From the NCBI GenBank assembly GCA_027487695.1, contig JAIYDB010000059.1, positions 1 to 50,115 on the forward strand: a stretch of DNA of 50,115 nt, given 5' to 3'. The DNA comes from Cytophagaceae bacterium (GTDB lineage: Bacteria; Bacteroidota; Bacteroidia; Cytophagales; Flexibacteraceae). Positions 1 through 50,115 of the stretch are shown here, piece after piece. The position numbers and the translations under genes are program-made. The stretch's first letter is position 1; each line of letters begins with the position of its first letter. The notes under the pieces are model-generated. The model did not search any database. It saw only the letters and a list, made by a program, of their open reading frames with translations, and had not been told where the DNA came from.

Positions 1-31
1 ATAGGGGAAACACCCTCTGCAAATATTACCC

Positions 32-104
32 GATTCGTTAGCTCAGCTGGTAGAGCATTACACTTTTAATGTACAGGTCCTGGGTTCGAGCCCCAGACGG
101 ATCA
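32..104 (+). tRNA. tRNA-Lys (anticodon TTT)
   Basis: A 73-nt cloverleaf can be drawn by eye. The acceptor arm GATTCGT pairs with ACGGATC, the D-arm is GCTC...GAGC, the anticodon loop CTTTTAA gives anticodon TTT, and the T-arm is CTGGG-TTCGAGC-CCCAG. The first pair of the anticodon stem (T-C) is mismatched. The CCA end is not encoded: A104 is followed by CAA. Only 31 bases precede the gene, so no promoter could be assigned. A strong terminator follows directly, so it is probably the last or only gene of its transcript. Confidence 0.95.
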
Positions 105-108
105 CAAG

Positions 109-137
109 AAAAACCTTCTCATATGAGAAGGTTTTTT
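109..137 (+). terminator. Rho-independent terminator of tRNA-Lys
   Basis: The stem CCTTCTC (114-120) pairs with GAGAAGG (125-131) around an ATAT loop. It is extended by A-T pairs and ends in a run of six T at 132-137. It starts a few bases after the tRNA 3' end. Confidence 0.85.
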
Positions 138-190
138 GCTTTTGGGAGTGAGTACTTTTCTAGCAAATCACTAACAACAGCTACTTTTTA

Positions 191-198
191 TATCTTTG
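191..198 (+). promoter_or_regulatory. Possible -7 promoter element for the hemerythrin-like gene
   Basis: TATCTTTG matches the Bacteroidota -7 consensus TAnnTTTG. No convincing TTG lies 19-21 bases upstream, so support is partial. Use of this site would give an mRNA leader of roughly 175 nt containing the hairpin at 253-305. Confidence 0.35.
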
Positions 199-252
199 GG
201 TATGGGAAAGTATGGTTATAGCACAGGACAATTTACAGGCTTGGGGTTAGCA

Positions 253-305
253 GTTCCACCGCTTGGAAATGTGCGGCTACGCCTTCATTTCCTAAGACGT
301 GGAAC
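253..305 (+). repeat. Long imperfect hairpin in the leader of the hemerythrin-like gene
   Basis: GTTCCAC (253-259) pairs with GTGGAAC (299-305). Inside it, CTTGGAAATG (262-271) pairs with CATTTCC-t-AAG (286-296), and an apical GCG-GCTA-CGC (273-282) can form. A second small stem, GTGAT...ATCAC, follows at about 313-332. No T-run follows, so it is not a simple terminator. It could be a structured 5' leader or a remnant of a small palindromic repeat element. I do not recognise a known riboswitch. Confidence 0.55.
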
Positions 306-377
306 CAATAGGGGTGATAACAAAAACATCACTCAACATTTACTTACTTAAATAACATACCTCTCCTACTTATACAA

Positions 378-1028
378 ATGAATAAATTAAAGTCTTTAGA
401 TCCACCACACAAAGGTTTACGCAATGCATTGGGTAAATTAGCTTTTACCTCAGGAAAAACAAATTACGGCGACCTGCAAAGTGTTGAAAAACTGAAAACA
501 TTAGCAAATGAAGTCTTTTATCTTTTAAAAGACCATACCCAAACTGAAAATAAGTTTATTCTTGCGCCACTCGAAAAACGGAATCCAGGTTCTACCAATC
601 AATACCTTTCCGATCATGATGAAATTCACGAAATGGAAACGAATCTATTAGAACGATTTAATTCCCTCAATGGATTACAATCAAATGAGGATGGTCATCT
701 TTTGTACTTAGATTTTTGTAAATTCCAAAGCATTTATCTTGAACATATTAACGAGGAGGATTCAATCCTCGAGGCAAAATTACAATTGCATTTTACGAAC
801 GATGAACTTATACAACATCAAATAGAAATTATGCAAGAAATGAGTTTTGAAACCCTGTTATTGTGGTTTAAATACATTGCACCAGCTAGACGACACGATG
901 AAAACGCGCAGGTTTTAACAGGATATAAATCTGTAGCGCCTGAACTGGCCTTCAATGAGGTTGTAAATACCATTAAAGCAGAAGTTGGTGAACTTGAAAT
1001 GAATCAAATATTATATTTGGTTAAGTAA
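378..1028 (+). CDS. Hemerythrin-like (HHE) domain protein
   Basis: This 216-residue protein has no signal peptide or membrane segment, so it is probably cytoplasmic. It shows the spaced His/Glu pattern of a hemerythrin-type four-helix bundle: His11, His53 with Glu57, His80/His84 with Glu85, and His123 with Glu126/Glu127. These residues are the likely ligands of a non-haem di-iron centre that could bind oxygen, NO or iron. The C-terminal 60 residues lie outside the bundle and I do not recognise them. The ATG start is preceded by a long intergenic leader with a hairpin. The GNAT gene begins 2 bases after its stop, so the two are probably co-transcribed. The family is clear from the motif; the ligand and role are not. 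Confidence 0.75.
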   Translation: MNKLKSLDPPHKGLRNALGKLAFTSGKTNYGDLQSVEKLKTLANEVFYLLKDHTQTENKFILAPLEKRNPGSTNQYLSDHDEIHEMETNLLERFNSLNGLQSNEDGHLLYLDFCKFQSIYLEHINEEDSILEAKLQLHFTNDELIQHQIEIMQEMSFETLLLWFKYIAPARRHDENAQVLTGYKSVAPELAFNEVVNTIKAEVGELEMNQILYLVK

Positions 1029-1030
1029 AA

Positions 1031-1891
1031 ATGAACTTTGATCAAATAGAACTACAAAAACTCAATCTAAGTGATTTAAAAACCTTAGTAGGTTGGGCTT
1101 CTAATGAAGGATGGAACCCTGGCAACGATGATGCGGAGGTGTTTTGGAATACAGATTCAGACGGATTTTATGGTTACTTTATTGAAAATCAATTGATTGC
1201 AGGTGGCGCTATCGTTTCTTACAATAACGAGTATGGCTTTATGGGATTGTTCATCGTTCATCCCGAATTTAGGAGCTTGGGATTAGGAAGAAAATTATGG
1301 TTTGCAAGAAGAGATTTGCTTCTTTCTAGGCTAAAATCAAACTCTTCTATTGGGATGGACGGCGTATTGGCTATGCAACCCTTTTACAATAAAGGTGGAT
1401 TCAATATTGCTTTTAAAGATGAACGTTATGAATTTATAAGCAAAGAATATAATTATTCAAACTTAATTTCACCTATAGGTGAATATGACTATAATGAAAT
1501 TGTTAAATACGACACCACTTGTTTTGGCTTTAATAGAGCCCCGTTTTTAAAAGGTTGGTTATCTATGCCTGAAAGTAAAGCTTTATTGTACAAAAAAGAC
1601 AATAAAATAGAAGGCTATGCAGTCATTAGAAAAGCTGAATTAGGATATAAAATTGGGCCCCTTTTTGCGGATAATGAATTTATTGCAGATGAATTATTTA
1701 AAGCATGTGCTAGCATAGCTCCCAATAATCCAATATTTCTTGATATTCCGGTTATAAATTTGAATGCCATTAGTCTTGTAAAAAAATATGGCGGTAAATA
1801 TGTATTTGAATGTGCTAGAATGTACTATGGCAAAGCGCCTAGTTCTGCAATTAATCAAGTTTATGGCATTACAACTTTTGAATTAGGCTAA
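1031..1891 (+). CDS. Two-domain GNAT family N-acetyltransferase
   Basis: The N-terminal half (about residues 1-140) is a GNAT fold. It has strand beta4 with GFMGLFIVHPEFR followed by the acetyl-CoA pyrophosphate loop RSLGLGRKL (Arg81-Lys88). The C-terminal half, with its CFGFNRAPFL motif near residue 165, resembles the second domain (Acetyltransf_18 type) found in YitH-like GNATs. Such proteins move an acetyl group from acetyl-CoA to an amine; the substrate cannot be read from sequence. The gene starts 2 bases after the hemerythrin-like gene and probably shares its mRNA. Confidence 0.85.
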   Translation: MNFDQIELQKLNLSDLKTLVGWASNEGWNPGNDDAEVFWNTDSDGFYGYFIENQLIAGGAIVSYNNEYGFMGLFIVHPEFRSLGLGRKLWFARRDLLLSRLKSNSSIGMDGVLAMQPFYNKGGFNIAFKDERYEFISKEYNYSNLISPIGEYDYNEIVKYDTTCFGFNRAPFLKGWLSMPESKALLYKKDNKIEGYAVIRKAELGYKIGPLFADNEFIADELFKACASIAPNNPIFLDIPVINLNAISLVKKYGGKYVFECARMYYGKAPSSAINQVYGITTFELG

Positions 1892-1947
1892 TATCCATTA
1901 CTGCCATTGTCAGTAAAAAGCCAAAATACAAAACTCTATAACTTCTT

Positions 1948-2688
1948 ATGCAAAACAATTTAATCATATTTGCAGTGTTAATTGTAATAAGCTTAAATAG
2001 CTGTAAAACAATGGATATTTCACTCGCTTTAAATATTTCAAAAGATGAATTGAAGGTGGTTCAACAAATACCTGCTGACCAAAGGGGACGAGAAAACAAT
2101 AGTCTGTATTTGCCTCCACGAATGATAAAGGAGAATGAATTTAATTCTCCGCTCTTACTTGAACTTATTGATAGCATGTATGCTATTATGCAGAAAAAAT
2201 CAGGTGTAGGTATTGCGGCCAATCAGATAGGAAAGAGGTTACAAATCTTTATCATTGAAGCCAAAGGCGACAATCCGCGATACAAGGTTTTAGGACCGGT
2301 ACCTAAACAAATATTTATCAATCCAATAATTACCAAAGTATCTTTGAAGAGGAAGAACTTTTGGCACGCCTGTTTAAGTGCCGATGGCGAAAAAAGAGGA
2401 AACGTTGCTACTTATGAATGGATTGAATATCAGTGTCAAAATGAAAAAGGCGAAATACAAACGGGTAGATTGGATGGCTTTGCATCGGTTATTTTTCAAC
2501 ATGAATTCAAGCATTTAATGAATGGAACCTACCTTGATGTGGCGCAATATTTTTTATCCAAACCGGAATTAGACCATGAAATTGAAATAGGGAAAATTCC
2601 GTTTTTTGAAACGACATCTGATACTTTACCTCTATTAATAGATGGTTATAAAGTAGGTCAAACACTGGACAACTATCATACTAAATAG
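1948..2688 (+). CDS. Peptide deformylase-like lipoprotein
   Basis: The protein has 246 residues. All three peptide deformylase motifs are recognisable: GVGIAANQIG (86-95), ACLS around Cys142, and QHEFKH (184-189). The metal ligands Cys142, His185 and His189 and the catalytic Glu186 are kept. Two normally conserved positions differ: the Gly before the Cys is Ala, and the Asp in HExDH is Lys188. Unusually, the N-terminus is a lipoprotein signal with a hydrophobic stretch and lipobox LNSC (Cys19), which predicts export and lipid anchoring. Housekeeping deformylases act in the cytoplasm on nascent formyl-Met, so this is probably a paralogue with another role, perhaps a metallo-hydrolase acting on peptides outside the cytoplasm. 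It lies 56 bases after the GNAT gene. Confidence 0.8.
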   Translation: MQNNLIIFAVLIVISLNSCKTMDISLALNISKDELKVVQQIPADQRGRENNSLYLPPRMIKENEFNSPLLLELIDSMYAIMQKKSGVGIAANQIGKRLQIFIIEAKGDNPRYKVLGPVPKQIFINPIITKVSLKRKNFWHACLSADGEKRGNVATYEWIEYQCQNEKGEIQTGRLDGFASVIFQHEFKHLMNGTYLDVAQYFLSKPELDHEIEIGKIPFFETTSDTLPLLIDGYKVGQTLDNYHTK

Positions 2689-2946
2689 AAAATGGCTAGT
2701 TTCAATATCAACCAACTTAATACTATAAATTAAATCTTTAGTTAAGGAATAAACCTGAATTTGATATTAGACCAAGTAGAGCATAGAAACTCGATTTATT
2801 CAACGACTAAAACATTCTTAGCATAGCGCAATGGTTCCACGATTAATATTTTTTAGTAACCTCATTTTTTGGCATAGAGGCAGTTCTTCATTTTGTAAAT
2901 CCCAATTATTATCTGTTTTTTGGCACTTCTTCTAGCCTATTAACCA

Positions 2947-3498
2947 ATGCCTACCATCTCTATTTCTGAACAAGAAGTACTTCTGGAAACCCTAAAAGCA
3001 AGGTTTCATAAAAATATGCAAAGGCATCCTAACCTTAATTGGGAGGAAATATCTGCCTTGTTAGTAGCCAAGCCTGAAAAACTCTGGAGCATCAACCAAA
3101 TGGAACTTACGGGTGGTGAGCCTGATGTGGTAATATTTGAAGGGGATGCTACAATTTATTATGTTGATTGCGCTGCTGAAAGCCCTAAGGGACGCCGTAG
3201 TCTTTGTTACGATGAAGCCGCTCTCAATTCACGGAAGGAGAACAAGCCTGCTGGAAGTGCTATTGGAATGGCTCAAGAGATGGGTATAGAACTACTAACT
3301 CCCGTTCAGTATAGAAAACTGCAAACTATGGGTGAGTTTGATTTGAAAACGAGTAGCTGGGTAATTACTCCTCCTGAAGTTAGAAAGCTTGAAGGTGCCT
3401 TTTTTGGCGACCGTAGGTTTAATACAGTGTTTATCTACCATAATGGGGTACAGTCCTATTACGCTGGTAGGGCCTTTAGAGGAATAATAAGTTTATAA
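2947..3498 (+). CDS. DUF4256 family protein
   Basis: The protein has 183 residues with no signal peptide. It contains the family's characteristic stretches: TGGEPDVV, DCAAESPKGRRSLCYD, SAIGMAQEMGIELLT, and a C-terminal FIYHNGVQSYYAGRAFRG. The function of DUF4256 is unknown to me. Full family length is present. The gene has a 258-base upstream gap in which I see no clear promoter, and its own strong terminator, so it is probably monocistronic. Confidence 0.85.
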   Translation: MPTISISEQEVLLETLKARFHKNMQRHPNLNWEEISALLVAKPEKLWSINQMELTGGEPDVVIFEGDATIYYVDCAAESPKGRRSLCYDEAALNSRKENKPAGSAIGMAQEMGIELLTPVQYRKLQTMGEFDLKTSSWVITPPEVRKLEGAFFGDRRFNTVFIYHNGVQSYYAGRAFRGIISL

Positions 3499-3512
3499 AA
3501 AGTACCTAAAGC

Positions 3513-3546
3513 AAAATACCCAGCCGATAGACTGGGTATTTTTTTT
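3513..3546 (+). terminator. Rho-independent terminator of the DUF4256 gene
   Basis: AATACCCAG (3515-3523) pairs perfectly with CTGGGTATT (3532-3540), followed by T through 3546. The hairpin lies 15 bases after the stop codon. The A-run on its other side could also serve the minus strand weakly. Confidence 0.9.
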
Positions 3547-3668
3547 CCGAGGGCGTAAAACAATCCTTACTGTAATTTAAACTTTATTCTTCAAGGTGGT
3601 TTATTTAGCTAAGAAGCTAAAGGGTACTTTTCGTTGGTTTCGCAGTGGTTTATTCTGCTTTAAATTGT

Positions 3669-3699
3669 CCTAGTTGGTAAGGTTTAGTTACCAACTAGG
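3669..3699 (-). terminator. Hairpin terminator of the minus-strand T9SS protein gene
   Basis: CCTAGTTGGTAA (3669-3680) and TTACCAACTAGG (3688-3699) form a perfect 12-bp stem with a 7-base loop, 27 bases past the stop of the gene at 3726-7229. The sequence following on the minus strand (ACAATTT) is only weakly T-rich, so termination efficiency is uncertain. Confidence 0.6.
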
Positions 3700-3725
3700 G
3701 GTAATCATTTGGGATACTCTGCTGG

Positions 3726-6700
3726 TTATTTCTTTATTACTCTTACTGTGCTAATACCTGTAGTACTTGCAACTGTTAGGGTATATATGCCTGACTTTAA
3801 GCCAGATAAATCAAGTTCTTGTGAAAGTGAAGTGGTGCTAGGTACTAGAGTTTGGTTATGAATTTGGAAACCTCTGATATCTGAAAGGGTAATGTTGTAT
3901 TCTACACCTTCTTCAAATTGGTAACCTAATACTAAACTATTGTTGAACGGGTTAGGAGAAGCAGTTACCTTTTCGTGGGTTTGGTTCATATTCACTACAA
4001 TGGTAGAGAACACTTCAAACTTGCCATCAAAATCGAACTGACGTAGGCGGTAGTAAACTTTTGATACATTTAAGTTAGCATCTACCCACTTGTAATTCTT
4101 TAAGCTATTGCTATTGCCTGCTGCTTGAATAGTTGCTATGGTTTCAAAGTTATTGCCATCAAAACTACGCTCTACTTCAAATGATTGCGCATTGATTTCA
4201 GATACAGTTGCCCAGCTAAGGGTTACTTCTTTTTCTTGTGTTTTTACACCTTTAAAGAAGCTTAAGCTTACTGGTAAGGTTTCATTGCCTTCACCAACTG
4301 TATAGTCTGAGAAGTGGTTAGTAGTGATATTTACAGTACGAGTAGTTGCTGTTTGGCTGAAATCAACTGCTTTAGGTGTTAATGCTACCCAAGGCGATAC
4401 TGCATCGTTTCTGCGATATACTGCGAAGGTGTTTAGGTTTAAGCCAGCTTCATCTTGTGCTTCCCAGTTAAGTGTAATTACTCTACCGCTGCTTGGTTGG
4501 CTACCTGTGATATCGATGCTCCAACCTCTTCTAATTACTTTGTTTACACTCGGAATGCTGTAGCTTGAACCAGTGGTTAGCAATACACGAGTTACTGCCA
4601 TGGTACCCATATTTTCTGGACCAGCTGCAATGCTAAAGCCTAAATCTGGGAAGCTAGTTGCACTCGTTCCTACTGTTTTAGTCTGCTTTACGTTACCAAA
4701 AGCTTTCTTGGTAAGGGTTTCATTAAGTAGCTGACCTGTAGTGCCTAAGTCTAATGTAAATGCACCAGTATTAATACTTCCGTTTACTAAGTCTACTGTT
4801 CCAGTTACGTTTAGGTTTGAACCTAAAGTAATAGTTGCATTAGTTGTAGGGTTAATTCTAAGGTTACGAATAGTATTAAAATTGTTTGCAAATCTAACAG
4901 CTGAAGCAGCAGAACCATTTATTTCAATATCGGTGTTGCTATTAACTTGAAAGTTTGAAGTAGCATCTAAGAATAGCGATCCGTGAGTTCTGAATTGATT
5001 ACTTAAAGCAACAGTGGCATTATTTTGAAGTGTACAAGCACCATTTATATTTACTAAACCACTAATAGTTTTAGCGCCATTGCTTAAGGTTAGGTTGTTG
5101 TAGGTAATAGCAGGGATAGTTTGGTTTGCAGTTCCAGCGAAGTTTATGGTTGAACTTGTTGTAGTTAAAGCACCACCTAATGTTAAATTACCTGAAATAT
5201 TTACTACACCAGATGTTGGTAATGATTTTGTATTGGCGTTGGTAGTAATGTTCAGATAATTACCTGCTGGTATGTTTTGAGCAGCGCCAGCAAAGCTTAC
5301 TGTACCAAGTGTACCATCAAATGTTCCTGAATTTGAAGTACTACCGTGAATTGTTAAGGTTTGATTTTCAGCAACTATAACACTTGAGCCACTTTGAATG
5401 GTAAGATTTCTGCAAACACCTGCACCGTTAATATTAACCGACTTTGAATTGTTAATTGTTACGTCTGAAGTTGAACTTGGCAATGTTCCGCACCAGTTAG
5501 AAACATCGGTCCAATTTGAAGTCACACCTACGAAAGTGGTAGCTGCACTAGCAATTAAAACACTTAACTCTGGACCGTTAGCTGTACCACTGCAACTAAA
5601 AACTGCGCGGTATTTTGTGTTTACTGTAATATTACCTGGAGTATAAGTGGTTAAGCCAGAAGTTCCTGAAATATCTGTCCAAACATTATTAACAATACTT
5701 TGCTGCCATTTAGAAACTGTTCCTGCAAACTGACTAACTGTAAGTGGGCCAGGTGAAGTACCAGAACAAACCAGCTGATTACCTGAGATAATACCTGAAA
5801 TAACTGGTAATGATATTGTTCTTGAAATTGCAAGACTTGAATTTGTTACTCCACCTTTTACGCAATTAGATGGTGCCGGGGAGCTGTTGTAAGGGAATAC
5901 TTTAAAAGTTAGGTTGCCACAAGAACCACCAGGGTAAGTGTAAGTAAAAGTAGTAGAAGTACGACCATTTAATACAGCGGCCACTCTTGAACTACCTACA
6001 ACATCGCCAACTTTATAATCTGTTAAGCAGCTAGGGATATCTGATATAGAGCTGCCGTTAATAACAAGTACGTAATAGCCTGTTACTGATGTTGTGGTAG
6101 AAGTACTTGGTGCTGTAAATGTTCCTGTAATAACGCTTCCCGATCTTGATAGAGAATAGGTAGCTAAAGCTGGGGCATTTGTAGGAGCAGGAATTACAGT
6201 TACGTTAGATTGACCAGAAGAATGTGAGCAACTGTATAAACCATTTGCGCCTCCACTGATTGTTCCTGAATTACTAATTGAATTATCAATTGAAAGGCTA
6301 CCACCACAGCTATTACCACCAGAGCCAGCAGTACTGTTAATTGAACCAGAATTGGTAAGGTCATCTGCTTGAACATAACCACCTGAAATATTTATAGTAC
6401 TGTAATTCGTAATCTCATCGTCCACAAATAATTGACCTCCAACATTGATGGTACTACCACCATTTATTTGTAGTTCTTCGTTCACTCTAAAAACAACGCC
6501 CGGGGCAATTGTATAGATTGAGTTATCGTTTAATTCAACTTTTTCGTCAATTGTTACAGTTCCTGAATTAATATTTACTGAGCCTCTAACGTCAAATTTA
6601 TCAGCAATAATAGATGCTCCTGAACCTGATTGAGTTAAAGTTCCATTTCCAAATCGATTGAAATCTTTAACATTAATACTACCTGTATTTATTACGTTTC

Positions 6701-7229
6701 CAGCTTGGTTAATATTTAAATCTCTGTTTGACGCATTAATAGAACCGCTATTGTTAAGTGTTCCACCGCCATTCATGGTTATTGCATGAGTTAAGGTACC
6801 AGAGTTGGTAAGGTCGCCACCACCGTTTAACTGTATTTCGCCACTGATGGTTCCAGAGTTCACAATATCGCCACCTCCGCTAATTGTGATGTTTGAAGAT
6901 ATGGTACCTCTGTTGTTTAGGTTAGTACCGCTGGTATATGACAAGCTTGAACTAATAGTACCATTATTATTTATGGTAATCCCTGTACCGTTCCAGTAAT
7001 TAATTGAACCAGAAAAAGTAACACCAGATGCTATACATATTGTAACGTTAGCAGGTTGAACTGTGATGGTTCTAGAATAATTGGTAGTGATAACGTATGT
7101 ACCACTAGTTACAATACTGTAATTGCTATTAGCAGTAATGTTTGTACCTGTACAACTTTGTGCAAAGGAAACAGCATTGCTTAATAAGGTTAGTGCTGTT
7201 ATTAACGAAAGGATTAAAAACTTTTTCAT
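3726..7229 (-). CDS. Secreted T9SS adhesin-like protein with beta-repeat region
   Basis: The protein has 1167 residues. A Sec signal peptide is followed by SFAQ. Roughly residues 30-330 consist of short Ser/Gly/Asn-rich repeats such as NSGTISG and GGGDLTNSG, typical of right-handed beta-helix surface proteins. Around 470-560 lies an Ig-like segment with paired Cys. A second repeat-rich region (about 570-830) follows, then a fibronectin/Ig-like part. The last ~80 residues are a type A T9SS sorting domain: SPNPF near its start, SGLKSGIYTLTV, and a final VRVIKK. The protein should cross the outer membrane by T9SS and be released or attached to the surface, perhaps for adhesion. The ATG start is set by the signal peptide. 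Long antisense ORFs inside it are shadows. Confidence 0.9.
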   Translation of the reverse strand: MKKFLILSLITALTLLSNAVSFAQSCTGTNITANSNYSIVTSGTYVITTNYSRTITVQPANVTICIASGVTFSGSINYWNGTGITINNNGTISSSLSYTSGTNLNNRGTISSNITISGGGDIVNSGTISGEIQLNGGGDLTNSGTLTHAITMNGGGTLNNSGSINASNRDLNINQAGNVINTGSINVKDFNRFGNGTLTQSGSGASIIADKFDVRGSVNINSGTVTIDEKVELNDNSIYTIAPGVVFRVNEELQINGGSTINVGGQLFVDDEITNYSTINISGGYVQADDLTNSGSINSTAGSGGNSCGGSLSIDNSISNSGTISGGANGLYSCSHSSGQSNVTVIPAPTNAPALATYSLSRSGSVITGTFTAPSTSTTTSVTGYYVLVINGSSISDIPSCLTDYKVGDVVGSSRVAAVLNGRTSTTFTYTYPGGSCGNLTFKVFPYNSSPAPSNCVKGGVTNSSLAISRTISLPVISGIISGNQLVCSGTSPGPLTVSQFAGTVSKWQQSIVNNVWTDISGTSGLTTYTPGNITVNTKYRAVFSCSGTANGPELSVLIASAATTFVGVTSNWTDVSNWCGTLPSSTSDVTINNSKSVNINGAGVCRNLTIQSGSSVIVAENQTLTIHGSTSNSGTFDGTLGTVSFAGAAQNIPAGNYLNITTNANTKSLPTSGVVNISGNLTLGGALTTTSSTINFAGTANQTIPAITYNNLTLSNGAKTISGLVNINGACTLQNNATVALSNQFRTHGSLFLDATSNFQVNSNTDIEINGSAASAVRFANNFNTIRNLRINPTTNATITLGSNLNVTGTVDLVNGSINTGAFTLDLGTTGQLLNETLTKKAFGNVKQTKTVGTSATSFPDLGFSIAAGPENMGTMAVTRVLLTTGSSYSIPSVNKVIRRGWSIDITGSQPSSGRVITLNWEAQDEAGLNLNTFAVYRRNDAVSPWVALTPKAVDFSQTATTRTVNITTNHFSDYTVGEGNETLPVSLSFFKGVKTQEKEVTLSWATVSEINAQSFEVERSFDGNNFETIATIQAAGNSNSLKNYKWVDANLNVSKVYYRLRQFDFDGKFEVFSTIVVNMNQTHEKVTASPNPFNNSLVLGYQFEEGVEYNITLSDIRGFQIHNQTLVPSTTSLSQELDLSGLKSGIYTLTVASTTGISTVRVIKK

Positions 7230-7688
7230 TGGAGTTGTTTTTTGCTTTTAAACAGCATTGCAAACCTCGTGCAGAAATTATCCTTGAGTATGCCAAAGTG
7301 CATTTAATCCATTAAAAGCGTGTTTTTCCTACATTAGGCTGCTTTGGATTGTTTCATTTTGGGAATTTCTTGTTAAAAACGGCATGTTAATGTCCCAACA
7401 TCAATTTCTAGAGCTTTCATTTGATTAAAAATTATACTTTTTCAAGACAAATTATAGCTTTTCAAAGTTTTTTGATTTAAGATTCGGCTTCCAGATTCAG
7501 AATTTAATTTGTACATTAAATCTGAATTAGACTAATAAGTACTAAAAATGATTAATACTAAGCATAATTAGTAATGGTTTTTTAATCTGAAAATGCGTAA
7601 AAAAGTGGCCATAGAGCTTAAAAAGTCAACTTTATAATTGGTGCTACTTCAAAAATACTAACTTGCACCCTCAAAACTTACATAAGTT
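7230..7688. other. Divergent intergenic region between the T9SS protein gene and carA
   Basis: This 459-base AT-rich gap lies between divergent starts. On the plus strand, TTG at 7638-7640 and TAACTTGC at 7659-7666 (spacing 18) form a plausible carA promoter. An imperfect inverted repeat lies at 7495-7527: ATTCAGA-a-TTTAAT against ATTAAA-TCTGAAT, with a 6-base loop. I found no clear TAnnTTTG element for the minus-strand gene and no ORF worth calling. Confidence 0.5.
7638..7666 (+). promoter_or_regulatory. Possible carA promoter
   Basis: TTG (7638-7640) is followed after 18 bases by TAACTTGC (7659-7666), close to the Bacteroidota pattern TTG-N19-TAnnTTTG. It would start the mRNA about 20 bases before the carA ATG. 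Confidence 0.4.
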
Positions 7689-8795
7689 ATGAAATACACC
7701 AAGTTAGACCCTGCAATTTTAGTTTTGGCCGATGGAACGGTATTTCAAGGCAACGCTATAGGCGTTAAAGGCACAGCAGGTGGCGAACTCTGTTTCAATA
7801 CGGGAATGACGGGGTATCAGGAAATTTATACCGATCCCAGTTATCATGGCCAATTACTGGTTCATACATTAACCCATATTGGCAACTATGGCACAATGCC
7901 TACTGAGGAAGAAAGTGGAGAAGTGCAAATAGCAGGTTTAATCTGTGATAAGTTCAGTTCAGTTTACAGTAGGATGCAAGCCCACGAATCGTTACAGGAC
8001 TGGATGATTAAGAAAGGACTTGTTGGTATTTCAAATTTAGATACAAGGCAAATAGTTAGGCATATCAGAAGTAAAGGGGCTATGAATGCTATTATTTCTT
8101 CTGAAGAGTTAGATGCTCAAGTTCTTCTTGAAAGGTTAGCAAATGTTCCACCAATGCTAAATTTGGAACTAGCTAGTAAGGTAAGTACTAAAGAACCTTA
8201 TATTAATAAAGTAGAAAATCCGGAGTTCAGGATTGCTGTTTTAGATTTAGGTATAAAGAGAGCCATGCTGCACCAAATGGCCGCACGTGGAATTGAAGCT
8301 CACGTTTATCCAGCTAAAACAAGTTTTCAAGAAATGGAAACCATGCAGCCTGATGGTTATTTTATTAGTAATGGCCCTGGCGATCCTGCTTCCACTACTT
8401 ATGCTACCGAAACCATTAAGGAAATTTTAGCTGCTAACAAACCGCTTTTCGGAATTTGTATGGGCCACCAATTATTAGCCCAAGCTAATGGTGTTTCTAC
8501 TTATAAAATGCACCACGGGCATAGGGGCTTGAACCATCCTGTTTTGAACTTAAATACTCAGCGTTCTGAAATTACAAGTCAGAACCACGGCTTTGCAGTG
8601 AATGCCGATGATGTAAGAAATAATCCTGATTTAGAGATTACTCACCTTAACTTGAACGATGGTACTGTTGAAGGAATTAGGGTTAAAAATAAGCCTGCGT
8701 TCAGTGTTCAATACCACCCAGAATCATCGCCTGGCCCGCATGATAGCAGGTACCTTTTTGACCAATTTAAGGAGCTAATGCTGGGTACAAAGTAA
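7689..8795 (+). CDS. carA: Carbamoyl-phosphate synthase small (glutaminase) subunit
   Basis: The protein has 368 residues, the usual CarA length. The N-terminal CPSase domain shows CFNTGMTGYQEI and SNLDTRQIVRHIR. The C-terminal class I glutamine amidotransferase domain has GPGDPAS, the nucleophile Cys257 in GICMGHQ, and the His343/Glu345 pair in YHPESS. CarA hydrolyses glutamine and passes ammonia to CarB, which makes carbamoyl phosphate for arginine and pyrimidine synthesis. No carB gene is adjacent, so the large subunit must be encoded elsewhere. Confidence 0.97.
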   Translation: MKYTKLDPAILVLADGTVFQGNAIGVKGTAGGELCFNTGMTGYQEIYTDPSYHGQLLVHTLTHIGNYGTMPTEEESGEVQIAGLICDKFSSVYSRMQAHESLQDWMIKKGLVGISNLDTRQIVRHIRSKGAMNAIISSEELDAQVLLERLANVPPMLNLELASKVSTKEPYINKVENPEFRIAVLDLGIKRAMLHQMAARGIEAHVYPAKTSFQEMETMQPDGYFISNGPGDPASTTYATETIKEILAANKPLFGICMGHQLLAQANGVSTYKMHHGHRGLNHPVLNLNTQRSEITSQNHGFAVNADDVRNNPDLEITHLNLNDGTVEGIRVKNKPAFSVQYHPESSPGPHDSRYLFDQFKELMLGTK

Positions 8796-8935
8796 AATTT
8801 TTAAAGTCAAATAAAAATTACTATCACTTATAAATAATTAAATATCAGATACTTATATAGTATTTGGTGTAAAACAGAATTTTATATTTCCAACCGCACT
8901 TTTAAACTTGGTGTACAATGGTTATTATTGTGTTG

Positions 8936-8954
8936 CCCCAAATCCTATTTGGGG
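8936..8954 (+). repeat. Perfect hairpin in the leader of the giant T9SS gene
   Basis: CCCCAAAT (8936-8943) pairs with ATTTGGGG (8947-8954) around a 3-base loop, 46 bases before the ATG at 9001. No T-run follows, so it is more likely an mRNA-stabilising or regulatory leader hairpin than the carA terminator, although it is 140 bases past the carA stop. Confidence 0.5.
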
Positions 8955-9000
8955 AATGCTAGGTTAGCCCTTGATAACTACAAATAACTACTCATCTCCT

Positions 9001-12000
9001 ATGAGAAAACTGTTTACTTCGATTGTATTACTACTAATAGTGGGATTGGCGTATGCCCAACCAACCCGAGTGGTAATCATAGACTCCTTCCCTTATCAAC
9101 AACCTTTTGATACTTCAGATGGTGGCTGGTATTCGTTAACCCCAAGTGGCAACCCAACATCTACTCCTTGGTTCTGGGGTAATATTTATAAACCTAACAG
9201 AACAAGTACGGGCAATTTGCCAGGACCTTTACCTGCAACCTCAAGAACTGCATGGACTACTGGTGCTGTTGACCATTTTTATGACAACACCATGGCATCG
9301 GTAGTAATATCGCCAAGGATGAATTTCTCTAACATAGGTTTGCCAAATATCTCTATGGATATTGCTTGGAACTTTGAAGAAGGAATGCCTGGTCCGAGAG
9401 ATGCCTTGCAAATGGAATTTAGCACCGATGATGGTAACTCTTGGCGATTAGTTCCTCAAGATTACTTTTTACAAGGTGGCTATAACCAGCCGGCTCAGCC
9501 TGGCGGTCAGGTTCCTGCAAATATTTTTATAAATCCAAGCTTACCAAACGCGCAGCGTTCTTGTTGGGCAAGTAGCAGTGCTGGAGCTGCAACTGGTGCA
9601 ATGATCAGAATGAGTGTTAATATCCCAGAACTTGGTGGCAGAGATGCTTGTAGAATTAGATTTAGAATGTATGCCGATGCCGACGTTGCAGCAGGTGAAG
9701 CTGCATTTGATGGTTTTGTTTTTGATAACCTATCAATAAGAAACGTAGTTAATATTGCGGCTGCAAGTTCTAATATTACTCCAAATACAGGAGTTGAGGG
9801 TGGTTTATTCCTTCCTCAGTTTAGCTATCGTGTTGTTTCTGGCGTATCCAGAGGTGCTGTTGTTGGTTATACTCATAACGGTATTACGTTTACTGAGACT
9901 GTAAATAGAAGAGCTGAAGTTGGAGATATTGTTACCCACAGATTTTCTCAACCTATAATTGTTTCACGTTTAGGAAGAGATACTATCCGTTTCTTTTGTG
10001 CCGATTTAGAGGGTGATGTGCAACCAAGTAACGATACGCTTCGCAGGTTTTTCATTTGGCACCCAATTGCAAACTTGCCTTACACTAATAACTTCCAATC
10101 AAATAATGGTGGTTTTATTTCAGAATCAGCTTCTGTTGCTCCAAATACTTGGGCCTATGGGCAAATTGCAAAACCTATAATTACAGGACAGCCAGGCAAT
10201 GCCAACGGCTGGGTTACTGGTGGTTTAGGCAATGGTCTTTATAACAACAGCGAAATTTCAAATTTATATAGCCCAGTGTTTAGGTTACCAGCCAACACCA
10301 AACCAAGCATTAGTTTGAGTTTATGGCATAATACACCTAGAGGGCAAGATGGTGCAAGAATTGAATATTCTACCAACGGAGGTAGTAACTGGTTTACAGT
10401 TGGTTCTTCAAGATCTGGAAGTAACTGGTACAATACAAGTATCAATACATTTCCAGGTATTCCTAATAACAATGCATGGTCAGATAGTTCAAGAGCTTGG
10501 ATTCAAGCAAGTAATTATTTGAATGTGCAGTTTGATTCTATTACTTTCATTCAATTCAGAGTTCATTTCCGTGCAAACCCTTCTGTAAACTCTGAAGGTA
10601 TAGCCATTGATGATTTTGGTGTTTCTGCATTCAGACGTCCGGATTTGATTATTAATAGAATAACCTCGCCAGATAGATTGTGTGGCGCTACGGCAGCAAG
10701 TACTGTTACCATTAACATCAGAAATATTGGTGCAGGCCCTAGCACAGGTGCTACAGTGAATATGCGTTACAATAATGGCAGTGTAATATCACAGCCATTA
10801 ACTCAGGTAATTCAGGCAGGTGATAGTTTAGCATTTACTTTTACCCAAACTATAAACCTTACAGTAGCTCCAGGTTTAAAGCCAATAAAAGTTTGGTTAT
10901 CCAATACCAACGATGCTAATACATTTAATGATAACGATACTTTAGTAGCAAACACGCCTACTGTTATCAGAATTAACCCATCAAGGTCAATAAGCACATT
11001 CCCGCTTACTGAATCGTTTGACGATCCTGCCACCACGGCATGGGCTATTTCACCTATTGCTCCAATAAACAATACTTCATTTGAAGTGGGCTTTGTAAAT
11101 AAGGTAACTTTAGGTGGTCCTATTGCTGGTGCAGGTTCATTAGCAACCAGATTAACTGGTAGCCATGGTACTACTGAATCTGGTGCTTTAGAAAGTGCTT
11201 GTTTAGATCTTTCGTCAATGGCCGATCCTCAAATTAGCTTTTCAATGAAGCGTTTGATGTCTATTTCATCTGGTTTACAATTACAGTATTCTACTAATAG
11301 TGGTATTTCTTGGCTTGTTGTGCCTAATGAAACAGAACCAGGTGTTTTTGGTACCAACTGGTATAATACAAATTACGCATTAGCTGGTGCAACAAATGGC
11401 GAACTAGCTAATAGCCCAAACAAAAATTCGGTTTGGAGTAGTTCAACCCTTACTCCTGTAACTGCAAGCCAATCGTTAAGATTTTTAAGACAATATGGAG
11501 GTAATGTTAAGTTACGTTTGGTATTTGTGTCTGGTGGTGCAGCTAACGAAGGTGTTGTTATTGACGATCTTGTGATTGCAAATGCAACTGGTGCCGATTT
11601 AGCGGCTGCTTCTGTTGCTCCTACTGCAGGTTGTGCTTTACCAGCAACTAACCAACAGTTTACTGTTGTTGTAAGAAATACAAGAAGTTCTACCTATTCA
11701 GGTCCTGTAACTTTCTCTATCTTCAGAAACGATACTTTAGTTGTTACTGAAAACGCAGCTAACCTAAATATTCCAGCTAGTTCAAGTACAAACTATAATT
11801 TCACTCAGCGTTTCAACTTTTTAAATGGAACAAGAGTAAAAGTTATTATTGCTGGTGTAAACGATATTTCAGCTACTAATGATACTGCAACTTCAGTAGT
11901 ATTTAATACCACAACAATTGTTGGTATTCCTTACATCCAAAGTTTTGAAGCAGGTGCAGAAGGTTGGCAAACCTACAGTACAGGACCAAATAACTGGGTT

Positions 12001-15000
12001 TTAGGCACTCCAGCAAAAAGAGCTCCTAATGCTTTAAACACAGCAGCTCAGGGTACTAATGCTTGGGTTACAGCAAACCTAACGGGTACTTACGGTAATA
12101 ATGAGAGAATGTGGCTAGTAAGCCCTTGTTTCAACCTTGCGACTGTTGAAATTCCTAAGATTTCGTTCTCCATGTATTTTGCAACAACTGCCGGAGTTAA
12201 CGATGGTGTTACCTTACAGTTTACTACTGATTTAGGGAACACTTGGAACGATGTAAGCCGAGTAGCTCCAAATGGTATTTATAATACAGCTTCAATTTCT
12301 TCATTAAGAACCTCTGGATTAAGTGCAACTGGTAGTGGTTGGGCTGGAAATGGTACCATAGGTTGGAGAAATTATACCTTAGAAATACCTGCAGTTGGCA
12401 GAACTACTTGTAGGTTCAGATTTGTATTTGCTTCAGATGCTTCTGGTGTAAACGCCAATGGTGTTGCAATGGATAACTTCCGTATAACTGATGCGTTACC
12501 TGCCGATATGCAACTTTCTGCTGCTGATAGAATTGTTGGTGTTTGCGGTGTACAAAACCGTGATAGCGTTCGTATTATTGTTCAGAACCGTTCACTGTCT
12601 GTTGCATCATCGTACCGTTATTTCTTAACCTTTAACACTGGTATAAGAGTAAATGGTAATGATAGTATTTATAGAAGCCCATCTATCACTGTAAACACGC
12701 GTAGGCCATTAGCTAGATTTGGTTCAGATACTACTTTCTTCAGATTAAGTAGCATACCTCGTTTAGCAGATAACGTACCAGTTTCTTATTCTGGCCAGTT
12801 TGAACTTGATAATGCTCAAGACGATACTGCTGAAAACAATATTCAGCCATTTGATTTAGTTATTTCGCCAAACCTAAGTTTGGCCGATAATGCAACTGCA
12901 TCGTACACGAAAGATTTTACAACTTCAACACAGCCAAACGAGTGGAAAGCATACAGAAGAATAGGTCATAACTTATTTAAAGTTAGAGATACTGCTTATG
13001 TATATTCATCTCCAACCATTGGTGCTGTTGATTTTGGTGGAAGAGCAGCTTCTGTTTTCCCATCTATTCCTAGTAACAATGCTCCAATTGTTTGTTTCTA
13101 TGAATCGCCTTGCTTTAACCTTTCAGGTATTTTAGGAACGCCTATCATTAGCCTTGAAAGCAAGAGAGCCTTTGCTAACAACAATGCAAATGCCGTTCAA
13201 TTGCAGGCATCTACCAACGGTGGAACTACATGGTTTGTATTATCTGCAAGCGTAGCTCCTGGAACCAGTAGTAACTGGTATAATGGCAATGGCGATCCTG
13301 GATTAGCACCAGTGGCTAACCAATCGCAAGCTTGGGTTGGTAATTCACCTTCGTATCAATTATCTTTTACCAATGCTCCACAGTTATCTCGTCAGGCAAA
13401 TGTAAAGTTCAGACTTGCTTATTTCGGCAGAACTCCTGATGCAGGTGGTGGTTTCCAAATTCGCTCATTTACAATTAGCAACAGAAGAGCTATTGATGTA
13501 ACCTTGAATGCGATTACTCCAAGTTCTAGCTGCGGTCTGTCTAATAATGAAACTGTAGTAGTAAAAGGCGGATATGTAAATACCGATACTTTACAACATT
13601 ATCGTCAAGTAAGGATTTTCATTAACGATACTTTAAGGAAAGATACTACTTCAGGAATAGTAAGAGGTATAAATAATTTTGAAGTTCCTGTTCTTGGTGT
13701 TAACCTATCCCAAACAAGATCTTATATTGTTAGAGCCGATATCCGCTTGTTCAGATTGGTGCCAAGGTTTGGTAACCCAGGCGTTTTTGATACTGTTAAT
13801 ATTAATGAGTTTTCTTCTAACAATAACGTTTACATTGATTCTATCAGAAACTCTGTACTTGCTGGTACTTTACCAATTTATAGCTCATATAGAGCAAACC
13901 CAGGCGATTGGAGAGCATATCTAATTCCAGGGTTTAATACACAGCCATTCTGGCGCCACGGTCCTGCAACTGAGTGGGGCAATGGTACAGGATGGGCTAC
14001 AGGTGCTCAGCCAAATAACCAACGTAGGGTATTTGCAGTTGAATCGCCTTGCTATGAAATTCCTGAATCGTTTAATAACGGTGTTAGAATTACAATCAGA
14101 GGTAAGTTTAACCTAGTTCGTGGTTTAGATGGCGTTATTTTACAATCATCTACCGATAATGGTTTAACTTGGAATACTGTTGAACGTGATAATACTTTAG
14201 CACAACGTGGTTGGTACCAAGGAGCAGGTTTCGTATTTACAAACTCTGCTATTGATACTTGGACATCTGTTTCAGATTCTTTAGACTCTCCTACAGTGAA
14301 CCAAGATTTCAAACTAATGGAATCTAATGTATTGTTCCCTGCTGGTGCTTCAAACGTTAAATTCAGATTTGTTTGTGGTATTCAAGGCGATCAAGCTATT
14401 TACCGTGGCTTCGCTTCAAGAGGTTTCTTATTTGATAGCGTTGCTATTACTGCACCTCGTTTCCGTGATATTGCACCAATTGGTATAAATGTATCTTCAG
14501 GCTGTGGTTTAACTTCTACAGAGTTGCTTCAAGTTACTGTTGGTAACTATATGCCTACTCTTGTTCCAGCAAACAGATATTCTGCCTACTTGTATGTTAA
14601 TGGTAATCTTATTGATACCGCAGCAGGTGTAAGCCCAATCAATGCTTTGAACGGTAATACGTTACAAACAAATACCATTGTATTTAACAGACGTCTGGAT
14701 TTAGGTACTCCAAATGCCGATTACCAAATCAGAATTATTACCAGAATGCAGGATGGCGATCAGAACAATTTTAATGATACGTTCAATACGGTTATTACTA
14801 ACGTTCCGTTTGTAAATACTTTCCCTTTTGTAGAGCGTTTTAATACCCAAAGAAGTAACTGGACTCAAGTATTCTATGCTCGTCCTGATTTGAACACATT
14901 TGGTTATAGACGTCCAGCATTTATTGCTGCCAACGATACAGGAAATGGTACTGCAGCTTTCTGGGGTAATCCAACCTACCGTGCAAGAGAACATAATGGT

Positions 15001-17724
15001 ATTATTTCTCCTTGTTTCGATGTTTCGAGCATGAGAGCGCCAATTGTTGATTTCAAGATTGCTTTCAATAGTGAAGTTAATGCCGATGGTATTACGCTAG
15101 AAGTTACCACTAATGGTGGTGCCACTTGGAATTTCTTAGGTTCAGCAATTGATTTTAACTGGTTCAATACTGGTTTGGTAAACAGTTTAGCTGGTCCGGG
15201 TTGGTCTGGTAACTCTGGTAATAGATATATTAGAGTGCAGCACCCTATACCTTCTGCCTCTGATTTACGTTTCAGATTCAGAATGCAATCAGATGTTGGT
15301 GCACCAACTGCAGGTTCATTCTTTGCTATTGATAGCTTCGGTGTAAGAGAGGCTAACCCTATTGAAGTTGAATTATCACGTTTCCAAACTCCTGATCCAG
15401 GTGGTTGCAGAATGGCAGATAGCTTACAACCTCAAATCAGGTTTATCCAAAATGGTTCAGATACTGTAAGACGTTATATAGCTATTTTAACTTACGGTGC
15501 AATAGTGATTAGAGATACCGTAACTAATGCTTCAGTTGCTCCTAAAACATCGGCAGTTCATACATTTTCACGTTTCGTTCCAATACCTACAGGTGTTAAC
15601 TTTACGATGACTGCACGTATGATTTTAGATAACGAGGCGGTGGTTATTAATAATACCAACACTAGCAACTTTATTAGATTCCCAGATACTTTAGCAACAG
15701 GTACCACCAACAATTTTGATGGTAATAATATGGGTACTCCTAACTTGCTATTTGGTTTCACTGAGCAATCTGGTCCTAATATTCCTGGACCTCTGCCTGC
15801 TGGCCAAGGTGGTTGGGTAGCAACTAACGATGTTCAAACCGCAGCAACAGGTCACACTGGTGCTAAGGTTGTATTAGGTGGCAATACCACGAACTTCTGG
15901 TTGGTTTCACCTCCGTTCAACCTTAATGGTGGCGATATCTTAAAGGTTAAAGCTTGGGGCGTAAGAAGAAATACTATTGCCAAATTACCTCTAGAATCTA
16001 TCCTATACATTCCAGATGATAGCTTATTCATAAAAGTTTCTACTGATTGTGGTGCTAGCTGGATTACAGTTGATCGCTTCGGACCAGCTGAACTAGATGG
16101 TAGAAGGGAATTTGCTAGTGAAGTAGGTGCTTATGGTGGTCCTGATCGTAGAATTGGTATTCAAGTAAGTAGTACAACTGGTTCTGTTTACTTTACTGAG
16201 CAAACTGAAATTATTGTAGATTCTATTGGTCTTCAAAAAGGACCTCCAGTAGATGCACGTGCTGGCGCATTTCTTACCCCAGATGGTACTTGCAACTTTA
16301 CTGGCGATAGAATAAACGTGAAAGTAAGGGTTGATAACCGTGGTGGTAGCGTTATTAGAAACTTCAAAGCTTATTTGAAGGTTGATAATAGAGATACCAT
16401 TGAGTATGTTTCTACTCCGGCCGATTCTATCCCAAGTTTAGGTTCAAGAGAAGTTACCTTCACTCCGGCAGAATACTTTGGTCTTTACACAAGCTACAAT
16501 ATGCAGTTCTGGGTTAAAGCTGATGGTGATAGCCTGTTAAGTAACGATACGCTAAAAACAACAGCTACTCGCTACAGAACGCCTAGTGCTCCTATTAACT
16601 TTAATGCAGGTACTCTTCAAAATGATTTAGGTAATATGCCTACTATTTACCCTGGTTGGTTTATCCGTTCAGGTTTAACAAATAGCGAGCCACCTATTGA
16701 TGTATGGAATAGAGGTAATATTAGATTAACCATGACACGTACTAGCCCAGCTGCTATGGTTGAACTAAATAATAGTGATTATACGCATTGGTTAAGTTCT
16801 CCAGACTTTACAGTTATCCCTAACTCAGAATTTACTTTCAAAGCTTACGTTCAACGTAATGGAGTTCGTTCAAGTTTTAATGGTACTCAGTTAATGGAGT
16901 TATTGTACAGCACAAACTGCGGAACTTCTTGGGAGATTTTAGAAACCTTCAATGCTTCTTCATTTACCAACACATTTGCAGATAATTTCTCTGTGTCATT
17001 AGCTTCATTGGCAAACCGTTCAGCTCGTTTCGCATTGCGTATCACTGATGGTCCTGCGGTTGATTTGAATAATATTAACCTTGCTATTGACGATATTCAG
17101 ATTGTAAGTAACTACGAGTTAGACGGTGCTGTAGGCTCTTTCATTAACATTCCTTCATGCCTTGCTCAAAACGGTGCATATGCATTTGGAGTAAATGTGC
17201 TAAACACGGGTGGTTCTGAGTTCCCATTAGATAGCTATGCTACTTTAACTATTAACTTAGGCGACACAGTAATCACTAACCGTCAGGAATTACCACTAAT
17301 TACTCCTGGTACTAGTGCTCCTGTAGTGTTTGATCTATGGCAGGCAGAAAGCTATCCTTACGCTGAATTAATTGTTCAGTTAAGCATTCCTAGTGAATCA
17401 TACACTGAAAACAACGACGGTCGTTTCTATATCTATAGCTGTACATTGCCAACTGGTGTTACTCCATTATTGGCCGATGAAGTTAGCTTATTCCCTAACC
17501 CAAGTAATGGAACATTCTTCTTGAACTTAGGCAAGGCAAGTAACGTAACTACAGATGTTAGAATTGTTGACGTAGTTGGCAGATTAGTTCATAAGCAACA
17601 TATTGCTTCTTCTAATGCCAATGGCGATATTCAAGTTGCAACTTCTGGTTTAGCGAAAGGTGTTTATCAAGTATTGGTAAATCAGAACGGCAAGCAAATA
17701 GTTAAGAAACTAGTTATCAAATAG
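9001..17724 (+). CDS. Giant T9SS-secreted protein with nine repeated MAM-like/CARDB-like modules
   Basis: I start at ATG 9001, which opens a good signal peptide ending GLAYAQ, and not at the upstream in-frame TTG 8971. This gives 2907 residues. About nine modules follow, each near 300 residues. Each opens with a Y/F...F...W segment, then 'SP.F/C.L', 'DG..L..STNGG..W' and 'NWYN', and ends in an 'AIDDF'-type strand, like a jelly-roll (MAM/lectin-like) domain. Between them are CARDB-like Ig domains with a Cys-Gly pair. Module openings are near 9091, 10078, 10999, 11926, 12897, 13870, 14820, 15702 and 16591. The last ~80 residues are a type A T9SS sorting domain (LFPNPSNGTF...GLAKGVYQVLV...KLVIK). 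It is probably a long surface fibre or adhesin; the ligand is unknown. Confidence 0.9.
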   Translation: MRKLFTSIVLLLIVGLAYAQPTRVVIIDSFPYQQPFDTSDGGWYSLTPSGNPTSTPWFWGNIYKPNRTSTGNLPGPLPATSRTAWTTGAVDHFYDNTMASVVISPRMNFSNIGLPNISMDIAWNFEEGMPGPRDALQMEFSTDDGNSWRLVPQDYFLQGGYNQPAQPGGQVPANIFINPSLPNAQRSCWASSSAGAATGAMIRMSVNIPELGGRDACRIRFRMYADADVAAGEAAFDGFVFDNLSIRNVVNIAAASSNITPNTGVEGGLFLPQFSYRVVSGVSRGAVVGYTHNGITFTETVNRRAEVGDIVTHRFSQPIIVSRLGRDTIRFFCADLEGDVQPSNDTLRRFFIWHPIANLPYTNNFQSNNGGFISESASVAPNTWAYGQIAKPIITGQPGNANGWVTGGLGNGLYNNSEISNLYSPVFRLPANTKPSISLSLWHNTPRGQDGARIEYSTNGGSNWFTVGSSRSGSNWYNTSINTFPGIPNNNAWSDSSRAWIQASNYLNVQFDSITFIQFRVHFRANPSVNSEGIAIDDFGVSAFRRPDLIINRITSPDRLCGATAASTVTINIRNIGAGPSTGATVNMRYNNGSVISQPLTQVIQAGDSLAFTFTQTINLTVAPGLKPIKVWLSNTNDANTFNDNDTLVANTPTVIRINPSRSISTFPLTESFDDPATTAWAISPIAPINNTSFEVGFVNKVTLGGPIAGAGSLATRLTGSHGTTESGALESACLDLSSMADPQISFSMKRLMSISSGLQLQYSTNSGISWLVVPNETEPGVFGTNWYNTNYALAGATNGELANSPNKNSVWSSSTLTPVTASQSLRFLRQYGGNVKLRLVFVSGGAANEGVVIDDLVIANATGADLAAASVAPTAGCALPATNQQFTVVVRNTRSSTYSGPVTFSIFRNDTLVVTENAANLNIPASSSTNYNFTQRFNFLNGTRVKVIIAGVNDISATNDTATSVVFNTTTIVGIPYIQSFEAGAEGWQTYSTGPNNWVLGTPAKRAPNALNTAAQGTNAWVTANLTGTYGNNERMWLVSPCFNLATVEIPKISFSMYFATTAGVNDGVTLQFTTDLGNTWNDVSRVAPNGIYNTASISSLRTSGLSATGSGWAGNGTIGWRNYTLEIPAVGRTTCRFRFVFASDASGVNANGVAMDNFRITDALPADMQLSAADRIVGVCGVQNRDSVRIIVQNRSLSVASSYRYFLTFNTGIRVNGNDSIYRSPSITVNTRRPLARFGSDTTFFRLSSIPRLADNVPVSYSGQFELDNAQDDTAENNIQPFDLVISPNLSLADNATASYTKDFTTSTQPNEWKAYRRIGHNLFKVRDTAYVYSSPTIGAVDFGGRAASVFPSIPSNNAPIVCFYESPCFNLSGILGTPIISLESKRAFANNNANAVQLQASTNGGTTWFVLSASVAPGTSSNWYNGNGDPGLAPVANQSQAWVGNSPSYQLSFTNAPQLSRQANVKFRLAYFGRTPDAGGGFQIRSFTISNRRAIDVTLNAITPSSSCGLSNNETVVVKGGYVNTDTLQHYRQVRIFINDTLRKDTTSGIVRGINNFEVPVLGVNLSQTRSYIVRADIRLFRLVPRFGNPGVFDTVNINEFSSNNNVYIDSIRNSVLAGTLPIYSSYRANPGDWRAYLIPGFNTQPFWRHGPATEWGNGTGWATGAQPNNQRRVFAVESPCYEIPESFNNGVRITIRGKFNLVRGLDGVILQSSTDNGLTWNTVERDNTLAQRGWYQGAGFVFTNSAIDTWTSVSDSLDSPTVNQDFKLMESNVLFPAGASNVKFRFVCGIQGDQAIYRGFASRGFLFDSVAITAPRFRDIAPIGINVSSGCGLTSTELLQVTVGNYMPTLVPANRYSAYLYVNGNLIDTAAGVSPINALNGNTLQTNTIVFNRRLDLGTPNADYQIRIITRMQDGDQNNFNDTFNTVITNVPFVNTFPFVERFNTQRSNWTQVFYARPDLNTFGYRRPAFIAANDTGNGTAAFWGNPTYRAREHNGIISPCFDVSSMRAPIVDFKIAFNSEVNADGITLEVTTNGGATWNFLGSAIDFNWFNTGLVNSLAGPGWSGNSGNRYIRVQHPIPSASDLRFRFRMQSDVGAPTAGSFFAIDSFGVREANPIEVELSRFQTPDPGGCRMADSLQPQIRFIQNGSDTVRRYIAILTYGAIVIRDTVTNASVAPKTSAVHTFSRFVPIPTGVNFTMTARMILDNEAVVINNTNTSNFIRFPDTLATGTTNNFDGNNMGTPNLLFGFTEQSGPNIPGPLPAGQGGWVATNDVQTAATGHTGAKVVLGGNTTNFWLVSPPFNLNGGDILKVKAWGVRRNTIAKLPLESILYIPDDSLFIKVSTDCGASWITVDRFGPAELDGRREFASEVGAYGGPDRRIGIQVSSTTGSVYFTEQTEIIVDSIGLQKGPPVDARAGAFLTPDGTCNFTGDRINVKVRVDNRGGSVIRNFKAYLKVDNRDTIEYVSTPADSIPSLGSREVTFTPAEYFGLYTSYNMQFWVKADGDSLLSNDTLKTTATRYRTPSAPINFNAGTLQNDLGNMPTIYPGWFIRSGLTNSEPPIDVWNRGNIRLTMTRTSPAAMVELNNSDYTHWLSSPDFTVIPNSEFTFKAYVQRNGVRSSFNGTQLMELLYSTNCGTSWEILETFNASSFTNTFADNFSVSLASLANRSARFALRITDGPAVDLNNINLAIDDIQIVSNYELDGAVGSFINIPSCLAQNGAYAFGVNVLNTGGSEFPLDSYATLTINLGDTVITNRQELPLITPGTSAPVVFDLWQAESYPYAELIVQLSIPSESYTENNDGRFYIYSCTLPTGVTPLLADEVSLFPNPSNGTFFLNLGKASNVTTDVRIVDVVGRLVHKQHIASSNANGDIQVATSGLAKGVYQVLVNQNGKQIVKKLVIK

Positions 17725-17749
17725 GTACTAGATTAATAATAAACTATTA

Positions 17750-17779
17750 GGCCTCAGATATACTCTGGGGCCTTTTTTT
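17750..17779 (+). terminator. Rho-independent terminator of the giant T9SS gene
   Basis: GGCCTCAGA (17750-17758) pairs with TCTGGGGCC (17764-17772), including one G-U pair, followed by seven T (17773-17779). It lies 25 bases after the stop. Confidence 0.9.
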
Positions 17780-17925
17780 GTTTCAACCTTTCTGTAACTA
17801 ATGGGTTTATTAAATTGTATAAAGTTTAATCCTAATTTAAACTTGTATTTAATTTGTTCTTTATCTTGCAAAAGTAGTTTGTTCATAAACTAGCTACTGT
17901 TGATACACTCAAACTCACACCCAAA

Positions 17926-18789
17926 ATGGCTTATAATTATTTGACCGATACCGCTATTCAAACTTTCATTAATAGCGCTTTGGCAGAAGATATTGGTAAT
18001 GGCGACCATAGCACGCTTTCTTCGGTGCCAGCCGATGCTTATAGAAGAGCTAAACTCATTGTAAAATCAGAAGGGATTATTGCTGGCATAGAGTTAGCGC
18101 ACCATATTTTCTTAACGGTAGATCCATCCTTAAAAATGGAAATTTTTATTCCAGATGGGAGTGTTGTAAAGTATGGAGATATTGCTTTTGAGGTGTATGG
18201 GCCTGCACGTTCGATTTTAACTTCAGAGCGCTTAGTGCTTAATTGTATGCAGCGCATGAGTGCAATAGCAACCAAAACGCATAGTCTTTCGAAGTTGATA
18301 GCTCATACAAACGCGAAGCTATTAGATACCCGAAAAACCACACCTAATTTCAGATTGTGCGAAAAGTGGGCGGTAACTATTGGTGGCGGTCATAATCACC
18401 GATTTGGGTTATTTGATATGGTGATGCTGAAGGATAACCACGTAGATTTTGTAGGTAGTGTTGAAGCTGCCATTGATGCTGCTAAGGCTTACTTAAGCGC
18501 CAACAATCTGGATTTAAAAATAGAAATTGAAACCCGTAATTTGGATGAAGTAGCCCGTGTACTTAAACACGGTGGTATTCATAGGATTATGGTAGATAAT
18601 TTTTCGATTGCCGATACTGCTAAGGCAGTGCAATTAGTTAATGGTGCCTTTGAAATTGAAGCATCTGGCGGTATTACTGAAACTACTATTGTTCAGGTTG
18701 CGGAAACTGGTGTAGATTTTATTTCAAGTGGCGCACTTACGCATAGTGCCGGTTCGTTAGATATGAGTTTGAAAGCCATAGCTGAATGA
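17926..18789 (+). CDS. nadC: Nicotinate-nucleotide pyrophosphorylase (quinolinate phosphoribosyltransferase)
   Basis: The protein has 287 residues, full family length. It converts quinolinate and PRPP to nicotinate mononucleotide, CO2 and PPi in de novo NAD synthesis. Visible motifs are MQRMSAIAT, LLDTRKTTPN, the substrate loop TIGGGHNHR, MLKDNH, EIETRN, IMVDNF and EASGGIT. A weak promoter candidate (TTG 17843-17845, TATCTTGC 17862-17869) lies upstream. The downstream gene overlaps it by 4 bases (ATGA), implying translational coupling. No nadA or nadB is present in the window. Confidence 0.96.
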   Translation: MAYNYLTDTAIQTFINSALAEDIGNGDHSTLSSVPADAYRRAKLIVKSEGIIAGIELAHHIFLTVDPSLKMEIFIPDGSVVKYGDIAFEVYGPARSILTSERLVLNCMQRMSAIATKTHSLSKLIAHTNAKLLDTRKTTPNFRLCEKWAVTIGGGHNHRFGLFDMVMLKDNHVDFVGSVEAAIDAAKAYLSANNLDLKIEIETRNLDEVARVLKHGGIHRIMVDNFSIADTAKAVQLVNGAFEIEASGGITETTIVQVAETGVDFISSGALTHSAGSLDMSLKAIAE

Positions 18790-19343
18790 GATACCTAGCC
18801 TTTTTTGTTTTATATTTTTCTGCATTTGTTGCTTTTGCACAACTGCCAGATACTTCCTCAAAAGTGGAAAGGTATAAGCCATATATCTTCATCTTTGAAA
18901 GAGGTGGTAAGCAAATTATATTTGAACGAGGTGAGATGATTGTTTTTCGTTCCAATGGTGAAAGGCAATGGAATGTAGGTTTTATAGAAAGTATAGAACC
19001 TGCTTATTTGAACCTATTGGTAAATAATACGCCTATTCAATTCACACCTGCCGATATTTCAGCAGTAAAGTTTAAAAAGTACCGACCTTATTCAGGTTTA
19101 GTTCAAGCTGGTGCAGGTATTTTGCCAGTGGCTGGTGTAGGCTATCCGCTTATTGCGCTGATAAATTCATCAAGTGGGCCTAGTGTTTATTATACAAGTG
19201 CTGGATTACTTGCTGGTGGTTTACTATTGCAATTGGTAACTATGCCTAGGCGGTTGAAAGTTACCAATGGTTGGAAAGGCCAAATAGTACAAGCCGATGG
19301 CGTATTCTATCGGACAAAAATTTCTGGCTTCGATAAACCGTAA
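18786..19343 (+). CDS. Small envelope protein of unknown function
   Basis: The protein has 185 residues. The N-terminus is a Sec signal peptide ending VAFAQ. Residues 30-105 look beta-rich, and residues about 105-155 form two Gly-rich hydrophobic segments that may be membrane helices. I do not recognise the family. Its start overlaps the nadC stop (ATGA), so it is translated with nadC. Its stop is only 2 bases from the end of the convergent DUF4834 gene. It is probably an inner- or outer-membrane-associated protein; no function can be assigned. Confidence 0.75.
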   Translation: MRYLAFFVLYFSAFVAFAQLPDTSSKVERYKPYIFIFERGGKQIIFERGEMIVFRSNGERQWNVGFIESIEPAYLNLLVNNTPIQFTPADISAVKFKKYRPYSGLVQAGAGILPVAGVGYPLIALINSSSGPSVYYTSAGLLAGGLLLQLVTMPRRLKVTNGWKGQIVQADGVFYRTKISGFDKP

Positions 19344-19345
19344 GT

Positions 19346-19597
19346 TTATTTAACCTCTTCGTAATCTATATACTCCCCTTGGTTATCGCTAATCAGGGGT
19401 TTTGTTGTTTTAGCGTTGGTGTTATTAGTTTTTTGACTTTTGTTTGCTTGCTGCTGCTCTTGTGCTTTGCGGAATGTATCGTAAGGGTTGCCGCCCATTT
19501 TAAATACCTTTTTATACACTACATACCTGAGTATGAATGGAAATACATACCAAAACAGAATATAGAATAGTGCTATAAAGGCCAGAAACTTTAACAT
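19346..19597 (-). CDS. DUF4834 family small membrane protein
   Basis: This 83-residue protein has one N-terminal transmembrane helix (about residues 2-26) followed by a basic, Gln/Asn/Lys-rich cytoplasmic tail ending in an acidic stretch (GEYIDYEEV). This matches the Bacteroidota family DUF4834, whose function is unknown to me. It is divergent from metK, with about 140 bases between starts. Confidence 0.75.
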   Translation of the reverse strand: MLKFLAFIALFYILFWYVFPFILRYVVYKKVFKMGGNPYDTFRKAQEQQQANKSQKTNNTNAKTTKPLISDNQGEYIDYEEVK

Positions 19598-19687
19598 AGG
19601 TATTTTTAGCTTATGCTTATATAACGTAAATATTAAGCCAAAGTTAGGTCTTTATACAATAATTATTCACGGTTGCCATTTTTCCTT

Positions 19688-19695
19688 TACATTTG
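19688..19695 (+). promoter_or_regulatory. metK promoter -7 element
   Basis: TACATTTG is an exact TAnnTTTG match placed to give a leader of about 40 nt before the metK ATG at 19741. The nearest TTG upstream (19673-19675) is spaced by only 12 bases, so the -33 region is not canonical. The element overlaps the TTG at 19693 that extends the ORF, which argues that this TTG is not a start. Confidence 0.55.
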
Positions 19696-19740
19696 CTATT
19701 CACTGATAATCTACTTTCAAGTCTTAAAATACCGTTCAGT

Positions 19741-21042
19741 ATGTCTTACTTGTTTACTTCGGAGTCTGTTTCCGAGGGGCATCCCGATAAAATAGCAGAC
19801 CAAATTTCTGACGCCATTCTTGATGCTATGCTTCAGCAGGATGCTGAAAGCCGTGTAGCTTGTGAAACAATGGTTACAACAGGTTTGGCTGTAATAGCAG
19901 GCGAAGTAAAAACTAACGCCTATGTTGAAATTCACGAAGTTGTTCGCCATACCATTGATGAAATTGGCTACAACAATAGCGATTATTGCTTTGATGCTAA
20001 AAGTGTTGGTATTTTAAATACCCTCCATAGCCAAAGTGCAGATATTGCACGTGGTGTTGATGAAGGCGAAGAAAAAGAACAAGGCGCTGGCGACCAAGGT
20101 ATGATGTTTGGTTATGCCACTACGGAAACGGAAGAGTATATGCCGATGGCATTGGCTTTCTCTCACCGTTTGGTAGAGCGTTTAGCATACATCAGAAAGA
20201 ACGAAAGTAGCCTTATGCCTTACTTACGTCCTGATGCTAAAAGCCAAGTAACTATTGAATATAACGATAACAACCAACCTGTAAGGGTTGATACCATTGT
20301 AATCAGTACCCAGCACGATGAACCTACTCCAAATGCTGGTGAAAGTCAAGCTGCTGCCGATGCTCGTTTTGCAGCCCAATTAACTGAGGAAATGAAGAAA
20401 CATGTAATTGCTCATGTTATTCCTGCTCACTTGATTGATGCAAACACAAAGTATTTCGTAAACCCAACTGGTAAGTTCGTGATTGGTGGACCACACGGCG
20501 ATAGCGGCCTTACTGGTAGAAAAATTATAGTGGATACCTACGGTGGCAAAGGTGCTCACGGTGGTGGTGCATTTAGCGGAAAAGACAGCAGCAAAGTGGA
20601 TAGAAGTGCCGCTTACGCAGCCAGACATATTGCTAAGAACTTGGTAGCGGCAGGTGTTGCTACTGAAGTATTGGTGCAAGTTGCATACGCTATTGGTATT
20701 GCAAAGCCAGTATCTATCAACGTGAATACTTATGGTACTGCTAAAGTAAAATTGAGTGATGGCGAAATTGCAAAGCTTGTAGATAGCCTATTCGATATGA
20801 GACCTAAAGCTATTGTAGATAGACTAGGACTTAAAAATCCTATTTTCGGTCCTACTGCTCGCTATGGTCACTTCGGTAGAAATTCATATACTGCCCCAGT
20901 AACCTTAAGCAGAATATCTAAGAAGGTAGAAGCCGATGGTACCATTGTTGAAAGCAAGAAGAACGTTCAAGTTGATGTTCCTTTCTTTACTTGGGAACGT
21001 TTAGATTTTGTAGAGCCAATTAAGAAGGCTTTTGGCTTGTAA
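19741..21042 (+). CDS. metK: S-adenosylmethionine synthetase
   Basis: The protein has 433 residues from ATG 19741 ([17 protein letters not shown]). An in-frame TTG at 19693 would add 16 non-conserved residues and is rejected. The enzyme makes S-adenosylmethionine from methionine and ATP, with Mg2+ and K+. Family motifs are GHPDK (residues 13-17), [25 protein letters not shown] and [16 protein letters not shown]. The leader is too short for a SAM riboswitch. Its own promoter element and terminator suggest a monocistronic gene. Confidence 0.98.
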
Positions 21043-21074
21043 AACAAGTTATCAAACGCATAATCAAATACCCA

Positions 21075-21117
21075 AAAGCACCCAAACTAAGTACATTGGT
21101 TTGGGTGCTTTGCTTTT
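21075..21117 (+). terminator. Rho-independent terminator of metK
   Basis: A perfect 13-bp stem, AAAGCACCCAAAC (21075-21087) with GTTTGGGTGCTTT (21099-21111), has an 11-base loop and is followed by GCTTTT. It begins 32 bases after the stop. Confidence 0.85.
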
Positions 21118-21155
21118 AAATGAGGCATGGTAGCCCTATGACCAAAAATCTTGGC

Positions 21156-21163
21156 TAAATTTG
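21156..21163 (+). promoter_or_regulatory. sdaA promoter -7 element
   Basis: TAAATTTG matches TAnnTTTG exactly and lies 62 bases before the sdaA ATG. No clear TTG is found 19-21 bases upstream. Confidence 0.5.
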
Positions 21164-21225
21164 CATAACTGAAAAAGGCTAAACACCGTTTTTAGTAATA
21201 CACCTACACCAATCAAACACTGAAA

Positions 21226-22131
21226 ATGGCTATACTATTCGACGACTTTAAAAGTTGGAAAGCTTATTGTGCAGACAATAATTTGGCCCTTTATGAACCT
21301 GTTTTAGAATATGAAACCACCCAAAAAGGACATGCTCATCAGGATATTACGGATGGTTTGCTCAGGGCTTGGCAAGTAATGAAAGAAGCAGTGCAAACCG
21401 GCTTTACGGAAGATATGAAAAGCCGCAGTGGGATGATTGACAATGGTGGGAAGAAAGTAAAAAATAGCCCAATTACTGTGCTTAGTCCTGAATTTCAAAT
21501 GTTGGTGGCAAGGGCACTTTCAGCAAAGGAAGTGAATGCTTGTATGGGCAGAATAGTTGCTGCTCCAACCGCAGGCGCATCGGGGATATTACCAGGAGTA
21601 TTGGTAACCTTACAGGAGTTGCACCAAATTGACGATACCAAAATGGTAGAGTGTTTATTGGTGGCAGCAGGCATAGCCCTTATTATTGAGCAGAATGCCT
21701 CATTGGCGGGTGCCGTAGGTGGTTGCCAAGCAGAAACAGGATCAGCAGCTGCAATGGGTTCAGGGGCTATTGTATATGCTCTTGGTGGTAATGTAACACA
21801 AGTATTTAATGCAGTAGCTATCACAATACAATGTATGCTAGGCTTGGTTTGCGATCCTGTAGCTGGACTTGTAGAAGTCCCTTGCGTGGTGAGGAATGCC
21901 TCGGCAGCAGCCATTGCTTATAGTAGTGCACAAATAGCTATCAGTAATGTAGATAGCGTAATACCAGTAGATGAGTGCGTTTCAGCGATGGGTGAAATAG
22001 GCCAAAGCATGGAATCGCGCTATAAAGAAACCGCTCTAGGTGGTTTGGCAGCAACCCTTACGGGCAATGCCATTGCAAAAAAAGTATTGATTCACGATAT
22101 TGAAATCATTGACGAAGGAGAAACAACTTAA
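21226..22131 (+). CDS. sdaAA: L-serine dehydratase, alpha (catalytic iron-sulfur) subunit
   Basis: The protein has 301 residues, the length of the separate alpha subunit. It deaminates L-serine to pyruvate and ammonia using an oxygen-sensitive [4Fe-4S] cluster. Visible are CMGRIVAAPTAGASGILPG, GGCQAETGSAAAMGS, and the CDPVAGLVEVPC segment, with candidate cluster cysteines. The beta subunit is not in the window. It may be encoded elsewhere. The 3' end overlaps the RluA-type gene, so the two are on one transcript. Confidence 0.93.
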   Translation: MAILFDDFKSWKAYCADNNLALYEPVLEYETTQKGHAHQDITDGLLRAWQVMKEAVQTGFTEDMKSRSGMIDNGGKKVKNSPITVLSPEFQMLVARALSAKEVNACMGRIVAAPTAGASGILPGVLVTLQELHQIDDTKMVECLLVAAGIALIIEQNASLAGAVGGCQAETGSAAAMGSGAIVYALGGNVTQVFNAVAITIQCMLGLVCDPVAGLVEVPCVVRNASAAAIAYSSAQIAISNVDSVIPVDECVSAMGEIGQSMESRYKETALGGLAATLTGNAIAKKVLIHDIEIIDEGETT

Positions 22132-22837
22132 TATTGAAGATTTCATCATTTTTAAAAATGATGATTTTGTGGCCATTAACAAGCCACCACACGTAAGCAC
22201 CTTACACGAACGCCAAGAAGGCGCTGGTAAAGGCATTTTGGAATTGCTCAAAGAAGTTTTTCCAGATGTGCAAATGTGTCATAGACTAGATAAGGAAACG
22301 AGCGGTGTGCTTTTAGCAGCCTTAAATCCTGAAGCCTACAGACACGCTAGTATGGCTTTTGAACATAGGGAAGTAACTAAGATTTACCACGCTGTAGTAG
22401 GCGGCATTCACGATTTGAAGGGTGTTCAGGTTTTACTGCCTTTACTTTCATTACCAACAGGTATTGTAAAAGTAGATAAGCTGAACGGTAAAGAATCTGA
22501 AACTATCTTCAATTCTATTGAAGTTTACCGCAACTGTACATTGGTAGAGTGCTATCCAATTACAGGACGTATGCACCAGATAAGGGTGCACCTTAGTTAT
22601 TTAAAGGCACCTATTATTGCCGACCATACTTATGGCGGTAAAGATGTATTCCTTTCAAAAATTAAGAAGAAGTTCAATCTGAAAAAGGATACCGATGAAG
22701 AGCCATTAATTAAGCGAGTGGCATTACACGCCTATGCCTTGAACATTCCATTACTAAATGGCGAACGCCAGATGATTGAAGCTCCCTATCCTAAAGATAT
22801 GAGAGCCCTAATCAATCAGCTTGAAAAAAATAGATAG
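22100..22837 (+). CDS. RluA-type RNA pseudouridine synthase
   Basis: The catalytic motif HRLDKETSG (nucleophile Asp) and the later GRMHQIRVHL and ADHTYGG define the RluA/RsuA family. It isomerises uridine to pseudouridine in rRNA or tRNA; the target is not readable. No S4 domain precedes it. There is no ATG in frame before the conserved core (IEDFIIFKNDDFVAINKPP). The annotated TTG at 22100 overlaps sdaA by 32 bases, and TTG 22109 is an alternative. GAAGGAG at 22114-22120 could serve an even later non-ATG start. The maximum length is 245 residues. Translation probably depends on coupling to sdaA. Confidence 0.88.
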   Translation: MKSLTKEKQLNIEDFIIFKNDDFVAINKPPHVSTLHERQEGAGKGILELLKEVFPDVQMCHRLDKETSGVLLAALNPEAYRHASMAFEHREVTKIYHAVVGGIHDLKGVQVLLPLLSLPTGIVKVDKLNGKESETIFNSIEVYRNCTLVECYPITGRMHQIRVHLSYLKAPIIADHTYGGKDVFLSKIKKKFNLKKDTDEEPLIKRVALHAYALNIPLLNGERQMIEAPYPKDMRALINQLEKNR

Positions 22838-22842
22838 TTGTA

Positions 22843-24063
22843 ATGCGGGTTGCCCTTTTTCTTGCACGTAGGTACTTTTTATCGAAGCAAAAAACTTCCT
22901 TTATCAATATCCTAAGCATCATAGCAATGCTAGGATTGGCTACAGGAACTGCTGCCTTGGTTATTGTATTGAGTGCATTTAATGGTATGCAAGGGCTTAT
23001 ACGTGGCATGTATGGGACCTTTGATCCTGATTTGAAAATTGTGGCAGCCGGAGGTAAATCGTTTCCTGCCGATAGTAGTTTCTTTAAAAAGGTAAAGCAA
23101 GCTGCACCAAGTGGTACTATTACCAAAGTAGTAGAAGATAATGCTTTAGCCCTTTACCAACAAACCCAAAGAGTGGTTAAAGTAAAAGGAGTTACTGAGG
23201 CATTTTTACAACAAAGGGGTTTTCAGGAGTCAGTTTTAGGAGGGCGACCAATACTTTCAGATAGACATATAGATTTGGCTTTAGTTGGTGCGGGTATCTA
23301 TGCTGATATGGGTATTTCTATCGATAATCCTGTTGATCCGTTACAGGTTTGGTACCCGAAAGGCGGCAAAAAAGTAAGTCTGAATCCGAATACTGCCTTT
23401 AATAAAAGTGCACTTACAGTTGGAGGTGTTTTTTCAGTTCAGCCAGAATACGATCAGCAATATGTAATTGTGCCTTTCGCTTTTGCAGAGGAACTTTTTG
23501 AGTTAGAAGGACGATTAAGTGCGCTAGAACTTCGGTTTAAGAATGATGAGGAAGTTAGCATAGCCCAAACTAAGCTGCAAGCAAACCTTGGCGATAAATT
23601 CAAAGTGCTCAATCAGGATGAACAGCATGCCGATTTACTTAAAATCTTAACTATTGAAAAGCTGTTTGTTTTCTTGGCACTGAGTATCATCCTGCTCATC
23701 GCTAGCTTCAATATTTTTGTTGCTCTTAATATGCTAGTACTTGATAAGCAAGACGATATCAGGATACTAAAGGCAATGGGTGCTAATGAGTTCTTTATAA
23801 AGGCGGTATTCAGCTCTAACGGAATGCTTATTGCATTTTCGGGGGCATTTTTGGGAATGGCTATTGGGTACTTAGTTTGTTTTTTACAGCAGCAGTATGG
23901 GTTAGTATCGTTAGGTTTTAACAATGGACAACCAACCCCTTATCCAGTACTTATGCAATGGTCTGATTTCTTTGCTATTGCCTCAACCATTGTAGTGATT
24001 GGAATTATTGCCACCATAGGACCAGCAAATAAGGCAAGTAAGCTAAGTTTCCGCAAGGCATAG
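22843..24063 (+). CDS. ABC transporter permease of the LolC/LolE-FtsX type
   Basis: The protein has 406 residues and four predicted membrane helices. One follows the N-terminal cytoplasmic stretch (about 22-45), then comes a ~220-residue periplasmic domain, then three helices in the C-terminal third (about 270-295, 320-345, 370-395). The opening LARRYFLSKQKTSFINILSIIA and the FtsX-like C-terminal domain are typical of LolC/LolE, which pull lipoproteins from the inner membrane for delivery to the outer membrane. No ATPase (LolD) or carrier (LolA) gene is adjacent. It starts 5 bases after the pseudouridine synthase stop, so it is in the same operon. Confidence 0.9.
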   Translation: MRVALFLARRYFLSKQKTSFINILSIIAMLGLATGTAALVIVLSAFNGMQGLIRGMYGTFDPDLKIVAAGGKSFPADSSFFKKVKQAAPSGTITKVVEDNALALYQQTQRVVKVKGVTEAFLQQRGFQESVLGGRPILSDRHIDLALVGAGIYADMGISIDNPVDPLQVWYPKGGKKVSLNPNTAFNKSALTVGGVFSVQPEYDQQYVIVPFAFAEELFELEGRLSALELRFKNDEEVSIAQTKLQANLGDKFKVLNQDEQHADLLKILTIEKLFVFLALSIILLIASFNIFVALNMLVLDKQDDIRILKAMGANEFFIKAVFSSNGMLIAFSGAFLGMAIGYLVCFLQQQYGLVSLGFNNGQPTPYPVLMQWSDFFAIASTIVVIGIIATIGPANKASKLSFRKA

Positions 24064-24077
24064 AGATACTTTTTTCA

Positions 24078-24596
24078 GTGACCAATTTTGCTTCCATAAC
24101 CCAGCAAGAGATCATTAGGCTATTAGATAGTTATGATGCTTTAGTAGTTCGTGATTTATTGATACAAGAGTATGGCTATGTACCTTTGGAGGGATCAGGA
24201 TTTTCTGAAAATGGGGCATATTTTATTCACCCTATTGATTGGCCAAAGCCAGATATTTCAAGTGCCAAGTTATGTTGGCCAGCTATGGAGAAACAAGGTT
24301 TGCAGTTTATAGGGTTAAATGGTCCAAATGATATTAAATACTATGATGGTTTGCTGGATGGTAAACCATGTGAACTTAAATTTTACAAGCCTGAAATTGT
24401 ACTTTCTGAAGAAAAATTAGTTAAGAAAATTAAAAGTAAAATGTCAGAGGCTAATAGTCAAGGTGCTTATACTGTTATTGTTGTTCTAGATTTAGAAGAC
24501 TATAAATATGATTGGACCAAGATTCAGAGTCGAATAGATGGCACTATTTCAACCAATTTTTCTAAGCTTAAAAAGTGTATTCTATTAAAAAGATAA
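24078..24596 (+). CDS. Unknown protein; possible free-standing PD-(D/E)xK-type nuclease
   Basis: The protein has 172 residues, a GTG start 14 bases after the permease stop, and no signal or membrane segment. I do not recognise the family with certainty. The pattern of an Asp-rich strand (KYYDGLLDGK), then CELKF, then a helix with KLVKKIKSKMSEA and a hydrophobic strand (YTVIVVLDLEDY) resembles the PD-(D/E)xK fold of CdiA C-terminal nuclease toxins (Asp...E-x-K). The first ~70 residues have no such signature. No immunity gene is visible nearby. Its stop codon lies at the terminator of the first small RNA unit on the opposite strand. The nuclease reading is an inference; it could equally be an unrelated conserved protein. 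Confidence 0.55.
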   Translation: MTNFASITQQEIIRLLDSYDALVVRDLLIQEYGYVPLEGSGFSENGAYFIHPIDWPKPDISSAKLCWPAMEKQGLQFIGLNGPNDIKYYDGLLDGKPCELKFYKPEIVLSEEKLVKKIKSKMSEANSQGAYTVIVVLDLEDYKYDWTKIQSRIDGTISTNFSKLKKCILLKR

Positions 24597-24676
24597 AGGC
24601 ATCGTTTAGATGCCTTTCGCGGAGCCCTAAAGGCCCGTCTTTTAAAGACGCTGACCATTCAAGGCGATTATTCAGT
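24595..24676 (-). ncRNA. Predicted small RNA 1 of a three-gene array
   Basis: The RNA is predicted at about 82 nt, read from 24676 down to 24595. It begins ACTGAAT, directly after the promoter, then has CAG followed by the hairpin CGTCTT-TAA-AAGACG (plus coordinates 24636-24650), then GGCCTTTAG. It ends in a terminator stem AAAGGCATC/GATGCCTTT (24595-24603 with 24609-24617) followed on the minus strand by T-rich sequence (ATCTTTTT). It has no start codon with a sensible ORF. The terminator overlaps the stop codon of the convergent gene at 24078-24596 and could end both transcripts. I do not recognise a known RNA class. Confidence 0.65.
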
Positions 24677-24679
24677 ATA

Positions 24680-24710
24680 CAAATATAACAACGAAATTAC
24701 TTCTTTCAAA
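24680..24710 (-). promoter_or_regulatory. Promoter of small RNA 1
   Basis: On the minus strand, TTTG (24710-24707) is followed after exactly 19 bases by TATATTTG (24687-24680). This is a full match to the Bacteroidota consensus TTTG-N19-TAnnTTTG. Confidence 0.75.
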
Positions 24711-24755
24711 CGGTTGTAATAATTTCAGCATTTCGCTAGGGTTTTAAAAACGGAA

Positions 24756-24836
24756 AAGGCACCATATAATGATGCCTTAACTTGGAGCACTAAAAGTCCA
24801 CCTTTATTTGGCGCTGCCCATCAATGCTGATTCAGT
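24756..24836 (-). ncRNA. Predicted small RNA 2 of a three-gene array
   Basis: The RNA is predicted at about 81 nt. It begins ACTGAAT like RNA 1, then has CAG followed by a hairpin CGCC-AAATAAA-GGTG (plus coordinates 24799-24813), then GACTTTTAG and TGCTCC, shared with RNA 1 (GGCTCC). It ends in the terminator AAGGCATC...GGTGCCTT (24778-24756), followed by TTCCGTTTTT. One stem pair is U-G on the minus strand but a C-A mismatch on the plus strand, which shows that the minus strand is the transcribed one. Confidence 0.65.
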
Positions 24837-24839
24837 TCG

Positions 24840-24870
24840 CAAATTTATTAAGGAAGTCACGTATTTCAAG
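24840..24870 (-). promoter_or_regulatory. Promoter of small RNA 2
   Basis: On the minus strand, CTTG (24870-24867) is followed after exactly 19 bases by TAAATTTG (24847-24840). This is the same spacing as for the other two units. Confidence 0.75.
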
Positions 24871-24931
24871 TAGTTGAAAATAACTTTTAAATTCCAAGTC
24901 ATTTGTTTTTACATCTTCAATAAAACCACAA

Positions 24932-25011
24932 AAGGAGCTATCGTTAGATAACTCCTTCTGTTTGGCTAAGGAGGTTCCACCATCTGGTGCTGTCACCCCC
25001 TCAATTACAGT
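24932..25011 (-). ncRNA. Predicted small RNA 3 of a three-gene array
   Basis: The RNA is predicted at about 80 nt. It begins ACTGTAAT, has a G-rich run (GAGGGGG), CAG and the hairpin CACC-AGAT-GGTG (plus coordinates 24978-24989), then CCTCC (which can pair with the G-run) and TTAG. It ends in an 11-bp terminator stem, AAGGAGTTATC with GATAGCTCCTT (24957-24932), again with one pair that is U-G only on the minus strand. T-rich sequence follows. It is the most diverged of the three but keeps all landmarks. It begins 43 bases after the PBP1A stop. Confidence 0.6.
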
Positions 25012-25014
25012 TCA

Positions 25015-25045
25015 CAAAACTAGTATTGAATCCTATTATTTCAAT
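25015..25045 (-). promoter_or_regulatory. Promoter of small RNA 3
   Basis: On the minus strand, ATTG (25045-25042) is followed after exactly 19 bases by TAGTTTTG (25022-25015). The -33 element lies 9 bases beyond the PBP1A stop codon. Confidence 0.7.
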
Positions 25046-25053
25046 ACTCGTTT

Positions 25054-27465
25054 TTAGTCTATTGATATAGGGGCACTTGCTCCACTACTATCTACTACTG
25101 ATTTGGTGCTATCTACAGTTGAAGTATCCTTTTTAGGGTAGAAGGTAGGACAAATATATTTGCGGGTAATAGGCACAGTTGCCTTTGGGAAGTAACCCAT
25201 TGTAATGCCGAGGCTTTTATCGGCATATACTTTTTCCATAAAGCGGCCATAAACGGGTAAGGCAGTCTTGGAACCTTCGCCCATACGAAGGTTACGGAAG
25301 TGAACGGCACGTTCATCGGCACCGGTCCATACTCCCGCTACTAGATCTTTACTAAGACCAATAAACCAACCGTCCGAATTGTTTTGAGAGGTACCTGTTT
25401 TACCTGCTAGTTCATTACCTCTGAAAATGTTAAAGGAGAATAAGCCTTGGGCTGTTCCTTGAGGTTCTTGCAAAGTTCCTTTGAGCATATACACCATTAA
25501 CCATGCAGATTCCTTTGTTAATGCTTTACGCATTTTAGGGGTAAATTCTTTAATGATTTTACCGTTTCTATCTTCTATACGGGTGATCAGTTGTGGTTCT
25601 AGCCAAGTACCTTCATTGATGAATGTACTATATGCACCCACCATTTCATATAGGTTTACATCGTAAGGACCAAGACCAATGGATGGCATAGGTTTCAGAT
25701 AGTTACTATCAATACCGAGTTTAACGGCATAATCCATTACTTTTTGCGGACCTACCATCATAGTAAGTTGTGCAGCAATGGTATTGATTGAACGTCCCAT
25801 ACCGTGGCGAAGGGTCATATTCATACCCGAGAAGTTTCCATTTGCATTGCCTGGCTTCCAATGTTTATGGAGCATAATGCCAGCAGAATCTTCATCATAT
25901 TCAATATCAATCCACTTGTCTTGAATTTTGAAGCAAGGAGAATACCCTTGGTCAATCGCAGCAGCATAAACAAATGCCTTAAAGGTTGAGCCTGGTTGCC
26001 TGCGGCTTTGCTTTACGTGATCGTATTGGAAATGGTTATAGTCAACACCGCCAACCCAAGCTTTTATTTGCCCAGTTTTTGGGTCCATAGCCATTATGCC
26101 CGAATGTAGTAAACGCTTATAATACCTGAGCGAATCATAACTACTCATGATTACTGTATCGCCTTCAGGTTTTTTCCAATTGAAAAGCACCATCTTTTTT
26201 GGTGTATTCAAAATAGCATTTACCGATGCGGTATCCTTTTTATACTTCTGCATTAAAGCCTTATAAATAGGCTCCCTAGTCATTAGGCGTTCAATAAAGC
26301 CAGGTATTTCGTTGTTATCGTCATCTACCCAAGGATTTTGACCTTGCCAATGGTTATCGAATTTACGTTGAAGGTCTTTCACGTGCTCACGAACTGCTTC
26401 TTGGGCGTGAGTTTGAAAGCGGGTATCAATACTTACAAATATCTTTAAACCATCGGAGTAAATATCTCGGTCGTTTTCTTCGCCCCAAGCCTCTAATTGC
26501 TCGGTAAGTTCTTTGTTGTAATAGTCTGAAACTCCGTTTGGAGTATTCTGCGGACGGTAATTAAGTGCAATTGGCTTTTGTGATATTTCTTTGTACTGGG
26601 CTGTGGTAAGTAATTTATACTTCACCATTTGGCTTAACACTGTATTTCTTCTTTCTAGTGCTTTGTTATAGTTCCGCATCGGGTTGTAGGAACTTGTAGC
26701 CTTTAACATCCCGATAAGTAAGGCTGCCTCTTCAATCTTTAAACTATCTGGCGAAGTATTAAAGAAAGTACGTGCAGCGGTTTTTACACCATAGCTATTC
26801 AAACCAAAATCTACCGTATTCAGGTACATGGTTATGATTTCTTGCTTGGTGTAGGCTTTTTCAAGTTTGATGGAAACTATCCACTCCTTACTTTTTGTAA
26901 TAATGGTACTTAAGCCTGGTACTTTGCCTAATAAACCTTTCTTTTCTCTTCTCCTGGTTTTGAAGAGGTTTTTGGCTAGCTGTTGGGTAATAGTACTACC
27001 ACCTCTGGAATCGCCTTTGGCAAGATAGTAGAGGATTGAAACGGTTGCTTCAGGATCTATACCGCTATGTTCATAAAAGCGGATATCTTCAGTAGCCAAA
27101 AGAGCCTTGAACATCCAAGGCGAGATGTTGCGGTATTCAACTGGTGAGCGGTTCTCTCGGTAATATTTGCCTAGGAGCACACCATCTGAACTGTAAATTT
27201 CGCTTGCTTGGTCTAGCTTAGGCTTTTGCAGGTCTTCAAGGGAAGGGGTTTTGCCAAATAACCCTAAAAGATTAACATCTACAGAAAAGAAAAACAGAAA
27301 AATAAGTGCCACAATCCATAAAAAGCCTCGGTAAATATTACCTACCATAACCCAAGGCCCACGCATTCCCTTGCGAGTTGTTGCAAAGGGTGTGGTTTTC
27401 CGCCAAAAAGTACCCAAAGCACTTTTTATGATGGTCCACCATTGCAAGAGTCGGTCTTTGAGCAC
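25054..27465 (-). CDS. Penicillin-binding protein 1A (bifunctional glycosyltransferase/transpeptidase)
   Basis: The protein has 803 residues. There is one membrane anchor near residues 45-65, then a GT51 glycosyltransferase domain (EDIRFYEHSGID, GGSTITQQLAKN). The transpeptidase has SxxK at Ser493-Lys496 (STFK), SIN in GRSINTIAAQ, and KTGTSQ. It polymerises lipid II into glycan and cross-links peptides at the outer face of the inner membrane. The start is a GTG at 27465; later Met codons would cut into the anchor region, so GTG is kept with moderate confidence. The short linker after the transpeptidase ends in a Ser/Asp-rich tail. It is the last gene of a panC-panD-PBP1A series. Confidence 0.93.
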   Translation of the reverse strand: MLKDRLLQWWTIIKSALGTFWRKTTPFATTRKGMRGPWVMVGNIYRGFLWIVALIFLFFFSVDVNLLGLFGKTPSLEDLQKPKLDQASEIYSSDGVLLGKYYRENRSPVEYRNISPWMFKALLATEDIRFYEHSGIDPEATVSILYYLAKGDSRGGSTITQQLAKNLFKTRRREKKGLLGKVPGLSTIITKSKEWIVSIKLEKAYTKQEIITMYLNTVDFGLNSYGVKTAARTFFNTSPDSLKIEEAALLIGMLKATSSYNPMRNYNKALERRNTVLSQMVKYKLLTTAQYKEISQKPIALNYRPQNTPNGVSDYYNKELTEQLEAWGEENDRDIYSDGLKIFVSIDTRFQTHAQEAVREHVKDLQRKFDNHWQGQNPWVDDDNNEIPGFIERLMTREPIYKALMQKYKKDTASVNAILNTPKKMVLFNWKKPEGDTVIMSSYDSLRYYKRLLHSGIMAMDPKTGQIKAWVGGVDYNHFQYDHVKQSRRQPGSTFKAFVYAAAIDQGYSPCFKIQDKWIDIEYDEDSAGIMLHKHWKPGNANGNFSGMNMTLRHGMGRSINTIAAQLTMMVGPQKVMDYAVKLGIDSNYLKPMPSIGLGPYDVNLYEMVGAYSTFINEGTWLEPQLITRIEDRNGKIIKEFTPKMRKALTKESAWLMVYMLKGTLQEPQGTAQGLFSFNIFRGNELAGKTGTSQNNSDGWFIGLSKDLVAGVWTGADERAVHFRNLRMGEGSKTALPVYGRFMEKVYADKSLGITMGYFPKATVPITRKYICPTFYPKKDTSTVDSTKSVVDSSGASAPISID

Positions 27466-27526
27466 AGAGTTATAAGGTATTTGGTGTGGTATTCAAATGG
27501 GGTGCTTATAGAATTGCTTAACTTAA

Positions 27527-27874
27527 TTAAGCTAACTTATTATCAGGCGTTGGGAAAACGATTGTAGGCTTATGTGACTTAGCTTCTTCAAAATCCATTG
27601 AACAATAGCTAATTACAATTACTACATCGCCAACTTGTACTTTTCTTGCAGCTGGACCATTCAAGCAAATAACACCTGAACCTCTTTGTCCTTTAATTAC
27701 ATAGGTTTCAAAACGTTCGCCATTATTAATGTTAACAATCTGAACCTTTTCATTTTCAATGAGGTTAGCGGCATCCATTAAATCTTCATCAATGGTAATA
27801 CTACCGACATAATGAAGTTCTGCTTGGGTTACTGTAACCCTATGTAATTTCGATTTTAGTATTTGAATAACCAT
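27527..27874 (-). CDS. panD: Aspartate 1-decarboxylase
   Basis: The protein has 115 residues from ATG 27874 ([13 protein letters not shown]); the upstream in-frame extension is not conserved. It makes beta-alanine from aspartate for pantothenate. The precursor self-cleaves at Gly24-Ser25 in YVGSITID to form the pyruvoyl cofactor. NGPAARKV and GDVVIVISY are family motifs. It lies between panC and the PBP1A gene on the same strand and supplies the substrate of PanC. Confidence 0.95.
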
Positions 27875-28014
27875 TTCAGGTAAGTAAGTATGGTATTGCT
27901 GCCGTAAGCTATCAGCGCAAAATAACACAAATTATTAGGTAATAAGGTTGGTTTGGCTTCAGCAAATCTATAAAACTGTGTAAGGTTAAGGAATTGGAAG
28001 GATTAAATATCCCG

Positions 28015-28863
28015 TTAAACCTTGAAAATGAGGTTATCAATTAGCCTAACTTCTCCAATAAAGCAGGCAATACAAATAGCAATTTCCACTGCTTCTTCCA
28101 CATATTTGATTGGTTGTAAGGAATGGGCATTTACAACTTGTAAGTATTCAGTATTTGTGATTAGACCTTGGTTACGCTCCAAGACAGAATTTGCCATCAG
28201 TAAAGCCTCTGAAATAGATGTTCCCTTTTTGATTTTGGAAGCTGTATCAGATAATACTTGGTAAATGATGCCAGCTTCATTACGTTGGATTTCTGTAAGT
28301 CTGGTATTGCGAGATGATAATGCTAACCCGTTGCTTTCTCTTATAGTAGGGCAGGGGATTATGCTAAGGGGCATATCCAAATCGGCTACCATGCGTTCAA
28401 TTACCCTTACTTGCTGTAAGTCTTTTAAGCCAAAAAAGGCTTTAGCTGGCTGAACAATATTGAAAAGCTTACCTACTACAAGTCCTACTCCGCTAAAGTG
28501 TCCTGGTCTGTTAGGGCCTTCCATTACTTGGTTTAAACTCCCAAAGTCGAGAGTTAAAGTCGCAGTCGAGCCATACATTTCTGCAGCATTTGGGGCAAAA
28601 AGTAATTCAACACCTGCTGCTTTAAGTAATTGGATATCGGCGGCTAAGGTTTGAGGGTACTTTTCAAAGTCAGATGGATTGTTGAATTGCAGTGGATTAA
28701 CAAAAATACTAACCACTACCAAATCAGATACCTTTTGTGCTTCTTCTATTAAAGCCAAATGCCCTTTGTGTAATGCACCCATAGTAGGCACAAATCCTAT
28801 AACGGCATTATGGTGTTCAGATCTCCAGGTTTTTACTTCTTGTTTGGTGTATGCAATTACCAT
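28015..28863 (-). CDS. panC: Pantoate--beta-alanine ligase (pantothenate synthetase)
   Basis: The protein has 282 residues from ATG 28863 (MVIAYTKQEV); the longer frame starts at a TTG and is rejected. It joins pantoate and beta-alanine with ATP. Visible motifs are PTMGALHKGH (the HxGH nucleotide site), FVNPLQF, GLKDLQQVRVI and the SSRN loop. It precedes panD on the minus strand with a 140-base gap and is divergent from the starch synthase gene, an arrangement I know from other Bacteroidota. Confidence 0.96.
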   Translation of the reverse strand: MVIAYTKQEVKTWRSEHHNAVIGFVPTMGALHKGHLALIEEAQKVSDLVVVSIFVNPLQFNNPSDFEKYPQTLAADIQLLKAAGVELLFAPNAAEMYGSTATLTLDFGSLNQVMEGPNRPGHFSGVGLVVGKLFNIVQPAKAFFGLKDLQQVRVIERMVADLDMPLSIIPCPTIRESNGLALSSRNTRLTEIQRNEAGIIYQVLSDTASKIKKGTSISEALLMANSVLERNQGLITNTEYLQVVNAHSLQPIKYVEEAVEIAICIACFIGEVRLIDNLIFKV

Positions 28864-29042
28864 CTGAGGGCGGTTTATTACAAAAGGAAAGAGCAAAAGT
28901 GTAATGTTTTACTACTAACCACAAATAAAAATATCGGTATTTTTAATGTTGCTAGCCTAAGAATTGCACAAATACCAGTAAAAATGGCACTTTCTGAGGT
29001 AGATAGCTAAGTTAGATGTATGAAATATTGAAAATTTTGTGT

Positions 29043-29050
29043 TACTTTTG
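29043..29050 (+). promoter_or_regulatory. Promoter -7 element of the starch synthase-like gene
   Basis: TACTTTTG matches TAnnTTTG and leaves a leader of about 45 nt before ATG 29097. The nearest TTG upstream is only 12 bases away, so the -33 region is not canonical. Confidence 0.5.
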
Positions 29051-29096
29051 TAATCCTTTTCATTTGAAGGATGTTATAACATACTTCTGCGTGCTT

Positions 29097-29924
29097 ATGT
29101 CAAAACTACGTATCCTCTACGTTGCTAGTGAAATTCAACCCTTCCTTCAAACCACAGCAGTAGCCGATTTCATTAGAAAGTTACCTCAGGAAATGCAAGA
29201 CCGAGGTATGGAAATCAGAATACTAGTTCCTCGTTTTGGGTTAATCAATGAAAGAAAGAACCGTTTACATGAAGTAGTTCGCTTAAGCGGAATCAATATC
29301 TCAGTAGGTGAAGAAGAAAAGGCTTTAGTTATTAAAGTTGCCTCTATACCAAATGCAAGATTACAAGTCTATTTCATAGATAATGAAGATTACTTCCACC
29401 GTAAATCGGTATTTGAAGATAAGGATAACCGTTTTCACGAAGACAATGATGAGCGCGCAATTTTCTTCTGTAAAGGAGTGTTAGAAACAGTTAGAAAGCT
29501 AGGATGGGCACCTGATATTGTGCATTGTTACGATTGGATGACAGCCCTTATACCGCTTTATCTGAAGACTACCTACAAAAAAGACCCTATTTTTAAGGAA
29601 GCTAAATCTATATTCAGCATCTATAACAATACCTCTTTTACCCATAAGTTTGACTTTGCTTCTTTAATTGACAAAGTGAAGATGATGGATATTGAAGACG
29701 ATATGTTAGCACACTTACGTGAAGGCGATTTTAATGGCTTTATGCGTATGGGTATGACTTATGCCGATGCAATAGTTAGAGCAGAGGGAGAATATAACGA
29801 CGATTTAAAGCGTTTAATCACAGAAGTAGAGCTTTCTAAGGCCATAGAGTGCATAGAAGATACTGAAAACGCAGAATGTTACGACAAATACCATGACCTT
29901 TATACCAAACTTACAAGCTGTTAA
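29097..29924 (+). CDS. Starch/glycogen synthase catalytic N-domain protein (short form)
   Basis: The protein has 275 residues from ATG 29097 (MSKLRILYVASEIQPF); the upstream TTG/ATG extension lies across the promoter. It matches only the N-terminal Rossmann half of GT5 glycogen synthases (VASEIQPF, PDIVHCYDWMTALIPLYL). The C-terminal half that completes the ADP-glucose site is missing, and the ORF ends in an intact acidic tail. The N-terminal KxGGL motif is replaced by TTAVADF. Short forms of this kind occur next to panC in other Bacteroidota, so it is not a local truncation. Activity is doubtful; it may be regulatory. It overlaps the next gene by 32 bases. Confidence 0.8.
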   Translation: MSKLRILYVASEIQPFLQTTAVADFIRKLPQEMQDRGMEIRILVPRFGLINERKNRLHEVVRLSGINISVGEEEKALVIKVASIPNARLQVYFIDNEDYFHRKSVFEDKDNRFHEDNDERAIFFCKGVLETVRKLGWAPDIVHCYDWMTALIPLYLKTTYKKDPIFKEAKSIFSIYNNTSFTHKFDFASLIDKVKMMDIEDDMLAHLREGDFNGFMRMGMTYADAIVRAEGEYNDDLKRLITEVELSKAIECIEDTENAECYDKYHDLYTKLTSC

Positions 29925-31227
29925 TTCAATTATTAAAGGCTTAGTAATTAGTTCGTTATCCCTTTTTCTATGGGCTTGTAACGAAACATCTGAATTAGGT
30001 ATTGATACACTTCCTACTAGCGATAGAGGAAGTGTATCGTTTACGGAGTATTCAGATATTAATACTACTACTATTTTGTTAGATTCTGTACTTGCACCTA
30101 CTGGTCAGGTATTTATGGGGAAGTACCAAGACCCAGAATTAGGACAAGTAACTATGGAAGGCTATATGGCACTTAGAACCAATGCCAATCTTAGTACCTT
30201 TCCAACAGGTGCAATTTATGATAGCACCATTTTTAGATATGGTATTGAAAGCGAATACGGCGATACTACCAGAGTGCAAGTTATTTATGTGCATATGCTT
30301 TTAGATACCTTGCCAATTAAGAATTACTACGCATTTGAAAGCAGCAATTATGCCCAAGTGCCAATAGATACTTTTAGGTTTAAGCTTTCAGATGCCAATG
30401 GATATTTGAGCAAAAAGCTAAATAACTTAGGGAAGCGCATTTTTGATGCAGGAAGCCCTATTCTTACTAGCGTTCAGCAGTTTAATCAGAACTTTAAAGG
30501 GATTGCCTTCGTACCTGACGGCGGTAACTCAGCTGTTTTTTCTATAGATACAGATATAAGTACCGAATTATCAGTATTTTATCATACAGCTACTGATAGC
30601 ACTAAGAAAAGCATAAGCTTCTTATTGAATACCGATAACATTCATTTTTCTAATGTTAAAACGCAATATTCAGGCGGTTTAGCCAGCCTTAGAAACTATG
30701 GCGACACTGTGGGTTCATTTGCTGCGGGAGGTAAGTTTTATATTAGTTCAATGAGAGGATTGAGAACATTGGTTCAAATACCAGATTTGGCTAAGATTAA
30801 ATCAGAACTAAATGGCAGAATTGTAGCCAAGGCAGAATTGATTTTTAAGCCTATTAACTATGCTTTCCCTTACATTACCAACAGAGGTATAGTAGGTGCC
30901 ATTAACAATGGTAAAAATAGGTTTTTAAAGGATGCAAATGGCTTAACTCAGTTCGTGTATAGCGACCAACAATTGGTATCGGCATATTCTGCTGGAGCAA
31001 GTTTGAATAGCTTCAGCGCATTTTTTCCAATTACTAGTAATGCCTGGGAAATGAATATTACTACCTATGTAAATGAGATAATGGTGGGCAAAAGAGCCAA
31101 TTCAGGGTTTATTTTATTCCCGTTATCGTTTACTGGTGAAGCACCTAGGCGTACTGTGTTTGCCGCAAATAACTATTCAGATGCCGCTTTACGACCTAAA
31201 TTAAGGATATATTACATCAAACCTTAA
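29893..31227 (+). CDS. DUF4270 lipoprotein
   Basis: The protein has 444 residues. The signal sequence ends in LFLWAC, so Cys29 is the likely lipidated residue. The body matches the Bacteroidota DUF4270 family (start ETSELGIDTLPT, then GKYQDPELGQVTMEGY). It probably sits in the outer membrane; its function is unknown to me. The ATG at 29893 lies inside the starch synthase gene, implying translational coupling. The order short starch synthase, DUF4270, glmS is a known Bacteroidota arrangement. Confidence 0.85.
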   Translation: MTFIPNLQAVNSIIKGLVISSLSLFLWACNETSELGIDTLPTSDRGSVSFTEYSDINTTTILLDSVLAPTGQVFMGKYQDPELGQVTMEGYMALRTNANLSTFPTGAIYDSTIFRYGIESEYGDTTRVQVIYVHMLLDTLPIKNYYAFESSNYAQVPIDTFRFKLSDANGYLSKKLNNLGKRIFDAGSPILTSVQQFNQNFKGIAFVPDGGNSAVFSIDTDISTELSVFYHTATDSTKKSISFLLNTDNIHFSNVKTQYSGGLASLRNYGDTVGSFAAGGKFYISSMRGLRTLVQIPDLAKIKSELNGRIVAKAELIFKPINYAFPYITNRGIVGAINNGKNRFLKDANGLTQFVYSDQQLVSAYSAGASLNSFSAFFPITSNAWEMNITTYVNEIMVGKRANSGFILFPLSFTGEAPRRTVFAANNYSDAALRPKLRIYYIKP

Positions 31228-31272
31228 CAGGAAATACATATTGCTCCTTCTGTGAATTATGCTTTAAACAGC

Positions 31273-31280
31273 TACATTTG
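31273..31280 (+). promoter_or_regulatory. glmS promoter -7 element
   Basis: TACATTTG matches TAnnTTTG and would give a leader of about 35 nt before the glmS ATG, too short for a glmS ribozyme. No TTG is found at the proper spacing. Confidence 0.5.
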
Positions 31281-31318
31281 CCTAGAAAATTAACTTCAAT
31301 ACTTAAGGAACACTCAAA

Positions 31319-33154
31319 ATGTGCGGAATTGTTGCCTATGTTGGCCATCGCCAAGCTTACCCTATTATCATAAAAGGCTTGAAGCGTCTTGAATATCGTG
31401 GATATGATAGTGCCGGAATAGCATTATTAAACGGTGATTTAAGCGTTTATAAGAAAAAGGGAAAGGTTAGCGACCTTGAAGATTCTTTAGATCCAAAAGA
31501 TCTTGAAAGTACTATTGGGATTGGCCATACACGTTGGGCAACTCATGGTGAGCCTAACGACCTTAACGCACACCCACATTATAGTTCTAACGGACAACTT
31601 GCCATTATTCACAATGGTATAATTGAGAACTATATTGCCCTTAAAAAGGAATTAGAAAGCCGCGGGCACGTTTTTAAAAGCCAAACCGATTCAGAAGTTT
31701 TCATCAATTTTATTGAGCAAATATTTACTGATCTGAATTGCGATTTGGAAGAAGCTGTTCGTATAGCTTTACAAAAGGTGGTAGGTGCTTACGCTATCGT
31801 AATTTTAGATAAGAATGCTCCTAATCAACTAATTGCAGCCCGTAAAGGTTCGCCAATGGTATTGGGTATTGGCGATAATGAGTTCTTAATTGCTTCAGAC
31901 GCTACACCAATTATTGAATATACAAAAAAGGTAGTGTATATCAATGATTATGAGATAGTTTCTATAAAGGATGGTGAACTTAGCATTAAAAATATAAATG
32001 CAGAAACCACACAACCATATATTCAAGAGCTAGACCTAAGGTTAGATGCTATTGAAAAGGGCGGCTTTGAGCACTTTATGCTTAAAGAAATTTTTGAGCA
32101 GCCCCGTTCTATTGCCGATTGCTTAAGAGGCAGAATGAATGCTCAAACTGGTCATTTAGTACTTGGTGGACTAATAGAGTACAACAATAAAGTAATGAAT
32201 GCCAATAGATTCCTGTTTGTAGCTTGTGGAACAAGCTGGCACGCGGCTCTTGTGGCGGAATATATATTTGAGGAACTGACAAGAGTACCTGCTGAGGTTG
32301 AATACGCTTCAGAATTTAGGTACAGAAACCCAATTGTGCACGAGGGCGATGTTATTTTCGCTATTTCACAATCAGGTGAAACTGCTGATACCCTTGCTGC
32401 AATTGAATTGGCAAAAAGTAAAGGTGCTATGATTTATGGCGTTTGTAATGTGGTAGGTTCATCTATTGCAAGGGCATCACACGCAGGTTCATATACCCAC
32501 GCAGGTCCTGAGATTGGTGTAGCTAGTACTAAGGCATTTACTGCTCAGGTTACGGTACTTACCATGATGGCCCTTTTAATTGCTGAAAAGAAAGGTACTA
32601 TTACTGCACAGCGTTTCCATCAGTTAATTACTGAACTGGAAAATATCCCAGCAAAGGTAGAACGTGCTTTAAAGTCAAATGACTATATAGCAGAATTGGC
32701 TTCTGAGTATGTAGATTCAACTAATGCCCTATACCTAGGACGTGGAGTAAACTTCCCTGTTGCCCTTGAAGGCGCATTGAAGTTGAAAGAAATTAGCTAC
32801 ATACACGCAGAAGGTTATCCTGCAGCTGAAATGAAGCACGGTCCTATTGCATTGATTGATGAAAACATGCCTGTTATTTTCATTGCAACTCGAGATAGTG
32901 GCTATGAGAAAATTGTTAGCAACATTCAAGAAGTGAAAGCCAGAAAAGGTAAGGTAATTGCTATTGTAACTGAAGGCGATACTTTAATTCCAACTATGGC
33001 AGACCATATTATTGAAGTGCCAGATACCGATGAGCTTTTAAGCCCATTGTTAAATGTAATTCCTTTGCAGTTGTTTAGCTATCACGTAGCTGTTTTGCGT
33101 GGTTGTAATGTAGATCAGCCTCGTAACTTGGCTAAATCGGTAACGGTTGAATAA
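31319..33154 (+). CDS. glmS: Glutamine--fructose-6-phosphate aminotransferase (isomerizing)
   Basis: The protein has 611 residues, full length. The mature N-terminus is Cys2 (MCGIVAYVG), the glutaminase nucleophile. GHTRWATHG and HNGIIENY belong to the amidotransferase domain (about 1-220). Two SIS sugar-isomerase domains follow, with ISQSGETADT near residue 350 and a C-terminal KSVTVE. It makes glucosamine-6-phosphate, the entry to peptidoglycan and LPS amino sugars. It has its own promoter element and terminator. Confidence 0.98.
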   Translation: MCGIVAYVGHRQAYPIIIKGLKRLEYRGYDSAGIALLNGDLSVYKKKGKVSDLEDSLDPKDLESTIGIGHTRWATHGEPNDLNAHPHYSSNGQLAIIHNGIIENYIALKKELESRGHVFKSQTDSEVFINFIEQIFTDLNCDLEEAVRIALQKVVGAYAIVILDKNAPNQLIAARKGSPMVLGIGDNEFLIASDATPIIEYTKKVVYINDYEIVSIKDGELSIKNINAETTQPYIQELDLRLDAIEKGGFEHFMLKEIFEQPRSIADCLRGRMNAQTGHLVLGGLIEYNNKVMNANRFLFVACGTSWHAALVAEYIFEELTRVPAEVEYASEFRYRNPIVHEGDVIFAISQSGETADTLAAIELAKSKGAMIYGVCNVVGSSIARASHAGSYTHAGPEIGVASTKAFTAQVTVLTMMALLIAEKKGTITAQRFHQLITELENIPAKVERALKSNDYIAELASEYVDSTNALYLGRGVNFPVALEGALKLKEISYIHAEGYPAAEMKHGPIALIDENMPVIFIATRDSGYEKIVSNIQEVKARKGKVIAIVTEGDTLIPTMADHIIEVPDTDELLSPLLNVIPLQLFSYHVAVLRGCNVDQPRNLAKSVTVE

Positions 33155-33168
33155 TTTGAAATAAATAA

Positions 33169-33207
33169 AACATGAAGGCCTCTGCTAATAGCAGGGGCTT
33201 TATGTTT
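33169..33207 (+). terminator. Rho-independent terminator of glmS
   Basis: A long stem AACAT-g-AAG-g-CCTCTGC (33169-33185) pairs with GCAGGGGCTTTATGTT (33191-33206) around a TAATA loop. It lies 15 bases after the stop. T-richness at the end is modest. Confidence 0.75.
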
Positions 33208-33317
33208 AAAAGGCATAATAGAAATTTAAAAGGCGTACTTGTTCTTGCGTACATTCGTTTATAATGCAGTAACTTCGCCACGGTAAAAAAATAAAAGCAT
33301 AGCTACAAACTACAATA

Positions 33318-34574
33318 ATGTCAGTATTCGATTTTTTCAAGAAAAAGCCAGCCGATACATCTAAGCCTAAAACCCTTTGGCAAGCATGGGGCGACCCAAT
33401 TTTATTTGCAGTTGTAGCTGCTACTATAATTAGGTGGATGCTTTTAGAAGCCTTTACCATACCTACAACATCAATGGAAAGTTCGCTTATGGCAGGCGAT
33501 TTCCTATTTGTAAGTAAAATGCATTATGGGCCACGTACCCCAATGACTCCTTTACAAATTCCATTGACCCACCAAACCGTTCCAGTTTTAGGATTTAAGA
33601 GTTATAGTACGCTTCTTCAACTGCCAATGAAACGCCTATGGGGTTTTTCAGAAGTTACGGCAGGCGATGCAGTGGTATTTAATTACCCTGGCGAATTAGA
33701 ATATCCTGTCGATTTACGTACCAATTATATTAAACGTTGCGTAGCGGTGGCTGGTGATACCGTTCAAGTATTGAATAGAGAACTTCTGGTTAACGGCAAG
33801 TCTTTTATGCATCCTGAAAGGCTGCAGCATGGTTATGTAGTTACCTTAAAGAAACATGAACTAATTACTCAAGAACAATGGACAGAGCTAGATGTTACTG
33901 AATATGAAGATCTTGGTAATGGGGATGTGTATGAAGCATTCCTTACCGATAAAATGTTAGAAAAACTAAAATCAATGCCAATTGTTGCTTCAGTTGTCCC
34001 TGTAATTCATCAACCAAAGTATGTTGTAATTACTCGTGGAATAATTACTAATGAAGAATGGGCAAGTTTAGGTGTAATTGATGTTGAAATGATAAGAAGG
34101 GATACTGGTTATTATGCTTCCTTAACACCTGAGTCTTTTGAAAAGGTAAAACAATTACCAATTGTTAAATATATAACTAAAGATATTTTTCCTCAGAATG
34201 TAAAGTTCAATTGGTCAATAGATTTCTTTGGGAAACTTTGGATTCCTAAAGAAGGTGTAACAATTCCAATGACTGAAGAGAATCTGATTTTGTATGGTAA
34301 TACTATAGTTAATTACGATAATGTTGGACATACAGCAATGCAAAATGGTCAACTTTATGTAGATGGTAGCCCAGTTAAAGAATACACTTTCAAACAAGAC
34401 TATTATTGGATGATGGGCGATAACCGTCATAACTCATCGGATAGTAGGTTTTTTGGTTTTGTACCTGCCGATCATATTGTAGGTAAGGCTGTATTTGTTT
34501 GGCTTGCTTTGAATAAGAGTGAAAAGAACAATCGTTCTGTCCGTTGGGAAAGAATGATGAGAACTATCAAATAA
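33318..34574 (+). CDS. lepB: Signal peptidase I (first of a tandem pair)
   Basis: The protein has 418 residues. It cleaves signal peptides at the outer face of the inner membrane with a Ser/Lys dyad: Ser52 in TTSMES and Lys139 in YIKRC. Box E is GDNRHNSSDSR. One membrane anchor precedes the active site (about 25-45). Between the dyad and box E lies an insertion of about 170 residues compared with E. coli-like enzymes, shared with the neighbour. The gene is followed after 37 bases by a paralogue. A -7-like TAACTTCG (33270-33277) lies 40 bases upstream. Confidence 0.95.
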   Translation: MSVFDFFKKKPADTSKPKTLWQAWGDPILFAVVAATIIRWMLLEAFTIPTTSMESSLMAGDFLFVSKMHYGPRTPMTPLQIPLTHQTVPVLGFKSYSTLLQLPMKRLWGFSEVTAGDAVVFNYPGELEYPVDLRTNYIKRCVAVAGDTVQVLNRELLVNGKSFMHPERLQHGYVVTLKKHELITQEQWTELDVTEYEDLGNGDVYEAFLTDKMLEKLKSMPIVASVVPVIHQPKYVVITRGIITNEEWASLGVIDVEMIRRDTGYYASLTPESFEKVKQLPIVKYITKDIFPQNVKFNWSIDFFGKLWIPKEGVTIPMTEENLILYGNTIVNYDNVGHTAMQNGQLYVDGSPVKEYTFKQDYYWMMGDNRHNSSDSRFFGFVPADHIVGKAVFVWLALNKSEKNNRSVRWERMMRTIK

Positions 34575-34611
34575 TATTAGTTGCTAGTTCAAATACTTCT
34601 TTTAAAACTTA

Positions 34612-35706
34612 ATGAGGCTAAAGTTTCAGCTTTTAAGGCATCGATTTAAAATATATCTGGGATTAATTCTTGGGTCTATTTTTACTATCTTAATTAGTTT
34701 TGATCAGTATAATATTCCTACCACTTCTATGGAAGGAACCTTGCGAGCTGGCGATTTTATTTTTGTTAATAATTGGAGTTATGGCTATAGGTCGCCCATA
34801 ACATTATTAAAAATCCCTTTAGTTACTGAAAGGTTAGCAGGGCATTTTAATATTCATTTGTATTCTTCATCAATTCAATTAGATGGAGGTAGGATTTTTG
34901 CCTTTAGTAAAGTGAAGCATAACGATGTTATTGTATTTAATTACCCTGGAGATTTAGATTTTCCGATAGATTTTAGAACTCGATTTATTAAGCGTTGTGT
35001 TGGTTTGCCAGGCGATACTATACAAATAGTGAACCGCGATCTTTTTGTAAATGGTAAACTAGCAGCCAAGCCAACAAATATGCAACATGGCTATTTTATA
35101 GTTTCAAAAGATACTATAACGCCAGCGCAATGGACCTCTGTTGACGTTACAGAATATGAACCAATGGATAATGGCACTAGCTATTATACTTATTTAACTG
35201 ATTGGCAATTTGAGCAAGTAAAAAAATGGGCTGAAGTTGAAACTATTGATCCTGTAATAACAAAGCCTTTTGGACAAGGAGTTGACTCAGTTGATGCAAT
35301 TGAAGACCCTAACTCTGTTTTTCCGTATCATAACAAGTTTAATTGGTCGAGCGATTATTATGGTAAACTATGGATTCCTTATGAAGGTGCAACTATAAAA
35401 CTTACTGAAGAAAACTTGATTTTGTATGGCAATACTATTGCTAATTACGATAACCCTAAACATGCCCAGTACATTCTAGGTCAATTATTTATTGATAATA
35501 GGCCAGTAAGTACCTATACCTTCAAACAAAATTATTATTGGGTAATGGGCGATAATCGGCATAACTCATCCGATAGTAGGTTTTTTGGATTTGTGCCTGA
35601 AAATCATATTATTGGCAACGCAAAGTTCATTTGGTTTTCCAAAAACCGTAGCCATAAGAATAATAGAAGTTTTAGACTTGAACGTATTTTTTTAGGGATT
35701 GAGTAG
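34612..35706 (+). CDS. Signal peptidase I (second of a tandem pair)
   Basis: The protein has 364 residues. It is clearly paralogous to the upstream gene, with Ser39 in TTSMEG, Lys127 in FIKRC and GDNRHNSSDSRFFGF. It has a shorter N-terminus with one membrane anchor (about 14-31). The middle insertion has diverged most (for example an acidic DSVDAIEDP segment), which suggests a changed substrate range. Both dyad residues are kept, so it is probably active. It is likely co-transcribed with the first copy. Confidence 0.93.
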   Translation: MRLKFQLLRHRFKIYLGLILGSIFTILISFDQYNIPTTSMEGTLRAGDFIFVNNWSYGYRSPITLLKIPLVTERLAGHFNIHLYSSSIQLDGGRIFAFSKVKHNDVIVFNYPGDLDFPIDFRTRFIKRCVGLPGDTIQIVNRDLFVNGKLAAKPTNMQHGYFIVSKDTITPAQWTSVDVTEYEPMDNGTSYYTYLTDWQFEQVKKWAEVETIDPVITKPFGQGVDSVDAIEDPNSVFPYHNKFNWSSDYYGKLWIPYEGATIKLTEENLILYGNTIANYDNPKHAQYILGQLFIDNRPVSTYTFKQNYYWVMGDNRHNSSDSRFFGFVPENHIIGNAKFIWFSKNRSHKNNRSFRLERIFLGIE

Positions 35707-35810
35707 GGTCGTTGATATTGATTTAATTGTCCTGCTTTAATTACAACATTGTTTTTTGTTCCTTAATTTGGTATTCCTAACCATCCTTTTAACAAGCCAA
35801 ATTATGGTTA

Positions 35811-35865
35811 TGCACTTTTGGAAGTGCAGTTTCAATTGAGTTTTGACCATTAAGAAGTGCAGTTT
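35811..35865. repeat. Short repeats of AAGTGCA upstream of the mobile mystery pair
   Basis: GAAGTGCAGTTT occurs twice (35821-35832 and 35854-35865), 33 bases apart. An inverted TGCACTT (35811-35817) forms a 7-bp hairpin with the first copy. The 33-base phasing is near three helical turns, which could indicate protein binding, or the repeats may mark the edge of an inserted segment. Confidence 0.5.
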
Positions 35866-35938
35866 AGGGTTCAAATTGCATAATAGGATCTACAAAATAG
35901 CCTATAAGTCCCCAAGTCTAATAATAAGAATATTTTTT

Positions 35939-35991
35939 AGTAAGGTTATATCCTTACTTTATGTACCTTTGTAAGGTTATAGCCTTACAAA
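35939..35991 (+). promoter_or_regulatory. Double-palindrome operator and promoter of the mobile mystery A/B pair
   Basis: Two inverted repeats share the core TAAGG-N6-CCTTA. AGTAAGG/CCTTACT lies at 35939-35958 and TTTGTAAGG/CCTTACAAA at 35968-35991. Their centres are 31 bases apart, about three helical turns. The -7 element TACCTTTG (35964-35971) sits between them and overlaps the second, and the start codon is 1 base past the second. An Xre regulator bound here would block its own transcription. Confidence 0.75.
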
Positions 35992-35992
35992 T

Positions 35993-36445
35993 ATGGATAT
36001 TTTAACTTTAAAGCAGCTCGATCAATTGCTAGTAAATGCCAGAGTTTTGGATACTAAAGGTTTGGAGAAAAAAAGCTGGCTTTCACTAGTGAGGAAAGCC
36101 TTGGGAGTATCTCAGGAACAAATTGGTTTTAAATTGGGAATTACAAAACAAAGTGTAGCTGAACTTGAAAAACGGGAGCGAGAAGGTTCAATAACTATAA
36201 GGACATTGGAAAATGCTGCTGATGCATTGGATATGAAGTTAGTTTATACCTTAGTACCTAAAGATGGGTCGCTAGAACAATTAGTTGAAAGGAAAGCCCG
36301 GGAACTTGCAGTTCAAATTGTAAGTCGTACTTATAATACAATGGCTTTGGAAAACCAGGCTGTTTCAGTTAGTAAGTTTAACGCTTTAGTAGAGGAAAGG
36401 ATAGTTCAAATAAAAGCCGATTTACCCAAAGCTTTATGGAATTAA
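35993..36445 (+). CDS. Xre-family regulator of the 'mobile mystery protein A' type
   Basis: The protein has 150 residues. A helix-turn-helix occupies about residues 27-75 (GVSQEQIGFKLGITKQSVAELEKRE, shown only in part as GITKQSVAELEKRE). It is followed by a helical C-terminal half. The size, the MDILTLKQLDQLL opening and the Fic partner fit 'mobile mystery protein A', a family that is nearly always paired with protein B and often found on mobile DNA. It is presumably an autorepressor acting on the palindromes at 35939-35991 and may neutralise the Fic protein. The stop overlaps the start of the next gene by 10 bases, so the two are coupled. Confidence 0.85.
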   Translation: MDILTLKQLDQLLVNARVLDTKGLEKKSWLSLVRKALGVSQEQIGFKLGITKQSVAELEKREREGSITIRTLENAADALDMKLVYTLVPKDGSLEQLVERKARELAVQIVSRTYNTMALENQAVSVSKFNALVEERIVQIKADLPKALWN

Positions 36446-37032
36446 ATTGGAACTACGATCAAGGGCAAACTCCTTTAGATGACGATGAAAAGGAAGGTTT
36501 AAAACTAAAGCAATTATTAACAAAAGCTGACCTAGATTTAGCTGAACAAAAGTCAATTGAATTAGCTATTCTGTGGAGCCTTGGACTTAACCTTTCAGCT
36601 GACAAATTACTAACTGAAGCCTTCATAATAAAGGTTCATAAACAAATGTTTAAGAGTGTTTGGGAGTGGGCTGGTGTTTACAGAAAAACCGATAAAAATA
36701 TTGGTGTTGATAAATGGACTATTTTAACTGAGTTGAAGTACCTTTTAGATGACACAAAGTATTGGATTTCTAATAATACATTTTCGTCAGATGAAATCGT
36801 TATTCGGTTTAAGCATAGGTTAGTTTCTATTCATTGTTTTCCAAATGGTAATGGTAGGCATAGTCGATTAATGGCTGATATACTTATAAGCCAAGTGTTT
36901 AAGTTGGAGGTTTTTACTTGGGGCTCAAAGGCAAATGACACTCCTGAACTACAACGCAGCATGTATTTAAAAGCACTTAGAGAGGCTGATAATGGCAATT
37001 ATAATCCTTTGGTGATTTTTGCAAGGTCGTAA
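36436..37032 (+). CDS. Fic domain protein of the 'mobile mystery protein B' type
   Basis: The protein has 198 residues. The Fic signature reads HCFPNGNGRHSR. Catalytic His, the GNGR anion hole and the last Arg are present, but the acidic metal-binding residue usual in HxFx(D/E)GNGR is Asn. This resembles what I recall of this subfamily. Fic enzymes attach AMP or other nucleotide parts to proteins and often act as toxins. No (S/T)xxxE(G/N) inhibitory motif is visible in this protein or in its partner, so any control would be transcriptional or by another contact. It overlaps the Xre gene by 10 bases and ends 34 bases inside the convergent small ORF. Confidence 0.87.
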   Translation: MELNWNYDQGQTPLDDDEKEGLKLKQLLTKADLDLAEQKSIELAILWSLGLNLSADKLLTEAFIIKVHKQMFKSVWEWAGVYRKTDKNIGVDKWTILTELKYLLDDTKYWISNNTFSSDEIVIRFKHRLVSIHCFPNGNGRHSRLMADILISQVFKLEVFTWGSKANDTPELQRSMYLKALREADNGNYNPLVIFARS

Positions 37033-37196
37033 TTACCCTGAATTGGTTGGGTAGGCAACCCAATTTTCCGGATGAGTTCAGCTGATTTTAATGCTTGGTC
37101 TTTAAAAAAGACCTTCCCACTAATAGCAATAGCTGCTTCTTCTAAAGTTAGGTCTTTCCATTTACGACCTATGAATGGGTCAACTTTCTTTTGCAT
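36999..37196 (-). CDS. Small unknown protein downstream of tgt
   Basis: The protein has 65 residues with ATG 37196, 32 bases after the tgt stop on the same strand. The sequence is protein-like (WKDLTLEEAAIAI, KDQALKSAELIRKIGLP) and probably helical. I do not recognise it. A GGGAGG lies about 27 bases upstream, too far for a normal ribosome site. Its last 11 codons overlap the end of the Fic gene tail to tail, so its C-terminus may have been altered if the Fic pair was inserted here. It could be a real tgt-operon gene or a chance ORF. Confidence 0.45.
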   Translation of the reverse strand: MQKKVDPFIGRKWKDLTLEEAAIAISGKVFFKDQALKSAELIRKIGLPTQPIQGNYDLAKITKGL

Positions 37197-37228
37197 AAAG
37201 ATAAATTATTCCAAAATATAATCCTCCC

Positions 37229-38359
37229 TTACAACCTGCGCATTACCTTTTCTACCATCATGGTTTTCCAAGTGGCAAAATCGCCAGCGATAATGTGTTT
37301 GCGGGCTTCACCTACTAGCCATAGGTAAAAACTAAGGTTCTGGATACTGGCTATTTGGAGTCCTAATAGTTCTTCTGCTTGAAAGAGGTGACGTACATAG
37401 GCTTTGGTATAAACTTCGCTATTACCATTCTGTAAGCCTGGATCAATAGGGCTAAAATCTGCTTCCCAACGCTTGTTTTTAATATTAATAATGCCTTCGG
37501 TGGTAAAGAGCATACCGTTCCGTCCGTTACGGGTAGGCATTACACAATCGAACATATCTACCCCTAAGGCAATGTTTTCCAAGATATTAGCTGGGGTACC
37601 TACACCCATTAAATAGCGAGGTTTATCGGTAGGGAGTATATCGCAAACGAGTTCTGTCATTTCGTACATCATTTCTGCAGGTTCCCCCACAGATAGACCG
37701 CCAATAGCATTACCGTCTGCGCCTTTGCTAGCAATGTACTCGGCCGATTGCTTACGTAAATCTTTATAGGTACTACCTTGTACAATAGGGAATAGGGTTT
37801 GGTTATAGCCATAATGTGGCTCCGTTTCTGCCAAACGAGCTATGCAACGGTCCAGCCACCTGTGTGTCATTAACATACTTTGGTGGGCGTAGCCGTACTC
37901 ACAAGGGTAGGGTGTACACTCATCAAAAGCCATAATAATATCAGCCCCAATGGTGCGCTGAATATCCATTACGTACTCAGGAGTGAACTTGTGCCTACTG
38001 CCATCAATATGGCTTTGAAAGGTTACACCTTCTTCTTTTATTTTACGAGTTCCACTTAGGCTATACACTTGATAACCTCCGCTATCAGTAAGGATAGGAC
38101 GGTCCCACCCATTGAATTTATGCAGCCCACCTGCTTCTGATAATACCTTTAAACCTGGACGCAGGTACAAGTGATAAGTGTTACCTAAAATGATTTGCGC
38201 CTCAATTTTCTGCTTCAATTCAGCAGTATGTACAGCCTTAACTGTGCCAACTGTACCCACAGGCATAAATATGGGCGTTTGGATGGTGCCGTGGTCAGTA
38301 GTGATAACACCTGCACGGGCTTTAGATTGTGGGTCGTGGGCTTGAAGTTGGAAATCCAT
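37229..38359 (-). CDS. tgt: tRNA-guanine transglycosylase (queuosine pathway)
   Basis: The protein has 376 residues. It exchanges G34 for preQ1 in tRNAs with GUN anticodons. Active-site motifs are LTDSGGYQVYSL, FDECTPYP, GGLSVGEP and DCVMPTRNGRNG. The usual zinc site near the C-terminus (C-x-C-x2-C...H) is not there. The aligned segment is DPGLQNGNSEVYTKAY near residues 303-318, and the His is replaced in SIQN near residue 340. The fold may be held without zinc. It is followed by a possible 65-residue ORF and preceded by cysS at a 57-base gap. Confidence 0.94.
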   Translation of the reverse strand: MDFQLQAHDPQSKARAGVITTDHGTIQTPIFMPVGTVGTVKAVHTAELKQKIEAQIILGNTYHLYLRPGLKVLSEAGGLHKFNGWDRPILTDSGGYQVYSLSGTRKIKEEGVTFQSHIDGSRHKFTPEYVMDIQRTIGADIIMAFDECTPYPCEYGYAHQSMLMTHRWLDRCIARLAETEPHYGYNQTLFPIVQGSTYKDLRKQSAEYIASKGADGNAIGGLSVGEPAEMMYEMTELVCDILPTDKPRYLMGVGTPANILENIALGVDMFDCVMPTRNGRNGMLFTTEGIINIKNKRWEADFSPIDPGLQNGNSEVYTKAYVRHLFQAEELLGLQIASIQNLSFYLWLVGEARKHIIAGDFATWKTMMVEKVMRRL

Positions 38360-38416
38360 TACAAAGGAATTGGGGTAAATTTTAAGGAAAGGATAATGCT
38401 AAAGATTGGCACTCCC

Positions 38417-39910
38417 TTATTCTTCCCAAGCCCAAGTAATGCCTGTTTTCATATCTTTAACTGCAATGCCTTGCGCCTTTAGTTTGGCACGGATGGCATC
38501 TATTTTAGCATAGTCCTTCGCTTCTTTAGCTTCTTTGTAGAAATCAAGAATGGTGCTTATGAGTTCGCCAGTATCGGCCTTGTCTTCCTCAATCAATCCC
38601 AAAATATCAACTATAATTTTGCGGTATTGGGTAGTTAATAACTCAAAAGTTTCTGCTGAAAGCTGCGCAGTTTCAGCTGGTTTTAACTGATACTGATTGA
38701 TTTTTTTCAGCATTCCGAACAGGTTGGCAATTACTATTGCCGTATTCAGATCGTCTGAAAGGGCCTCGTAGCTATCGGCAACCAATTTTAGTACTTCGTC
38801 TTCTGCTTTTTGGTTAAAGGCAACTTCACTTTCAGCTGCATAGGTTAAACCGTGTAGGGCACGTAAGCCATTCATTAAACGGCGGTAGCCTTTGCGGGCT
38901 GCTTGCAATGCCTCGTTGCTGAAATCTAAAGTGCTGCGGTATTGTGCCTGCAATATGAAGTAACGGATTGTCATTGGCGTATAAGCCTCTGCCAAAAGGG
39001 GATGGTCGCCACTGAAGAATTGCTTAAGGCTAATAGCATTACCTAAACTCTTGCCCATTTTTTGCCCGTTCATTGTAAGCATATTCACGTGCATCCAAGT
39101 ATTGGCAGGCATATTGCCTTCGGCAGCGGTATGCTGTGCAATCTCACATTCGTGGTGCGGAAATAGTAGGTCTAAACCACCTCCGTGAATATCGAAGGTT
39201 TTGCCTAAGTATTTCACGCTCATTGCGCTACATTCCAAATGCCACCCTGGGAAGCCATCGCCCCAAGGACTTGGCCAACGCATAATATGTTCTGGTAAGG
39301 CTTTTTTCCAAAGGGCAAAATCTTGTGGATTGCGTTTTTCAGACTGACCGTCCAATTCTCTATGACCGGCAAGGGCATCGTCAAAAACACGTCCGCTTAA
39401 TAGACCAAACTTTCCATCTTCAGCATATTTCTGATAATCGAAATAAACCGAACCATTGCTTACATAAGCATAGCCTTTATCTAAAATTTGCTGGGTAAGG
39501 GCAATTTGTTCTACAATATGGCCAGTGGCTACTGGTTCAATACTTGGCGGAATATTATTTACGGCAAGCATATCGGCACGGAAACTATTGGTATAGGTTT
39601 GCACCACTTCCATAGGTTCTAGGCGTTCTAATTTAGCTTGCTTTGCAATTTTATCTTCACCTTCGTCGGCATCGTTTTGCAAATGGCCTACATCGGTAAT
39701 ATTGCGCACATAGCGTACTTTATAACCCAGCTCAGATAAATACCTGATTAGCACATCGAAGGTAATATATGGCCTTGCGTGTCCTAAATGGGCGTGACCG
39801 TAAACAGTAGGTCCGCATACATATAGACCAACAAAAGGAGGTTCAATCGGAGAAAAAGCCTCTTTTTTGCGGCTTAGAGTATTGTAAAGTTTGAGCTGTG
39901 GCAATTGCAT
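38417..39910 (-). CDS. cysS: Cysteinyl-tRNA synthetase
   Basis: The protein has 497 residues from ATG 39910 ([13 protein letters not shown]); the upstream extension to 40000 is non-conserved and crosses the divergent promoter region. Class I signatures are [11 protein letters not shown] (HIGH site) and KMGKSLGN (KMSKS variant). Zinc-site residues are in [14 protein letters not shown] and HHECEIAQ. It charges tRNA-Cys. It is divergent from mtgA, with 83 bases between starts, and upstream of tgt on the same strand. Confidence 0.97.
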
Positions 39911-39993
39911 AAGTGCAAAGATACAATTGGTATTAAGATTGCATAAGATACCTTTGCAGAGATTTTCGGAAAAAGCCGAAGAAAAGCTAATAA

Positions 39994-40755
39994 ATGCCAC
40001 CCATCAGAAACACCAAGCCTTTGGAACAGCACAATACAAGATCTGCCTCACCCTCTTTTTGGGCAAAGGCGAAGCGTATTTTGTGGAAAGTGTTTTTGTG
40101 GTTTTTGATTAGTAGCAATGTTTCGGTTTTGGCATTGCGATTTTTGCCTGTGCTGTTCACGCCATTGATGGTAAAAAGGGCTATCGAGAATAAGTTGGCT
40201 GGCAAAAAAGTACCTTTTAAGTACGATTGGGTTGCCTTGGAAGATATGTCGCCTAATATGCCAAGAGCAGTTATTACCTCTGAAGACCAGCGCTTTGAAA
40301 GCCATAATGGCTTTGATGGCGACGCACTTACCAAGGCTTGGAAACGCTATACCAGTAAACGCCATAAGAAACTGATTGGCGGTAGTACCATAAGCCAGCA
40401 AACCGCTAAAAATGTTTGGCTTTTACCGAATAGGAACTTGTTGCGAAAAGCGCTAGAAGCTTATTTTACTGTGCTTATTGAAATTTATTGGCCCAAGGAA
40501 CGCATTATGGAAGTGTACCTGAACGTAATTGAAATGGGCGATGGTATTTATGGCGCTGAGGCAGCGTGTCAATATTACTATGGGCATTCTGCAAAGCAAA
40601 TGAGTACAAAGGAAGCAGCTTTGATTGCCGCTGTTCTCCCGAACCCTAGGTTGTATAAAGTCAAAAATCCTACTGCTCGGGTGCGTGGCCGACAAACAAA
40701 AATAGCCGCAATCATAAAGCGGCTACCCAAACCAAGTTGGCAAGAAAAGAAGTAG
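39994..40755 (+). CDS. mtgA: Monofunctional peptidoglycan glycosyltransferase
   Basis: The protein has 253 residues. An N-terminal signal-anchor helix (about 26-52) is followed by a single GT51 domain: [13 protein letters not shown] with the catalytic Glu, [25 protein letters not shown] and [12 protein letters not shown]. It polymerises lipid II without cross-linking and would complement the PBP1A encoded at 25054-27465. The coding end is 1 base from the convergent DUF4177-like gene. Confidence 0.95.
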
Positions 40756-40756
40756 G

Positions 40757-40978
40757 TTATTGAGCTAGTTCACGCTCTAATAAGATACCGATGTTCATTT
40801 CATTATAGGCTAGCCGAGGCAAAACATCAAGACTTGAAACCCGCCAACCATCGGCAGCGAATTTATCTATACATTCTTTCATAAGGGTAATTCTATCTTC
40901 TTGCCAGTTACCGAACATCTTTAATTTCGGTTGGAGTACTTCTATATGGTATTCGTACTTTTTCATTTGCGCTTTCAT
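40757..40978 (-). CDS. Small DUF4177-like protein
   Basis: The protein has 73 residues if ATG 40978 is used, or 69 from ATG 40966 (MKKYEYHIEV). The pattern KYEYHIE..., LNxFAADGWRV-like (KFAADGWRVSSL) and a C-terminal LLERE resembles DUF4177, a family of small beta-alpha proteins of unknown function. No signal peptide is present. It is divergent from the DUF898 gene and convergent with mtgA. Confidence 0.65.
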   Translation of the reverse strand: MKAQMKKYEYHIEVLQPKLKMFGNWQEDRITLMKECIDKFAADGWRVSSLDVLPRLAYNEMNIGILLERELAQ

Positions 40979-41071
40979 TTTTTAGTAAAACTCTAAAAAA
41001 AGCTGATTGCCATTGGCAACAAATAGATTATTGGCTTTATTTACCTTTCCAAAGGCAAAAACTATTTTTAA

Positions 41072-42487
41072 ATGGCTGCATTTCCTACAGATCCTAACGA
41101 AGAACTACCAAAGAACCCTAATCATTTGAATGAATCTTCTGATGATAGTAATACCTCAGAGAGTATACAAGATTCTGCTAATAAGGATATTAGTGATAAT
41201 ATTGACTCAAACGCCGAAAGCAATGAGCCAATAGGAAGTCAGTCTTATAATGCTGCGGTGAATGAAGAAGAGTCTGCCGTTGTAGCATCTGAAACTTACA
41301 ATTCTGAACCTGAGGAAATTGATAATTCTGAAGAGTTTGCACTAGCTTCTGATATTTCAGAGGAAAGTACAACAGCAGCTACAGAAGCGCCTTTGGTGAA
41401 CAAACGTTACCTATTTGAATTTGAAGGTCGTGGAAACGATTATTTCTTTATTGCTTTCAGAGGGTATGTACTTACAGTACTAACCCTAGGCTTATATTAT
41501 CCTTGGGCACGAGTACAACGATCTCGCTATATTCTAAATAACCTTTGGTTAGATGGTGCACCATTCGTGTTTGAAGCTACAGGAGAAGAAGTTTTCAAAG
41601 GATTTATCAAAGTGTATGCAGTTTTAGCTGCGCTCGGAGGTTTGTATATCTATGCTTTGGTTGCTCAAGATTTTTGGTTACAGACCTTAATGCCCGCAAT
41701 CTTTTCAATTTTCGGATTAGTAATTACCCCGCTTGCCATACACGGAAGTTTAAGGTATAGAAGTAGTAAAACCAGTTGGAAAGGTATCTATTTTAATTAT
41801 TCAGGGAGGTTGGGGCCACTTTATGGTCTGTACGTTAAAAATATACTTTTAACCATTTTTACCTTGGGTATTTATGGAAGTTGGGCTAGGGTTAACTTAA
41901 TGACATTCATAGCCGAAAACCTAAGATTGGGTAACGTAGAGTTTAAATATAAAGGGGAGGGTTCTAAAATCTTTGTAAGGGGATTTGTGACAGGTTTAAT
42001 ATCCTATGGTGTTGCTATGGTGTTAATGGTAATTGTTATGTTTATAATAATAGCAAATGGTAATATGGTTCCTGGTTTTGGCGAGCCAACAGAATCATTT
42101 GGTCAAGTAGCAACTATTTTTGTTGTTGTATATTCATTGTTGTTTTTATCAATAATAATTGGAATGGTTAACTTAAAAGTATGGATTATGAAGTATAACC
42201 TGAAATCAACTTTATTCAGAGTGGGAAACCATTTAGGCAGGATTGAAGAACATATTGACATAGCCGCTCTTACGCGATTTGAACTATTAAATGGTTTGCT
42301 TACTTTAGTTACGCTTGGGGTTGGTGTGCCTTTTGTTACCATTAGGCGAATGCAGAGATATACTGAATTGATCAGTTTTAAGACTGCCATCAACTTTGAT
42401 AACGTTATACAAACTGGTAAAGAGTACAATGATGCTTTTGGTGAAGACCTTGGCGACCAGTTCGATATTCAACTTGATTTAATGTAA
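41072..42487 (+). CDS. DUF898/YjgN-family multi-spanning membrane protein
   Basis: The protein has 471 residues. The first ~110 are acidic and Ser/Asn/Glu-rich, probably disordered and cytoplasmic. The rest carries the DUF898 pattern twice: RGYVLTVLTLGLYYPWARVQ and KNILLTIFTLGIYGSWARVN, each after a beta-like FEFEGRG or YFNYSGR segment, with about six membrane helices. Its function is unknown. The M48 peptidase gene starts 5 bases after its stop; I recall the two families as frequent neighbours, so they probably act together at the inner membrane. Confidence 0.88.
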   Translation: MAAFPTDPNEELPKNPNHLNESSDDSNTSESIQDSANKDISDNIDSNAESNEPIGSQSYNAAVNEEESAVVASETYNSEPEEIDNSEEFALASDISEESTTAATEAPLVNKRYLFEFEGRGNDYFFIAFRGYVLTVLTLGLYYPWARVQRSRYILNNLWLDGAPFVFEATGEEVFKGFIKVYAVLAALGGLYIYALVAQDFWLQTLMPAIFSIFGLVITPLAIHGSLRYRSSKTSWKGIYFNYSGRLGPLYGLYVKNILLTIFTLGIYGSWARVNLMTFIAENLRLGNVEFKYKGEGSKIFVRGFVTGLISYGVAMVLMVIVMFIIIANGNMVPGFGEPTESFGQVATIFVVVYSLLFLSIIIGMVNLKVWIMKYNLKSTLFRVGNHLGRIEEHIDIAALTRFELLNGLLTLVTLGVGVPFVTIRRMQRYTELISFKTAINFDNVIQTGKEYNDAFGEDLGDQFDIQLDLM

Positions 42488-42492
42488 GCTCT

Positions 42493-43608
42493 ATGAAAGG
42501 CATTTATTACGATGGGGCTACCTCTAAGCCCTATACTATTGAGTTGGAATATGGACCAGGTTATATCCAGTTCTATTATACCGATAGTTTAGGCAATCAA
42601 GTTAACCGGAATGTCCCTGCGAAAAACATACAGAATTGGCTTATTGCGGGTTCTAATACGGTAATTAAAATAGGTGACTTCCCTTACCAAACTATTCAGA
42701 TTGAAGGTATTCTGGAAAAGGCAGCCATTGAAGATGCTGACCCAAACCGTGCCCCTGTTTATAGGCAATCGTTCAATTACAGCAGTAGCAGGTCACTTTC
42801 GTATATGTTTGGGCTGTTTATTGCAATGGGGGTATTCTTGGTATCTCTATACCTATGGGTAGTGCCTTGGGTGGCTGTTCAAATAGCGATGAGTAGTCCG
42901 CCGAGTTTTGATAAGAGTCTTGGTGACCCTGCCGCAGTAGAAATTAAAAAGGATCTTAAACAGAATAAGAAGGCATCTGAATTATTAAATGAATTTGCCC
43001 GTGAACTAAAATTAGATACGTCTAAATTCTCTCCTAGGCTTACAGTGATTGAAGAAGAAACAGTGAATGCCTTCGCTTTGCCAGGTGGAAATATGATGTT
43101 CTATTCTGGCTTAATTGATAAAATGGAAAGCCCTGAGGAGTTGGCAGGAGTACTTGGTCATGAATGGGGACACGTAGTGAACAGACATTCGATTAGGCAA
43201 TTGGTTTCAAACCTGAGTGCTTTCGTTATCGTATCTGCAGTGCTTGGCGATGCGGGTGGTATTACAGCAGTATTGGTAGAAAATGCCGATGCTATTACCA
43301 GACTATCGTACAGCCGAAATATGGAATCGGAATCAGATGATTATGCTATAGAGGTGCTTCATCAAAATAATCTGGACCCGATGGGGGTGAGTAAATCGTT
43401 CACCAGATTGAAAGAAAGCAGTAAACCTATCATGATTGATAGTACTGAAGTAAGTATTCCTGAATTCTTAACTACCCACCCAGACATAGAATCTAGAATT
43501 TCAACAACCAAGGAAGCTGCTCAGAAAAAGAAAACCAAAGTTGCTGTAAGCCCTGCCCTGCAAGAAATTTTTGATGAGCTGAAGGAAGCGGTTAAGGAAA
43601 CTGAATAA
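42493..43608 (+). CDS. M48 family membrane metallopeptidase
   Basis: The protein has 371 residues. A ~95-residue N-terminal domain (MKGIYYDGATSKPY) precedes a membrane helix (about 101-125) and then the peptidase. The zinc motif is HEWGH (223-227), with the further Glu ligand in MESESDDYA (Glu278/Glu280). FALPGGNMMFYSGL is typical of the HtpX/Oma1-like M48 family. It probably degrades misfolded or surplus membrane or periplasmic proteins. Its stop overlaps the start of the GSCFA gene by 1 base (TAATG), so the three genes from 41072 form one operon. Confidence 0.9.
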   Translation: MKGIYYDGATSKPYTIELEYGPGYIQFYYTDSLGNQVNRNVPAKNIQNWLIAGSNTVIKIGDFPYQTIQIEGILEKAAIEDADPNRAPVYRQSFNYSSSRSLSYMFGLFIAMGVFLVSLYLWVVPWVAVQIAMSSPPSFDKSLGDPAAVEIKKDLKQNKKASELLNEFARELKLDTSKFSPRLTVIEEETVNAFALPGGNMMFYSGLIDKMESPEELAGVLGHEWGHVVNRHSIRQLVSNLSAFVIVSAVLGDAGGITAVLVENADAITRLSYSRNMESESDDYAIEVLHQNNLDPMGVSKSFTRLKESSKPIMIDSTEVSIPEFLTTHPDIESRISTTKEAAQKKKTKVAVSPALQEIFDELKEAVKETE

Positions 43609-44558
43609 TGGGCAATATTGATCTGCAATTAAGAACTCCCTTAGTTGCCAAGCCAGAAAAACAGTTATTTGAAGTAGGAAGCAAGTTTGTTTCCATAGGT
43701 TCTTGCTTTGCAGAAACCATTGGTAGCAAATTGATAAATGCAGAAATTGAATGCCTCAATAATAGTTTCGGAACCGTATTTAACCCGATTAGCTTAGCTC
43801 AACTGCTTAGCAATGAACCTCTGTTTAATTTTGAAAACAGATTTTTGGAGAGAGATGGCAGGTACTTTAATTATGGGTTGCCATCGGCTTTGCAAGGAAA
43901 TAGCATTGAGCAATTATCTGATCAAATAAAATTAGCCAGAACTACCTTTCAGGAAAGATTAGATAATGCCGATTGTCTATTAATTACTCTTGGCACTGCA
44001 TTAAGTTTTAATTGGGTTACAGATGGCTTTCCTGTGGCTAATAACCATAAACAAGCTGCCGATCTGTTTACAAAGCAAATGCTTTCAGTAGAGGAGATTT
44101 TAAATGCATTGGTTCCTGTTTTAAAGGAGATTCTTAAGCAAAATTCTTTGTTAAAAATAATTATTACGGTAAGTCCTGTTCGTCATACCAAACAAGGGAT
44201 TGAAAATAATTTTTTAAGCAAAAGTATTCTAAGACTAGCAATTGATGCTATTCAAAAAGAACTTGGAGAAAGTATTATTTATTTCCCTGCCTTTGAATTA
44301 CTCACTGACGATTTACGAGATTATCGTTTCTATGCTGAGGATATGGTGCATCCTTCTCCTGTGGCGGAGGAATATATTTGGCAGTTTTTTCAGCAGACTT
44401 TCTGTTCTAATAGCTTACAACAATACATTAGATTGGCCGAAAGCAAACAACGTGCATTAGCCCATAAACCTACCAATACACAGGGCCTTGAATATATGAA
44501 ATGGCAAAGTTTTATTGCTCAAGTAGATGAACAATTGGCAGCAATGAAACTAAAGTAA
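43608..44558 (+). CDS. GSCFA domain protein
   Basis: The protein has 316 residues. It contains the family-naming GSCFAE stretch (IGSCFAETIGSKL), NSFGTVFNP and LITLGTAL, and late in the protein MVHPSPVAEEYIW. This layout resembles SGNH/GDSL hydrolases: Ser in GSCFA and Asp-x-x-His-like MVHPS. It may be an esterase or deacetylase; the substrate is unknown. No signal peptide is seen. It is translated directly after the M48 gene and ends 11 bases from the convergent VWA gene. Confidence 0.88.
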   Translation: MGNIDLQLRTPLVAKPEKQLFEVGSKFVSIGSCFAETIGSKLINAEIECLNNSFGTVFNPISLAQLLSNEPLFNFENRFLERDGRYFNYGLPSALQGNSIEQLSDQIKLARTTFQERLDNADCLLITLGTALSFNWVTDGFPVANNHKQAADLFTKQMLSVEEILNALVPVLKEILKQNSLLKIIITVSPVRHTKQGIENNFLSKSILRLAIDAIQKELGESIIYFPAFELLTDDLRDYRFYAEDMVHPSPVAEEYIWQFFQQTFCSNSLQQYIRLAESKQRALAHKPTNTQGLEYMKWQSFIAQVDEQLAAMKLK

Positions 44559-44569
44559 TTGCTTGATTA

Positions 44570-45667
44570 CTAGCGCATATTGCGCTTTCTGTTCCTCTGA
44601 TAATCTTCAAATACAAAGTTACCTAGGCCGCCTAAGGTGCTGTAATACGCCTTACCTGAATTAACTTCTGTAAACTGTTGCACAAATTTCTGTAACCACG
44701 GATCCGATGCAATCATAAACGTAGTGATAGGAATCTGTAATTTCTTGCATTGTGCAGCAAGTGTAAGTGTTTTATTCAGGATTTTTGTATCTAATCCGAA
44801 ACTGTTTTTATAATACCTGCCACCTACTTTAATACAGGTAGGTTTGCCATCGGTAATCATAAAAATTTGTTTGTTCTTATTCTTTTGTCGGCGGAGTAAA
44901 TCCATTGCCAATTCCAATCCCGCTACGGTATTGGTATGGTACGGACCTACTTGCAAATAAGGCAATTCCTTCAGCTTCACTGCCCAAGCATCGTTCCCGA
45001 ATACGAGAATATCAAGCGTATCTTTTGGGTAGCGGGTTGTAATGAATTCAGCTAGTGCCATCGCTACCTTCTTGGCTGGGGTAATCCTATCTTCACCATA
45101 CAAAATCATGGAATGGCTAATATCTATCATTAAAACGGTACTGGTAAGGGTCTTAAATTCCTTTTCAGAAACCGTTAAATCTTCTTCAGTAAGGGTAAAA
45201 TCGCCGATGCCGTGGTTGATTTGGGCAGAACGCAGACTTTCTGTCATATCTATCTGTTCCATACCATCGCCAAAAATAAATGGTCTTCTATCGGAACCTT
45301 GCTCATCGCCAAGACCTGAGAAACTAGTTTGGTGGTTACCTGGTCCGCCTTTCTTTAGTTTACCAAATATCTCATCAAAGGCCGATTTTCTAATGGCTTG
45401 GTCCATCTTAGAACCTGGGGTAAGTTGGCCTGGGGTAGGTTCTTGCAAGTAGCCTTTGGACTTTAGATCTTCTATAAAATCGCCCATACCGTATTCAGGC
45501 GTGGTTATTTTATATTGCTTGTCTAGTTCATTCATCCACGAGAGCGCCTCGCTTACATCGCCACCTGTAATGCTGATAAGCTGTTTGAAAATATCGAACA
45601 GTCGCTCAAAATCAGATTTATCTGATTCATCTTGAGGTGTGAAATGCGAAAATCTGTAGCCAATCAT
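44570..45667 (-). CDS. VWA domain protein
   Basis: The protein has 365 residues with no signal peptide. The C-terminal ~190 residues are a von Willebrand A domain with a MIDAS motif (MIDISHSM, i.e. DxSxS) and ITDGKPT. The N-terminal ~170 residues are helical and include a stretch like those of VWA proteins that pair with MoxR/magnesium-chelatase-type AAA+ ATPases. No such ATPase gene is adjacent here. It is probably a cytoplasmic co-chaperone or metal-insertion partner; the exact role is unknown. Confidence 0.82.
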   Translation of the reverse strand: MIGYRFSHFTPQDESDKSDFERLFDIFKQLISITGGDVSEALSWMNELDKQYKITTPEYGMGDFIEDLKSKGYLQEPTPGQLTPGSKMDQAIRKSAFDEIFGKLKKGGPGNHQTSFSGLGDEQGSDRRPFIFGDGMEQIDMTESLRSAQINHGIGDFTLTEEDLTVSEKEFKTLTSTVLMIDISHSMILYGEDRITPAKKVAMALAEFITTRYPKDTLDILVFGNDAWAVKLKELPYLQVGPYHTNTVAGLELAMDLLRRQKNKNKQIFMITDGKPTCIKVGGRYYKNSFGLDTKILNKTLTLAAQCKKLQIPITTFMIASDPWLQKFVQQFTEVNSGKAYYSTLGGLGNFVFEDYQRNRKRNMR

Positions 45668-45778
45668 AATACTAGAACCCGTGCCAATACATAGTGTTTA
45701 GGTAAAGATACAGAAGTCTAAAACTATGCCAAAGCACCATAAAATTTATTGGTAGCAAAAGGCTGCGTAAATTGCGGG

Positions 45779-47143
45779 ATGAGAACCCATTTTCAATCGC
45801 TTACCGATGTTATTGTTGCCCTTGCCACGCCACCTGGGGTAAGTGCCCTTGCTGTGATTAGAGTTTCAGGAACCGATGCAATTGCTATTGTGCAGCAAAT
45901 ATGGAAAGGGAAGGCACTCACAGAAATGGCTGGTAATCAGTTTGTTTTTGGGAGATTAGTAGATGAAAATGGGATTATTGATGAAGTTGTAGCCGCCATT
46001 TATCGAGCGCCAAAAAGCTTTACTGGCGATGAGATGGTAGAATTGACCACCCACGGCAATATGTATGTGGTGGAGCGTGCTATGCAAGCCTTGATTAAGG
46101 TGGGGGGACGTGCAGCTGAGGCAGGGGAGTTTACCAAAAGAGCATTTCTGAATGGGAAAATGGACCTATCGCAAGCGGAAGCAGTAGCCGATATTATCCA
46201 TGCAGATAGTGCGGCTGCCCACCAAACAGCTATGAATCAGCTACGAGGAGGGATAAGCAAGGAGCTAAAGGTATTGCGCCAAGAACTGCTAGATTTTGCG
46301 GGTCTGCTAGAACTAGAACTTGATTTTAGTGAGGAAGATGTGGAATTCGCCAATCGTGACCGACTTACTCATTTAATGCGCCAAATACTTGCTGTGATAC
46401 TACAATTGGCAGGTACTTTTAAGGCAGGTAATGCCATTAAAAATGGGATTGCAGTAGTAATTGCAGGCAAGCCTAATGCAGGTAAAAGCACCTTGCTCAA
46501 TGCCTTATTGCAGGAAGAACGCGCCATTGTAAGCGAGATTGCCGGCACCACCAGAGATGTGATTGAAGATGAACTTTTAATTGAAGGTATCCGTTTCCGA
46601 TTTATAGATACTGCTGGTTTGCGAGCCACTACCGATACTATTGAGGCCATTGGAGTAGCCCGTAGTAAGGAGCAAATGGGCAAGGCCGATGTTATTCTTT
46701 ACCTGTTTGATGCGAGTATTACCACACCAGAAGAATTAGCTGAAGAAGTAGGGGAGTGGGAAGAACTTGGTAAGCCGATAGTACTCATAGCCAATAAGTA
46801 CGACCTTGGCACGGCGGGCAATTACCCTGAAGGAACGCAGTTTATTTCTGCTAAAAACAAAGAAGGCATAGAGCCCTTAAAGCAGTTGCTCCTCCAAAAA
46901 ACGATAGACCAGTCGGTAGCTGCGGATGGGGTGATGATTACCAATATCCGTCACCATGAGGCACTGCAAGCATCAGGAATTGCGCTGCAAAAAGCACTAC
47001 AACATATAGAAACCCAGATAGGTACAGAACTCATTGCTGAAGAAATACGAGAGGCCTTATACCAGCTTGGACTCATTACAGGTGAAGTAAATAATGAAGA
47101 GTTGCTGGGGACTATATTTTCACGGTTTTGTATAGGCAAATAA
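45779..47143 (+). CDS. mnmE: tRNA modification GTPase MnmE
   Basis: The protein has 454 residues from ATG 45779 (MRTHFQSLTDVIVALATPPG); the frame extends to a TTG at 45749 that adds a non-conserved stretch. The N-terminal folate-binding domain is followed by a helical domain and a G domain with GKPNAGKST (230-238), AGTTRD, DTAGLR and NKYD. It ends in the invariant FCIGK. With MnmG it builds the 5-carboxymethylaminomethyl group on U34 of tRNAs, which include tRNA-Lys(TTT). Confidence 0.97.
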   Translation: MRTHFQSLTDVIVALATPPGVSALAVIRVSGTDAIAIVQQIWKGKALTEMAGNQFVFGRLVDENGIIDEVVAAIYRAPKSFTGDEMVELTTHGNMYVVERAMQALIKVGGRAAEAGEFTKRAFLNGKMDLSQAEAVADIIHADSAAAHQTAMNQLRGGISKELKVLRQELLDFAGLLELELDFSEEDVEFANRDRLTHLMRQILAVILQLAGTFKAGNAIKNGIAVVIAGKPNAGKSTLLNALLQEERAIVSEIAGTTRDVIEDELLIEGIRFRFIDTAGLRATTDTIEAIGVARSKEQMGKADVILYLFDASITTPEELAEEVGEWEELGKPIVLIANKYDLGTAGNYPEGTQFISAKNKEGIEPLKQLLLQKTIDQSVAADGVMITNIRHHEALQASGIALQKALQHIETQIGTELIAEEIREALYQLGLITGEVNNEELLGTIFSRFCIGK

Positions 47144-47157
47144 GTTTTCTAGGTTAT

Positions 47158-47181
47158 TGATAGTATCAAATGATACTATCA
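47158..47181. promoter_or_regulatory. Double 11-bp palindrome upstream of the KAP NTPase gene
   Basis: TGATAGTATCA and TGATACTATCA, each itself a palindrome of the form TGATA-S-TATCA, are joined by AA to give a perfect 24-base inverted repeat. The site therefore has four TGATA half-sites, as expected for a pair of bound dimers. It lies 15 bases after mnmE and 97 bases before the KAP start. As an RNA hairpin it would be AT-rich without a T-run, so an operator is favoured over a terminator. Confidence 0.6.
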
Positions 47182-47277
47182 TAGGGTGTTTGGCGCTGAT
47201 TTACAGCAACATAAAAACTCTAAATAGTAGTAAGAAAAATTCTTATATTGCAGGTACAATATGAGAAAAGGGGTTTT

Positions 47278-49734
47278 ATGAGTAAATTTTTGGGTTGGTA
47301 TAAACTAAATGGTAAGCACGCGATTTTAAATTTGCTGCTTATCTTAGGGGTTTTTGTTTTTAATGAGCCTATTAAGGGACTGATAAATGCTTTACCTTCA
47401 AACGTACTAAAGATAAAACCTAGTTGGTGGGCTGATTTTCTTTGGCTTTCATCTGGTATTGGCTTGCTTATTTCTGGTTGGAATTATGAAGTCAAAGGCT
47501 GGCAAAAATTTTTGAATAGATTTTTAGTTGCATTAGGAATTGTCCTCGCATACAGTATTTTATTTAGGAATGTTTATGGACTTGTTCACCTGAAAGCAAC
47601 TGAATGGGTTTATTATTTTGATATTGTTTTCTTTGCAGCAGCTTCTTGGTGGGCAGCTCCTTTATTTAGATTTTGGTATGAGAAAGACCAATTACACAAA
47701 AGCCATAAAGAAGAAAAACAAGAGGAACCAGATAAAAAAATATTTACCCCTTTTATAGAAGATATCCCCACAGAAAACGAAGACGAACTACAGCGTGAAT
47801 CTTATGCCAAAACCTTAGCAAATAAAATTCTTAAGACCACTCCAAAGAGAGCTTTTAACATAGGCATTTTTGGAGAGTGGGGTTCTGGTAAGAGTGATTT
47901 TATTCATAGAATAGGTAGGGCACTAAGAGAGCAAAAAGATAAAGAAGTTATTATTGTAGAGTTTAACCCTTGGCGAGTTGGTAGTAATAGTAGTATAACC
48001 GAGGATTACTTACAGGTGCTTTCTAGGCATTTGCGCCCGTATAGCTCCCGATTAAGTAATAGTATTGGCGATTATGCAAAGCAATTTATCAATAACTCCG
48101 ATAGACAAAGTACTTTAAAGACTACATTGAATTTAGTTGTCGAAGCTATATTTAATAGTTCAGATAAAGAAGCGCAATATTTATCTATAAAAGATGAAGT
48201 AAAATACCTAAACAAAACTATAGTTGTATTTATAGATGACTTAGACCGCTTAACTAAAGAGGAGATATTTGAAACTTTTAAGCTAATAAGGAATGTAGCT
48301 GATTTTCCTAATACATTTTTTGTTTTAGGGGTAGATAAGAAGTACGTTAATGATACTGCATTTGGTACTATTTTGAAAGATCAAAGTCAAAGGGATGCAC
48401 TAGAAAAATCTAAATCATATTTGGATAAGATCTTTCAACATGAAGTACCTTTAACGAAGATTCCTGGTAATGTATATATGGATGCTGTTTTATCAAATTT
48501 AGAAACATATTTCCCTGATGATGCGGATAAAGATGTTATTTACAAATTGTTTTATCAGCTTTCTTTAGACAATAAGATGTTTGTGAGTTTTCGACAAATT
48601 AAACGATTTTTAAATCGCTTCTTTTTAGATTTTGAGTCAAGATTTCTTATTGTAGTAAAGCTTGATTTACTAATATTAAACTTTTTACTGGAATTCTATC
48701 AAGAAGACTATGAAAGGTTTTTAGAACAAAAACACACTTACAGTGGAGAAGGTGATTTAGAAAATGCAGAAGAAATGTGGAATTTTTCACAATTTATGAT
48801 AAGCGGTCAATCAGGGGAAATAGCTAAACTATTATCTTTCTCAAAGAAATCTCTAAGATTAAAATCAAATTTCTATTTATATTTTGGGGATGCTTTGTAT
48901 TTTCAAATTAGCAAAGAATCTGTTTATAATTTATTAAATAATTTTACTGTTGAAAATATTGAAATGTTCATGAAAATAGTTAGGAACTCTTCCTCCTCTC
49001 AGCTCCGTGTTTACTTTTTATTGCAGGAGATTGTAAAAGATGAAGATGAATTATTAGCTCAATCAACTATAATTTTACTTTTACAGTCCAAGACTTATAT
49101 TTTACTAGATAAGTATATAAACAAGTTTTCTACAGTAGAAATGACAAGTGATAAAGTTGAGCTGATTTTTAAACAAGTCTTACCATTAACCATTGGAATT
49201 AATTTTTCAGATGAAGCTATTTTAGTGCTACTAAATTATATAACAACTCAAAAACCAAACTTGGAAAATTCTGAATTCTTAAATGAAATCATTGATTTCT
49301 ATATCGAAAGAAATAAATCAGTATTACTTATTTTTAATTTTATTATTTTGAATATTGATACCAGCAGAGGTATTAAGTTTGAATTAAAAGAAATATCAAA
49401 AATAAAAGAGTATTTTAATCTAAATCCAGTCCGATTTACGTTCTCCGATATTTGTTCTATAGTATTTAGAAATGAAGCATCTCTTAGTAATGAGAAGTAT
49501 TTTAAAATTATTGAAATTCTTAGATTAATTTTTCCAGACAAAGATGAAATTAAAAAATACTTCCATAAGGATTTAAATGATTCATCTAAAGGGATTGAGG
49601 CATTGATTATATTCCTGTTGTATGGTAACTGGTCTCAGGAAAATGCGAATAGCCCTGCTCAAATTTTTAATGGTAATATGAGAACTGACTTTAATAAGCA
49701 AAGACAGAATTATATTGATAGCAAAATTTGGTAG
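47278..49734 (+). CDS. Membrane-anchored KAP family P-loop NTPase
   Basis: The protein has 818 residues from ATG 47278; an in-frame TTG at 47248 is less likely. Four membrane helices occupy about residues 14-32, 50-66, 78-98 and 112-130. An acidic/basic linker follows, then a KAP NTPase domain with Walker A GEWGSGKS (199-206), FNPWRVG, and Walker B IDDLDR (319-324). The C-terminal ~400 residues are helical and unrecognised. KAP NTPases include the phage-exclusion protein PifA and often sit in variable or mobile regions. The second half of the gene is more AT-rich than mnmE, in line with transfer. A defence or signalling role is possible but not proven. Confidence 0.85.
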   Translation: MSKFLGWYKLNGKHAILNLLLILGVFVFNEPIKGLINALPSNVLKIKPSWWADFLWLSSGIGLLISGWNYEVKGWQKFLNRFLVALGIVLAYSILFRNVYGLVHLKATEWVYYFDIVFFAAASWWAAPLFRFWYEKDQLHKSHKEEKQEEPDKKIFTPFIEDIPTENEDELQRESYAKTLANKILKTTPKRAFNIGIFGEWGSGKSDFIHRIGRALREQKDKEVIIVEFNPWRVGSNSSITEDYLQVLSRHLRPYSSRLSNSIGDYAKQFINNSDRQSTLKTTLNLVVEAIFNSSDKEAQYLSIKDEVKYLNKTIVVFIDDLDRLTKEEIFETFKLIRNVADFPNTFFVLGVDKKYVNDTAFGTILKDQSQRDALEKSKSYLDKIFQHEVPLTKIPGNVYMDAVLSNLETYFPDDADKDVIYKLFYQLSLDNKMFVSFRQIKRFLNRFFLDFESRFLIVVKLDLLILNFLLEFYQEDYERFLEQKHTYSGEGDLENAEEMWNFSQFMISGQSGEIAKLLSFSKKSLRLKSNFYLYFGDALYFQISKESVYNLLNNFTVENIEMFMKIVRNSSSSQLRVYFLLQEIVKDEDELLAQSTIILLLQSKTYILLDKYINKFSTVEMTSDKVELIFKQVLPLTIGINFSDEAILVLLNYITTQKPNLENSEFLNEIIDFYIERNKSVLLIFNFIILNIDTSRGIKFELKEISKIKEYFNLNPVRFTFSDICSIVFRNEASLSNEKYFKIIEILRLIFPDKDEIKKYFHKDLNDSSKGIEALIIFLLYGNWSQENANSPAQIFNGNMRTDFNKQRQNYIDSKIW

Positions 49735-49749
49735 GAACTTTAGAATTCT

Positions 49750-50115
49750 TTACCTCCCCGTAAAACTAGGCTTTCTCTTCTCACTAAACGCAGTAGTGCC
49801 TTCTTTATAATCTTCACTAGAGCCAGCTATTTGTTGGTACTGGCGTTCGTATTCTAGCATATCGTCTAGGCTGGTTTCGTAGCTGCGGTTCAGCATCTTC
49901 TTAATCAGGCCTATGGCTTTGGTTGGGGCAGCTTTGTAATGGTCAGTTAGTTTTTGGACTTCAGCGTCTAAGTCTGCCATCGGTACGCACTTATATATCA
50001 TGCCTAGGCGGGCGGCTTCTTCGGCAGGTACTTTATTCGCCATTGTGCTTAATTCAAAAGCTTTGCCATAGCCTACCAATCGTGGTAAGAAAAAGCTGCT
50101 GCCGCTATCTAATAC
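49750..50115 (-). CDS. Enoyl-CoA hydratase/isomerase family protein, PaaG-like (3' part)
   Basis: The reading frame is open to the window edge, so at least 121 C-terminal residues are seen and the start lies beyond 50115. The visible part begins LDSGSSFFLPRLVG and continues VGYGKAFEL...VPAEEAARLGMIYKCV, then ends SEKRKPSFTGR. This is the C-terminal half of a crotonase-fold enzyme. The DSGSSFFLPR segment resembles PaaG (ring-epoxide isomerase of phenylacetate breakdown) more than ordinary enoyl-CoA hydratase, but the choice cannot be settled from this fragment. The TTG at 50077 is internal, not a start. Confidence 0.88.
   Translation of the reverse strand, partial: VLDSGSSFFLPRLVGYGKAFELSTMANKVPAEEAARLGMIYKCVPMADLDAEVQKLTDHYKAAPTKAIGLIKKMLNRSYETSLDDMLEYERQYQQIAGSSEDYKEGTTAFSEKRKPSFTGR

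Follow-up and report, generated by a model that had tools for sequence, protein, structure and literature searches.

The intergenic gap at positions 24597–25053 (457 bases) of the 50,115-nucleotide stretch of DNA analyzed here (the window) contains three RNA units on the minus strand (A, B, and C), flanked by an open reading frame (ORF) at 24078–24596 (+) and a PBP1A-type gene at 25054–27465 (−) with Transgly and Transpeptidase domains. As the initial annotation proposed, the array reads best, from its sequence, as a set of three individual genes for structured small RNAs, every one with a predicted promoter and terminator of its own, and both the homologs recovered with a covariance model and two-sided base changes support this reading. 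That annotation left the function open and overlooked the main clue, namely the adjoining convergent ORF, which has RNA-linked homologs. We give an even chance to a toxin–antitoxin (TA)-like RNA–protein module whose RNAs would hold the nuclease-like product of this ORF inactive by binding it.

Unit A (24588–24676, minus strand, 89 nt) comprises a stem-loop at ~24624–24665 and a terminator at 24595–24617. Unit B (24748–24836, minus strand, 89 nt) has its stem-loop at ~24786–24828 and its terminator at 24756–24778, while unit C (24926–25011, minus strand, 86 nt) has them at ~24966–25004 and 24928–24961, respectively. Measured from ACTG to the T-tract, unit length is 86–91 nt, varying with the point at which the T-tract is cut, and this replaces the 80–82 nt given earlier. 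A TTG-N19-TAnnTTTG promoter and an ACTG start occur at identical spacing in all three units, as first described. The pattern TTG-N19-TANNTTTG-N3-ACTG is found exactly three times in the 50-kb window, each time inside the gap; its expected count is 0.00, and it is absent from 100 of 100 dinucleotide shuffles. Pattern search places the predicted minus-strand promoters at 24680–24709 for unit A (TTG-N19-TATATTTG), 24840–24869 for unit B (TTG-N19-TAAATTTG), and 25015–25044 for unit C (TTG-N19-TAGTTTTG). A 15-nt inverted repeat at 25016–25054, at the end of the PBP1A gene, overlaps the unit C promoter. This repeat is probably the PBP1A terminator, and the overlap means that PBP1A transcription could interfere with unit C.

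The three terminator-like hairpins on the minus strand compare with a mean of 0.7 in shuffled sequence. The strand originally assigned to the array stands, as U-G pairs in the B and C terminators on the minus strand would read A-C on the plus strand. Terminators of the AAGG type are generic across the order and are not diagnostic of the array. Many terminators in other Cytophagales genomes take the form AAAAAGGCATC..GATGCCTTTTT, and these dominate any covariance model that contains a terminator, which makes them a trap for homology claims. A single tRNA is the sole match to Rfam 15 at the gathering score in the whole window, and the RNA region yields only sub-threshold chance matches up to an E-value of 10, consistent with the first impression that no named RNA class has this layout.

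Each whole unit folds better than its shuffled counterparts (z = −4.35, −2.09, and −6.24 for A, B, and C), while the 5′ domain alone shows only a modest gain (z = −1.1 to −2.5). The case for the predicted structure is thus one of paralog conservation and covariation, with folding energy not its basis. The predicted fold starts with a long stem that bears an asymmetric internal loop and is capped by a short apical hairpin; a short linker then leads to the terminator. The long stem contains 10–11 pairs plus the internal loop, whose 5′ side ends in CAG and whose 3′ side reads G, GA, or GGA. The CAG and short hairpin seen in the initial annotation are present, the hairpin being the apical tip of this longer stem rather than a separate element; likewise, the TTAG segment exists but forms part of the 3′ arm of the long stem, where it faces UUGA in the 5′ arm. 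We dropped a kink-turn interpretation of this CAG/GA loop because, relative to the possible G-A pairs, the bulge is on the wrong side.

We built a covariance model from the three window units with the promoter sequence left out (R1) and searched the window's own draft genome (2.9 Mb, 129 contigs). The next-best matches after the window units lie at C8:28466–28553 (RNA D, 38.8 bits) and C76:23177–23272 (RNA E, 34.5 bits), so that a search of the kind originally suggested finds two unlinked homologs. By inspection, RNA E carries a full promoter (TTGAAA, N20 spacing, TAATTTTG-N3-ACTG), and RNA D has a −7-like element (TATATTTC) with no clear TTG; the RNA D promoter is the weakest of the five. Two further models, one built from all five copies (R2) and one from the same five with the terminator left out (R3), each recover exactly five members in this genome, with ~19–23 bits separating the weakest member from the next match in models that were built from these same five. 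Units A, B, and C all match R2, and unit A also matches R1 and R3, although its matches are self-included since all three models contain it.

Unconstrained folding gives RNAs D and E the same architecture, and this result, like their blind discovery with R1, is independent of the hand-made structural alignment of the five RNAs. In that alignment, 95.9% of cells are paired, and the covariation score falls from 0.49 to 0.05–0.16 upon sliding the register. Two-sided changes, the compensatory signal called for at the outset, occur in 14 of the 29 pairs and in all three helices across the five copies, although the alignment was fitted to the structure and such counts lean towards it. Conserved letters cluster in the CAG of the internal loop and in the apical hairpin while the stem letters drift, as expected for a protein-binding RNA.

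The partner ORF (24078–24596, plus strand) encodes 172 amino acids from a GTG start, lies 14 nt behind an FtsX-like gene, and converges with the array such that its stop codon touches the unit A terminator. Small ORFs also converge with the RNA at both other loci (L087 1070–1525 (+) and L088 1563–2093 (−)). The three ORFs are mutually homologous, with pairwise BLASTP E-values of 5e-44, 4e-12, and 5e-21 (from single comparisons) and identities of 31–43%. A profile of the three proteins recovers exactly these three ORFs in the genome; RNA family and ORF family coincide three out of three in both directions and are always arranged tail to tail. Nucleotide homology between the window and C8 extends from the ORF through unit A and its promoter, ending at window position 24710 beside the −33 element, which indicates that the pair was inherited as a unit. 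Unit B aligns separately with RNA D. The duplicated cassette is, on this alignment, ORF plus RNA plus promoter, with the extra RNA copies in tandem in the window. Divergence between these two ORFs at the three codon positions (0.42, 0.26, and 0.55) is distributed as in a coding gene. In the C8 copy, a TGA interrupts the frame ahead of the conserved core, and the same locus (L087 ~1001–1588) also holds the RNA with the weakest promoter; ORF and RNA D may be decaying together there.

The ORF family is an unannotated protein of ~170 amino acids in which W55-P56, C66-W67-P68, and D90-x8-E99-x-K101 are invariant across the three homologs. The last of these (codons at 24345–24380, plus strand) contains the putative catalytic D, E, and K, and is a PD-(D/E)XK-type signature, the short motif on which the nuclease assignment rests. 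No significant sequence match for the family was obtained in Pfam, NCBIfam, PADLOC, PHROGs, or the PDB, the Pfam, NCBIfam, and PADLOC scans covering all three proteins up to an E-value of 0.01. Alignment with hhalign to a CdiA_C member pairs the putative catalytic segment at 30% identity over 44 columns, with a non-significant E-value of 0.12. A single-sequence AlphaFold model was poor (pLDDT 41), and a fold search based on it was rejected as meaningless.

Outside this genome, a DNA search with the array in 59 relatives returned only chance matches of 33–37 bases. R2 gave matches of 24–34 bits in 68 of 390 other genomes of the order, and those inspected were mainly ordinary terminators, some of the rejected matches sitting after tRNAs. 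The terminator-free R3 had no match below an E-value of 0.5 in 37 relatives, and the best same-family match that was viewed lacked a comparable terminator or array. The three-protein profile found no convincing homolog in 98 relatives or in 395 phylum, 390 order, and 395 class genomes; six weak phylum matches (17–19 bits, partial coverage) were judged to be chance on score and coverage. Protein searches of viral, plasmid, and phage collections with the ORF gave no match. Since the sampled related genomes, phages, plasmids, and viral contigs thus hold no significant homolog, the RNA–ORF system is, within these searches, found in one draft genome only, which limits the claim of a TA-like module.

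All three cassettes are flanked by mutually unrelated tail-to-tail gene pairs (FtsX-like/PBP1A, DUF3817/HgmA-like, and PrmC/cation efflux). The cassette may land preferentially between such pairs, or may be tolerated nowhere else. The relatives fetched have other neighbors around PBP1A and hence offer no empty site for comparison. Elsewhere in the window, a giant ORF of 2917 amino acids (8971–17724) carries a Por_Secre_tail domain (a type IX secretion sorting domain), reelin-type repeats, and CARDB domains.

Computation shows an RNA family with a conserved fold that is strictly linked to the ORF family and has been duplicated together with it; transcription, nuclease activity, toxicity, and direct binding are what we infer in proposing how the module might work. 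The convergent ORF would encode a small PD-(D/E)XK-like nuclease that is harmful to the cell and made at a low level, probably via read-through from the FtsX-like gene. Each RNA would be expressed from its own promoter and end at its own terminator, that of unit A abutting the 3′ end of the ORF, and would fold into a stem with the conserved CAG/GA internal loop and short apical hairpin. Present in excess, and three-fold in the window, the RNAs would bind the nuclease through this stem and keep it inactive, and their loss would free it. We favor this TA-like reading because linkage is strict, because the RNAs have their own promoters and extra copies, because conserved letters concentrate in the internal loop and apical hairpin while the stems drift, because the RNAs show no antisense fit to the ORF mRNAs, and because two of the three window RNAs have no overlap with the ORF. 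Counting against it, the locus lies outside any defense island with housekeeping genes as neighbors, and the C8 ORF copy carries its in-frame TGA.

Strict linkage and a conserved RNA structure would fit equally well if the RNA were a working part of the nuclease, serving a ribonucleoprotein (possibly a defense effector) as its activator, scaffold, or guide. We consider this unlikely given that a variable guide-like segment is not evident, that defense genes are absent nearby, and that an inhibitor more readily accounts for tandem copies of the RNA alone. Own promoters and terminators, multiple copies, and structure are also what one would see in ordinary trans-acting small RNAs or decoys with other targets, the ORF being a conserved RNA-binding neighbor or passenger. 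However, every RNA of the family is accompanied by the ORF, and the three loci have unrelated flanking genes, making linkage through a common neighborhood unlikely; we regard this explanation as quite improbable.

Control of the partner ORF by an antisense or 3′-overlapping RNA, in the manner of type I systems, is suggested by the convergent layout and by the ~9–34 nt over which the 3′ ends of RNA and ORF overlap. It seems very improbable in light of units B and C, which do not overlap the ORF, and of the conserved feature being structure. Moreover, the complementarity of the RNA 5′ domains to the ORF mRNAs and the resulting duplex energies do not exceed those of shuffles outside the trivial terminal overlap at D and E, and antisense pairing was rejected on these grounds. 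Least credible, and scarcely to be expected, is that the cassette is a selfish element or repeat that does nothing for the cell, with the RNA structure as a by-product: the location of all three cassettes between tail-to-tail gene pairs and the duplicated unit would suit such an element, but there are just five diverged copies, neither terminal repeats nor a transposase was seen, promoter spacing and pairing are kept, and the ORF diverges in a coding-type pattern. Described more broadly, the locus is tentatively, at somewhat short of even chances, an undescribed class of RNA–protein conflict module in which a PD-(D/E)XK-type nuclease is checked or armed by dedicated, self-contained small RNA genes that lie tail to tail with it and are amplified in tandem.

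Toxins bound by RNAs from adjacent genes are known from ToxIN (PMC8860590) and AbiF/RCd22 (PMC12373285). Like the type III TA systems (ToxIN, CptIN, and TenpIN), the window has an adjacent multicopy RNA that is proposed to block a nuclease-type toxin. ToxI consists of a series of short repeats on a single transcript; it precedes the toxin gene in the same orientation, with a terminator between the two, and folds into pseudoknots (PMC8860590). Here, in contrast, the RNAs converge with the ORF at three of three loci, and each is ~90 nt long with its own promoter and terminator and a predicted simple stem-loop; nor do the three proteins match the ToxN/CptN/TenpN family (Pfam, NCBIfam, and PADLOC, E-value 0.01). 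RCd22 lies upstream of an Abi_2 (HEPN) gene, into which it can read through, and neutralizes AbiF, both in cis and in trans, by binding it directly (PMC12373285). The likeness is a structured RNA of ~100 nt beside a protein that is toxic in AbiF and putatively so here, while the layout is convergent in our case and the Pfam and Rfam scans match neither Abi_2 nor the abiF RNA motif (RF03085).

CdiA_C (PF18451) and other PD-(D/E)XK toxin domains share the arrangement of D, about eight residues, and E-x-K with our family, and the likeness to CdiA_C continues through a helix with a QA or QGA turn and then a strand. The family differs from CdiA_C in lacking a Pfam match, in the hhalign result, and in a distinct N-terminal half with the conserved WP and CWP motifs. 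Among type I pairs, txpA/RatA and bsrG/SR4 have convergent RNA and toxin genes with overlapping 3′ ends, as seen here; their toxins are small hydrophobic peptides under extensive antisense pairing, whereas the present ORF encodes a soluble protein of 170 amino acids, the overlap is minimal or, for two of the three RNAs, absent, and such pairing is not found. To our knowledge, few kinds of RNA antitoxin that bind a protein toxin have been described, and none acts on a PD-(D/E)XK-type nuclease or is convergent with its toxin gene with a separate promoter and terminator for each RNA copy. With five RNAs and three proteins that have diverged, the family offers a natural cross-specificity matrix. 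If confirmed, the locus would be a Bacteroidota RNA–protein module overlooked by standard annotation because both partners are orphans, and would extend the RNA antitoxin systems by a new kind of toxin and a new gene arrangement. The array would work like type III TA and AbiF/RCd22, but with a different toxin family, a different RNA family, and a different position and orientation of the RNA.
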